Shown here: positions 1-64,000 of the stretch, in pieces
Numbering within the stretch: the stretch's first letter is position 1
How the letters are laid out: every line of letters starts with the position of its first letter
Assembly (NCBI GenBank): GCA_030386875.1
Contig: CM059575.1
Span: 19,492,293 to 19,556,292 of the forward strand
DNA: 64,000 nucleotides
Direction: 5' to 3'
Source: Morinoia aosen
Lineage: Eukaryota > Arthropoda > Malacostraca > Amphipoda > Talitridae
Notes under the pieces: model-generated
What the model saw: only the letters and a program-made list of their open reading frames with translations
What the model was told of the DNA's origin: nothing
The model's database searches: none
Translations under genes and position numbers: made by a program

Positions 1-1437
1 GCTGGTGAGGGGCCGCAGTGTTTGTGTCCACAAACACACCAACATAAGAACTAAGTCTTTTTATTTTCTTTAAAATCTATTGCCGATAAAACGCGTTATC
101 GAAGGTGATAGCGGCAGCTGTGTCTTCTTGACTTTCATTTTAATTATTTGAGGCTTAAGATGGTTAATTAAGTAGGTTAATTTTGAACATTGTTAATATC
201 TGATTACTTGCTCTACGAAAGTGAATGATGAACGTGTCTGTGATACAGGTAATTTTTTACCTATTAGATTTTACCTGCATTAATTTTTTCGATGATGACA
301 CGAAACAAATGTTTCAATAGAAACGTTTGCAATTTCAAAGTGGAAATTTGCGCTCAAGCATCGACCCTAGTGAGGTCTTAAATTTAGAGAGAGTGATATT
401 TTAATGATAATCATCTTTCTCTTATTCGTGCGTAAAGTTTTCATTTAGTTTAATTGTTGCCCCTAATTGCTAATTCTTGGAAGTGCAATGTGTAGTAAAA
501 GACTTGGAAATACTAACCAATTCAGCAGCCAACAAACAAACTGCTTATTATTTATACCGATAAATTTGCAAATGATCTGACACCTCTAAAGAACATCAAA
601 CAGCCAGTACAAGTTAATCACAATGGAGGCAGGATATTGAAGTATTGCGTCTCTTTTAATCATGTCCGCGCAGAGAAAAAAAAACTCGGGTAGAGTGCAA
701 CTTCGCTTCGGTGTTTGGCATAAGCTGTCGCTTGATTTTGAGGCTGTTATTGAACTTCAGATCACCATGTTCACTGCTGCAAATGAGGGATTATGTCAGG
801 AAATAATGAAAATAATACTTTTGGATACAAAATGCCATACACTCGTAGTTCACGCCCGAAATTATGATTTCAACAAAGAGGTCGCGATTTTAGAGTCGCC
901 TGAGCATAAAAATTTCCAAGCATAGTTAATTGTTCAATTATATTGTGAATAGTTCCATCAAAACAGTATAACGTTTTGATCAGTAAAGTAAAATGACTGA
1001 GAGAACCATAGCCTAAAAACAAATTATTCTGTTGATCCTATAGCAGACTTTATTTATTTACAACTGGCTCGAATGTTGAAGGAATAAATTCCTTGAACGT
1101 GTGACTTGTATAACATTGTTAAATTAGAATTCTTCAACATCAATTCAAGTGGAAAACCAACATCCCTGCAAACGCGAGTGGTGCGAACACTTCACTTTAC
1201 TGCTTTTTCCATCTTACTGTACATTTTGACACATCATAAAAGCAAGGCCCGAAATTTTGCTAAAATTACATTCAACAGTTCACCATAAGTATGGAAACTG
1301 CAGATACGTTTTCGACCTCATATTAAACACCTCTAAGCGAGCAGCCTACTCGGCCTCCGCTCTCCAAATCCAAAACATTGAACGTTCTTTGAACCTCAAT
1401 TAAGTATAAAAAAATTAATCATGACATCATTTTGTAG
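1..1437. other. No supported exon; likely intron upstream of the reductase exon
   Basis: This AT-rich stretch precedes the first recognisable reductase exon. It probably belongs to the preceding intron of that gene, because the exon at 1438 starts inside a codon. An 87-codon frame at 662-925 and a 60-codon frame at 1106-1288 have no recognisable motif and no exon-like base composition. The first bases, GCTG followed by GTGAGG, could be the end of an upstream exon and its donor, but four bases cannot be tested. Confidence 0.5.
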
Positions 1438-1556
1438 TTCCACTGGATCCCGGCTGGCTGATCCCCAAGCAACTGAGGGTGGAAGGCTTCATTGTGATGC
1501 GCTGGGCGTCCAGGTGGATGGAGGGCGTCAGCCAGCTGGTCAGCTGGATCCAGCAG
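1438..1556 (+). CDS. PTGR1: Prostaglandin reductase 1-like, penultimate coding exon
   Basis: This exon encodes 39 residues of the C-terminal half of a zinc-less medium-chain dehydrogenase/reductase. The family reduces the alpha,beta double bond of 15-oxo-prostaglandins and related enals with NADPH in the cytosol. The peptide runs from PLDPGW through VEGFIVMRW to LVSWIQQ. The VEGFIVMRW block matches the family's conserved (M/V)E(A/G)F segment, and the WIQQ end precedes the final family block. The acceptor is TTTTGTAG at 1430-1437, and the exon enters with two bases of a split codon. The donor at 1557 is GCGAGT after CAG, a GC-type donor. No GT donor nearby keeps the phase needed by the next exon. 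Family assignment is from remembered conservation; the exon joint is inferred. Confidence 0.85.
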
Positions 1557-1562
1557 GCGAGT
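1557..1562 (+). other. Probable GC-type 5' splice site (GCGAGT)
   Basis: The exon ends ...CAG and the intron would begin GCGAGT, the usual strong context for GC-AG introns. The next exon (2959) needs phase 0, and this site gives phase 0. The nearest GT (GTGGTG, after GGGCAG) gives phase 1 and would destroy the reading frame of the conserved C-terminus. Confidence 0.7.
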
Positions 1563-1692
1563 CATCGGGCAGGTGGTGTGGGGCTCGCTTTTGCTCCAAG
1601 TTTTGCAGTAAATCGCAGTGGCTTCATTGTCCTAGAGTTTCAATTGTTCCAGGGCATCAATTAACCCAGTATCTTCATCTTTTTAATATCTA

Positions 1693-1936
1693 CATTGTCC
1701 CAGCACTTCCATTGTCCCAGCACTTCCATTGTCCCAGCACCTCCATTGTCCCAGCACTTCCATTGTCCCAGCACCTCCATTGTCCCAGCACCTCCATTGT
1801 CCCAGCACCTCCATTGTCCCAGCACCTCCATTGTCCCAGCACTTCCATTGTCCCAGCACTTCCATTGTCCCTGCACTTCCATTGTCCCAGCACCTCCATT
1901 GTCCCAGCACCTCCATTGTCCCAGCACCTCCATTGT
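1693..1936. repeat. 17-bp minisatellite, about 14 copies
   Basis: Head-to-tail copies of TCCCAGCACYTCCATTG lie in the reductase intron, beginning about 135 bp after its donor. Variation is almost confined to C/T at one position. All six frames look open because the unit lacks stops, so the proline/cysteine-rich reading frames here are artefacts. Downstream, 1940-2100 holds looser decayed relatives with a recurring CAATTCATT motif. Confidence 0.95.
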
Positions 1937-2958
1937 CTTTACTTCAATTCTTTGAGGAGTTTCATTATCTTGGCCCCTCAATTCATTCAATTTCTTAATT
2001 ATCTCGGGCCCCCAATTCATTTTATAATTTAATTATCTTGGTCCGCAATTCATTTTGCATTTCAGTCATTTCAGTGCTTCAGTTGTCTCTGCATTTCAAT
2101 ATTTTCCACCTCATGAGTTACCTGAACCCGGAGCCTTCATACTCTACTCGTAACATCTTTCCAGGGATCCGGAAGCGCAACTGAATCTCTCAAGTCGAGA
2201 TTATTAGTCGCTGGTTGTACGTGTGGGGACTTCACATCGTTAAGCAACCCGTTACATTACTGTATGGTGTAATACTGTTATTTTGTATGGAATCTGTTGC
2301 TCAGTACGGGTATATGCAAAAGGATGATTTCCGTGTAATTGTCTGGAGTCGTGACGAGCAGATGTGCGCGCAGTTGAGTATGTTCTGGTAGGTTAAAAGC
2401 ATGAGGCTCGTTAGCTTCATCACCTCTGCAACGCTGTCGGGGTGACGCACTTGCTGCTGCTGTTGAAGCCTGTTCTTTTCATACGGTAACGTCTGCTGTT
2501 CATGGCAAAAGATTGTTCCAATGGAGCTCTTGGGTCCCAAATAATATCCACAAATCTTTAAAATCTTAACTATGACTTTAGCAATTTTTTTCTTAAAATC
2601 AAAAACTGCGTATCATCAATTGCTAGAGGAATTGGTTAGAGCAGCACGAATGAAGCTTTGAAACCTCAAAGGAACAATGATCAGGATCCTTCAAAGTATA
2701 AATAGAGCTACGGAACTTAAAATTAACAGGGATCTCAAGACTAAAATAAGTCATGGCGCTTCAAATATTTTAAGACTTTGGACCCAAATGATATACGAAA
2801 CGCTGCGGCGTTCGAAAGCAATGCACCGTGCTGTACCTCATTATTATATGTATTTTCCTAGATTTGATTGAACAAAGTTTGTTTCTAGCATAAATTTCGA
2901 GCACCTGTGTTGCTGCAATTTGAAATCGCTTAACTGATACCTGTCTCTTGTCACGCAG

Positions 2959-3069
2959 GGCCAACTCAAGTACGAAGAAACGGTAACAGAAGGGTTCGAC
3001 AACATGCCTAACGCCTTCATTGGTCTCTTCAAGGGCGAAAACATCGGGAAATCTGTGGTCAAATACTGA
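2959..3069 (+). CDS. PTGR1: Prostaglandin reductase 1-like, terminal exon
   Basis: This final exon encodes 36 residues plus TGA (3067-3069): GQLKYEETVTEGF, then DNMPNAFIGLFKGEN and IGKSVVKY. This is the signature C-terminus of prostaglandin reductase 1/leukotriene B4 dehydrogenase proteins, where the GFxNMxxAF and GxNxGKxxVK blocks complete the catalytic fold. The acceptor is CTTGTCACGCAG at 2947-2958, and the exon begins in phase 0, joining directly to the WIQQ end of the previous exon. The 3' UTR follows; I see no canonical AATAAA within the next few hundred bases, so the poly(A) site is unplaced. The gene runs toward the convergent transporter gene whose last exon is at 13897. Confidence 0.9.
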   Translation, partial: GQLKYEETVTEGFDNMPNAFIGLFKGENIGKSVVKY

Positions 3070-6000
3070 AGCTGTTAAGTTAGAAATAACTGCTGGTTAT
3101 GTTGAGAAACAATTCAGATGTTCGTTGTTGGAAAATATATATAAGCTGTTTCATTTTGTACAACAATATTTATGAGGCCTAATGGGCTTCTTTAGTCGAA
3201 ATTAACATACTTCGATGTTCAACACTGATCTTTTGGTTGTGTTTCCACACACTTTGCGCACCACGTGTCGGAATTCACGGATGATTCATTTCTTTTTCCT
3301 ACGCTTTGAGGTAATTCAAAAAGGTTAGATCCGAGAAGACTGCGCTCAGAACTGCTGTGTTAGACATGGATTATTTTTGTATTTTTGCGAGAAACTCGTG
3401 CCTTATTCTACCTGCATTGCACCAAAATGGATGCACTGCTTCCAGACCACACCCACTCCATGCTCTTCTGTACTATTAGGTCTGTGCCTACACACGCTTG
3501 TACGTGGAGACCTGACACTCTGTACCTGACAAGCAAAGACACTCAAAACGTCCCTGATGCGTCTCAATAACTATACAATACAATTCAGTGAATGCTCGAA
3601 TATTTGTGTCAGCTTTATGAAGCGATACAGGATGTTGGTCTCTATGACCGTTTATAGAGCATCAAAACCGTTCAGCGTGCATCACGCGATTTAAGCGGAG
3701 CGGCCTTAAATTTCAAAATAGCAGCCTAAAATTCAGAGCCTGCTACAGTACCGTCGAATCAAAACGTTTATCAGAAAGTAATTGCTTACCAAAATACTTT
3801 AAAAAGCTTTACTGTGAGACAATACTACAGTCATACCCACTCTCCTGCATCATCTAATCCTCCCCAATTACTAAGACAAACGTACCGCACACTAATTATT
3901 TAACTCTCCGGGTGACATATTTTTGTATATTCGGGATACACTTCCACGGTAAATATACGAAATCCCAAGCTGAAGGTCAGGTAGGCCTTTTGTTCAGTAC
4001 AATAGGGTTTTGTTTTGTTATGTATTATCTTTTTTGATTCACTGCTGATCTTTTTGCTTTCCAAGCACGTATAATTCTCTTCTTCACGTATTATCTTGTT
4101 TCATGAACTCTTTCCAATCTTGCAGCTTCTATCCTTAGGGTGTCGGGACATACCTTGTGAATAGATTCCCCGTTCTCGTAATACCACACTGAATGGTGTC
4201 TTATTCCTTACTCTCTCGGTGGTACCTATGTTGTTGTTAGGTAGTATTCAACCAATTTATTATCTACTGTCCAATTTATTTTTACGCGTTATCACTTATA
4301 GCTATCAAATGTTGAATCAAATTCCCAGAATCGGAGGAAAAAATTTTAGGTAATGTCTAAAGAAACAACTTGCAGGCGTGCGTACTTTAGCCGTTTTGAC
4401 TTCACTCACGCATCTCTTTGCTTTGAGCTTTTTGAGAGTAAAATGCAGCGGTACGAATCGGAGAGTAAAAATTTTTTCGTACAGATTTATGATATTCAGA
4501 GCACTTCTTTGAAAAGCGACGTTTTAGGGCACGTAAATAGGAGCATCTTTAAACATAAAATCAGTTGTAATGAAATTCAAGACTGAGGTAAAATAGATAA
4601 TTTTCAATAGCGTGAGGGCACTAGTGCTAAACATGTGAAAATAATCCAGTGAAAGACAGTTTTCTCTACTTGAGCTGACTGAAACGAAGCACTTTGCTTG
4701 TTTACCTATTACAACAATCGATTTCGTACGTACAAAGACTTTTGTTACTTACTTTCATTTGAAATATTTAGGTCATAGGTATCAACGCTGTTGTACGGTT
4801 GATTTGCAGTACACAAGCTAAAGTATCAATGAATATTTAGTTGATATTTTTCTGTTGTGTAGAAAATAGCACTCTCTGTGATGTAGAAATTGAGGTCGTG
4901 TTTCTTCATAGGTGGGCGAGCCTGGTCACTTGTGTACCAATATTCAGCACTCAGGGGCTGGTAAGCTCTATTGAGTTCTATTTCCCTAGTCTGTGGGGTT
5001 TGTGCTTCTAATGTAAGGTTTTGTAAGCAACTTTTGTACTATCGAGTAAACATTAACATCTGGCAGTTGTCTCATTCATGAGGTTCTGAAATGGGAGTGT
5101 TCATTAACCTAATACAGCCTAAATTCAGTCCTTACCTAAACAATAAAGAACATGGTTCTTGCGAGACGAGTTTTTATTCGTGATAGAAATATACATACAC
5201 CGTTATTTTCACGAGTAGCGGGTAGGATGTTAAGTGCTGGAGGAACAAGGAGGGAATTACAGCAACAATATTCTATGGCAAAATTATTCTTCTATTTAAG
5301 AAAATTCTACCGCGAAATTGTTTCCCTTTTTAGCTATATTTTACCGCGAAAGTATTCCGCTATTCAAATTGTTCTCCTATTTAACAATATTCTACCGCTA
5401 AATTGTTTCCCTATTTAGCTATATTTTGCCGTGAAAGTATTCCCCTGTTCAAATTGTTCTCCTATTTAACAATATTCTACCGCTAAATTGTTCCTCTATT
5501 AACAAAATCATTACTTGAGAAAAAGTCTGAAGACTTGGATGTAATCAGTGACGTCAGAATTCGCCTAACCAAGAATGTTTTGATGGTTGACTCACCAATC
5601 GGTAAGATGTAAAGAAATTCATCAGTATTTGAGGAATCTTCGCAAACTGCCTATTGTTTGGCTACCCTCCTAGCTTAGCCGCTTAATACTGAATGTAATC
5701 GGGTGTCAGTCATTTTACTCGGGGTTACAAAAAATCAAGAACGTTTCGTACACCAGCTTCCAGCCAGTTTTTGAAATGTATTTGTTTTTTTATTTCTTTG
5801 AGTAAAATGACTAACTCTATTAACTTTTTTCACTGTAAATTTTAAGTGAATCTACAATTAAGTGTTGTGAACATCTGTTCAGCCATATCTGCTCTAGGTA
5901 CTCTGTAGAGAGAGCTCTTTACATTTCTACGTCACGCTTGACAACGTCATACCTTTTTATAATCTGCTGCTAAAATGTCACGAAACATCTTTTTCAACAC

Positions 6001-6609
6001 GACAATTAAATAGCTACCATCTGCATGAGAGTGACTGGAGTGTTTAAATATTTGTTTCAGAATAAGGAAATCTTTTCTTGTACGCCAGGAAATCCTAGAG
6101 GTGTTTAAATTCTTGACCTCCCAAAACATTTATGAAGTAATACAATGAAGATACCAAGATATTTGAGAATTCATATTTGCAACTGTAAACCGTAAAGTAT
6201 CTTCGTATTGTTCCAGAACGCCTCAAGGTATTGAAATATTTGAAGTAAAAACCGCAGAGTTTTAAAATAAACGATACATCCTGTTTCTGAATTGGGGAAC
6301 ATCATTTTTGGTGAGTCAGGTCTGGCAGTCGTTATTGAGTAATTTTTTGGTTCTGATTTCAAGCTGATCTCTTTTTTTTATTGCGTCAAGTATTTAAACT
6401 GAAGGGTTTTCATTTCCTTGAAAAATATCCAAAATACTGTACAAAGCAGTTGCAGTGCTTGTTTCTTATAAAATGTTGACATTCAATGACCAATGGAAGG
6501 CATAGCCATGATTGGAGTGTTATTTTATCATTATCATTTATGTAAAAAGGACAAGGCTATAATTTAGTACAGGTACAGGCAAAATTTTACGCTTGTAGCT
6601 TTTCTGGAG
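3070..6609. other. 3' flank and intergenic DNA, no gene seen
   Basis: AT-rich sequence following the reductase stop. Short frames at 3385-3570, 4353-4586 and 5152-5418 show no domain, signal peptide or exon-like splice context that I recognise. The only structured segment is a small degenerate repeat at 5279-5495. Confidence 0.5.
5279..5495. repeat. Degenerate compound repeat, about 80-bp period
   Basis: Two related sub-blocks alternate. One contains AAATTGTTTCCCTATTTAG, the other CAAATTGTTCTCCTATTTA, each followed by ATATTYTACCGC and then a short AAA-containing link. About two and a half alternations are visible, with substitutions between them. This suggests an old two-part tandem duplication. 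Confidence 0.7.
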
Positions 6610-7545
6610 TGTTCATTTTGCAAACTGTCTCGTTTGATGCTCCAACGATAGTCAGCCATCATTTGAACATCCCATCTACCCTGGTAATGTTCTTCCATAA
6701 CCTTCAAATCTTGGTTAAATCATTCACCATATTTGTCGCTACCAGCACCAAAATTTTCCGGAAAGCTGGCAAGATGGCAATGCTAAAAAATGTAATTTAA
6801 TACTCATGTTGCTCCCATGTGCTTTGTAGCTTTCCAATAATTTCTGAACAATTTCAATGTAATTACTTGCATGTGTATTTCCAAGAAAGTTTTTGAAAGC
6901 ATCTTTGTATGATAGCCAAGCTTTCTTTTAAGGTCTGCCATAGTACTGATGAATTGTTTTTCTTTTATGATATGTCTAATTTGTGGACCTTGAAACACAC
7001 CGGCTTTGATTTTTTCCATTGACAGCACAGGAAATGCCGAGAGGATACACTTCAGACGATCGCCATCAGTTGCCAATGCCTTTACAAATGGCTTCATGAG
7101 ACCTAGTTTTATGTACAGAGGTGGGAATGTTATATTCTTCCTGTCAACAAGTGGCTCATGCACAATGTTAGAATCTTCAGGTTTAAGACTCTAATTCGTC
7201 TCAACCCAATGCTTCTCTAGAGCTCTGCATCCCACATCCAAAGAAAGCAGGAATATTCTGTGTCCCCACGTTGCTGACTAAGAAGGAAGGACACCATCTT
7301 AAGGTCAGCACAAATGATCTAATTGTGTTTGTCATATTGCCATTACTTAACAATCCTCTTTACATACTCATATTTTGCCTGAAGGCACACCAAATGACCA
7401 AAAGGGCCTGCGTCAAACAGATTGCTATTGTGTAGAAGGACGCACTTCAAGATCCGCTATGAGCTATCTATAAACAGTCTCCATTCATTTGGATTGTAGA
7501 TTGAAAGCCCTAATTCTTTCAGTAAGCCAGGAAGGTTATAAAAGA
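6610..7545 (-). pseudogene. Decayed multi-copy element protein of unknown class
   Basis: Read on the - strand, this segment gives, in order: LPGLLKELGLSIYNPNEWRLF, NSNLFDAGPFGHLVC, ICADLKMVSFLLSQQ, YSCFLWMWDAEL, VHEPLVDRKN, PPLYIKLGLMKPFVKAL, GVFQGPQIRHI, HLASFPENFGAG and YQGRWDVQMMADYRW. These blocks match, in order, a protein I remember as highly multi-copy in arthropod and cnidarian genomes and usually labelled uncharacterized; it is presumably carried by a mobile element. At least four stops and several frameshifts break it: TAG near 7460, a frame change near 7240, TAG near 7192 and TGA near 6742. The longest intact piece is 119 codons at 6804-7163. Its biochemical function is unknown to me. 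Confidence 0.7.
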
Positions 7546-10500
7546 ACAAAACAGCTGTCATTTCGAATGTACTGTAGGAATGTACTTCCTCAGGTTCGAA
7601 GGTATGAACCTTCATTTTTTTCAAGTCTGTTTTTCTCTTTCAGTCTTGATGCTTGTATTTCTGAAGCGTTTTTAATAGGCACAAATTACGTGCTAAATCA
7701 TTCAACTCGCGCTGATCAAATCCCATATAAACTGGAGCCTCGTGGATGTCAAACTCGACACCATTCCTGTCACTACGTTCTTCAACATCATTCAGGTTTT
7801 CTAGAGGATGAAATTATTCGAAAACTGGCCCTGGAATTTCAGCTGAATGAGACATTGCTCTTCTAGCGGACAGTGTAATAGGATATTCTATTTGTCTTTT
7901 ATTTTTCTTGTTAAATCCTGATGGCTTCACTGAACAAAAATAACAGACATGGAGTGATTTTTTCTCCTGCCAAACCATGGAGATACTAAATGGCAGATTA
8001 GATTAGGTGTTAGTTTACGCATCCCTAACCGCAACAAAGACGTTCCAAAGAGAGTAATGAAGAAGGTACAATTATGTAGGGAGTTGAAGGAACGCGGAAT
8101 CTATGCACAAGCTGCATAGAAACAGTTAAGAAAGAAGTTCATGAATCAAGATAAAAGTTAAAGAAGAGAGTAGTAGCTGTGGAAAAACAGGACAACAGTG
8201 AACCGAAAAAAATTGTCCTTAACACAGCAAAAAAAGGCTCATATCAACAAAAAGAAGGTGTATCTAACTCTCAGCTCGGGACCTGGCAAATTCCTCCTGG
8301 GAGCGCTAAATCCCATACTGTCAATAGTTGTATCCCTCTGAGTGGTCCCAAATGACATCTTATCACGTGTTCCCGTAGTTCTAGATGAGTCAAATCGAAA
8401 TCATCTTGCAAGTTTTACTTAAGCTAACTAGTGGAACTTTGCTTACAGAGTGAGTAAGCTGTGAAGAAAGATGTAAACGTGCTAATAAAAAATATCTGCA
8501 GATTTGGAATAATTCAACAGAAAATTGTTTTCAAGTTGATCCCCAGTGTATTATCTTAGAAAAATGACATAAGGTATAAAATTCAGAATTTGATTATACA
8601 TTTGTTTGCTTTAAACATAATCATTGAAATTAATAAATATTATGATCAGCATAGTGAGCGTTTAACTGAACGATTGAATACCATACTAAACCAAATTATA
8701 TTACTCAAAAGCTCCAATAATTACACAAGGCTCAAGTTATTTCACAGTTTCGCTTTTCAAACCCCACAGCTGCCATGGAAGTAGCACGCTGGTGTGCGCG
8801 ACGAGCCTCAATGCTGTGTGTGGGAGGTCCATTCACTATCGTTGAAATGAAGTCGGAAAATATCAGTTCATATCTCCTAAGGAGCCGTTTAACAAACGTT
8901 GGGCGGTCGTATTGATGGCTTCAGTGCTCTTCACTTGTTGTGGTCAGTCCATGGCTTTTTTCTTCATTCAAAGCCCATTTGGACTAATTAGCGCACCTAT
9001 GCCGACATAAGTGACATTTTGTGACCGACGTAGAAATGTACGATTATTTTTCAACTTAAATATCCTAATCTGTTCAATCCTACATCACCTTTGATGAACC
9101 TATCCCAATCCAATCTTACCTAGCCTAACTTAATCAAGCCTATCTTGAGAACTTGTCCTATATTATTCTGATCTAAACCAGCCATCAATTTTTTACCTTC
9201 TTCCCCCATTGTTTTCACGAACCACCACGCGATAAAAAGCTCGGCTTCCAAGCAGATATCGGGGCCAGATTTTTAAAGATTTTGCTTCTTTGTTAGGTGT
9301 CAATACTGGGTCAAATTCTGTGACGTATTTAACTAGCAAAAGCTTGATTCGGTGGGATACGTTAGATTACCTTAGGGTACGTAAAAATGAGATAAGTGTG
9401 ATTACCCAAATAAAGAATAAGTTAAGTTATTTTTTAACTAAATGAGGTGGATATTTTCAGTGGCTGAGAATAGGATAGATTGAATAATTTTTTCCAGTTT
9501 GTAGATGAACTGAGTGCATTATTTTCTTCCAGCAATGTGGTTGAAGAAATATTAAAGAAACTGAACAGGTGATATTGCAGTGTTTTTAATATGTTGTAAA
9601 GTAACTTTTCACTAAAAGTTTAAAAAATCATGAATTTTTTACGGATCAAGGATAGGTGAGATTAGAATAGGGCACAATAAAATAGAATAGCTCGAGCTTG
9701 GATTGATGAGTATTGGCCAGTTAATTCATGCCGGAAAGAATGACATCGAACGTTTTCTCGGGTGCGATTGGTATCGACACAGTGGAAACTCTTGAAGCAA
9801 AATAAGTCAACAGTCATTTGTATCTACGATAGCCTGACATATTTATTGCGTTTTTCTTATTCTTGCTCAAGCGAAGTCGTTCCATCGTGTATCTGTACTA
9901 CGGATTATATTTACATCAAAACATTTAACTGTCAGATATGAAAAAATACGCATGTGCTAGTGAACGTGGTCCGTTAAAAATGGTTGTATTGTGCCCTTTG
10001 ATGTCACATAAAAATTTGTGTGTCATATACTATTTATAAATGAATAAATTTAATTTAATTATGATCCCATATCCCAGTTTACATATCCTAGCCACAGATA
10101 CGAAGGGGTTACATGGTTAATCTGAGTTAGACGGAGCCTCCTACTCTTATGCTTACAAAATGTGAAACACAAACACAACTCTAACTATGGAATAAATTTA
10201 AAAAGTTCACTAGCGGTTTTTAGATCTAAATTGTTCAATTCTGCACCCAAAATTTGCTGTCATACATTTAAACAGTATAATGTCAATGAATTGATTTGGC
10301 TAATTTTAACAACACTTCATTGATTTTAGTTGCCAGGTTTGCTTTTTTCTGGCCTAAGTTCAGAAATTTCATATGAAACCATGCTGAATTCGAAAAATTT
10401 TGTCGACAAAGAAGCAAAATTTTGGATCATTGACCTTCATTAATGAGTCTCACAGTACCTTGAGCACTACTGACATTCTAATTTTAATTTGAGTTTTAAA

Positions 10501-13500
10501 GCTTTACTTGTCATTAGTTGCCGCACGCTGGACTCGATGTCATGAATTCCAAAAATAACATAACAGCCTTCTTTAAAGACAGAGCACACCTCTATGGAGT
10601 TATAAGTGTTAATGAAAACTTTTAAACTGAATAAAAAAGTGTACTTTCACTGTTACGAAAAACATGTGTCTTCAGTTCCGCAGTATTCAGTCAAGAATGA
10701 TTCACTTGGAAATTAATTTTAGCAGGCGGCATATATCAGCATTTGCTATTCCAAATGTTGCACTCAGACATCCCCGTGCTGGGTTGCCTGTTTCCGCGCC
10801 AGCGTCTCTGCAGCCGCAACATCAAAGAGAGGATGACGGACACCGCTGTGACACCTCGTAATGATTGCCTCCCGGGTGAGGAGAGGTGGCCTTGCCCTAG
10901 TACAAGGCTTCTTAACCCCAGGGGACGTGGGTCTCCTGAGGTTCTCACTTCACTCAGCATTAGCTCAGGTAAAACACAAATAGCTGTGACACGTTTGGTG
11001 TAGGTTTGGACTTTCATTTGGAGTTGGCATCATGTGGATGCGTGAGTGCATGCAAATGTCGATAGCTTTTGTAAAACGACAATTTGTTTGTAATAAGTTT
11101 AGGAGTGAAGCAATGTCATTCACCGAATTATTTATTATATTATGGCATGTTCTCCAGTTTTGGTATATGAGAAAGTGGATTTTTGCCTCTCCAGATTTCT
11201 GAATCAGTAGAACGATAATTTGCAACAATTTACTTGACAAATTAAAACAATCAATTTGTGAAGTTTTTTCCATTATTTCAAACCAATAACACACGTACTG
11301 ATCGTACTGGAATTCGAGTCGTTTTAAAAAACTCTCTAGGACTTCTTAATTCATCACTGATATTTATTCATCTTATTTATTTAAATAATTTTGTTTCCCA
11401 TTCAGGCTGTCACGACTCCGACATCTGATAATAGCGTTCAGTTTTAGGTTCGATAACATTCGGGCAGACTGCACTCTACCAGTTTATTTCATCGCGTTCC
11501 ACAATAAACGAAATCAGCAATGTACAGAAATGCGCGTTCTAAGCTCACGGTTGTGATCATTCAAAGATTAAGAAAATATCACACTAGTTCTGTGTGTAGA
11601 AATTAAATTACTATGTAAGAGTGTTAGGAAATTGACACCTGGTAAAAACGCACCCCGATTTGAGTCACAATATTTAAACATCACCCTGCCACCCTCCACA
11701 AAATTCAGTTAGTGATGGCCAGAGTTACATGAGCAAATGGCCAGCGAGTGCTCGCTTGTTCCCCTTTCAGAATGCCCGTTGCACAACAACTTCGCCTACA
11801 TCAAAAATTATCTGCATGCCAGTATCTCAGAGTCAGCGCATGCTCGCAGAAATCATTTTTACAAAGCTGGTCCAAGTAGCAATGTGGCTCGAGTCACTCT
11901 GCAGTGATTCTACAGCGATACTGCCATCCTGAGCTTCATCAACAAGAAGGGCTCCTCTTCTTCATCAACAGATACGAATTCCTAGCGGTCATGACGAGGG
12001 CGTCATTGTTGATGAATTCGCGCTCCATATTGCCACAATCTTTAGGATCAGGGCTGGAAGTTGTGCCCAACTCTCGCTGAAGCAATGCAAAGGCAGCAGT
12101 AGCCGTTCTCGTCTTCAACTTTCCGGACAAATGCATCAGATATTCAAGAGAACACAGCGTTGTGCCGCAGTGAATCATGGCGAGCTTTCCAGAAGTTTTC
12201 TCGTCGTTTAACAGAGCAATAAAAATTTTTATCAAGCAAGGGATATGCCTGATTAATGAGGGGATTTGGAGGTGACTGAATGCAGTTTTAGAAATGAGCG
12301 TAATTCTGCTAAGGGTAGCGAAAAAATTGTCAAACAACGCGTGATATTTGAATGAATTTCATTAACATTTTTATTGAACTGTTTCCGTATCTTCTGATTA
12401 AAACAGAGAAAAGTACGAGAGCTCTGCAAAATTCTTTGTGTAGATGCAGGTCGCCCACAAATATTCGTTTTCAGCATCTGCGCGTATCCAATACGATTGA
12501 TGCTGAGTTTCATATATAGACATAAAATTCTTACTTCTCATTAAAATTCCACAATAATATTTATTGTTTATTTTCCGTGATTGAAACTGTGTGATGAAGC
12601 TTTTCTATGAACGCTTAGCGTGTTCCACCTATCTTAGTACAATGAAAATTGATATTATTTTTTCAGTTACCATTGTAACTCCAAAAATCTCGAAATAAAC
12701 ACCGTTGCTGTCACTCAATGATGAGGTTAGTGTCTGTGTAGTGTGGATATGAGAACAACGTAAAATGAACACTATTTCAAACATGTACGGACTCCATACA
12801 ACGTATGAGATTATTTTTAAAACTATGATCGAGAGGAAGGCATTTCTGACCGAGACTCAACATCTTTAATAATTTAAAGTAAATTTCTGAGATTGTCTGT
12901 GCGACAATACTGCTGCTTACGACGGTGTCGTTGGGATGAGGTATGTGCGCTTCGAGTATTGAAAGGTCCGAACTAGCCTTCACTGTTGTGCCTTAGTAAT
13001 TATGCTCTAGTTATTGATCGGTTGCTGTTGTGGTCTAAGTATTTTGCTTTAGTTGATATACTTTAGTCGTTGTACTTAAATGGCTGCATGCCAAGGGCAC
13101 AGCTGAAATTCAAGGCTCGCTGCCTCCGACTGGAATGGATCAATGGAGTGGAGACAGAAAGAGGATCTGATCCCATCAAACAACCTCTCAGCCCGCACGA
13201 GCAGCAAGCGGGCCGAGCACCGTCATCTTTGAGGGGCGGGTCTGAATAGCGTACTAAAATGTATATGAACAATTATACACAGAGTTCTATTAAAATTTCG
13301 CCTGCTTAGGGTAATTGTCCCATGTTACGTAACAAACATATTCGAAAATGTGAAATTTACGAGCAACAAGTACACTGCAAACAAGAGAAACTTCCAGACC
13401 GCAGTAGGAGGAGCAAGTCACGCGCTTATGATAGCGATCACAGACCTAGACAGAGGTATCAAAGTGACAGGCATATATGACAATTTTTTCGACATGGGGC

Positions 13501-13896
13501 AGCAAGTCCTTGTGAATTTATAAAGCATTTCTGTGAGAAAATATGTTTTCACTAAAGATATTAAAAGAGCATTAGCTCAGAGTGCAAAGGAAGGTTGATG
13601 ATGATGCAATTTTCTTATCATTTTTGCGTACATTGGACAATTGATTACAGAATGGTTTTAAATTTATGTAGTTCATTCTTATCATTCATGCTAAGTGTTC
13701 ATACGTCGAGTGCATTTACTGGCATAAGCTTATTGTCATTAAGACTCAAAATGAGCATTCAGAAATCATGGAATTTGTGTTATTGACGAAGCATAAAGAT
13801 CAGAGTAAAAATGTAAGTTTTTACAACACATTTTAACAAAGAAAATTAAAAACAATGGCACCGGAGGAGCAGTTGCGTTGCAACGGCTCCACCGAA
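7546..13896. other. Intergenic DNA between convergent genes, no supported gene
   Basis: Mostly AT-rich DNA between the reductase and the 3' end of the transporter gene. 8040-8200 may be a further relic of the element at 6610-7545. A GC-richer patch at 10780-10960 and another at 13090-13250 have short frames on both strands, but no motif, splice pair or family I recognise. The 3' UTR of the transporter gene should lie just below 13897; I could not place its poly(A) signal. Confidence 0.45.
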
Positions 13897-14042
13897 TCAT
13901 GCTACAGTTTTCCTCATGAGTGTGGTGCACAGCGCCGATTTACCCTGTCTCTGGACCTGCACAGTGCACCACTGCACCGAGAACTGGCGCCGCAGCAGCA
14001 GCACCGCTCTCTGCTGCACCGCCTCCTGGTCGCAGGCTCGGT
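13897..14042 (-). CDS. ZnT-type transporter, terminal exon 8
   Basis: The exon encodes the last 48 residues of the C-terminal domain, counting the codon split by the intron, and ends at TGA (13899-13897). The peptide includes ACDQEAVQQRAVLLLRRQF and QWCTVQVQ, matching the final helix-strand unit of cation diffusion facilitators, where residues like 'VLxxARxLLxxxFxIxxxTVQVE' are typical. The acceptor is GGTTTCTTTGCAG, and the exon begins in phase 1, completing an Asp codon with the final G of exon 7. The protein ends with a Cys-Thr-Thr-rich tail. The overlapping + strand frames at 13855-14111 are shadows. Confidence 0.85.
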
Positions 14043-16129
14043 CTGCAAAGAAACCTCCACTTACGAATGAATTTTGTCAACGTTTGTTCCAATATTTGTC
14101 CGCGTAGTTAAAATCGATATTTTTCGCGTATGTATGTAACATGGAGACAGTAACGGATTAATTATCACCGATAACCGAACGTGAAAGTGATGCTTAATTT
14201 AGTGAAGGATGTCTCCCAATATTTCGTGTCGCCCTCGTAGAATAAAACTTTCCTGATCATAAGTTTAAAATTTTCATAGCTTGCGCAGAAGTGACGCAAA
14301 ATTCTACTGGAAGAGTTCTTCTAAAAAAAATTAAACAGTTGAAACTAGGACTCCATTTTAATAATATGGTTGAAAACACTAACACTTCAAACGCTTACAT
14401 AAAATGCGTGCTTGGGTACGCCAATGTTAATTGTTGACGCAACTCAGCTCGCGTCTGTTTTTTTTTTCTAAGAGCGGAGTAACTGTTAGTGCATAAAAAG
14501 TACCACAAGCACACAAGCTGGTGCAACAGACAGGGACCGCAAATATCGGGAACAAGTACCACAAGCGAGTACCTCAAACAAGTTTCACAACAAGGTACGC
14601 AGGTAAGTATCTCAAGAGGGTGTCACGAACATGTACCACAAACTCTATAAATCCTACAAACAGGTATCACAAACACTATAAATCCTACATACAGGTACCA
14701 CAAACACTATAAATCCTACAAACAGGTACCAGAAACAGATACAACAAAAAGTTACTGCAGATGCCACAAACAGGTACCACAAACACTATAAATCCTATAA
14801 ACAGGTACCACAAACACTGTAAATCCTACAAACAGGTACCACAAACACTACAAATCCTACAAACAGGTACCACAAACACTACAAATCCTACAAACAGTTA
14901 CCAGAAACACTATAAATCCTACAAACAGGCACCACAAACACTATATATCCTACAAACAGGTAACACAAACACTACAAATCCTACAAACAGGTACCAGAAA
15001 CACTATAAATCCTACAAACAGGACCACAAACACTATAAATCCTACATACAGGTACCAAAAACATTATAAATCCTACAAACAGGCACCACAAACACTATAA
15101 ATCCTACAAACAGGTACCAGAAACACTATAAATCCTAGAAACAGGCACCACAAACACTATAAATCCTACAAACAGGCACCACAAACACTATAAATCCTAC
15201 ATACAGGTACCAAAAACTTTATAAATCCTACAAACAGGCACCACAAACACTATAAATCCTACAAACAGGCACCACAAACACTATATATCCCACAAACAGG
15301 CACCACAAACACTATAAATCCTACAAACAGGCACCACAAACACTATAAATCCCACAAACAGGCACCACAAACACTATAAATCCTACAAACAGGCACCACA
15401 AACACTATAAATCCTACAAACAGGCACCACAAACACTATATATCCCACAAACAGGCACCACAAACACTATATATCCTACAAACAGGTAACACAAACACTA
15501 TAAATCCTACAAACAGGCACCACAAACACTATAAATCCTACATACAGGTACCAAAAACATTATAAATCCTACAAACAGGCACCACAAAAACTATAAATCC
15601 TACAAACAGGCACCACAAACACTATATATCCCACAAACAGGCACCACAAACACTATAAATCCTACAAACAGGCACCACAAACACTATAAATCCTACAAAC
15701 AGGTAACACAAACACTATAAATCCTACATACAGGTACCAAAAACATTATAAATCCTACAAACAGGCACCACAAACACTATAAATCCTACAAACAGGCACC
15801 ACAAACACTATATATCCCACAAACAGGCACCACAAACACTATAAATCCTACAAACAGGCACCACAAACACTATAAATCCTACAAACAGGTACCAGAAACA
15901 CTATAAATCCTACATACAGGTACCACAAACATTATAAATCCTACAAACAAGTACCAGAAACAGATGCAACAAAAAGTTACTGCAGATGCCACAAACAGAT
16001 AACACAAACACGTACACACAAGTAAGAGCAAGTACCACTAGCAGGTGCTATAAAAAAGTACCACAAAAAACATAAAGCACGTACCACAAATAATCCTAAG
16101 CAGGTACCACAAGTACCACATGTCAGTAC
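14043..16129 (-). other. Intron 7, mostly a 31-bp minisatellite
   Basis: Intron 7 starts GTACTGAC on the coding strand and ends TTTGCAG. Its first 150 bp contain irregular repeats of TGTGGTACYTG that merge into the regular 31-bp array. The acceptor-proximal 550 bp (14043-14600) is ordinary AT-rich sequence. Confidence 0.8.
14636..15960. repeat. 31-bp minisatellite, about 42 copies
   Basis: The + strand unit has the cores ACCACAAACAC, TATAAATCCTAC and AAACAGG, repeating every 31 bp. Variants (GTACCA, GCACCA, ATATATCCCAC) recur in blocks, showing that multi-unit segments were duplicated. A non-unit insert with AACAAAAAGTTACTGCAGAT occurs both near 14740 and near 15967, so the array is bracketed by two copies of the same flank. 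Confidence 0.95.
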
Positions 16130-16277
16130 CTACGACCAGCTGGACGCAGGAGGCACAGACGGAGAAGTTTAGTGCCCAGACCTGGACGGACTGGACGCGC
16201 TGTACTCCCTGGATACTTTCCAGCTCCGCCTGGACTGCTGAGACGGACACGTGCGCTGGACAGCCTTCCTGCAGCAC
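16130..16277 (-). CDS. ZnT-type transporter, exon 7
   Basis: Encodes VLQEGCPAHVSVSAVQAELE, then SIQGVQRVQSVQVWALNF and a Cys-rich SVCASCVQLVV. This is the link from TM6 into the C-terminal domain: the family's 'LLExxPxxxxxxxLxxxLxxIxGVxxVHDLHVWxL' segment. The His residues of HDLHVW are replaced here (QSVQVW), so the usual C-terminal metal ligand at that site is missing. The acceptor GGCGGTCCAG gives phase 0, directly continuing LLRDTLL of exon 6. The donor after GTCGTAG is GTACTG in phase 1. The 61-105-codon frames on the + strand here are shadows. Confidence 0.9.
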
Positions 16278-19200
16278 CTGGACCGCCCAGCCAAGAGGCG
16301 CGTGGTGATAGAGAAATATCTTGCACAGCATTCACAGGGTGCATAGCACGCCCATTGCTTGCTCGTACATGCTGCACATGTCATTGTATGTATATATGGT
16401 GAGTATGGTGTTCACTTCAAATATGGTGTGCACGGTGCTTTGTAAATATATTGTATACTTATGCATCACACAGTATGCGCAGAATATGGTACGAATTGTG
16501 TGTGATGCATATTTGTATTGTACAGTTCACAGCACTTATTTGGAAGAGATGGTCTGCATGCATCTGATGAACAGTACACAATACATACTGTGCATTGTGC
16601 TCATAATACGCAGTGTACAGTATATGTATATGGCATAGGTACACGGAACGGATTAGGTAAATTACACCTATTTCATTCATTCAATATATTCCATGAATGG
16701 TGACGAACTATGAATTATGAGTGACGAACACTCACAATTGAGGCCACGTGATCACAGGAGAGGTTAGAGTTACAAAGATTTCCAGCCTTCTCTCGGCGAC
16801 TTCTTCAGAGTTTCAGTACAATTTGAATAATTTAAACATAGTTTCCTCACTTTACATTCACTGAGAATGAATTCCGTCTTTTACAAGTGTAACGTTATCT
16901 TGCTAATCACGCTAATGAAGGTGTCGGGTTCAATCTATGTGTAAAATTTGAATATCGTAAAGTTTAAGCAAAAACTTTTTGTTCTCATTTTCGTTCGTCA
17001 AGCGTAAAACCGAAAGATTAAACTCTGTTTTCTGCCTGGTGGCCTCGTGTGGTGTGAGGAATAGTCATTCACGTTTGCAATTGTGATCATGAAAGAAGAA
17101 ATAATACTTGCGCCCATTTTCATACATCTTCTGTGGGGAAGTGATGGATTATAACTCAAATTAATTTCTGTGAGCTTGTGTAAGATTATTTACGATAACC
17201 GAATGTTACCCAGTTCTGCAATCGTTCAGTTTACCTTACGCTGCACATAAAAGCCTTGTTTGCAGTCACTCCACCGGTTTTCTTGCTGTCGCTATAGCTA
17301 ATACTTTCTCTCTCAGACTCAAAAACTATGATAAAAATCGGCAAAATTAAGGTCTGATCCATATTGAATATGAAAATGGCCTAGAAAATTCAGTGTGAAT
17401 TTTCCTCTCGAAAGCTTCGATAAAAATAGATGCGGAACTGCTATCTAATTCACGCTGTCTCAAAGCTTTGCTCGTCCAAGCACATTCTCCATTCTATTTT
17501 AGCACACCACCTCGTCCAAGCATATTCTCCATTTTATTTTGGCACACCACCTCGTCCAAGCATATTCTCCATTCTATTTTGGCACACCACCTCGTCCAAG
17601 CATATTCTCCATTCTATTTTAGCACACCTCCTCGTCCAAGCATATTCTCCATTTTATTTTAGCACACCACCTCGTCCAAGCATATTCTCCATTTTATTTT
17701 GGCACACCACCTCGTCCAAGCATATTCTCCATTCTATTTTGGCACACCACCTCGTCCAAGCATATTCTCCATTTTATTTTGGCATACCACCTCGTCCAAG
17801 CATATTCTCCATTTTATTTTGGCACACCACCTCGTCCAAGCATATTCTCCATTCTATTTTGGCACACCACCTCGTCCAAGCATATTCTCCATTCTATTTT
17901 AGCACACCTCCTCGTCCAAGCATATTCTCCATTCTATTTTAGCACACCACCTCGTCCAAGCATATTCTCCATTCTATTTTAGCACACCTCCTCGTCCAAG
18001 CATATTCTCCATTCTATTTTAGCACACCTCCTCGTCCAAGCATATTCTCCATTCTATTTTAGCACACCACCTCGTCCAAGCATATTCTCCATTCTATTTT
18101 AGCACACCACCTCGTCCAAGCATATTCTCCATTCTATTTTAGCACACCACCTCGTCCAAGCATATTCTCCATTCTATTTTAGCACACCACCTCGTCCAAG
18201 CATATTCTCCATTCTATTTTAGCACACCACCTCGTCCAAGCATATTCTCCATTCTATTTTAGCACACCTCCTCGTCCAAGCATATTCTCAATTCTATTTT
18301 GGCACACCACCTCGTCCTAGCACATTCTCCATTCTATTTTAGCACACCACCTAGTCCAAGCACATTCTCCATTCTACTTTAGCACACCACCTTGTCCAAG
18401 CACATTCTCCATTCTATTTTAGCACACCACCTCGTCCAAGCACATTCTCCATTCTATTTTAGCACAACACCTCGTCCAAGCATATTCTCAATTCTATTTT
18501 GACACACCACCTCGAACAAACACATTCTCCATTCTATTTTGGCACACCACCTCGTCCAAACACATTCTCCATTCTATTTTGGCACACCAGCTCGTCCAAA
18601 CACATTCTCCATTCTATTTTGGCACACTACCTCGTCCAAGCACATCCTCCATTCTATTTTGGCACACCACCTCGTCCAAGCACATCCTCCATTCTATTTT
18701 GGCACACCACCTCGTCCAAGCACATTCTCCATTCTATTTTGGCACACCACCTCATCCAAGCATATTCTCCATTCTATTTTGGCACACCACCTCATCCAAG
18801 CATATTCTCCATTCCATTTTGGCACACCACCTCATCCAAGCATATTCTCCATTCTATTTTGGTACACCACTTCATCCAAGCATATTCTCCATTCTATTTT
18901 GGCACACCACCTCATCCAAGCATATTCTCCATTCTATTTTGCCATACCACCTCGTCCAAGCATATTCTCCATTCTATTTTGGCACACCCCCTCGTCCAAG
19001 CATATTCTCCATTCCATTTTGGCACACCACCTCATCCAAGCATATTCTCCATTTTATTTTGGCACACTACCTCGTTAAAACACATTCTCCATTCTATTTT
19101 AGCACACCACCTCGTCCAAACACATTCTCCATTCTATTTTAGCACACCACCTCGTCCAAGCACATTCTCCATCCTATTTTAGCACACCACCTAGTCCAAG

Positions 19201-19685
19201 CACATTCTCCGTTCTATTTTAGCACACCACCTCGTCCAAGCACATTCTCCATTCTATTTTAGCACACCACCTCGTCCAAGCACATTCTCCATTCTATTTT
19301 AGCACACCACCTCGTCCAAGCACATTCTCCATTCTATTTTAGCACACCACCTCGTCCAAGTACATTCTCCATTCTATTTTAGCACACCACCTCGTCCAAG
19401 CACATTCTCCATTCTATTTTAGCACACCACCTCGTCTAAGCACATTCTCCATTCAATTTTAGCATACCACCTCGTCCAAGCACATTCTCCATTCTATTTT
19501 AGCATACCACCTTGTCCAAGCACATTCTCCATTCAATTTTAGCACACCACCTCGTCCAAGCACATTCTCCATTCTATTTTAGCACACCACCTCGTCCAAG
19601 CACATTCTCCATTCTATTTTAGCATTCCACCTCGTCCAAGCACATTCTCCATTTTATCATAATTTATCACTTCACACCCACTCAC
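16278..19685 (-). other. Intron 6, largely a 40-bp minisatellite
   Basis: The donor is GTGAGT immediately after ...ACGCTGCTG, and the acceptor is GGTCCAG. The array fills the donor half. The acceptor half (16278-17470) is AT-rich, with a stretch at 16380-16640 rich in ATATGTATA and TGCATAC-like words but no clear repeat unit. Confidence 0.8.
17471..19657. repeat. 40-bp minisatellite, 55 units in strict register
   Basis: The + strand unit begins CTCGTCCAAGC and ends TTTTRGCACACCAC. Units start exactly every 40 bases from 17471 to 19631 without a single insertion or deletion. Substitutions are blockwise: CATATTCTCC dominates the left half and parts of the middle, CACATTCTCC the right, TTTTAGC versus TTTTGGC likewise. 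Open frames reported across it in three frames are repeat artefacts. On the coding strand a diverged first unit abuts the intron 6 donor. Confidence 0.97.
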
Positions 19686-19778
19686 CAGCAGCGTGTCCCT
19701 CAGCAGAGGCAGAGTGCAGGCAACCACAGCCCCCCCGCCGAGGATGGTCAGTACTGGGTCTAGCAGCTTCCAGGCCGG
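19686..19778 (-). CDS. ZnT-type transporter, exon 6 (TM6)
   Basis: Encodes 31 residues, PAWKLLDPVLTIL, then GGGAVVACTLPLLRDTLL. This is TM6 with its preceding short linker. The (K/E)xxDP(V/I)LT entry and the PLLxxTLxL exit are diagnostic of the cation diffusion facilitator family. The acceptor is CTCCTTACAG and the exon is phase 0 at both ends. The donor is a full-consensus GTGAGT. Base composition is much GC-richer than the surrounding intron, typical of exons in this window. Confidence 0.92.
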
Positions 19779-20912
19779 CTGTAAGGAGCATACATTGGAC
19801 CGATCTCCTTTTATTTCTTATTGAGGAGTTATAGTTTGCGATACGTTGTAGGATTATCATTATAAATTAAAAATTCTTATCAAAATTCATTTATATTGAT
19901 AAATTGCTCATTAAACAGTAAAAAGTACATGGGGAAATAGAGATGCTGAAACTTCAAAACTAGGCCGGATTTTCAGACAATTCCAATTGTTGCAGAGGGT
20001 TAGCGGGCAGCAAAATTTGTCTGTTGGCTTTATTTTTCATGCAAAAATCATCAAGTTTGAGTTTTTTCTACTGAAATTCGATCGCTGATTTCTGGCAACC
20101 TTTCATGGTAGCCAGCTGCTTTGTGTTCCAATTTTGGCACCTGAGCGTCATTTGCCTCATTGAGGCATCAGTAAATGCGGCCATAATTCCAGAAGGGAGA
20201 GCCTCTGTAACCGCATGCATACTCATATGATACAACACAATCCTTCTCCAGAACTAGAGAGATTTAAAACGTTTGGGAGTTTTATTTACAACAAGCACGT
20301 ATTTCATATCAGGTATGATGCTGCAATAAACTTAGTATTTACCTATGAACAATATTAGCATTGTGGGCCAAATAAGGTACGAAGCTTTGATGTAACCCTT
20401 ACACGAGAGAAACAAATCGCGTGGGTGAGAACAGGCAATAGTTTAGTGGATTTTTAAGATTATATAAGCATGGAAAAAGGAACACGCATTTAAATTGAAA
20501 AATGCTTAGTTTGACAGTTTACTTGATGCCTATTTTATCACATTTTTAAATACGGGTAGCTCTGCAGGTGAAGTTTTCATCAACATCACGTTGCTAAGTA
20601 TTCGTTTCATAAGCCAATGCATTTTCAAATCTTCCGTATACGAGCAGATTTCGAGAATATTTGCTGCGCATTTGCAAACTATTCCTAAACAGGAAAAGAC
20701 GTCACTCGATGTCGCTTGTGCTATCTTACCCCACCACCACCACACCGAATTGCACCATCTCACAGCCTCATCATTATTCCACCACACCGCAACAACTCAC
20801 CAGCGCACTTCACTACAACACCTCACTACCACCATTCCTCCACAACAAAACATCACCACAGCAGACTACCAAGCCATTACTCCACTACCTCCCTCTACAC
20901 CACCCCATTCAC
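19779..20912 (-). other. Intron 5 with GT-rich donor-side sequence
   Basis: The intron starts GTGAATGG on the coding strand and ends CCTTACAG. Its first 190 bp (20912-20720) are strikingly G/T-rich, with many GGTGGTG and GTGGTGTAG-like words. These look like a decayed short-unit repeat and not a regular array. The remainder is AT-rich and featureless to me. Confidence 0.7.
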
Positions 20913-21174
20913 CTGCACCCTGATGACGAAAGCAGACACCAGCACGCACGCCGCCATGACGGCATCCCCGTACACGTGCAGGCGTGCGACACGCGCGAGG
21001 AAGGCAGGGTGCGACGCAACGCGCGTGCTCTCCAGGAAGGGCGTCGTCTGGTCAGAGACTTCCAAGTGGGACTTGCTGTTGGACTGCGAGTGTAGGGAGT
21101 TGCTGTAGGACTGCGAGTGTGGGGACTTGGTGCAGTTCAAGTCCCCGACGTTGCCTCGGAGAATTAGGACAATC
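20913..21174 (-). CDS. ZnT-type transporter, exon 5 (end of TM4, loop, TM5)
   Basis: The exon begins with one base of a split Ala codon, then IVLILRGN (end of TM4). A Ser/His/Asn-rich loop follows (SPHSQSYSNSLHSQSNSKSH), where other ZnT proteins carry a His-rich zinc-sensing loop. Then ARVARLHVYGDAVMAACVLV and SAFVIRVQ form TM5. HVYGD supplies the second HxxxD pair of the transport site. The acceptor CTGCCTCACAG gives exactly the phase required by exon 4, and the donor CAG/GTGAAT is phase 0. Overlapping + strand frames (20591-21301) are shadows. Confidence 0.9.
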
Positions 21175-21625
21175 CTGTGAGGCAGTAGAATTCGTACTTC
21201 ATGTCGTCGGTAATATTATTACCGACATTTATGTTATTAGCAATTTTTCAACATCAGTTTTGGCCACAAATGCTCAAAAATTCCCGAGAACCATAAAATA
21301 AGGTATTGTTTTGTATGACTATTATGACTTACATTAGGTCAGATGTCTTCTAAATGAAAAAGATATTGTCAGCGAATAATGCAAAGGCTTTCGCTGAAAA
21401 ACAATGAGCATGGAATGAGCTGACTAAATTTTTACGCATCTTATCCCGAAGTTTGTTTTCTCAAGCTGCTCTCTATTTTGACCAGACTCTTATGTGACAG
21501 AGGTAACCCAGTAAAAGTTGCGGAGCCCATCGGACTAATATAACCGAAAAGTGGTCAGAGAGCGCGACTGGGCTAGCCTGTGTTACGGCAGCTGCAGGAA
21601 TGTTCCGGTTCATGCAGGGTCGTTA

Positions 21626-21805
21626 AGTATAGTATACTATAGTATAGTATAGTATAGTATAGTATAGTATAGTATAGTATAGTATAGTATAGTATAGTAT
21701 AGTATAGTATAGTATAGTATAGTATAGTATAGTATAGTATAGTATAGTATAGTACAGTATAGTATAGTATAGTATAGTATAGTAGAGTATAGTATAGTAT
21801 AGTAT
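21626..21805. repeat. AGTAT pentanucleotide microsatellite, 36 copies
   Basis: An almost uninterrupted (AGTAT)n tract, with three single-base variants (TATAC near 21636, ACAGT near 21753, AGAGT near 21783). It lies about 450 bp before the exon 5 acceptor, in intron 4. Tyr/Leu/Ile-repeat reading frames over it are artefacts. Confidence 0.98.
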
Positions 21806-23329
21806 TGGAATTAAGTTGCAGCTCCGATTCCACTGCAAAAATGCTTTCACAGCGGAAAGAAAAGGAACAATTTAATATGGATTATGGAAAGTATAGAATC
21901 TTTGCATGAGGTAATCTCATACAGGATACCATGCGCAAAGAAACTGAACATTATGACGGAAGAAGAAGAAAAGAAAAAGAAGTGATAGTGAAGAAGACAT
22001 GAACATTGAAAGAAGCAATGTGAGCGTTAAAAATAGAAGTCCCAAGGGCTTATCTATTCATAGAATGGTAACCTACAGTAAGTATTGGTTCATAGATCAC
22101 CTCATCCAGTGTAGGAATTCGAGGTTGAAATTAATGCAGTTATTGCCATTGACATTTAGCCGATCAATAATTTTCTAATTAGTACGATTAAATTAGAATT
22201 AACGTTTTTTCGTTGTTGTTTCAATGACCAGCTCAGCAATAAAGTTGTTACAACGAATAGCATTTATATAATTATAAAATGAACACTAACAAAGACGCTG
22301 AATGCAGCGCACTTTTACCGGGCAGTAACTAATCAAAACGACGTTAGCTTTTGCTGACTCAATTAAACTTTGTTTTGTTCGCATATAATTTGATGTCACT
22401 CATTCTCGGTGAGCTTCATCGGCGTGACAAACGGCGTGGAGGCCGGAGTCTACAAACTGAAGCGCTGAGCGCTACTTCTGCCGGGCGGAAAGGTAGCAGA
22501 AAACGAAATGTTTTCCAGAAAATTCCGTCACTTGTGTTATCATAAGGCATTCGAAAAATGGTAAATGTGCAAATTAACATCAGCTATTCCCGAATTACTT
22601 AAAACTTTAAAAGCACATTCGTACAATAAAATTTGTGGCCCTTGCATGACCCGAAGGAAAGTACCTAGCACTGGCCGCTGAAGTTCTGATTGCAGTTAGA
22701 TAATTCTCTGCGATTGTAGAGCTCACTGTTATAATACACTCAAACTTGAAAGAGCTAATTCAATCACACACACACGAGCATCAAGCTGAAATCGCATAAG
22801 GAATCATTCCTTTTTTATCCATCCAGTTAGGCATGCTCAAAAAAAACACATTTTATAAACTTTAAAATTCATATATATGAATATGAAAGGTTCTAGTGTT
22901 TCAATAGCTAATGTGCCGCTCAAGGTGGCTCTTAAAACTCAGAATGAATAACTTTTCTCGGATAATGGAACCTCCCGCGGCCACAAATCCAATTAAAGTA
23001 ACACAGGACTCCCCTTCCTGTAAGTTCCAAGTCCTAGTAGAAATTCGATTCCTGGAGTGCATGATCAACGGCAACTGTCGTGTCACTACTGTCAGGTGAG
23101 ACAGGCTGAATTTTCTTGGTAAGATCAATTGTTAGAGTTTTTCTAAAACTTCAGCGCAAATTTTCATATTTTACACTGATGGTCTGATTCATTGAAAAGA
23201 CGCACTCATTATTTTTCCTTCGCACACAATTGCCAGTAACGCCAGTTATTTTTCACAACACTGCATTCTGGAATTTTTATTTGGTCTCTTTAGGTCATAT
23301 GGTACTATTGCATTTGATCTACCGGTACT

Positions 23330-24161
23330 CAGATCCTTCACGCAAGATAACCAGCGAATGTGCCGGTCCCCAGATCACTCACGCAAGATAACCAACGATT
23401 GTCCCGGTCCCCAGATCACTCACGCAAGATAACCAGCGATTGTCCCGGTCCCCAGATCACTCACGCAAGATAACCAGCGAATGTGCCGGTCCCCAGATCA
23501 CTCACGCAAGATAACCAGCGATTGTCCCGGTCCCCAGATCACTCACGCAAGATAACCAGCGAATGTGCCAGCCCCCAGATCACTCACGCAAGATAACCAG
23601 CGATTGTCCCGGTCCCCAGATCACTCACGCAAGATAACCAGCGAATGTGCCGGTCCCCAGATCACTCACGCAAGATAACCAGCAAATGTGCCGGTCCCCA
23701 GATCACTCACGCAAGATAACCAGCGATTGTCCCGGTCCCCAGATCACTTACGCAAGATAACCAGCGAATGTGCCGGTCCCCAGATCACTCACGCAAGATA
23801 ACCAGCGAACGTGCCGGTCCCCAGATCACTCACGCAAGATAACCAGCAAATGTGCCGGTCCCCAGATCACTCACGCAAGATAACCAGCGATTGTCCCGGT
23901 CCCCAGATCACTTACGCAAGATAACCAGCGAATGTGCCGGTCCCCAGATCACTCACGCAAGATAACCATCGAATGTGCCGGTCTCCAGATCACTCACGCA
24001 AGATAACCAGCGAATGTGCCGGTCCCCAGATCACTCACGCAAGATAACCAGCGAATGTGCCGGTCCCCAGATCACTCACGAAAGATAACCAGCGAATGTG
24101 CCGGTCCCCAGATCACTCACGCAAGATAACCAGCGAATGTGCCGGTCCCCAGATCACTCAC
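23330..24161. repeat. 41-bp minisatellite containing the exon 4 splice donor, 21 junction copies
   Basis: The word CGCAAGATAACC recurs exactly every 41 bp from 23341 to 24161, twenty steps with no indel. The last copy is the real exon 4/intron 4 junction: on the coding strand each unit reads GGTTATCTTGC followed by GTGAGTGATCTGGGG. Donor hexamers in the 21 copies are GTGAGT (18), GTAAGT (2, near 23750 and 23914) and GTGAAG (1, the most distal). A four-unit block (23669-23792) is repeated at 23833-23956, marking a 164-bp segmental duplication. Confidence 0.96.
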
Positions 24162-24318
24162 GCAAGATAACCAGCGAAGCCGAGCAGAGCGGAGACGATC
24201 ATGAGGTCAGGATCGAGCTGCGCATATTGCAGACTCGCAACTCGAACAGCAGACTCGTACACGAGCATGGCTGTCACGACCCACATCAGCTGCAGCGTCG
24301 CCAGGCAGCCCACCACTT
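24162..24318 (-). CDS. ZnT-type transporter, exon 4 (TM3-TM4)
   Basis: Encodes EVVGCLATLQLMWVVTAMLV, YESAVRVASLQYAQLDPDLM and IVSALLGFAGYLA. The exon starts in phase 1 after YTFGYLRA of exon 3, restoring the family hallmark (F/Y)G(Y/W)xRAEV(x)G. TM3 is followed by a short connector and TM4. The acceptor is GAATCTGGATGCAG, weak in pyrimidines. The donor is GTGAGT in phase 2, matched by exon 5. The last 17 exon bases are the part copied into the adjoining 41-bp minisatellite. The + strand frame at 24098-24427 is a shadow. Confidence 0.92.
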
Positions 24319-26360
24319 CTGCATCCAGATTCATCATCAAAATGACAAGAAATTGCACTTAAATGAAAATATTTACAGTGTTATTTTATTTTATAACAGT
24401 ACAGAATTTGGTGAGACTTGGTTGTAAAAATCACATGTTTTATCATTTCCCGACTTGAAATGTAATTTTTATTGTGTTAAAATAATCTTTTTCGACATGC
24501 CATCTAGACTGTCCTGAATTTTCTGCGCTAATATTCGATATTTATGCGAGGGATATCGATGTGTGTAATTTTATTGAAGATGTTTGGGATCTGAGAGAAT
24601 AAACGTTATATGAAATCACGGATATGCAACTGCTTAATGGAAGAGGAAGTAAAGTGTGTGTGGTTGCATAAAGAAAAGAAACTCGAAACAGTGTAATGAG
24701 TAAATTAACGAGTTTCTTTGAATTAATGACTTGTTTTAAGACACAACAGAAGGCTTGAACACACCAACATGTTAGGATAATATGTGATGCTTAATGGGAT
24801 ACTTAGTGCTAATTTTCAGAATTTGCTTCTGAGATAAGTTCTCATTCATCGAAATATTTCCACACTCATGAGAAGTGAACAGTGGGCACTTCCTGTGTGT
24901 GAGGTCAAAATAACTCGATGAATGAGAACATTTATCGGACGCAAATTCTGAAAATTAGCACTAAGTCTCCCATTGGTTATCACATGTTACCCCAATATGT
25001 TAATGTGTTCACGCGTTCTGTTGTTTCATGAAACAAGTCGTTAATTCAATGCTTTTATGCTTTGTCCACGAAATTCGAGGAGACTCATTAATCCTCTCAC
25101 TACACCGCTTAGAGTTTCGTTTCTTAATGCAATTACACACACTTTACTTCCTCTCCCATTAAGCAGCGGCGCATCCGTCATATGATATACCGTTTATTCT
25201 CTCAGATCACTGACATCTTCACTGGATCCCGTCATTACGCTCTCTTAATGCGGCGCTGATTCCTCTTCAATCCCACGCCGAGGCTGCGCCGCAAATGAGG
25301 ATCCCGTGATCCTCAAGGCAACCCAAATCACTCCTAGCGATAACGACGCAATTAATTACAGTGCAATTAATTCAAAAATGAGTTGTACTGTATCTAATGA
25401 ACAGTTCCCTTAAACTGGAATTTGGTGTTGCTATTCATATTGGCCACACCAGCGTATCATCCACGCTACTGGCAGATTAATTTACGTTTGTGTTGCTCTT
25501 ATTCCTTTTGATTCACAAGCAGATAACAAATTTCTTTTCTCTAATCATCGTGCGTTTTTTACTTCGTATTCGTTTTTATCATTTCATTTTGAAATTGAGC
25601 GAACACACTTAATGTTGTATAAATTAAGAAACAGGAATAAATTCCATGCATGCAATGTCGATAATGACGCAACATTTATATTTTTACTCAGAAATTCAAG
25701 GATTCTTCCGTTGGCTTATCTTTCTCAAGCTGTTTGTAGGAGACATGAGAGACCTACGTAGGGGAGGCCCTCGCTCGAAGTCATCACTCCACGTCTTGCG
25801 TATTAGCAAAGCTAATACACTCCTGAGCGATGAGAACTGAGTGGGAAGCAGAGCGAACGTAAGACGCAATCTGCGCTCACCGTCAAATGATCTTCCTTCA
25901 GATCTTTCTACGCAAATGCAAGCCATCTTTCCGCTGGAAGAACTATGGGTAACATTAACATTTTTCAGCTTGGAAAAGCAGGCAAAACTATACTAGCGTA
26001 ACCTATTTTATAACCCGACGATATCTCTTGTTTTTGTGTCATGACTTGCTTGCCGCTGCACAGTTCTCAAAGACGTCGAGTGCTAAAAGGAAGTCATTGT
26101 TGCGACTATTAGCACCTAAATGAAGTGTATGTATTTTGAAATCTCAATCTCGCCCTCGTAGAGATCGCTTGACCAGAATGCGTACTGCTCATGGTATCCG
26201 ACTGCACCTAAAAAATATCATTTTGTTGAAGTGTTTTCGATAATTCAAACATTTTTCGAATTTACTAGTAATCGAATCAAGTTACTTATGATCAATGTGG
26301 GAGATTAGAATGTTAGCAAGCCTAAAATATTTTATTTTGAAATTATTTTACGCATCTCAC
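24319..26360 (-). other. Intron 3 with a long foldback
   Basis: The donor is GTGAGATGC after CGTGCTG, and the acceptor is GGATGCAG. Apart from the 645-bp palindrome described separately, the intron is AT-rich. The 25640-25930 segment has overlapping short frames on both strands, but nothing I recognise. Confidence 0.8.
24576..25220. mobile_element. Foldback (long palindromic) element in intron 3
   Basis: The left arm begins GAAGATGTTTGGGATCTGAG and reads into the centre through AGAGGAAGTAAAGTGTGTGT, TTAGTGCTAATTTTCAGAAT and TTCTCATTCATCGA. The right arm, reverse-complemented, shows the same words in the same order with scattered substitutions and small indels. The arms meet at about 24883 around a loop of roughly ten bases, so the whole 645 bp can fold into one hairpin. 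No coding frame is present. It resembles foldback or hairpin MITEs. I see no confident target duplication. Confidence 0.85.
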
Positions 26361-26523
26361 CAGCACGGAGGTATCCGAAGGTGTAGCGCTCGGAGGGCAG
26401 TTTTTGAGCAGTTTTGGAGGCTGCCAGCACTGCCAGCAGCCCGAAGCTGTCACAGAGTAGGTGACTGCTGTCATACAGCACCGCAACGCTGCCAGACCAC
26501 CAGCTCCCGACTGCCTGCACCAA
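26361..26523 (-). CDS. ZnT-type transporter, exon 3 (end of TM1, TM2)
   Basis: Encodes LVQAVGSWWSGSVAVLYDSS, HLLCDSFGLLAVLAASKTAQ and KLPSERYTFGYLRA plus one base. This is the end of TM1, the conserved SGSxAxLxDxxH turn, and TM2 with HLLCD, the first HxxxD pair of the metal site. It closes on the (Y/F)TFGYxRA motif. Phase is 0 in and 1 out. The acceptor is TGGTGTGCCAG; a second AG nine bases further in would also be in frame and would drop three residues, so the exact start is slightly uncertain. Confidence 0.9.
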
Positions 26524-29500
26524 CTGGCACACCATACCCACAATTTTTACCACGAAATAACAATTTTGATCACGAAATGACAATTTTCACATCGAAATAA
26601 AAATTCTTACATCGAAATAATGTTCTCCACAGAACAACATTCTTTCCAAGAAATTACAATAATTACCACGAAATAACTACTATGCACTCCTCGTATGCAA
26701 ACTTGAAGCACTTTTAAGACTGGTCGTGGATGCATCAGGCTTAGAACAAGTTCAATTCTCTGCAGATGACAGTCCAATGTATCTGATCTGAATACAACGA
26801 TCGAAGTGAAACAACAAAGAATTGTCGCACGTTAGCCTTCAAAGAACAAACTATGTGAGAAAACGTCTTGGAACTGGTTTGAAGAAACGAATTTAGCTGT
26901 ATGATCGTAATGATCATTAAGATGTTTCGTCTGCGCAAAACTGCCCTGTATAAAGAAAATTAAATTAATCTTCCTTAATTCTGACAGCAAAGAAAATAAA
27001 GAAAATAGTTTCAATTTAACAGCCGCACAGACAGCCTAAGGATTCAGCTGACGAATGTGTAGAAGAAAATTTGCTATTCATAAAAGCATTTTATCTTATT
27101 AGCACATTGCGGTCCTAGATTCTAGAAATAAGAGTCGAAAGAAAACACACTCATCACAGTTACACTGCACTTAACCGCTCTTATCCTGCGGCTCATCACA
27201 TTTGCTCTATAGCTCTCCACAGTCACAACACAGCTCACCACAGCAGCATCACAGCTCACCCCAGCCACACCACAGCTCACCACAGCTCACCACAGCTCAC
27301 CCCAGTCACACCACAGCTCACCACAGCAGCACCACAACTCACCACAGTCACACAACAGCTCACCACAGCTCACCACAGTTGCACTGTAGCTCACCACAGT
27401 CACACCACAGCTCAACACAGTTGCACTGTAGCTCACCACAGTCACACCACAGCTCAACACAGTCACATTACAGCTCCCAACAGTTGCACTGTAGCTCACC
27501 ACAGCTCACCACAGCTCACCACAGCTCCCCACAGTCACACCACAGCTCACCACAGCAGCACCATAGCTCACCACAGCTCACCACAGTCACACCACAGCTC
27601 AACACAGTCACACCACAGCTCACCACAGTCACACCACAGCTCACCATAGCTCACCACAGTCACACCACAGCACACCACAGCAGCACCACAGCTCACCACA
27701 GCAGCACCACAGCTCACCACAGCTCACCACAGTCACACCACAGCTCAACACAGTCACACCACAGCTCACCACAGTCACACCACAGCTCACCACAGCAGCA
27801 CCACAGCTCCCCACAGTTGCACTGTAGCTCACATTAGCTCACCACAGCTCACCACAGCTCACCACAGTCACACCACAGCTCCCCACAGTTGCACTGTAGC
27901 TCACATTAGCTCACCACAGCTCACCACAGCTCACCACAGCTCACCACAGTCACAACACAGCTCACCACAGCAGCACCACAGCTCACCACAGCAGCCCCAC
28001 AGCTCACCACAGCTCACCACAGTCACAACACAGCTCACCACAGCAGCACCACAGCTCACCACAGCAGCCCCACAGCAGCACCACAGCTCACCACAGTCAC
28101 ATTACAGCTCCCAACAGTTGAACTGTAGCTCACCACAGCTCACCACAGCTCACCACAGCTCACCACAGTCACAACACAGCTCACCACAGCAGCACCACAG
28201 CTCACCACAGCAGCCCCACAGCAGCACCACAGCTCAACACAGTCACATTACAGCTCCCAACAGTTGCACTGTAGCTCACCACAGCTCACCACAGCTCACC
28301 ACAGCTCACCACAGCCGCACCGAAGCTCACCACAGTCACACCACAGCTCACCAAACTCACCACAGCCGCACCACAGCTCACCACAGTCACACCACAGCTC
28401 ACTAGAGTTGCACTGTAGCTCACCACAGCTCACCACAGTCACACCACAGCTCACCACAGTCACACCACAGCTCACCATAGCCGCACCACAGCTCACCACA
28501 GTCACACCACAGCTCACCACAGCCGCACCACAGCTCACTACAGTCACACCACAGCTCACCACAGTCACACCACAGCTCACCATAGCCGCATCACAGCTCC
28601 CCACAGTCACACCACAGCTCTCCAGAGTCACACCACAGCTCACCACAGCTGCCCCACAGCTCACCACAGTCACACCCCAGCTCACCATAGCTGCACCACA
28701 GCTCACCATAGCCGCACCACAACTCACCACAGTCACAGTCCAGCTCACCATAGCCTCAGCACAGATCACCGTAGCCGCACCACAGCTCACCATAGCCGCA
28801 CCACAGCTCACCATAGTCGCACCACAGCTCACCATAGCCGCACCACAGCTCACCACAGTCACACCCCATCTCACCACAGTCACACCCCAGCTCACCAGTC
28901 ACACCACAGCTCACCACAGCTCACCAGTCATACCACAGCTCACCACAGCTCACCACAGCTCACCAGACACACCACAGCTCACAACAGCTCACCACAGTCA
29001 CACCCCAGCTCACCATAGCCGCACCACAGCTCACCACAGTCACACCACAGCTCACCACAGTCACACCCCAGCTCACCATAGCCGCACCACAGCTCACCAC
29101 AGTCACACCACAGCTCACCACAGTCACACCCCAGCTCACCATAACCGCACCAGAGCTCACCATAGCCGCACCACAGCTCACCAGTCACAACACAGCTCAC
29201 CACAGTCACACCACAGCTCACCAGTCACACCACAACTCACCACAGCTCACCACAGTCACACCCCAGCTCACCACAGCCGCACCACAGCTCACCGTAGCCG
29301 CACCACAGCTCACCACAGTCACACCCCAGCTCACCATAGCCGCACCACAGCTTACCATAGCCGCATCACAGCTCACCAGTCACACCACAGCTCACCACAG
29401 CTCACCACAGCTCACCACAGCTCACCACAGTCACACCACAGCTCACCATAGCCGCATCACAGCTCACCAGTCACACCACAGCTCACCACTGCTCACATTA

Positions 29501-29652
29501 GCTCACCACAGTCACACCACAGCTCACCACAGCTCACCATAGTCACACCACTGCTTACCCCAGTCACACCACAGCCGCACCACAGCTCACCACAGTCCCA
29601 CTACACCTCACCACAGTTACACTTCAGTTCACCACAGCTCACCACAGCTCAC
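26524..29652 (-). other. Intron 2, dominated by a donor-derived array
   Basis: The donor is GTGAGC after GTTTGTG, and the acceptor is TGTGCCAG. A 2.4-kb short-unit array occupies the donor side. Near the acceptor (26540-26680) there is a small degenerate repeat of CGAAATRACAATT-like words. 26690-27200 is AT-rich and featureless. Confidence 0.75.
27213..29652. repeat. Compound short-unit minisatellite built on GTGAGCTGTG, about 2.4 kb
   Basis: On the coding strand the array is made of ten-base words GTGAGCTGTG, GTGTGACTGT and G(T/C)GGCTGTG in changing order (CAGCTCACCA, CAGTCACACC and CAGCCGCACC on the + strand). The first word is the exon 2 donor itself: TTTGTG, then GTGAGCTGTG, then GTGAGCTGTG. 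Longer blocks, such as those carrying GTTGCACTGTAGCTC (27388, 27423, 27485, 27817, 27888, 28262), recur, so multi-unit duplications have occurred. His/Ser/Gln-rich frames up to 395 codons over it are artefacts. Confidence 0.95.
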
Positions 29653-29775
29653 CACAAACACAGCTGCTACAGCTGCCGCCACAGCGATGCGTGAGGAGTC
29701 CGAGGCGCCCTCTGTGCTGTGCGTTGCTGTGTAGCCGGTGTGCTGCACAGCTGTAGAGCTGCACCTGCTGTACAC
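29653..29775 (-). CDS. ZnT-type transporter, probable exon 2 (N-terminal region, start of TM1)
   Basis: Read in the frame required by exon 3, this gives VYSRCSSTAVQHTGYTATHS, TEGASDSSRI and AVAAAVAAVFV, joining to LVQAVGS to form an unbroken TM1. The donor is GTGAGC in phase 0, as exon 3 needs. The left boundary is less certain. The phase-0 acceptor ACTGAGCAG before 29775 fits exon 1, but another AG inside (before CACACCGGC) would also be in phase. The base composition is exon-like (GC-rich) between two repeat arrays. The 44-bp array begins 15 bases upstream of the proposed acceptor. Confidence 0.65.
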
Positions 29776-29789
29776 CTGCTCAGTTGAGT

Positions 29790-30103
29790 GCAGTACAGGG
29801 CAGATGTACGTGAGTGCAGATGTACAATTGAATGTAGTACAGGGCAGATGTGCGTGAGTGCAGATGTACAATTGAATGTAGTACAGGGCAGATGTGCGTG
29901 AGTGCAGATGTACAATTGAATGTAGTACAGGGCAGATGTACGTGAGTGCAGATGTACAATTGAATGTAGTACAGGGCAGATGTGCGTGAGTGCAGATGTA
30001 CAATTGAATGCAGCACAAGACAGATGTACGTGAGTGCAGATGTACAATTGAGTGCAATACAGGACAGATGTACGTGAGTGCAGATGTACAATTGAGTGCA
30101 GTA
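29790..30103. repeat. 44-bp minisatellite, about 7 copies
   Basis: Units contain GTGAGTGCAGATGTACAATT, GARTGYAGTAC and AGGGCAGATGTRC, every 44 bp. The array sits at the acceptor end of intron 1, directly next to exon 2. GTGAGTGCAG-like words here are on the + strand, opposite to the gene. Cys/His-rich - strand frames of 100-150 codons are artefacts. Confidence 0.95.
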
Positions 30104-31560
30104 CTAAGCTGACGGGCGTGCGCAACTCGGCAAGAGCTTTATTTAATTTCGGACGAGGCTTAAATAAAGTCCATTTTTTATTCTAATAATCATGTACTCG
30201 TACGTTTATTGCTCGAACAACAAGCCTTTCAATTGAAGTGGAAACAATCAAAGATTTAAGAACAATTGAGGAACTCTCGTACCTATATTGGTCGTATATC
30301 TACTGCATTAACTTATTGATTCAAGCGAATATACTGTTTGGCTAGTATAGTGATCAATAATTAACCATAAATACCGTGGAGATAAATTCACTGGCTTGAA
30401 CCCACAAATGAATAAATTATACACTCTCTATACTTCAATGGAGTGTGACGTGCAGTTTACAATTATTTCAAGCCTCTTAGATTTTTTTAATTTGCTGTTG
30501 ACTTCAAGTTCTCATTCTCCGTATTCCAAAGAAATCTAGACTGGTAAGTGGATTTAAATTAACGGTGCGCTCTCTTTTGTTATCTAAAAAATTTGAGTTC
30601 CATTCAGGTACAGTTCAAATTGATGTATTGTATGAAATAATACTAAAAGTACGCAAAACTGATCCTTCATGCTTCTTGTTAGCATGTTAATAGCTAAAAA
30701 TAAACTTTAATTACAAGAATAATATGATGCGCGAGACATCAAATATCTTAGAAATTAAATATTTAGACATTAAAGAGCGTGCCAAGTTAGTAATTAGAAT
30801 GAAGATTAAACTAATTTACGAAGGGGAAATAAAATGATAACATTAATTATGCCATAAAGCTTACAATTTTACTTGAATACTACTACTCTCAAGAATAAAG
30901 AGTGAGCAGATCTCAAACACAAGTGCACTGGATAGATTGAAAAGCTGCTAATGCATTTCCGAGCGGCGTCCCGTATTTTAAGAGAAACAATTTATTAACA
31001 TTTCTTATAGCGCACAACTAAAAATTTATAATTTTATTTTCAAACGTTAACATTCTTTTTGGGCGTGTAGTTCCATTTGAACATCCACGATGTATTAGCC
31101 TTTAAGTATCTTTAATTCTATTTTTTCCACTAGTAGTAGGAATCAAGTTTTTATAAATATTTTATTTTAACATTTTTGCAGTTAAAATGCAGTTAAAAAT
31201 TGAGAGTTAAAAAACTGTAGGAAGACTTATATACTGGAAGGCCCACTACTGAAGATTTGGATAAGAAAGACAATAGAGACGCTCAAAGAATATATTTTTC
31301 CCATTGAGAAACTATAAAACATGCCAGACGTGATTGTTCAAATTACTAAAAAATGTAAACGTAGGAATAGAACAGCAAAATTTTGAGCGTAGGCTAATTT
31401 CAAATGAAGTATTTGCGATTCAAACAAATTCCTGCTCATTTCCTAACTCAAAATTGTTCCAGGTCGATGCGTCTTGAATTATTTGAACGCAATTTTCCTA
31501 GTTTAGAACAAACTCTGCCAGCAAGCCTCGTCAACATGAGCCTCTCTTGATGTTCCAGCT

Positions 31561-31788
31561 TCATATTGCTGCCCTGCAAACCGCTGCGAGCTGTTACCCT
31601 ACAAACATTTGCACACTTTTGCCTCACACATCGCCTTTTACTGTTGTTTTGTATGCAGCTGCGAACTGTTACCCCACTAACAACAGAGCACTTTTACCTC
31701 ACTCATTGCCATTTACTGTTGTTTTGTGTGCAGCTGCGAACTGTTACCCCACTAACAACAGAGCTCTTTAACCTCACACATTGCCTTT
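31561..31788. repeat. 75-bp repeat, left fragment of the LINE-split array
   Basis: About three units containing TTTACTGTTGTTTTG, GCAGCTGCGAACTGTTACCC and ACTAACAACAGAG, spaced 75 bp (for example 31681 and 31756). The same unit resumes at 36027 on the other side of the LINE, so this was one array. Confidence 0.9.
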
Positions 31789-31866
31789 CTTTTGGTCCTT
31801 TGGTGAAGTTCGGACGCTCTGGTCCAGGTCACGCCGAAGGCGCCGCCTCACAGCGCTGTCGCGCCG

Positions 31867-34812
31867 CTACAGTTGTTGCGCCCTTCGGTGGGCGAGCTGC
31901 TGCAGCAAACTGTTGCCTGCAGCAGGCTGATAGTAGTGAGGCAGCGGTGGCTTGTCCGGAACCGTCCTCAAAAATTCATCCAGTTGCCTCTTAAATGCCT
32001 CCAGCGACCCGACATGCTCTCTCAGGGTGCGGGGAAGACAATTAAAAAGTTTTGGGCCCATGACCGAAAACGACTGCTCATGCCTGCTCCTCACACTTGC
32101 TGGGGCTCTTTTATTCAGGGTCGGGACCACACACAATGTACCGAACCGAATGTGCTGTTTCGTCCGAAGCCCAATTCTGCCGTCCGTGAAGTTCGGAACA
32201 AGCCCCGTCAGCATCTTCCATGTATATATTACTATATACCTCTCCCTACGCCGTTGGAGGGAGTACATCCGATAATGCTCAAGTCGGCTCCAATAATCCA
32301 GTCGACGAGCACCTTCAATCCTGGCAGTGAAGGACCTCTGAATACTCTCCAGCCGCACTATATCTCCCCGCCCACTTGGGCTCCAAAGTTGGCAGCAATA
32401 CTCTGCCAGGGGAAGAATTAGTGCTCTGTACAGGGTCAACATTAGGGTCGGCTCTCTGGTCCTAAAGGTCCTCCACACCCACCCCATCTGCCGCCTGCAT
32501 CTCTTCACCACACCACTGATGTGCTCGCCGAAGCCTCCTCCCTCCTCCACAACAACCCCCAAGTCTCGAAGAGAAAGCTTTCTCTCAATCGTGAGGTTAC
32601 CCGCTGTCGTGTGGGAGAATGCTTCGTCTGGATGCCCGCCGTACCTAATGAGCTCAAATTTAGCCTCATTGAATTTCATGTTATTTTCCTCCGCCCAGAC
32701 ATAGATCCTCTCCAAATCCTCCTGCAAGTCGACGCAATCCTCTGAGCTGGCCACCTCCTTAATTATCCTGGTGTCATCAGCAAAAGAGGACGCCCGCGCA
32801 TGTTGCAGGTTTAGATCAATGTTTGCGATGTGGATCAAAAACAGTAGCGGGCCCAGCACTGAGCCTTGCGGGACCCCGCTTGCAACCACCGACTCAGACG
32901 AGAGGCACCCATCCACGACCACCATCTGCCTCCGATCCGTCAAGAAACTGGCCAACCATCTCAGCAACGTTCCTCCAATGTGGGAAGCCCGCAGCTTTCG
33001 CAGAAGGACACCATGGTCCACCTTATCAAAGGCTTTGGCGAAGTCCAAGTACACGACATCGACTGCCCGTCCACTGCCCAGCTCTTCGGTTATTAAGCGG
33101 TGATGCTCTAGAAGCTGCGAGAGGCATGACCTTCCTCTTCTGAAGCCATGTTGATGCTCGTTGAAGAGGTCCGCACTCTGCAAAAGACGCACCAATCTCC
33201 TGGCTACCACCCTCTCAAAGACCTTAATAACATGTGACGTCAGTACTACTGGTCGATAATTCATTGGGGCGTGCTTTTCTCCGCCCTTGAATATCGGTGT
33301 CACTAAACCACGCTTCAGTGCTTGCGGGACGTTGCCTTCGCTCATCGACGACCACCACAGCCGAAAGAGTGGCATCTTTAGTTCCTCGCAGCAATTTCGC
33401 AGCAATACGGCAGGGATTCCATCCGGTCCCGGCGCCGACGTCGGGGACAGTTCTTTTATAGAGACCACCAAATCGTCCTCCGTAAAGCAGATGTCCTCCA
33501 ACAGTCCCGGTTCACGGATCCCTCGCAGCAGCTCATCCAAGTGTGACCTCAGGCTCTGGAGTCTCGGTACGCTGAATACGGACTCATATTGCTTTCTCAA
33601 GACCTCACACTTTTCGTCTGGAGCACTGACAATACTATCACCGATGCGGAACGGTCCAACCGTAGACCTTGTCAGGGTTCTCCTTTTGGCGAATGCATAG
33701 AAGTACTTAGGGTTTCTTTGGATTGCCTCCACGGCCAAATCCTCCTCCCTCAAAGCTTCCTCCTCATGCGAACGCTGGAGCAATACCTCAAGGTCACGCA
33801 CCATTGCAACAATTCTCTGCTTTGTCTCTGGAGTGACTGGTTCTGATAGTCGCTTTAAGAGCCGTCTCCTCTTGCGCATCAAAGTACGGCGATCACTAGG
33901 AACAGATCTACCTTTATACTTCCTTCTCCTCGGCACGTACTTTGGGCAGACGTCAGCCAGCACCCCACAGAACTGCTGATACACTTCCTCTGCCACATCT
34001 GCCCCCATCCGGTCCTCCCAGTGTAACTCCAACAGGTGCCTCCTCAACCCAGTCCAATCAACACGTTCGCTCATGAAGTTCAGTGAGTCAAGCGCACACC
34101 GCCCACTTTGGCGCTCCTCACTACGAGACTTCGAGCCTAGGTCAACGGCGGCCAGGATTAACCGGTGGTCCGACAGGATAGTGTCTTCGACAGCTAGTCC
34201 TCTCACCAGGTCCCCGTCATTTGTCAGGAATAGGTCCAGTACACTGTCCAACCGCGTAGGCACAGTGACATACTGCTCCAGGGCAAACTCCTCCATAAAG
34301 CTCCAAAGAGCAGCCGCCTGTGCTCTGGTATCATTGGCACCTCCTTCCATCCTACCAGTGGACCAGCACATCCGAGGGAAGTTGAAGTCTCCCAACACCA
34401 CCATGGTTGGGGTGGGAGTACCCAGCTCCTCCAACCTCCCAACAAGATGGCCAAGCACAGTATCGAAGTTGGTCCATTCACATGTAGGAGGTCTGTAAAT
34501 CACAGCCAGGACCAGCCTCCTACTGTCGAACCACAACGCAAGGTGCTCCACCACTCCATTAGAACCGCCAGTGAGGACAAAAGCTTCAGCGGCTATATCC
34601 TCCCTTACAAACACCGCAACTCCGCCCTTCTTTCGGCCTGGAAGTCGGTCCGAACTAAATATCTGGAAACCCTCCATGTAGACCTCAGCGTCAAGCACGT
34701 CCACGTTCAGATGGGTTTCCACCAAAGCAATCAACACAGCACCCGCGAGAAGAGCTCTTTCCCTGAGCATTCCGACCTTGAACTTCTTCTGACGGGTGCT
34801 CAAGCCCTCCAC
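31867..34812 (-). CDS. LINE ORF2: endonuclease-reverse transcriptase
   Basis: 981 codons open from a GTG at 34812; the frame is open further upstream (III-CNVEGL), the usual start of the endonuclease domain, and no ATG lies in frame there. The apurinic endonuclease (about 1-225) has ET (E32), GDFN (D142) and SDH (214-216). The reverse transcriptase (about 450-720) has YLDFAKAF (D590), GVPQGSVLGPLLF (646-658) and FADD (677-680). The C-terminal region ends at TAG/TGA-side 31867 with no cysteine-rich finger obvious. The catalytic residues that I can check are all present. Translation probably depends on reinitiation or stop-proximal coupling after ORF1, whose stop lies about 36 bases upstream. 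Confidence 0.93.
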   Translation of the reverse strand: MEGLSTRQKKFKVGMLRERALLAGAVLIALVETHLNVDVLDAEVYMEGFQIFSSDRLPGRKKGGVAVFVREDIAAEAFVLTGGSNGVVEHLALWFDSRRLVLAVIYRPPTCEWTNFDTVLGHLVGRLEELGTPTPTMVVLGDFNFPRMCWSTGRMEGGANDTRAQAAALWSFMEEFALEQYVTVPTRLDSVLDLFLTNDGDLVRGLAVEDTILSDHRLILAAVDLGSKSRSEERQSGRCALDSLNFMSERVDWTGLRRHLLELHWEDRMGADVAEEVYQQFCGVLADVCPKYVPRRRKYKGRSVPSDRRTLMRKRRRLLKRLSEPVTPETKQRIVAMVRDLEVLLQRSHEEEALREEDLAVEAIQRNPKYFYAFAKRRTLTRSTVGPFRIGDSIVSAPDEKCEVLRKQYESVFSVPRLQSLRSHLDELLRGIREPGLLEDICFTEDDLVVSIKELSPTSAPGPDGIPAVLLRNCCEELKMPLFRLWWSSMSEGNVPQALKRGLVTPIFKGGEKHAPMNYRPVVLTSHVIKVFERVVARRLVRLLQSADLFNEHQHGFRRGRSCLSQLLEHHRLITEELGSGRAVDVVYLDFAKAFDKVDHGVLLRKLRASHIGGTLLRWLASFLTDRRQMVVVDGCLSSESVVASGVPQGSVLGPLLFLIHIANIDLNLQHARASSFADDTRIIKEVASSEDCVDLQEDLERIYVWAEENNMKFNEAKFELIRYGGHPDEAFSHTTAGNLTIERKLSLRDLGVVVEEGGGFGEHISGVVKRCRRQMGWVWRTFRTREPTLMLTLYRALILPLAEYCCQLWSPSGRGDIVRLESIQRSFTARIEGARRLDYWSRLEHYRMYSLQRRRERYIVIYTWKMLTGLVPNFTDGRIGLRTKQHIRFGTLCVVPTLNKRAPASVRSRHEQSFSVMGPKLFNCLPRTLREHVGSLEAFKRQLDEFLRTVPDKPPLPHYYQPAAGNSLLQQLAHRRAQQL

Positions 34813-34847
34813 ATTGCATATTATTATAGTGCAATGAGTTTCCTTGC

Positions 34848-35855
34848 TTACCAGACTCGCTTGCAGGTGCAGGTTCGGGCCTCTGTTACCAGAGGACGAT
34901 GCTCCTCTCGCCCACTCAGTACTCTCTCCAAAAGCTCCAGGATTGCCTGCACCTGTCTCCGTAACTCTAAAAAAGGAGTCGCATTCTCCAAATTTAGAAG
35001 ATCAGTCCTGTCCGACCCAAGGCTCGGCACAGTCACTGCAGGCGGAGGAACTCCAAAAACCTCAACTCCGCGGCCGCTCACGGCCTCTCCAAAAGAGATT
35101 CTCGCAGGTGGAGGCGTGCCAACAGCATTCGGAGTCACCTCACTACCCACCGCGTTGGCAGCTTCTCTGACTTTTATTCCCGCCGGATGGAGGAACTTGC
35201 ACTGTTTCCTGGGGCAATTCAGACCTTCCACCGCTTTCCAACACAAGGGTGGATGGAAGTACTCACATTTCCGGCCTTTGCTGCATCCCTCCTCCAGTTT
35301 TCCCCCAAACTTCGCGAATTTACAACACACCTTGGGGTGTGAGAACTCACAACCTTCCCCCCTTCTGCCATGCTTACACTCTCTCCTCAGGAAGTGCCTA
35401 CACACTTTAGGTCTAGCTTTAGAGAGCCCAGTGGCCGGCAAAGCCTTAGCTGGTTCAGGCACAAACACCGCCGCCGTAACCTCCCCTTCCGGCACCATCA
35501 GCGAATCATCCGACACAGATCCAGATCCATGGCCCGGTGTCAGAGGAGCAGGAGGACACTCGACGACGACGGATGGGGCGGGAGTCCCAGAACCGGCATT
35601 CCCCGCCCTCAGCTGCCTCTCAATTCGGGAAGTCATGACGACAAACTCCTCGCCGCACCTTTTCACGACACACGTCTCACACTTGAATTTGCTGCGGGAG
35701 GTCTCCAACCATACCAGGTGGTTCACTGGCAGGCCGGAACACCTCAAGTGGACAAAGACTCCGCAGTCCGCACACTTGAGGGCCGATCCCCCCAACTCCT
35801 CCCCGCACAGCCCACAGCACGTCCCACTCGGGACAGAGTGATACATGGCACTCAT
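34848..35855 (-). CDS. LINE ORF1: PHD finger plus three CCCH zinc fingers
   Basis: 335 residues. The N-terminus is a canonical C4HC3 PHD finger: C14-C17, C28-C31, H36-C39, C59-C62. A Pro/Gly/Ser/Val-rich linker (about 85-147) follows. Then come three CCCH-type fingers: C152-x7-C160-x8-C169-x3-H173; C178-x12-C191-x5-C197-x3-H201; C205-x8-C214-x4-C219-x3-H223. The C-terminal part (about 280-320) is Leu/Glu-rich (LELRRQVQAILELLERVL), a likely coiled coil for multimerisation. PHD-containing ORF1 proteins are known in CR1-like LINEs. The triple CCCH block presumably binds the element RNA. The ORF ends TAA just before the ORF2 frame. Confidence 0.9.
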   Translation of the reverse strand: MSAMYHSVPSGTCCGLCGEELGGSALKCADCGVFVHLRCSGLPVNHLVWLETSRSKFKCETCVVKRCGEEFVVMTSRIERQLRAGNAGSGTPAPSVVVECPPAPLTPGHGSGSVSDDSLMVPEGEVTAAVFVPEPAKALPATGLSKARPKVCRHFLRRECKHGRRGEGCEFSHPKVCCKFAKFGGKLEEGCSKGRKCEYFHPPLCWKAVEGLNCPRKQCKFLHPAGIKVREAANAVGSEVTPNAVGTPPPARISFGEAVSGRGVEVFGVPPPAVTVPSLGSDRTDLLNLENATPFLELRRQVQAILELLERVLSGREEHRPLVTEARTCTCKRVW

Positions 35856-35880
35856 TTATTTAAAACGTTTTTTAAAAATT

Positions 35881-36026
35881 AGTAAAACGTGGTAGAGGGA
35901 ACAGTGAAAGTACGTTAGAGACGTGCAGGCTCGCAAACAAAATCCTGTAAAGCCTGGGTTGACCTGAAAAACACTTTACCAGCCACGTCTCCCGCCAGTA
36001 AAACGTGGTAAAGGGAACAGTGAAAA
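35881..36026 (-). repeat. Duplicated 5' UTR segment of the LINE
   Basis: AGTAAAACGTGGTARAGGG plus AACAGTGAAA occurs at 35881 and again at 35997, 116 bp apart, with one substitution. This suggests a 1.25-copy 5' UTR monomer, as in LINEs that renew their promoter by tandem units. Confidence 0.75.
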
Positions 36027-38876
36027 TTCCCATTTACTGTTGTTTTACTGCCATTTACTGTTGTTTTTTGTGCAGCTGCGAACTGTTACCCCACTAAAAA
36101 CAGAGCACTTTTACCTCACACATTGCCATTTACTGTTGTTTTGTGATGCATGCAGCTGCGAACTGTTACCCCACTAACAACAGAGCTCTTTAACCTCACA
36201 CATTGCCATTTACTGTTGTTTTGTGTGCAGCTGCGAACTGTCACCCCACTAACAACAGAGCACTTTTACCTCACACATTGCCATTTAATGTTGTTTTATG
36301 TGCAGCTGCGCTGCTGCGAACTGTTACTCCACTAACAACAGAGCACTTTTGCCCCACACATTGATGTAAATTGTAGCATTATGGACAGGTGCGAACTGCT
36401 GCCATGCAAACAACTGTAAATTGTCGCCCTGTAAACAGCTGTAAAGTATAACTTTAAAAACTGCTCTAATCTGTTTATTTATTACTACTTTATATACATC
36501 TGCAAACTGTTGCCTCTCGACAGCCGTAAAATGTTTTAATAAGACGGTTGGGTGTTGTTGCCTTCAACAGCTCAATATTTTTTAAAGAACAGCTGTGAAT
36601 TATTATTCCACGAACATTTGCAAACTGCTATTATGCAGCCCGCTGCAACTGTTACTTTAAAAACAGCTGCTAACCATTGTTGCCACATAAACAGTTGTAA
36701 ATTGTCGTCATACGAACTGTTATAAATTGCTACCAAAGAAATAGCTGTAAATTGTTTCCATATTTCCAAACAAACAGTCGTTAATTGTTGCAATACAAAA
36801 AGTTATCAATTGTTACCATACAAAGAGCTGTAAACTGCTGCCATACAAATAGCTGTAAACTGCTGCCATACAAACAGCTGTAAACTGCTGCCATACAAAC
36901 AGCTGTAAACTGCTGCCATACAAACAGCTGTAAACTGCTGCCATGCAAACAGCTATAAACTGCTACCATGCAAACAGCTGTAAACTGCTGCCATACAAAC
37001 AACTGTAAACTGCTGCCATACAAACAACTGTAAACTGCTGCCATACAAACAGCTGTAAACTGCTGCCATGCAAACAGCTATAAACTGCTACCATGCAAAC
37101 AGCTGTAAACTGCTGCCATACAAACAACTGTAAACTGCTGCCATACAAACAGCTGTAAACTACTGTCATACAAACTGCAGTAAACGACTGCCATACAAAC
37201 TGCTGTAAACTACTGCCATTCAAACAGCTGTAAACTGCTGCCATTCAAACAGCTGTAAACTGCTGCCATACAAACAGCTGTAAACTACTGCCATACAAAC
37301 AGCTGTAAGCTACTGCCATACAAACAGCTGTAAACTACTGTCATACAAACGGCAGTAAACGACTGCCTTACAAACTGCTGTAAGCTGTTGCTATACAAAC
37401 AGCTGTAAACTACTGCCATACAAACAGCTGTAAACTACTGCCATTCAAACAGCTGTAAACTGCTGTCATATAAACAGCTCTAAACTACTGCCATACAAAC
37501 TGCTGTAAACTACTGCCATTCAAACAGCTGTAAACTGCTGCCATACAAACAGCTGTAAGCTACTGTCATACAAACAGCTGTAAACTACTGCCATACAAAC
37601 AGCTGTAAACTACTGTCATTCAAACAGCTGTAAACTGCTGCCATACAAACAGCTGTAAGCTACTTTCATACAAACAGCTGTAAACTACTGCCATACAAAC
37701 AGCTGTAAACTACTGTCATACAAACAGCTGTAAACTATTGCCATACAAACAGCTGTAAGCTACTGTCGTACAAACAGCTGTAAACTACTGCCATACAAAA
37801 TGTTGTAAACTACTGCCATTCAAACAGCCGTAAACTGCTGCCATACAAACAGCTGTAAACTACTGCTATTCAAACAGCTGTAAGCTGTTGCTATACAAAC
37901 AGCTGTAAACTACTGCCATACAAACAGCTGTAAGCTACTGCCATACAAACAGCTGTAAGCTACTGCCATACAAACAGCTTTAAACTGCTGTCATACAAAC
38001 AGCTGTAAACTACTGCCCTTCAAAAAGCTGTAAGCTGCTGCCATATAAACTGCTGTAAACTACTGCCATTCAAACAGCTGTAAACTGGTGTCATACAAAC
38101 AGCTGTAAACTACTGCCATTCAAACAGCTGTAAACTATTGCCATACAAACAGCTGTAAGCTACTGTCATACAAACAGCTGTCTGCCATACAAAATGTTGT
38201 AAACTACTGCCATTCAAACAGCCGTAAATTGCTGCCATACAAACTGCTGTAAACTACTGCCATTCAAACAGCTGTAAACTGGTGTCATACAAACAGCTGT
38301 AAACTACTGCCATTCAAACAGCCGTAAATTGCTGCCATATAAACTGCTGTAAACTACTGCCATTCAAACAGCTGTAAACTGGTGTCATACAAACAGCTGT
38401 AAACTACTGCCATTCAAACAGCTGTAAACTATTGCCATACAAACAGCTGTAAGCTACTGTCATACAAACAGCTGTCTGCCATACAAAATGTTGTAAACTA
38501 CTGCCATTCAAACAGCTGTAAACTGCTGCCATACAAACTGCTGTAAACTACTGCCATTCAAACAGCTGTAAACTGCTGCCATACAAACTGCTGTAAACTA
38601 CTGCCATTCAAACAGCTGTAAACTGCTGCCATACAAACAGCTGTAAGCTACTGCCATACAAACAGCTTTAAACTGCTGTCATACAAACAGCTGTAAACTA
38701 CTGCCCTTCAAACAGCTGTAAACTGCTGCCATATAAACTGCTGTAAACTACTGCCATTCAAACAGCTGTAAACTGGTGTCATTCAAACAGCTGTAAACTA
38801 CTGCCATTCAAACAGCTGTAAACTGCTGCCATTCAAACAGCTGTAAACTGCTGCCATACAAACAGCTGTAAACTAT
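36027..38876. repeat. 75-bp repeat grading into a 25-bp minisatellite, about 100 copies
   Basis: 36027-36365 continues the 75-bp unit. From about 36380 the period becomes 25 bp with cores CTGCCATACAAAC and AGCTGTAAACT. The two units share GCTG..AACTG..CC..AACA spacing, so the 75-mer is probably a diverged trimer. Higher-order copies exist: an interrupted unit AGCTGTCTGCCATACAAAAT occurs near 38176 and 38470, about 295 bp apart. Frames of up to 93 codons on the - strand are artefacts. Confidence 0.95.
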
Positions 38877-39254
38877 TTGAAAATAAACCCACATCAAACA
38901 CACCTCTCGATGGAGTTAACATTAGGTCGGCAGCTAAAGCGTACATGTCTATCACTTGTTTTTACTTCTGTTTGTACCCACAAATGAGTTCGAATCATTT
39001 ATTGGTATAAATCATGCTCTAGCCTCGCTTTTTCATTCACATTCTATTGAAAACATACATGAAAAATGAAAAAAACAACATAAACATACAAATGATTCTT
39101 ATGATTCTTCTAAATTTTAAATTTCGAATACATAGATCAAACACGTTTTTTCATTTTCACCTGAATTAACAATACTTGACGAGCATTTACATTTTTCTCC
39201 GATCCAGTGCCTGCTCGTATTTCAGCTCCCTAAATGCCGTCTTTTAAAGCTCAC

Positions 39255-39308
39255 CTCCTCGCTCTCATCCGAGTCCGCACCGGACTCTTCGGTAACCTCG
39301 GGCGCCAT
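39255..39308 (-). CDS. ZnT-type transporter, first coding exon 1
   Basis: ATG at 39308 opens MAPEVTEESGADSDESEE, an acidic 18-residue cytosolic N-terminus, followed by a full-consensus GAG/GTGAGC donor in phase 0. The start context (A at -3, G at +4) is good, and the upstream GC-rich 60 bases look like a 5' UTR. Its assignment to this gene rests on strand, phase, position and absence of any other partner. No transcript evidence is available, and the 9.5-kb distance leaves room for doubt. Confidence 0.6.
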
Positions 39309-39362
39309 TATCTCTTCTGCTGACCGCCGCTGGGATGCGCTCAGAGCTTATGTCGCGTTGCC

Positions 39363-39367
39363 ACTGA
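39363..39367 (-). promoter_or_regulatory. Candidate arthropod initiator TCAGT
   Basis: TCAGT on the - strand lies 55 bases upstream of the proposed ATG. TCAGT is the common arthropod initiator core. An ATATATA tract lies about 65 bases further upstream, too distant to be a normal TATA box for it. Weak evidence on its own. Confidence 0.3.
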
Positions 39368-42300
39368 CGATGAAAGCGAAGTGATCAGACGTTTATGAAG
39401 ACCACCTGTTGGTTCAAGCTGCTCGTAAACGTATATATGGTGCTCACGAAAAATGTTTTCACTGATTTTCAACATTCATAATGCGATATAAACGTACGGA
39501 TGATCCGTTAGGTTAATTTTAGTATGCTGGTTTAGTTTTGATTAACATGGTAGAGTAATAGTGTGTCATGGATCGAAAAATTCAGCAAATATATTCTTCG
39601 TGGACAACCAGTGTAATGAAATTTGTGGAAATATTCTGAACTAAATGTGCGTTTTTTAACAGATTGAATTTACTATACACCGCGAGTGCATTTTAAAAAC
39701 TTCTTTATGTTATTACTGAGAGCAGCGTGTTGAATTTTCCACATGTATTTACTGAAAGCTATGTTGACGGTTACAAACAAGCAAACAACCAAGTAAAAAA
39801 ATGTAAAAAATGTAATAATTAAATTTTATAAATAGATTGATATCAAGCATCAAAGTAAGCGACACTGGGAAAACATTAAAGCCAAGAAAAACCAAGTATG
39901 AAAGCAAAGCGCTAGCCGAGTGTTCACTTGAATGAGGTTCCTATGTCAGTCACATTGCCCTGCAGATCGCACAGCCTCCCTTGGCGTGTACCGCACTCAT
40001 GCATCAATCAAATGTTGTGTACTATGTGTCTGACGAACATAAATAAGCATAAGAGTTCACTTTTATTCTTCAACTAAATGAAATCATGTGCATGGAGACG
40101 CTATTGTTCAAATGATAATGGTTTTCCTGCAAAAACAGATGATCGATGGCATCGATCATTATGGTCTGTTGCTTCGATCGTTGTACGCCAATACAGAAGT
40201 TGTTTTCACTCATTCAGCTATGTTATTTACAACCTCTTTTAGCGTGTGCTTTTATTCATCAGCATTTTAACATGAAATGAAATGACTGAAAATTATCAAT
40301 TATCAGCCCAGCCAGAGCTCCAGTTGTTCGCTGATTTTTCACTTTGAGTTATTTTCTACTTGCACATTTCATTATCATATTTAATTCATCAGGCTGTAGT
40401 ACATTTCGTCTCTCTTTCATATTTCGGCTCTATACAAGAGAAATTTTCGAACCAGGTAAAGTTGACCTTCAGAGATATTCTGATTGTAATTAATTAGGCA
40501 AACAGACTGACAAACGTGAGCGTCTTTTCAAAGAACCCATTAAATTTTCCTTTGTTGATTCGGTATGACTTTGTTCTTTTTCTTCGAACGACCATTTAGA
40601 GATAGATAATTCGATGCCCTGATTTAAAATGGCCTGAGTGTGCATTACTCAATATGTGCACTGAACATCACCTGGACACTCGCTCGGAATGCGCCTTCGG
40701 TGATGCGCTTTATAAGGAATAAGAAAGAAAAAGTTACCTTCAAATGCTTATTCACTGTAGCAATCCATGGTAAATACATACCTTAATATTGAGAATAAAT
40801 AAACAAAATTATGAGGATCTACTTGCGATTCTAGAGACATAAATACTTTAAACATTGATTTTATGGATTATTTCGTCCAGTACGCAATATTATTTGATTG
40901 AAGTATGGAATACATGAGTCTTGAATAAATTTTTGAGCAAATGATCCATTTTATCATATTCTTTTCTTTGCCTCACATATATATGAACATTAGTTCTTTA
41001 CCTCACATTGATGCGTTTACATGTTCTTCATTTATCATTGGTACCCACACTTAACCTCATTCTGAAATATGAAAATCTTTCTTACAATTAAAATGAGCAC
41101 CGTAGAAAAAAAGGGTGCGAGCAACTTTTACCTCTTTCCACAGCGCCAATTACATTGAAACATTCGTTCGGAGCTTAGCTCATTAGCCGAATTCGGGACA
41201 TACAACTCTCGCTCCAGTCGAGCGTGGAATGCTCTGCAATATTTAATATGGTCATCGAAAATCACTGGCAGCATGCAACTCTCCTTAAATATATTTGCAT
41301 GCTCTCAGTATGTCGGACAAATTCTCACTGATAATTTTGATTAGTATTCCGTGTGTACGTCTGATTTTGAATGCTATCTCAAAGACTCATGTAGGATGTG
41401 AGAGATTTGATTCGAGACTATATAACACAATTTGAAGGCTGTAAATTTGTAGATATAAAAAATAGAAATGTATAAAACTGGGTTTGAGAAAACAAGTTCT
41501 ACATTACACAAATCTCAGTAAACTTGGTTCCAACTTCCCTAATCATCATTTATTCATTGAGGAATTAATTGAAGATATAGATTTTTACTAACTAATTGTT
41601 CTGTAGATTGTTCTGTAAATTTCTACTTTGCTTCATCACCATTACCTCATTCAAATATTAAATTATCATATTTGTATTGGCGTTCGTAAATAACTCAAAC
41701 CTACCCAGATAGAGAAGAGAAAGTTTTTATTAGCTCACACTAGTGAACGTGAGAGTATAATTTAGTGGTAGTACTTACATGTGTTCAGGGAAGTCTTTCT
41801 CTTCGTATCCAAACCCAGCTGATTGAATCAACTTAATTTTTTGTTACACCTTACAAGTAACTTCTGTGACCGCATACGTCAAATACAAGTCTTGTGATCG
41901 CGTGCGTCATACACAGGTCTTGTGATCACATGCGCCATACACAGCTTGCATTATCACAGGCGTCATACACAGGTTTGATGCTCACCGGTATCGTACAGAG
42001 TTCTTCCGATCGGTGCGTCATACCCAGGTCTTGTGATCGCGTGCATCAGAACGCGACTGACGATCACCAGGAAGTGCGATCGTGCTCGTCGCTGCTGCCT
42101 GACGATCATCCTTCAGTCAGAGTCAACGACATGATCGGATTATTAGGCGTACATACATCCATACATAAATGCAATAAATATCTGTACATACATACATACC
42201 ACATGTAGAAAGAGAGCGCAGAGTGCACTAGATCATTCCACATGAAGAGCAAGTACGCGCTCGAGTGAAGAGTTTTAAAGACAAATAAATAGTTATCTCG

Positions 42301-44025
42301 CATGCCACATTTGCAGTGTACCGGCGGAATGCGCCGCACGTCCGAACGTTTCAGAGCAAGTTTCTTCTCCGGGAAGTTCGTTACGATGCAGAATTTTAGT
42401 CGAGAAAAAGCAGCCGAAAACGATCTTTCCGACTCATTTAGAAAACAACGAGAGATAATACCTGCAAACAGCATCTTCAAATTCTGTTATTTCGTGTTTA
42501 TAATATGATTTTCTCAGTGTTAGATAGTTAGGGCGGCGAATCCAAGTTGGGCGGCAAGTTGTTGATTATTTAGGTGGGCGAGTCCTGTTTCGGCCCGATT
42601 TGGGAATTATTTAGATTGGTCCTTCTTGTGAGCCACCTTCAATATTTCCCTATTTTAGGGTTCTGAGGGCCGTAATTTCAGAGGCTTTTATTCCGGAGAA
42701 TCTTCCTGGTTTTTCAGGGATAAGAGAAGAGTTAGGTTCTGCTGACTTAATTAATTTTATTGAGTTGGGGATTGCCCACAGGTTTTTTAGGATGCGAATA
42801 TTTTCCAGCAGTTCTTGTAGTTTTTCTCCGGTAGAGTTTTTGAGGATGTCGAGCCGTTTTTTCAAGCGTCGAATTTTTGAGCCGAAGGCAAAATCGAGCT
42901 AATGAGTTTTTCGCGCTGGTAATACAGGATTCGGAAGTTTAAGAGCCGAAATGAAATTCAAGCTACGAGCTAATCAAGCTTCGAGGTTTTCGAGCCGAAC
43001 GAATTCTAGCTAAGGAGTTTTTTTGTTTTCGTATTCAAGTTTTCTTCTTAGTTTTGCGATTGAAGTTTTTCTTCTCAAGTATTTATTTTTGAATTATTGA
43101 GGATCGTGATGGAAGTAGGTTTCTCAAGTATCTGTGATACGAGAGTTCAGTTATGCGGGGAGGATTATTTTCTCTCCTATTAAATTTCATAGGCACTAGT
43201 CGACATATTTGCTTCTGGCCTAACACTCAGACATGAAAACTATGAACAAACATCTAACTTTTTAGACGCAGAGCACTCTAAATTCTTGATTCCCGTAACC
43301 ACTCAGTCTACACGTATCTCGTGAGGCTCTGTCATGTTTTTTTATATTTTGTTCTTCACATACCCAACTTAGTTCCTTACTGGGATGCCAACTTCTGATT
43401 GAAAAAATACTTTCCGGTATTTATATTTGAAAGCATTATTTTTACCACCTAAGTCCCACAACAGGGTGTCGGTGATATCAATGCATGCATGAAGTAAATG
43501 CAACTAAAATGCAAAATACGTCAGTAATCTCCTCCGCTTAAACATTATTAATCAACAATCCATTAATATAACAAAACTTGAAAATGCACTTCAAAAAGTG
43601 CTGTGAAAACTGTTCATAATCTACATATGTTGCCCGATCATCACAAGTGCGAGTACGCTGCAACGTCAACAAAAGCCTTGGATTACTCGAGGCATCTTTA
43701 TAAAATTGAAAAACCTCAAGCATGCTTCACATGTGCAAATAACTCGTTACTCTTGGTAGCTTAGAAGCCAGGCCTTTAGAATCATGCCATCATCTTTAAA
43801 CCGAATATTTTGGTGACGATATTTGAACGATGCATTCTTGATTTTTAAATAAAAATTACAAGTCGAATGTTTTTTAACTACGTCAATACATTCTACGACA
43901 ATATGAACTTTAAAATCGAAGAAGAAAAGCAGGAAATATAATTCTTTGACACTCTTGCCCAGCTTAACGAGACAAATTTGTCGACAAGCATTGGCAGAAG
44001 CCATTCCCTAGTGGCCTGGGAACTA
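39368..44025. other. Intergenic DNA, no gene supported
   Basis: AT-rich sequence upstream of the transporter gene. It contains a short decayed repeat at 41888-42052 and a stretch at 42530-43080 with recurring GAGCCGAA and CGAGCTAA words that may be an old element fragment. A 71-codon - strand frame at 42650-42865 is Leu/Lys/Glu-rich, but I cannot assign it. Confidence 0.45.
41888..42052. repeat. Degenerate 27-bp repeat, about 6 copies
   Basis: Copies contain CTTGTGATCRC, RTGCGYCATACACAG with many substitutions. The array is short and strongly diverged compared with the other minisatellites in the window. Confidence 0.75.
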
Positions 44026-44859
44026 TACCATTTTCAGGACTATTTCACACAAACGAGATTCAATATCACACAAGCGGGTAAACAAATTCCCTCAAACGAA
44101 ATTCAATTTCACACAAAAAATCAATGTCACACAAGTGTTATATTGTATTATTTTAAAACCTATTTCACTTCTTTATATTATGTATAGTATTTTGCAAATA
44201 TGCATAGCCTCTTTTGCTTCGTTTAAGTCAATATCATTTAAAAATTAAATGATTAATATATTATTTAAAATCGGATCATGGAGCGCCGAGTTGAAAACCG
44301 TGACACAGAAACTGACGTTTTGCTTCATTAGTATAGATGCCAAAGCCAATTTTCATCGAAGTAAAAGCAATGGGTTCTTGAAAACCAGTGAGGATATATA
44401 AATGGTAATATTTTTACACATAAAATAATTTTTATTCATCTAAAGGGATTATATGTTTAAAAAATCCAAAATAATTGATTCATAAATATTTTTTTTGAAT
44501 GATGATTTTCATAAATTTTATATAACTCATATAATTAAAAGCGCCGATTCTCTTATGCAAGACTTGTGCAGTATCTCACAATGACAGAAGAAAATACACG
44601 TAAAATAAGCACATGCTTGTATTCCTAATGACAGCCATCTGAAAGAAACTTTGTATATTATAAATTCAAATAAGTCATGAAACTATGCTTCCCTTTACAT
44701 ATCAATAAAAAGAATATTCACAATTAAAAAGGTTCAGTATGCAATATTAATAAACACTTGAAATCAATGATCTGTTTACACTGGGAAATTTGGCTTACAT
44801 GTCTAAAATTTCACTTACATTAAGTTTGAAACTAATTCAATCAAGTTCTTTCCAATTAT

Positions 44860-45730
44860 CCTGGTGCGTTACAGCTGGATAATATTTTTCTACACTCTCG
44901 CAAATTTTGCAAGCATCCTTCCAGATATTTTCCCAACAGCCGCCACCGCAACCTCACCAAGTACACACCTGCGTTGTTTCTTAATTCCAGTTTCTTCAGC
45001 ACGCTCTACATCCAGAATTCACGCCTCCTCTGGTGCATGTTCTGTTTAATGTTGCTTTTGAGAACACACCAAACAAGTTCTCTTGGATTTTAAAGGTAAA
45101 AATACGGAGCAAGGTGAAGCCATTGCACATTTCTGTGTTCTGCAACTGACTCCACACGTGCATGATAAGGAGCAATGTAAATTATTAATGTTGGCTCCTC
45201 TATCCTTTGAACAATACATATCTCGATTAGTTCTTCGATTTATTTATTAGAATTTTCAAATTTGAAGGCTCCTCGTCGTGCTGTGAAATGAAGCGTCCTT
45301 GAATCAGTCATTGCTCCTATGCAGGGCAGATTTGCACCATCACTGCTAGGTAGTACTACCAAGGATCTTGCTCCAATTTTAAATCTCTCTTCTTTCCGAC
45401 GACGATTCAGATTCGTATCTTCAATCTAATATAATATTCTTCCGTTTGATCGAGCCTGACACAAATTTTCCAAGTATTGTGGTCTGTCAATTTTGCAATC
45501 AAAATCATTGACATTGTAAAGCATTGGATTCGCATTTTTCAAGGAAATCAGTAGACCATCTAACCAATTCTTCACCGCGGCAATAATGTACTGTACATAC
45601 AAATTTATTGAATCTACTCATTACAATTGTGGTGAGTTTCGCAAGAGTTGTTGATGGATATTTCTCAATATAATCGACGATGCAGTTAATTATTTGCCCT
45701 GTTATTTTGGTCTCTGATCCTCCCTTTTTC
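44860..45730 (-). pseudogene. Tc1/mariner (IS630)-group transposase pseudogene
   Basis: The - strand gives GQIINCIVDYIEKYPSTT (helix-turn-helix side), NWLDGLLISLKNANPM, QYLENLCQARSNGRILY-stop-IEDTNLN (the first catalytic Asp block, normally ..DE(T/S)), KIGARSLVVLPSSDGAN, LHFTARRGAFKFEN, PTLIIYIAPYHARVES (normally DNAPYH; the second Asp is lost), LHLAPYFYL-stop-NPRELVWCVLKS (third acidic block, E kept) and a C-terminal tail ending near 44865. In-frame stops at about 45430, 45240 and 45085 and a frameshift near 45595 make it inactive. The + strand frame 45732-45926 is unrelated noise. Confidence 0.8.
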
Positions 45731-46130
45731 TTTGTCTCAGGCTGATCATTTCGTCTCTCATCAAAAGCTGCGCGAGGAAATCCCTAAATTTAAAAATTTC
45801 TCCCCAAATTTTTATAAAGTTCTCTCCAATTCTTATCTCAATGAAGGTCTCACAAAGTCTTCTTCTGACGTTCGGAGATATCTTAAACTGTTATATTTCG
45901 ATACGAAGTCTTTCTGCATGGGATAAAATCTTCAAAGGAATTTAAAACAATAAATCCTTGTTGGAACGGTGAAGTATATTTTCAAAATTTGTTACTGAGT
46001 TACATGTGGAATGAAATATTTGCTTGTGTGAAATGAATTTTTTGCTTGTGTGGAATGAATTTTTGTGTGAAATTGTCTTTTCGTTTGTTTGAAATTGATT
46101 TTCGTTAGTGTAAAATGTATTTTCGTATGC

Positions 46131-47864
46131 GTGAAATTGAGTTTCGTTAGTGTAAAATTGAATATCGTTAGTGTCAAATTGAATATCGTTAGTGTGAAAT
46201 TGAATATCGTTAGTGTGAAATTGAATACCGTTAGTGTCAAATTGAATATCGTTAGTGTCAAATTGAATATCGTTAGTGTCAAATTGAATATCGTTAGTGT
46301 GAAATTGAATATCGTTAGTGTCAAATTGAATATCGTTAGTGTGAAATTGAATACCGTTAGTGTCAAATTGAATTTCGTTAGTGTGAATTTGAATATCGTT
46401 AGTGTGAAATTGAATATCGTTAGTGTGAAATTGAATTTCGTTAGTGTGAATTTGAATATCGTTAGTGTGAAATTGAATATCGTTAGTGTCAAATTGAATA
46501 TCGTTAGTGTGAAATTGAATACCGTTAGTGTCAAATTGAATATCGTTAGTGTCAAATTGAATATCGTTAGTGTCAAATTGAATATCGTTAGTGTGAAATT
46601 GAATATCGTTAGTGTCAAATTGAATATCGTTAGTGTCAAATTGAATATCGTTAGTGTGAAATTGAATACCGTTAGTGTCAAATTGAATATCGTTAGTGTC
46701 AAATTGAATATCGTTAGTGTGAAATTGAATATCGTTAGTGTGAAATTGAATATCGTTAGTGTGAAATTGAATATCGTTAGTGTGAAATTGAATATCGTTA
46801 GTGTGAAATTGAATTTCGTTAGTGTGAATTTGAATATCGTTAGTGTCAAATTGAATATCGTTAGTGTGAAATTGAATACCGTTAGTGTCAAATTGAATAT
46901 CGTTAGTGTCGAATTGAATATCGTTAGTGGCAAATTGAATATCGTTAGTGTCAAATTGAATATCGTTAGTGTGAATTTGAATATCGTTAGTGCGAAATTG
47001 AATATCGTTAGTGTCAAATTGAATATCGTTAGTGTGAAATTGAATACCGTTAGTGTGAAATTGAATATCGTTAGTGTGAAATTGAATATCGTTAGTGTAA
47101 AATTGGATATCGTTAGTGTGAAATTGAATATCGTTAGTGTGAAATTGAATATCGTTAGTGTGAAATTGAATACCGTTAGTGTCAAATTGAATATCGTTAG
47201 TGTGAAATTGAATATCGTTGGTGTGAAATTGAATATCGTTAGTGTGTGTCGAATTGAATATCGTTAGTGGCAAATTGAATATCGTTAGTGTCAAATTGAA
47301 TATCGTTAGTGTGAAATTGAATACCGTTAGTGTCAAATTGAATATCGTTAGTGTCGAATTGAATATCGTTAGTGGCAAATTGAATATCGTTAGTGTCAAA
47401 TTGAATATCGTTAGTGTGAATTTGAATATCGTTAGTGCGAAATTGAATATCGTTAGTGTCAAATTGAATATCGTTAGTGTGAAATTGAATACCGTTAGTG
47501 TGAAATTGAATATCGTTAGTGTGAAATTGAATATCGTTAGTGTGAAATTGGATATCGTTAGTGTGAAATTGAATATCGTTAGTGTGAAATTGAATATCGT
47601 TAGTGTGTAATTGAATACCGTTAGTGTCAAATTGAATATCGTTAGTGTGAAACTGAATACCGTTAGTGTGAAATTGGATATCGTTAGTGTGAAATTGAAT
47701 ATCGTTAGGGTGAAATTGAATATCGTTAGTGTGAAATTGAATACCGTTAGTGTCAAATTGAATATCGTTAGTGTGAAATTGAATATCGTTAGTGTCAAAT
47801 TGAATATCGTTTGTGTCAAATTGAATATCGTTAGTGTCAAATTGAATATCGTTAGTGTCAAATT
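46131..47864. repeat. 21-bp minisatellite, left block, about 82 copies
   Basis: The + strand unit is TTGAATATCGTTAGTGT followed by SAAA, period 21, so it encodes a 7-residue repeat without stops in several frames. This explains the 390-640-codon frames on both strands. 46020-46130 holds increasingly decayed copies with AATTTTTTGCTTGTG-like words. Internal duplication is visible: the rare variant GTGGCAAATTG recurs at about 46928, 47268 and 47373. The block ends mid-unit at the LINE junction. Confidence 0.97.
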
Positions 47865-48261
47865 TAAACAATTTAAACAATTTAAACAATTTATTTACCA
47901 CAGGAGATACAGAGGTAGAATGTTTCTTAAGTCTAATACAATGGTCAGAGTTGAGTATAGCTACCTGTGGGCCCGAATAAGTTCAGCGACTTCTAGGGCA
48001 TCCTACCATTACATTATTCTAGGGCGTACAATAATGTTTAACCTAATTCACTTAGCCTAGTTTCGCATTAGACTGATCAACAGGATAATGAACTCGATAT
48101 TGATGTTTAATTTTACAATATAGGTCATATGGACAATATTTAACAGTATATTCGATAACGATTTGGGAGCAGACTGAAAATCGGCGATATTACTCATGGC
48201 AAATTGCATTATTAGGACCAGACATGTAGGAGGCAGGATTTGACTTGGTGATCTTACACGA

Positions 48262-49985
48262 CTAGTATTCTGATAAGAAGTGAGACTCAAGATTTCTTTT
48301 AAATACCTTGTAAGAATTACTTTCACGGATCTCCGCAGGTATGGAGTTCCAGGTTTTAGTTCCAACGAATAGTATACTATGTTGCGAGCGGGCCTTTGAA
48401 TAATAAGGAAGCATGAATTTACTTTTATTTCGTGTTAAATGGTCGTGATGACCAGTTTGCGCAGTTAATAACTGTTGAAGGCTATTGTCGCCATCATTAG
48501 CTAATGTTTTGTAGATGAAATTGCAGATGGAGATTTTGTAGAGATCCGAGAGTTTAAGTATTTGTAAATTTTTGAATGAATCATTTGTGTGAGCATTATA
48601 TTCTAGGTTCTTTACCGCTCTGATGGCTCTTTTTTGCAGAGTAAAAATTATGTTAGTTTTATTTTTATCAGTTCCATGCCATGCTTCTATTCCGTATTGC
48701 AGGTATGGTGAAATGAGCGTTCGATAAAGCATTAGTAAGGCTGTTTCAGGCAGGAAATTTTTAACTTTATTCAGGATTCCTATGGATTTTGATAATTTAG
48801 AACTAATATGAGTGATGTGCTCTTTGAAGGTCAGATGTTTATCTATTATGATGCCCAGAAATTTACATGAGTTGGTTTCTTTGATTTCACCTTCGCCAAT
48901 TTTAATGGATGGTAGAGATATATTTTTCTTGTATGAGAACGTAATATAATTTGTTTTATCGATATTGAGGCTTATTTTATTAGCTTTAAGCCACTGTGAA
49001 ACCTTATGGAGTTCATTATTTATACTCTCCGCAATCGTAGTGGGATTTTCGTTCGGAAGGACCGCAGAAAGCGTACTGTCATCGGCAAAAAGTATGAACT
49101 TAAAAAATGATGTAGATTTAATAATATCATTGATAAAAATCAGAAAAAGGAGAGGCCCAAGAACAGATCCTTGTGGAACTCCATGGCTAATTTTTTGTGG
49201 GTCCGATTTTGCGTCGTCAATGACAACGTATTGCTTCCGATTTGTTAGGTATGATCTGAACCAATCATGGGCAACCCCACGAATGCCATAACAATGAAGT
49301 TTCGAGTGTAATATGTTATGGTCCACACAATCGAATGCCTTTCGAAAGTCAAGAAATACAGAGAAGACAGTCTTTCCGTCATCTATATTAGAATAAAGGA
49401 ATTGTAAATGATTTAATATTGCCTGTGTTGTTGATTTTTTACAGCGAAAGCCGTATTGTTTATCATAGAGAAATGATTTTTGTTCAAAATGAGAGTACAC
49501 TTTTTTATACACAATTTTCTCGAATACCTTGCTAATAATTGGTAACATGGAGATAGGTCGATAATTGTTTACACAGGTTTTTTCACCATTTTTAAAGATA
49601 GGGGTTACTCTAGCAACTTTGAGGGAGTTCGGGAAAGTGCCTAGTAAGAGAGACTGGTTAATAATATTGGATATCAGCGGGGCCACAATATCAGCAATTA
49701 TTTTAAGTATTTTAGTTGGAAACGTTTGTAACCCACTCGATTTATTTTTCATGTTGTTTATGCACGCAATTACATCGGAGGAGTTTGTAGGCGTAAAGAA
49801 AAAGGAGTTGTGTTCTCGAATATGATCCATAAATTCCAGGTGATCAGTAGGTTCACTTGGAATACCATTGGCTATAGTTTTCCCTACGTTTACAAAGAAG
49901 TTGTTGAAGAGATTAGCAATTTCATTCTTCTCATGGTATTTTACATTATCTTGAGTGATATAACCAATTTTCTTTTTTCGGCGTT
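48262..49985 (-). pseudogene. LINE-2 reverse transcriptase part (after frameshift)
   Basis: The frame continues from about 49985 (GYITQDNVKYHEKNEIANLF) through an ATG at 49830. Counting from that ATG, the RT core has GFRCKKST (127-134), FLDFRKAFD (159-167, catalytic D161), GVPQGSVLGPLLF (217-229) and FADD (248-251). The C-terminal domain ends with GTKTWNSIPAEIRE and NLESHFLSEY, typical of CR1-group elements. No stop interrupts this part. A one-base frameshift in an A-rich run (about 49975-49990) separates it from the endonuclease part. Confidence 0.88.
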
Positions 49986-51039
49986 ATTCGGTTTATAACA
50001 AGAGTTAAGGAGGCGCCAAGTCTTTTTAACGTCAGCTTTGAATTGAGTAAACTTGAGGGTAAAGTAGCTCTTTTTTGATGTTCTTATCTGGTTTGTCACA
50101 TAGTTTCTGAATCGGTTATATGTTTCTCTAGATATTCGCCCTTCGCAAAGGAGGGCTAGGTACGCTTGGCGTTTCTTTATATTTATCACGATGTCTCTAG
50201 TAATCCAGGGCTTTTGTTTATTTTTCGGGGTAACTGTACGAGTTACAATTGGGCAACACTGGTTGTATGCGTTCATTATAGTTTCAGTCAACTTTACTAC
50301 TGATTCATCAATGCTCCTTGCATTATTGTTTGGTTGGGTGATGTGCAATGTTGGCATTAAATCTTCTAGAACGGTGCGCATTTCTTCTAAATTTGATTCG
50401 TTTATTTTACGATATGAGTAAGTTTCAGCCCGTGCTTTGGTGCACGCAAGATAGACATTTTTCTTAATAAGAAAAACTGGAAAATGATCTGATAAGTCAG
50501 AAGTAATTATTCCAGCAAGAAAATCACTTGGGTCTGTCATAAAGATATTGTCAAGCAGCGTGGCACATTCTGAGGTTATTCGTGTTGGCTTTGTGATGAT
50601 CGGAAGGAAAGATTTAGAATGAAATGCATTTAAGAAATTAGAGATTGGTTCATAGCTTTCATGTTTCAGCAAATCATAGTTGAAGTCACCGCATATTATT
50701 ATGTCATTGTGGAAGGACCTGTTGAACTGAGAAATAATTCGATTAAGCTCATTAAGGAAGGATATAGGACAGGCTGTAGGCGGCCTATACACCGTTCCAA
50801 GCACAATTCGTTTGCCATCTCTAGACAGTTCTACGAATAATGATTCTATATGATCCTGATTCAGTGTTGCACTTGCTATGATTCTCGAATCCATGTGCTT
50901 AGAAATGTATGTACTGATGCCCCCGCCTCGCTTGTTTTTTCGTAGCGAATGGTAACTATGGTAATTTTCAAATTTAATCATGTCTTTGGTCGAGTCATCT
51001 AGCCAGCTTTCGGTGAAGCTAATCACATCTAAGGTATAC
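49941..51039 (-). pseudogene. LINE-2 endonuclease part, truncated by LTR-element insertion
   Basis: Encodes the apurinic-type endonuclease: SFTESWLDD (catalytic E), ICGDFNYDLL (D), LDNIFMT and TSDLSDHFPVF (SDH). A linker with PWITRDIVINIKKRQAYL and TWRLLNSCYKP follows. The frame enters directly from the LTR boundary at 51039 and is in phase with the fragment at 56249-56476 across the insertion. It ends at a premature TAA (49943-49941) created by a single-base shift; the other frame continues into the reverse transcriptase. Confidence 0.88.
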
Positions 51040-51356
51040 TGTTCCGGCCCTTTTCAGTATTAGGCCGTAACCAAACGCGGATGAGGTTCGGGAGTGAAAT
51101 AGTTGCAGCAACGTAGTATTCTTTATTGTTACTTCAGGATTGACACAGGCTTCGTAATTGGTAGGAAGTCTTTAGATTGGAAGGTAATCTCGTAACTCTG
51201 TAGCGCATCTGTGATCTCTGCAGATGTTTTCTCGGCAGCCGAGCTTCAGCTACTGACAGCGATGCTTCTGTTTGTAGAAGCGACCTCTACGGCAGACCAC
51301 CTCAATGAACCACGATATCTCTCGCCGATCCTATTTATATGCCTGGCGGGCGCACA
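51040..51356 (-). repeat. 3' LTR (minus orientation)
   Basis: 317 bp, reading as base-for-base identical to 55932-56248. On the - strand it starts TGTGCGCCCGCC and ends CCGGAACA. TATAAATAG is at 51331-51339 and AATAAA at 51122-51127. The preceding purine run GTGGGGGG (around 51363-51371) is the likely polypurine primer site. Confidence 0.92.
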
Positions 51357-54300
51357 TCTAGGACCCCCCACGCACAAAAATTTTTTATTACAATAAAAAT
51401 ATTTTTAAAACGTCAATCAATCACATTGATTATCCTTTGACGATCAATAATTCTGATGACAAAATGCTTCCGAATTATGAACGGAGGTAGACAGGTATGG
51501 CCTTTGCTGTCATCATAAACAAATTTCAACGGTAATCCTACATCTTGTTAAACATTATTTTTAGTGTCAATATTATATTCTAGTGTCAATTCAATACTAG
51601 ATTTATTATCTATAATCAACCAAATAATCACTCTATGCTCTTAGCTCAAACAATTTGTTCATTTATAATAAGGTTATTTATCAATTGATTCTTAGAATTC
51701 TTGGATACTCCAGATATTTCGGATACAGAGGATACACCGCACAATTTTATTAACATATCAAAATATCAAAATCAAACATCAAAACGCGTACTTAATAAAT
51801 CCTTTCCATAAGGTATACTTTCTTGAACAAAATGGACACCTACCGTCAGATCGAGAACAAAATTTTTATTTTGGATTAACTTATTAACACATTTCGAGAA
51901 CAGAATTTTCAATGCAGTGCGAATTCAATGCAATTCAATGCGCAAAACAGTACATTACATTACCCCAATTGGCAAGGTAAAAGTAGAATAGGATGCAAAT
52001 CGTTCTACGATTTAAATTAACATATTCCAATTCAACTATCTACAAGCGTCTCAATATTTCACGTGAATACATGAACAAAATAATCTATAAAGTAGAATAC
52101 ATAATCCGTATATAATAGAGATTTTTTCCGTATAAAATAGAATTAATCTAAGACAATGGAAGACGCTTCATCTAAGACGCTTCATTCTCATTAAGACACA
52201 TTCATATCAACTACACTGCCTAGCATTGTTGCCAAACAATCTGCGGCAGATTCGAGGCAGTTCTCGCGGTTGCACACTCGCACTCTCGTGTCGAAATCTC
52301 CACGATTACAGCTCAGTTTATCAACTCTAGCTGACGGCTTGATGAGCACAGCTCTTGATGTCGCAACAACAGTATGACAACTTCCTGAGCTCAACATCTC
52401 TTCTGAAGGTGTTAGCGCAACACAATATTTCCTAACGCAAGACATACATAAAGTCTTAAGAAAGAAACTCATAGAACGCACTTTTGTGTTAAACAGTTGA
52501 AATGATAACGCAGTAAAAATGAAAGAAAATCGCATCGTTGAAACAACAACTAAAAAGTTTTTAATCAAACACAAATAAGAAATAGGGCACGCAGATACCT
52601 CGACAAATAAAAATCATTCTCGCCATAAAATGTAAATAATTCAATACATTCGTTAAGGATAATAATAACACGCATGAAATTAAATACACAATACCTTTAA
52701 AATTTTAAATGAACAAGTATTCGCATAAATTGAATTATCGATAAACCAAAATGAAACAAATCATAATTATATACCGGAACACTGCATCGATTCGAGCATT
52801 TTCGCGAACATGGTTTAAATGAAATACGTAAAACACAGGGGTGGAAATACCAACTTAATATTAATTCATGAGTAAATATAAAAACATCCGCTTACATCTC
52901 TGGTGAAAGATTAACACCGAGCGAAACACGAGTTCTTCGGCAAAGGCAATTTCGGAAAATTTTATAAGAATCAAAACTATTGCCTCGTAGGTAATGAAAA
53001 ATGATACAGAAAAGTTGAGTTGATATTAAATAAAGCATCATTAAAGTTTTCACCAAAAAGAAACATTCAAATTATTGTCTGCGTTGCCGTAGACTTAAAA
53101 ATAGAAGTTAGTGTTATAGCCAAACATCGCACAAATTAGAACGGAACTTTTTCACCATTAGTAAAACAACCAATCAGAATAAACAGAGTGCCGTAGACTC
53201 GTAAAACTTAATTCTATCGGTAACATAATGGTATAGCACGTGGATTAAGTTATAAGAGAATACGGAACAAAATCCAAGACACACTAGTTTAGAACATCAA
53301 ATATGAATATGAAAATCGGTTTCGCACTCTGCAAAAATAAAAGGAAAATCACTAAACCGATACAATTTATCTTAATCCAATAGTAATAACATGTGAACAA
53401 AGTCCAAAATTCTTGAACTACTCTGAACGTATAATTACCACATTTTAAGTTACTAAACTTATTAAACCACGTTTTCAACACTATGTCCACGGTAAAGTAT
53501 AAAGTATTAACACCACATTAAACCTTTAAAGTGAGTTACTCTCTTCAAATCACTGCGCGCGAAGGTAATCTCTTTCAGTATTCTCTTGACTGCGCGCGAA
53601 GGTAAATTTCAGTAGTCTCTTTGCTGCGTGCAAAGCTCTGCTGCCGCCAAGGCCATCGATGTTTGTTGACAAGCGCTCTGGCACCAGGCTGTCGTACACC
53701 AACGCGATGCCATGTACATGTACCATGTTACCGTGTTACAGATGTTGTGTTACCGCTCGCACCAGTGCGAACTGAAATTGGAGAAAACACGAAGATTAGC
53801 ATGGCCAAACCGCAGAATTTAGTACATCAATGCTTGAATAAAGTAAAATGGGAAACACCTTTAGTGTCACAGAGATCCATTACCGAGTCTTACTATATAT
53901 TTAGTTAATGACGGGTAAACTTCCTTAATAAATCAATAATTTTAATGACAAACAAAAAGTAGCTTCCTCATTACCATCCAAGAATTTTCCCGTAACACAA
54001 ATGCTAACTAATAAAAACGACTAAATTTCGCATTTTCATTTAATCTTCGTTACAGACATTCAAATTTCTCATTAAACAAAATACATCAGTAATCTTATCT
54101 CGCAAATGTGGAATTCGAAACTAAAAACTGTTAATTAACCGTTTCTATCGTGAGCAAAACCGGGCATTTTCAGCCTCGATGCACAATAAAAATATAAATT
54201 TCTGCAAGGTCATCAATGTTTCTTGCAACGACAGATCACAATCAATAATCACGTACTGCTTTTGCACAAGAAAATTACGTATTATTATACTATACTTGTT

Positions 54301-55238
54301 GAACTGTTACACTGTGAACGGGTACTTTACGTTTCACTTATCGCGTTACGTTAATGCCTCAATCAAAAAAGTTAAATACTAAAGCATATACGAGGTTAAA
54401 CATGAAGCATAAGCAAATACAACAAAAAGAATGATTGAACACGTAAGGACATACTTTTACAGTACGTACACAAAAAGTTGTCAATGCAAAAATCAATATT
54501 GACGTTAAATACTCTAAATTTTAATCGTTCAATCAGTTGTTAATTTTAATCGTTCAATCAGTTGTTAATTATCCCGTAGAAACTTTGGGAGACTTGACGA
54601 TAAATTTTACATTCTTTTGCGTTTGATTAATTTCAAATTACACAACATAAAACTATACTGAGCATGAAATTCGGGTAGGCTTGCAAAAACGACTGTATTA
54701 GGCACTAGATCGTAAACGTCCTCAAAAAATTAAGAACAGCCACTCTCTTCAAAAAATAACGAAGAGATAAATGAAATTTTGCTCTTACTGTTAATTAGTT
54801 TCCACTATTCATTATATGTCAATTCTTCAAAACACATCCTATTCATGGCTATTCACCAGTCATATTGACAACCGCAATCTACAATGCTAAACTCTGACCA
54901 TCATGGTATCACTGACATTAATTCCAAGTTCGTGTTAATTAATTCGTAATTCGCTTCTCTAAAGCTTACTCACTTAATTGTCTGCGCGAATTCATTTCTA
55001 CTTCAATACTTTGACCTCGCTGATAGAATTACCTGGTACTAATTTGCCTTTTTCCCAGATAACCTCACAGCATTTCTGTCTCGGGGTTTTTCGCTGCCCC
55101 ACAGCACCGCCATTTTCGAGGCTCTCTCTACCGTAGCAAATATTACTCTTTACGCCTCCTCTGGGCAACCACGTCTGTCATCAGACACTCTGCATTATTT
55201 ACGGTATTCAAAAATACTTCATTCTTACTTTAACCGTG
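51357..55238. other. Interior of the LTR element without recognisable genes
   Basis: About 3.9 kb of AT-rich sequence. Frames at 52191-52574 (- strand, 127 codons, Cys-rich) and 53621-53908 (+ strand, 95 codons) show no known domain. There is a short GCGCGCGAAGGTAA duplication at 53551-53605 and a 26-bp tandem duplication at about 54520-54571. No reverse transcriptase or integrase motif was found. Confidence 0.6.
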
Positions 55239-56003
55239 CTATCCGTGCACATCAGGTATCCTCAGAATATCATCATTATTTAATTTCCGCCGACCACGGG
55301 CTATTTCTTTGGAATTAGAAACGTACCCTTTGTCGACAACTCCTGTGATCCCGACAGATTTACTATTAGTGTCTTTCTTCTCGACATCTAAATGACTGTC
55401 CTGAACAACACTCGTTGCCTGCACAAAAGTACTCAATCCTCCCTTTAATTCTCCTTGTACATCTGACAAGTAAACTTCGGATTCAACATGATCCTTATCC
55501 ACTTTTTCTAAAGTACTTATAATTGCATTCTCTGGTAAAACAATCGCTCTGTCGGAGCTATTAATTAACAACAACGGAATCTTTCTCCTATTGTTAACTC
55601 TCACAATCGCTTCGGCGACACAAATGCCTTCTTTTAAAGTTGCTTTCTTTATTATATATTCTCCATTTTTACACTTTCCAACATGTCCAACATGTTTCAA
55701 AATTACATTGGGAGCAATCTCAATTCTTTGAGTATGCACTCTTAACGGCCTATGGGAACTGGTAACTGCAACTGCGCCTCGAACAGGCTGATTTTCTCTC
55801 TTACCATCCCTTTTTACTTCCTCGCCTACTCTCGCGGCATTACACGTCCTCATAATTTCTTTCTTCTCAATGGGCATTGTGGCAATGTGGATATCTTTAA
55901 TGTGGCACTCCCCATACACGGGCACCAAATATGTTCCGGCCCTTTTCAGTATTAGGCCGTAACCAAACGCGGATGAGGTTCGGGAGTGAAATAGTTGCAG
56001 CAA
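55239..56003 (-). CDS. LTR-element ORF: pol linker-like protein with start inside the LTR
   Basis: 254 codons. The ATG at 56003 is inside the 5' LTR, and the first 23-24 residues are LTR-encoded. The middle contains HTQRIEIAPNVILKH, ATLKEGICVAEAIVRV and LLINSSDRAIVLPENAIIST. This resembles the segment between protease and reverse transcriptase in Ty3/gypsy-type Pol proteins, where a '..VLNxSxxPVxLxKGTxLGxLE' pattern precedes RT. The C-terminal third is Asp/Lys/Ser-rich and ends at a stop before any RT core. It is either a remnant left after deletion of gag/protease or a maintained small protein; I cannot decide. The family call is from pattern memory. Confidence 0.6.
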   Translation of the reverse strand: MLQLFHSRTSSAFGYGLILKRAGTYLVPVYGECHIKDIHIATMPIEKKEIMRTCNAARVGEEVKRDGKRENQPVRGAVAVTSSHRPLRVHTQRIEIAPNVILKHVGHVGKCKNGEYIIKKATLKEGICVAEAIVRVNNRRKIPLLLINSSDRAIVLPENAIISTLEKVDKDHVESEVYLSDVQGELKGGLSTFVQATSVVQDSHLDVEKKDTNSKSVGITGVVDKGYVSNSKEIARGRRKLNNDDILRIPDVHG

Positions 56004-56248
56004 CGTAGTATTCTTTATTGTTACTTCAGGATTGACACAGGCTTCGTAATTGGTAGGAAGTCTTTAGATTGGAAGGTAATCTCGTAACTCTGTAGCGCAT
56101 CTGTGATCTCTGCAGATGTTTTCTCGGCAGCCGAGCTTCAGCTACTGACAGCGATGCTTCTGTTTGTAGAAGCGACCTCTACGGCAGACCACCTCAATGA
56201 ACCACGATATCTCTCGCCGATCCTATTTATATGCCTGGCGGGCGCACA
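55932..56248 (-). repeat. 5' LTR (minus orientation)
   Basis: 317 bp, identical to the other LTR as far as I can read. TATAAATAG is at 56223-56231 and AATAAA at 56014-56019. Four bases after its 3' end the interior reads TGGTGCCCGTG, a possible tRNA primer-binding site since it starts with TGG; the tRNA was not identified. Confidence 0.92.
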
Positions 56249-56476
56249 ATACTTAAGTTCAGTAATAGTGCATTGTATCTCTTCCAATTTTGGATAGAGT
56301 GACCTACAGTTCCAACACAGTAGCGAAAAATCCTGCCGGGTTATTCGTATAGATTCGTTGAATTTTGATATGTTAGTATATCTGCAGTTTTCAGAGTCGT
56401 TTAGGTTTGGAAATATTCTGTTCAAATGATTGAGATCCGGGTCGATTTCATCTAATATATCAGCGTGATCAGTCAT
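56249..56476 (-). pseudogene. LINE-2 ORF N-terminal fragment
   Basis: Starts ATG at 56476 (MTDHADILDEIDPDLNHLN), continues to LLCWNCRSLYPKLEEI, the opening of the endonuclease domain, and is cut by the LTR boundary at 56249. The open frame running on to 56138 is LTR sequence. Its phase matches the fragment resuming at 51039. Confidence 0.85.
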
Positions 56477-57055
56477 TCAAAATTAGTAAACAGTAGGCAG
56501 TAAGTACTATTGTACAACTTAAAACGAAATACAGAGTCAAGATTAAAAGGATATATCTATCTAAAAACTAGCTTAGAAAGTATAGAAAAGAGTAAGAAAT
56601 CTAGCGTGATTTCGTGGGTACACTCAATACTCAGCCAATAGCGATTAATATTGGAGTTCAATATACAAAATTGATGCGTACAAATTGCTGAAGGCGTTGT
56701 TACAAAGTTCACATACAACAGGTAATAAGTTTTAAAAAAAAATAAAGATAAATAGAAAAAAAATTAGCGACGATGATAATCTAATCAGCTAATATGTTTT
56801 ACACATAATAATAGTTTGTTGGTTAAAAATTACATACAATTTACGAGGAAAGGTGAACAAGGTGGATATCAATATTCCATCATAATATTGGTAGGTACAA
56901 ATTGCTGATGGTGCTGTTGCAATTTCCAATACAGTTGTCATAAATGTTCATATATATCTGTCATAAGATTGTCAAAATTGAGGTAAAACTGCCGTATATA
57001 TCTTTAGAGGTTGGAACTGATTCATGACATGAAGTTATGCAGTTTGAAGATCTAG

Positions 57056-58179
57056 AAATTGAATATCGTTAGTGTGAAATTGGATATCGTTAGTGTGAAA
57101 TTGAATATCGTTAGTGTGAAATTGAATATCGTTAGTGTCAAATTGAATATCGTTAGTGTGAAATTGAATACCGTTAGTGTCAAATTGAATATCGTTAGTG
57201 TCAAATTGAATATCGTTAGTGTGAAATTGAATATCGTTAGTGTGAAATTGAATATCGTTAGTGTCAAATTGAATATCGTTAGTGTCAAATTGAATATCGT
57301 TAGTGTGAAATTGAATACCGTTAGTGTCAAATTGAATATCGTTAGTGTCAAATTGAATATCGTTAGTGTGAAATTGAATATCGTTAGTGTGAAATTGAAT
57401 ATCGTTAGTGTCAAATTGAATATCGTTAGCGTCAAATTGAATATCGTTAGTGTGAAATTGAATATCGTTAGTGTCAAATTGAATATCGTTAGTGTCAAAT
57501 TGAATATCGTTAGTGTCAAATTGAATATCGTTAGTGTCAAATTGAATATCGTTAGTGTCAAATTGAATATCGTTAGTGTCAAATTGAATATCGTTAGTGT
57601 CAAATTGAATATCGTTAGTGTGAAATTGAATATCGTTAGTGTCAAATTGAATATCGTTAGTGTCAAATTGAATATCGTTAGTGTGAAATTGAATATCGTT
57701 AGTGTCAAATTGAATATCGTTAGTGTCAAATTGAATATCGTTAGTGTCAAATTGAATATCGTTAGTGTCAAATTGAATATCGTTAGTGTCAAATTGAATA
57801 TCGTTAGTGTCAAATTGAATATCGTTAGTGTCAAATTGAATATCGTTAGTGTGAAATTGAATATCGTTAGTGTGAAATTGAATATCGTTAGTGTCAAATT
57901 GAATATCGTTAGCGTCAAATTGAATATCGTTAGTGTGAAATTGAATATCGTTAGTGTCAAATTGAATATCGTTAGTGTCAAATTGAATATCGTTAGTGTC
58001 AAATTGAATACCGTTAGTGTCAAATTGAATATCGTTAGTGTCAAATTGAATATCGTTAGTGTCAAATTGAATATCGTTAGTGTCAAATTGAATATCGTTA
58101 GTGTCAAATTGAATATCGTTAGTGTCATATTGAATATCGTTAGTGTGAAATTGAATATCGTTAGTGTCAAATTGAATTT
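57056..58179. repeat. 21-bp minisatellite, right block, about 54 copies
   Basis: Same unit and orientation as 46131-47864, but more homogeneous: most units differ only by GTGTSAAA (G or C). The low divergence suggests recent amplification. The block breaks at TTGAATTTCCCACTAATT. The 400-codon frames on both strands are artefacts of the stop-free 21-mer. Confidence 0.97.
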
Positions 58180-58221
58180 CCCACTAATTTTACAAGATGG
58201 TGTGATATTGTTTTTCCTCTT

Positions 58222-58243
58222 GCGTGAAATAGACCTGAAAATG
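58222..58243. repeat. Internal copy of the transposon end motif
   Basis: GCGTGAAATAGACCTGAAAA followed by TG repeats the inner terminal-repeat sequence found at 58585-58604, at the edge of the minisatellite. It may mark an earlier transposon end or a tandem duplication of the right end. Confidence 0.6.
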
Positions 58244-58439
58244 ATATATGTCCCGGTTTTTGACTCGGCACTCATGATCCGATCTTAACTAATACATAAA
58301 TCATTTGATCTTTCAATGATATTAATATAACGTAGCAAAAGAGACAATATACTGTATACTGGCGAAATAACGTACACGTTTATAAAATATGGAAGTGAAA
58401 TTGGTTTTATAATGATGCGAAGTTAATAATAATATTATA

Positions 58440-58607
58440 ATACGAAACTTCGTTTGTGTGAAATAGCTTTTTCTATAGTGGAAAATTGAATTTCGTTTCT
58501 GTGATTTTTTTCCTGCTTGTGTGAAATTGAATTTCGATCGTCTGAAATTGTTTTTTCCTTTGTATAAAATTGAATTTCGTTCGTGTGAAATAGACCTGAA
58601 AATGGCA
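58440..58607. repeat. Right subterminal repeats and terminal inverted repeat
   Basis: Several spaced, diverged copies of TTGAATTTCGTTYGTGTGAA lead to the terminal repeat ending at 58607. These look like the unamplified ancestors of the 21-bp minisatellite unit (TTGAATATCGTTAGTGT). Confidence 0.75.
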
Positions 58608-58609
58608 TA

Positions 58610-61564
58610 ATTTTTTGGTGCAACTCTTTGCGTGCATAAAACTAACGCGATTAAAGCGTTGATGGAGAAGAAGTTTTATTTGACATATATTTTCCCTTCA
58701 TTTGATAAAGAGGTTCGCTACCTAAAAGATTCCATCAGACATAGTGATCACCCAGATTAATTGGTTGACAAGTACCTTGTATCATTCAATAATAAAATCT
58801 ATAAGCCACGTTTAAAAATGCCAGCTATCGATAGGGAAAAAATTAAAAAATCTCTATCGTTTCTCAGTAACACAGGTTCGCAATGAATGCAATCACTCAT
58901 AATCGTACTTTACAGTTACTAATGAAATGAATATTCTAAATTCAGCTTCAAAGACTCCTTTAACACGTTGACTGCGCATTGATATATTCTGTATGTGTAC
59001 CACTAGGTATATTGCTCATTTACGTACCGGTATAAAAATGCCGCATTTCAATTATTACAATACTTTATTTAAAGTAACTTTAGTGCACAAGTTGAAATAT
59101 TATCGGGCAATTATTTTTCCACTTTTCGTGAAAAGGACAGAAATCTATTCGGGCAGTAAAGACGGCGTTTCAATTTTCTACATACAATTAATCTAATTAA
59201 TTACCCGCGCAAACGTAGTCAACGTTTTAAAGTTAAAAATGTGTTGAAGTATTAAGACTCGCTGCTTCTATAGCCTGAGGTCTCCCGCTGCATTTTCCAT
59301 TGCTAATGGATATCACTTATTTCCATACATTTCATTTAGCGATAAACACTAAATTTGTACATCTCAAACTGCACCTGGGTAAGCGATACATGGAGGTAGA
59401 GCTCACGCTATGGTAGCACCAAAGACACTCTACTGTCGGATGTGCTCGAACATTATTTATCATTTTCAGATGCCCATAATGGCTCCTGCGTAGGGAGCAG
59501 CTCTCGACAAGTGAGGTCGCGACTTTCAGATCACCTCGGCACAAGCTAGGAATAGCAGACCACAGCAAAAGGCCTCGCATTCAAATCCTAAAACTCATCG
59601 CAAAAATTTAAACCGTCTTTTCCAACTCGGCAACTTTCCAATTATAGACTCGGCAAATAACGTATCAGATCAAAGAACCCTGGAATCCGGGTATGTAATC
59701 GCAATGAGACTGGTGCTTAATACAGATTCCTTCTCAGTCTCGTCGCATATCTTGCTGAGCCTGAAAACTAAAATAAATACAAATATTGTTTGTTTTAAAC
59801 TGACGGTTTTTTGTCTGTTCTTAGTCTCTGCTTTTTTATCTCAGAAAAGTGTATTTTACCATTATTATTTGATATGCAATTTACATTGCGTGTTTTTTTC
59901 TTGTTCTTTCAGATGACATTCAGTGAAGCTGTTTTATTCTTACGAAACCTGACAGGTCCGAGTGTCAAATATGTTTTTTCATTGTGGCGATTGTACTTCT
60001 TATTATTCTGAAGGTTAGATTAATTTCCAATAAACCAATCTCAACTCTAAAACACTTGATTACTTCACGAAGGAAAAAACAAAGCTAACATATAACAAAT
60101 TCATTCAAAAAATACATTACAACCAAATAAGAAACTCAAAGGTATTACTTTACGCTCCAATTTATCGGATGTAAAAAATTATGCAAAAATAATTGACGTT
60201 CGCTGAAGTCTGTTTATAGGCGAAAAAATAATACGACGAGGGAAATTGAACGTCTTGCTGAATAATAAGTGACTTATTGCGAAGGAAAATCAGTGAAAAT
60301 TTTCTGGACTACTTTTTTACTAACAGGCAAAAATGTAGCTGATGGTATCACTAATGGTTAAACGCATCATTTTAACTACATAGAGAAAATTCAATAAAAT
60401 TATAATTCGTTTTTTAGACAATCTAATAGCAGCAAAATTTTTCCTCCTAAAACAATTTGAAAATTAATTTATTAGATTGGAATGGGTCTCAGTCTAAGTT
60501 GTAAATACATGGCTGATTTAATTTCTCCAATCCTCTTAAGCTTAATTAATCAAATCATTTCATTAGGTTTTTTCAGACTGTTTTGAAATATTTAGCGCAA
60601 CTGATATTTTCGAAATGGAACTAATGTAAATACTTAAGGACCAATCCCTATCCAGCGAAATTTTGGGTCAAAAGTATTCACAAAGAAGAATGGCTTCCGA
60701 TCTAAAAAATTCCTTGCGCAAGCCATTTTGAATAACTTGAACCAATTAACCCTAAAATCGACTATGGGAACAGTGTTCTCTCCATTTTTGAAAAGCCTTG
60801 CATGCAATTTTTCATGTGGGTATTGATCTTAGCTGAAAAGATATTACTTTATGTCTATTCAATGATTCAAAGTGATAGGCCTATTCCTTTGAAACAAAAT
60901 TATTTTCAATCTATTCCATTTGCACCAATGCATTTAGCTCACTCTAAACAGCTATTCTATCGGTCTAGTGTGTATTCTAGTTAAGTGTTCTATATTAAAT
61001 GAAATTTTAAACGTAGAATTCAGCTTCTACGAGTAGATTATGCCCTAGAAATTGAACTTAGTCGGGTTCGTTGGTTCTAAGCATCAATATTGAATATATA
61101 TCGCTTGTAGAAATAAATTTTGAAAAATTGTTTCAGGAATTGTTCCGTGCTGCCTCGAGGTAAAAAAATTGATATGCGCAAAAAAAGTAAACGAAAACTA
61201 AATTTTTTTAATGCGCGTTTTTGCAATGTTCATAAAACATTTGGGAAAATGATATTTGCCGAATAGAATATTTTCTACCCGAACAAGCAAATTGTGTTGA
61301 GGTAATTTCTGCACCAAGTCGTGAGTGCCGCTTTGCTCATAGATTGCCCGTTTTTCAACGTAAGTGAGTGAACATGCTGCTATTTCAAACAACAGAGAGA
61401 TTCACATTTTAAAGAACGCCATTCAGGGTAGTTCTAGCTTGGAGTTTCTAAAAAATAAACTATTTTCGGTCAGGAAAGAAAATAAATGACAAATGGATTA
61501 CTTATATTCAGCAGATTTGTTGACAACAAATGCAGCAAGTTCAAAGTTTAAAGTTTAAAGTGAG
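58610..61564. other. Intergenic DNA, no gene supported
   Basis: AT-rich sequence. Short frames (58993-59196, 59332-59580, 59704-59916, 60802-60984) lack recognisable motifs. A GC-richer patch at 59380-59580 has no convincing splice sites. Confidence 0.45.
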
Positions 61565-61688
61565 TTAGGGCGGAGCCGTCCTCCAGTTGGCTTGATCGTT
61601 GCGTGTCTTGGGAATGACGCTTGGTACGTTCAGGTCCCGTCGGCCGTAAGGAGATGCGGTCGAGGAACAGGACGCGCCCGCACAGAGT
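61565..61688 (-). CDS. Candidate terminal exon, unknown gene
   Basis: A GC-rich segment on the - strand is preceded by an excellent acceptor: a long pyrimidine run TTCCTAATTCCTTCTCAG ends at 61689. In one frame it encodes LCAGASCSSTASPYGRRDLN and VPSVIPKTRNDQANWRTAPP, with a stop at 61565. A second frame (TLCGRVLFLDRISLRPTG...) runs to 61548, and if read from an upstream ATG (61748) would look like a signal peptide plus short chain. The exon interpretation is preferred because of the acceptor. No homologue comes to mind, and no partner exon is visible in the window. Confidence 0.35.
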
Positions 61689-61770
61689 CTGAGAAGGAAT
61701 TAGGAAGATTAGCGAACAAATAAGAATAATTTCAGTTAGCCGTAGCAAGTTCCAATTCCTTTCGTAGAAA

Positions 61771-61876
61771 GAGGTTATAGAGGTTATAGAGGTTATAGAG
61801 GTTATAGAGGTTATAGAGGTTATAGAGGTTATACGTTTATAGAGGTTATACGTTTATAGAGGTTATACGTTTATAG
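61771..61876. repeat. 9-bp repeat GTTATAGAG grading into 17-bp units
   Basis: About eight copies of GTTATAGAG, then three copies of GTTATACGTTTATAGAG, followed by decayed GTTATAAGTCGTA words to about 61955. Confidence 0.93.
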
Positions 61877-61976
61877 TTATAAGTCGTATGTTATAAATTA
61901 TACGTTATACATTGAAGGTTTTACGTTGTAGGTTATAAGTCGTACGTTATATTGAATGGGTGACACATCAACAATA

Positions 61977-62400
61977 CCCAGCTCACTAAAATGGTTACTC
62001 CCAGTCTATGAACCACAGTCCACACACTTCCATATAGTTAGTGAGCCTCTGAAGTGCAGCGGCGGAAGCTAGAAGAGTAGACGGAGAGCGTGGCAGCCGT
62101 GCTGACGTCTCAGCCCATCATGATGAGCCGGTAGCTGGTAGGGTGGAGAATCACGCACATCTCTCGAGCGTAGCAGAGAGCCTGGCTGAGGTTTTACGGA
62201 ACAGCAGTGCTTAATCTCTGAGAGGCAAAAATTGAAGTTAGTGCGATAACGGGTAGTGGTGATCTGCTGAAGATCGTCTTGGCTGGGCTACATAAGCTCT
62301 GCTCACCATGATGGTGCATTCAGGTGGTTGCATTCAGGTCAAGTAATGACAATTGCGTACTATGGTGTAGACAGAGAAGGCCAATTTTTAGTGAGCTGGG
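61977..62400. mobile_element. Putative MITE, 15-bp TIR CCCAGCTCACTAAAA, 4-bp target duplication
   Basis: CCCAGCTCACTAAAA at 61977-61991 and its exact reverse complement at 62386-62400 bound 424 bp without a coding frame. The flanks are AATA (61973-61976) and AATA (62401-62404). The TIR match can be extended with a 2-base gap. Interior GC is higher than the flanks. Because it lies just beyond the 3' end of the BEL/Pao remnant, it may have inserted in that element's LTR region. Confidence 0.6.
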
Positions 62401-62404
62401 AATA

Positions 62405-62623
62405 CTATAATAAAGATGTGAAATCGAGCAAATAATTCTAGAATTATCGGAACACTTGATGGCAACGTGAATTCCTATGTACAAAGGAAGGGACTCCTAA
62501 ATAAAGCCCCAAAGCAACTGCAGGAAATCCTGCAGATTTCTGCATATTCCCCGCCAGGGATTCGGCTTCACAATAGATGAAGACGAATGTTAGAAAAGGT
62601 TATTAGGAACATATTTACAAAAA
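62405..62623. other. 3' flank of the BEL/Pao remnant, possible LTR start
   Basis: No gene. A perfect 8-bp-stem hairpin CTGCAGGA-AA-TCCTGCAG lies at about 62519-62536. On the - strand GGCGGGGAA precedes TATGCAG and could be a polypurine tract before an LTR, but no second LTR is in the window to test this. Confidence 0.35.
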
Positions 62624-64000
62624 TTACAATGCATCGTCCGCCACCCATGAGCGTAATTTACGCTGAGCAGCTATTGCTGCTTTTCGCGGAGCACGACGCT
62701 CTGGAGGTACGACAGGTTCCGGGCTTGGTTTGTCCACTGGAGCCGTTTGGGTGCACTGCGCATCGTCTCCTGGTAAGAGAAGGATGAGCGAAGAAGCGTG
62801 CCGATAAACTTCATCCCCGGTTGTCTTACGAACGACGGCAGCAGTAACCTCGTCCAGGGAATTCGTCACCGTGCTGAGTACTACTCCTAAAGGGTAAGAC
62901 GATTGTTTCACAAATTTATCCACTAGCAAGACCGTATCACCAGGCTTTATGACAGTATGCTTCACTTTTCTAAATCTATCTTTTTTGTTTGTAGCCTGAT
63001 AGATTAGAGTAGCCATGAACTCCGAATGGTAAAGATCCTTAAGCTTATCATGACTTGAGCAATAGTTCGTGGTATTTCTCAATTTCACTATTTGAACTAG
63101 GCGTGAAGTCGGCATCGTCTACAGATGTAGACTGCAAATTTGGTATTATGTTTACTGATGGCAGTTCATAACCGTGAATGAGCATCTCCGGAGTAATAGG
63201 AGAAATTGACCCGACCTCGTTGGCACGCAAGGACTCTTTGAACGTAATCGGTCTCCTGTTTATTAGATGCACAGCTTTAACAACTAGTAGCTGAAAGTCG
63301 AAGTACGTTAAAGTTTTCCTACCTATCGATTTATAGATCAATCTCTTTGCTGCTTTTACACAGCTTTCAATCAAGGAACCCAAGGAGCTATTTCCTTTGC
63401 AATACTGGGACAAAGAAATCTCAGAAACGCCGTGCTTTTCTAAGTAGCTCCTAGTTTCGTGGTCATCTAAAAATGACCTCATAGTGTTAAAGCCTGCTGA
63501 AATTTGGCTTCCTAGGTCGGCTACGCAGTGCTTAAACATGCCGTAGTCGTACACATGCCATTGTACAGCTTTAAGAAAGTCTTTGGTATCCGCGGAAATG
63601 CAGAGCTTCGTATTTATGGCTCTGCTCCATAAGCAAGTGAGTATTAAAATCCAAACTTTTTGCTTTACACCATTAATGCTCACTGTCCAGGGACCCATAT
63701 AGTCCAAAAATACAGAGGAAAACGGTTTGGAAGGAGGAGAGATTCTGAAGTCACGGTAGGAATTTTGATTAAGTTTGACTGGCCTTTCATTCACTCTACG
63801 GCAGAGTACACATTGTTTGAGAACTTTACGTACCTGAGAGAACGGGTGAATGAAAAAGTAGTTTTTTCTGAGCTCGTGCAGAACTCAGTAAACGCCCGCA
63901 TGACCGGTTTGAACGTGAGCGTTCTCTATCACGCGTTTGGTTATCAGTCCGTTTTTTGGCAAGAGGACAGGGTAAGAAGTAGGATCCTGCTTCGGGAATT
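62624..64000 (-). pseudogene. BEL/Pao retrotransposon integrase region, broken, continues off the edge
   Basis: On the - strand from the right edge: an HHCC zinc finger (AHVQTGHAGVY-stop ... LKQCVLCRR) interrupted by TGA at 63897-63895, then the integrase core. The core has VFLDYMGPW (first Asp), CVADLGSQ (second Asp) and SLGSLIESCVKAAKRL (Glu), followed by HLINRRPI and the Pao-typical TPEMLIHGYELPS. A frameshift at about 63050-63115 leads to the C-terminal domain (KVKHTVIKPGDTVLLVD), ending at 62624. Another frame break lies near 63960. The arrangement matches BEL/Pao polyproteins, where the integrase is C-terminal. This copy cannot encode a full protein. Confidence 0.82.

Follow-up and report, generated by a model that had tools for sequence, protein, structure and literature searches.

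The closest described relatives of the repeat analyzed here are the mirages of amphioxus, minisatellite-like duplications of intron-exon boundaries that occur on both the 5' and the 3' side (PMC3087553). The units of the Adh3 mirages measure 10-72 bp and those in globin genes up to about 160 bp; regular splicing was reported from RT-PCR, the repeats were found to be unstable in length, and they may contribute to the gain of introns (PMC3087553). Further mirages are reported from PGBD5 and troponin C (PMC3902484). The human gene IFI6 (6-16) carries a minisatellite with multiple splice donors (Turri et al. 1995, as cited in PMC4526556), two downstream units of which are used, so that three mRNA species are formed (PMC4526556). 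Internal tandem repeats at exon-intron boundaries are reported for human genes in segmental duplications (PMC2812944), and for Drosophila the tandem duplication of proto-splice sites is reported as a source of new introns (PMC2891723).

The array that we describe, at the junction of exon 4 and intron 4 of a zinc-transporter gene that is probably from an amphipod crustacean, is of the mirage kind; what is apparently new is the arthropod case and the frequency at which such arrays were met in a sample of the genome. A literature search of titles and abstract openings, of partial coverage, found no junction-spanning minisatellite in an arthropod. As in the amphioxus mirages, the repeated unit crosses an exon-intron boundary (17 plus 24 bases, 21 times), its 41 bp lie within the reported size range, a junction test finds similar arrays at 5' and 3' boundaries of several genes, and many units retain splice signals. 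The host, in contrast, is probably a crustacean and not a cephalochordate, and the 21 copies are joined by the 2.4 kb of repeats that border exon 2. That splicing proceeds normally and that lengths are unstable are observations made in amphioxus, whereas the exon 4 array is known from its sequence.

IFI6 is similar in having several donors supplied by a minisatellite at the end of an exon. The two differ in that distal use at exon 4 yields a stop, whereas the use of downstream units in IFI6 would permit longer isoforms. With the repeats in segmental duplications the array shares minisatellite expansion at an exon-intron boundary and the possible creation of new splice sites; those repeats were defined by variation among paralogues and supported by RNA, unlike the single locus described here from DNA. 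The tandem duplication of a stretch that bears a splice site is also the step reported for Drosophila, from which exon 4 differs in showing no new intron: the copies sit in an existing one.

The gene

The window, meaning the whole stretch of 64,000 nucleotides that was analyzed, occupies positions 19492293-19556292 of contig C20 in a 1.99-Gb assembly of 29 contigs. On its minus strand we modeled a gene of 8 exons, with a CDS of 1137 nt (378 codons) that runs from an ATG at 39308 to a stop codon ending at 13897. The exons lie at 39255..39308 (exon 1), 29653..29775 (exon 2), 26361..26523 (exon 3), 24162..24318 (exon 4), 20913..21174 (exon 5), 19686..19778 (exon 6), 16130..16268 (exon 7) and 13897..14042 (exon 8, which includes the stop codon). 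Phases fit at all seven introns and the ORF is complete. The joined exon pieces match Pfam Cation_efflux with E 2.3e-27, and relatives in the PDB, among 11 matched sequences, include SLC30A4, SLC30A8 and SLC30A3. The two best homologues among 32 hits are amphipod proteins, one from Trinorchestia longiramus, with 70% identity across 70% of the query, and one from Hyalella azteca (49% across 71%); all others are far weaker, at E 1.9e-15 and above. An amphipod is accordingly the most likely source of the window. The join of exons 4 and 5 reads ...GFAGYLAIVLILRG, in agreement with ...GFAGYLALAVILRS in the Trinorchestia homologue, which is continuous across the join. Judged by homology and reading frame, the gene is an intact SLC30A (ZnT)-type zinc transporter.

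Some further features of the locus may be recorded here. Exon 5 holds an in-frame 27-bp repeat (21068-21129), at the place in the protein where other ZnTs have a loop with a His-rich stretch. Intron 1 contains, at 31867-35855 on the minus strand, an element resembling a non-LTR retrotransposon. Its 1044-aa frame is of reverse-transcriptase type, and a frame of 335 aa upstream of it has motifs that resemble CCCH fingers; these names were assigned by eye. Elsewhere in the assembly there are intronless cation-efflux frames, six of them near-full on a 198-position model (four on contig C27, one on C23 and one on C26) and a further, partial one on C27, all of which may represent bacterial contamination placed in the assembly.

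The array at the exon 4 junction

Exon 4, 157 nt long, was set from the gene model and homology. Counted on the minus strand from its junction, contiguous 41-bp copies extend from 24178 down to 23318, and there are 21 of them (array 23318..24178). TRF reports 41 bp x 20.9 copies over 23322-24178, with 94% matches and 0% indels. The last base of the exon is 24162, which splits the unit into 17 exon and 24 intron bases. Beyond copy 21, 27 of the following 41 nt are mismatched, and on the other side the stretch of exon ahead of copy 1, also 41 nt, has an identity of only 22% with the unit. In a genome-wide pattern search with a 41-mer of the array, the 8 exact matches listed all fall within the array itself. 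The anatomy given in the preliminary description, an indel-free unit of 17 exon and 24 intron bases repeated up to the real junction, is thereby borne out, as is its count of 20 consensus donors in 21 copies: 18 copies carry GTGAGT, including copy 1 (24156..24161, minus strand), two carry GTAAGT, and the distal copy 21, the most divergent of all with 6 of its 41 bases unlike those of copy 2, carries GTGAAG.

Written from the exon outward, the unit types follow the order AABACDEFGAEFHIJIFIKLM, i.e. 13 types among the 21 copies. The pair E-F recurs, as would be expected from block duplication. Mean identity between copies is nearly independent of their lag (0.94-0.96), so that no clear higher-order period is apparent.

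It had also been implied that the donor positions vary less than the rest of the unit. In the first 20 copies, 1 of the 6 donor positions is variable compared with 10 of all 41 (hypergeometric P = 0.54), and for all 21 copies the figures are 3 of 6 and 15 of 41 (P = 0.88); this expectation thus found no support.

Donor strength and the consequence of distal splicing

Pairing with the U1 5' end gives copy 1 a duplex energy of -6.6 kcal/mol; copies 2-20 come to -6.5 or -6.6, and copy 21 to -3.0. The donors of the array are therefore nearly equal to each other and not strong. The other six donors of the gene range from -5.5 to -10.3 kcal/mol, with that of exon 2 at -8.1, and the exon 4 donor is the second-weakest of the seven, which makes competition between donors a real issue. 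The earlier estimate of up to 21 equivalent sites for U1 holds for about 20 copies by duplex energy and fails for the weaker copy 21.

When exon 4 is extended to the donor of copy 2, 3 or 4, the translation ends in ...GFAGYLA followed by a stop, at an in-frame TGA. Copies beyond the fourth must carry the identical stop, since the first 41 nt are included in them too, and the claim that any distal donor adds an in-frame TGA stands. As 41 leaves a remainder of 2 when divided by 3, and the TGA comes after the first junction, the downstream units do not code for a longer isoform.

Other arrays in the same gene

A second array of the junction type lies at the exon 2 donor, TTTGTG/GTGAGC (the slash marks the junction), which is situated at its edge. 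It covers 27211..29656 on the minus strand (2446 bp) and is made of units of about 10 bp, GTGGTGAGCT. The motif GTRAG occurs in it 119 times in the sense orientation and 0 times in antisense, and there are 78 exact copies of GTGGTGAGC; the span of the gene outside the listed arrays has 37 GTRAG in 15.9 kb. Of 82 donor-like sites that exon 2 might use, 80 lead to a stop, the exceptions being the real donor and the site at +10.

When the 30 nt around each donor of this gene were compared with the DNA downstream in the junction test described below, exon 2 scored 28/30 and exon 4 30/30. The donors of exons 1, 3, 5, 6 and 7 showed no downstream repeat, with best scores of 14-19/30 beside 14-16 for the reversed controls. 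The intron after exon 6 holds a 40-bp array (17471-19657) that starts 28 nt inside it, and the junction is not copied. Ahead of exon 2, a 44-bp x 7.3 array in intron 1 (29784..30104, minus strand) ends 8 nt before the acceptor, for which the best upstream match is 20/30 compared with 15 for the reversed control.

Proximity of arrays to donors was assessed by random placement within the gene of the 8 arrays with a score of at least 100, excluding the internal repeat of exon 5. With limits of 0, 10 and 30 bp, 2, 2 and 3 of the 7 donors have an array that close (P = 0.0048, 0.009 and 0.0014), and a mean of 0.25 is expected at 30 bp. For donors and acceptors together, 4 are found near arrays against 0.43 expected, a value reached in 0 of 5000 trials. 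Some cause linked to donors could underlie this pattern, though the wider sample shows none.

Junction repeats in myosin and kinesin genes

The sample consisted of two gene families. It comprised 79 myosin-head exon matches, all of which lie in 30 fetched regions, and 30 fetched from 126 kinesin matches. The kinesin exons were picked by hand against near-duplicate loci, with their DNA unseen and the open-frame column in view. Splice sites were set automatically near the end of each match, without one-by-one checking. In the junction test, the 30 nt of each junction (donor -10..+20, acceptor -20..+10) were compared with the adjoining 550 nt and a score of at least 22/30 was taken as a repeat. 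One of the 109 donors was untestable. Among the remaining 108, 9 reached the threshold, compared with 1 for the reversed and 0 for the reverse-complement control (one-sided Fisher P = 0.009 against reversed); for acceptors the counts were 7, 0 and 0 of 109 (P = 0.007). Myosin alone, with 600 nt and at least 20/30, gave 10 of 78 donors and 3 of 79 acceptors, and both controls were 0 for each.

Two of the donor matches were discarded. For myosin L016 (25/30) the true end of the exon seems to be farther upstream, so that the donor looks wrongly chosen, and kinesin L049 is of low complexity, with 26 for the reversed control versus 27. Seven remain (L026, L028, L045, L048, L053, L061 and L065), which leaves between 14 and 16 of the 217 exon ends in the sample with a repeat by this test. 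Six donor cases were read in the sequence; the acceptor matches rest on the automated test.

The cases are diverse. A myosin exon on contig C11 ends TACCTCAACCAG/GTTAGTGGCC, also read as CTCAACCAG/GTTAGTGGCC, within a 42-bp array (11.6 copies by TRF) that is in frame and has its first stop in the sixth unit. On C9 a myosin gene has a 90-bp double of an exon end and, at the next donor, a 37-bp x 3.9 array. A 62-bp x 26.5 myosin array has TTCCAG/GT in common with the exon end and scores 20/30 in the junction test. On C17 a 62-bp x 4 array, found outside the 79 myosin matches, includes 43 exon bases, and its later copies are identical to the first at 60-61 of 62 positions. Kinesin genes provide a 66 bp x 11 array on C1 (...NVIMALGQK/GTGGGG), a 68 bp x 4 array at a junction on C21 and, on C11, an exon tail that recurs in a 133-bp repeat. 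The 42-bp myosin array of C11 and the 66-bp kinesin array of C1 both have a unit divisible by 3 and no early stop.

One kinesin pair of this genome, L061 and L069, has arrays of equal length and is identical at 1248 of 1250 bases. More generally, the kinesin matches on C2, C3, C16 and C20 include equal-scoring pairs located about 0.1-4 Mb apart on one contig, which are either segmental duplications or unpurged haplotypes.

A second test asked for recurrence of exon tails (at least 16/20, 77 exons). Tails recurred in 8 of 77 and heads in 8 of 77, with 4 (downstream) and 5 (upstream) for exon middles and 1 and 1 for the reversed controls. A single myosin locus, L015, which looks like tandem exon cassettes, is the source of 5 of the 8 tails and 5 of the 8 heads, and because it dominates the counts the test is ambiguous. 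This myosin gene (C1:35642500-35652400) has six tandem matches that start at about model positions 376-378 and that resemble known cassettes of mutually exclusive exons.

Array density near splice sites

Random placement in the zinc-transporter gene had hinted that donors are hot spots for arrays, a notion that we rejected on the coverage seen in the sample, which falls toward the junctions. Beyond donors, arrays cover 7.5% of positions at 0-14 nt, 10.2% at 15-29, 12.7% at 30-59, 17.7% at 60-119, 16.7% at 120-239 and 9.7% at 240-399; beyond acceptors the values for the same bins are 5.9, 8.1, 9.0, 13.0, 11.9 and 6.6%. A steady decay with distance was absent from the myosin loci. Because arrays thin out toward junctions, splice sites are not hot spots in this sample. 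The thinning looks like what selection would cause, and the arrays that do cross a junction look like the tolerated tail of minisatellite growth in introns.

TRF arrays reach at least 5 nt into the exon match from the intron side at 4 donors out of 30 in kinesin and 2 out of 79 in myosin genes; for acceptors the counts are 2 of 30 and 1 of 79. Exon-side coverage at -45..-16 is 2.8% for donors versus 0.2% for acceptors, and the ends spanned by arrays number 6 versus 3 of 109; a deeper bite at donors than at acceptors was considered and set aside, the numbers being too few to lean on. Arrays with GTRAG showed no signal of sense-strand bias (7 sense and 5 antisense among 74 arrays).

Origin and use of the array

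We favor, with a probability of roughly three in four, the reading that the exon 4 array is a tandem duplication of the mirage type in which the proximal donor is used and the other copies are passive decoys, a recurrent by-product of minisatellite growth. A tandem duplication with one breakpoint in exon 4, 17 nt before the junction, and the other in intron 4, 24 nt after it, would have copied the 5' splice site, and unequal exchange or slippage would then have enlarged the array to 21 copies and homogenized it in blocks. Copies added downstream of a donor can probably be tolerated, since they leave the first exon end and its donor unchanged. The origin by duplication of the junction, already proposed in the preliminary description, is backed by the anatomy and by the parallels in exon 2 and in myosin and kinesin genes elsewhere in this genome, where arrayed junctions look like a recurring by-product of the growth of intron minisatellites. 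The exon-proximal donor is most likely the one used in splicing of exon 4, because the conserved protein comes from that copy only. The 20 downstream copies would be passive decoys, whose occasional use would give a TGA-terminated transcript that is probably degraded by NMD.

A priori, a different choice of donor might have been expected. Between two comparable donors the intron-proximal one is reportedly favored, for reasons that are described as not known (PMC6002489), and applied to exon 4 this preference would pick a distal copy, which counts against proximal use. If distal copies did win, most splicing of the gene would be faulty, or the gene would be turning into a pseudogene. We regard this as highly improbable, given an ORF that is complete over 8 exons with fitting phases and the close similarity of the product to an amphipod homologue. 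The preliminary description had left two possibilities, a strong choice of the proximal site or a splicing sink, and the former is the likelier of the two. As a regulated sink, the array would divert a controlled share of transcripts through distal donors to NMD and so tune the output of the zinc transporter. The near-equality of the donors and the TGA that follows any distal use fit this scheme, as does the stop reached from 80 of the 82 sites at exon 2. The donor positions, however, are without extra conservation, similar arrays recur in unrelated myosin and kinesin genes, and coverage by arrays falls toward junctions, as expected of tolerated by-products. The units of some myosin and kinesin arrays are moreover multiples of 3, so that a stop is not common to junction arrays, which again argues against a sink. 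The analysis yielded no positive evidence for this proposal, and we consider it unlikely.

The copies might also serve in the recruitment of U1. Extra donors might attract U1 snRNPs that shield the long intron from premature polyadenylation or that help to define an exon whose own donor, at -6.6 kcal/mol, is weak. Adding a downstream donor to test pre-mRNAs increased recruitment of 3' splice-site factors (PMC8724738). On the other hand, copies are found also at exon 2, with its stronger donor (-8.1), and at acceptors elsewhere, and the donor positions bear no mark of selection; such a function is very unlikely. Tandem arrays are, finally, prone to errors of assembly, and the repeat might be an artefact. 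That explanation is scarcely credible, in view of the ordered way in which the copies differ (13 unit types among 21), the 81 Mb spanned by the contig and the presence of junction arrays on several other contigs.

Implications

Exon 4 ends in a series of 20 near-identical donors, of which just the first leads to the normal protein, and so lends itself to testing exon-proximal versus intron-proximal choice. Because the preference for intron-proximal donors is, as the source presents it, unexplained (PMC6002489), data on donor usage at this array would be informative. The sampled frequency suggests that the genome contains many graded versions of the same arrangement, at donors as well as acceptors. 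It is conceivable, though we put this forward tentatively, that splice junctions are arrayed at about one exon end in fifteen, providing thousands of natural multi-donor or multi-acceptor constructs whose copy numbers would run from 2 to above 100; that a strong exon-proximal rule is needed to cope with them; and that arrays with units divisible by 3 and without an early stop, such as the 42-bp myosin and 66-bp kinesin arrays, could now and then feed in-frame protein repeats, with array length as an evolvable dial. Junction arrays may also be raw material for intron gain, as has been proposed for the amphioxus mirages (PMC3087553).

Two minor observations concern other repeats. The Trinorchestia homologue contains a stretch of PRCWLRAPG x 7 that begins where the exon 7 donor of the present gene falls, and the public gene model may here be frame-shifted and have taken an array for coding sequence; the stretch is only suggestive of an exon 7 array in that species, coming from a protein sequence whose frame into exon 8 misfits the simple use of a distal donor. 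Within the window itself (1-64000), TRF arrays with a period of at least 8 make up 14,635 of the 64,000 bases, compared with 8% in the fetched myosin loci. Two of these arrays, both with a 21-bp period and 9 kb apart (46065-47864 and 57056-58177), share a nearly identical unit, GTGTGAAATTGAATATCGTTA, and it seems that one minisatellite was copied to a second place.
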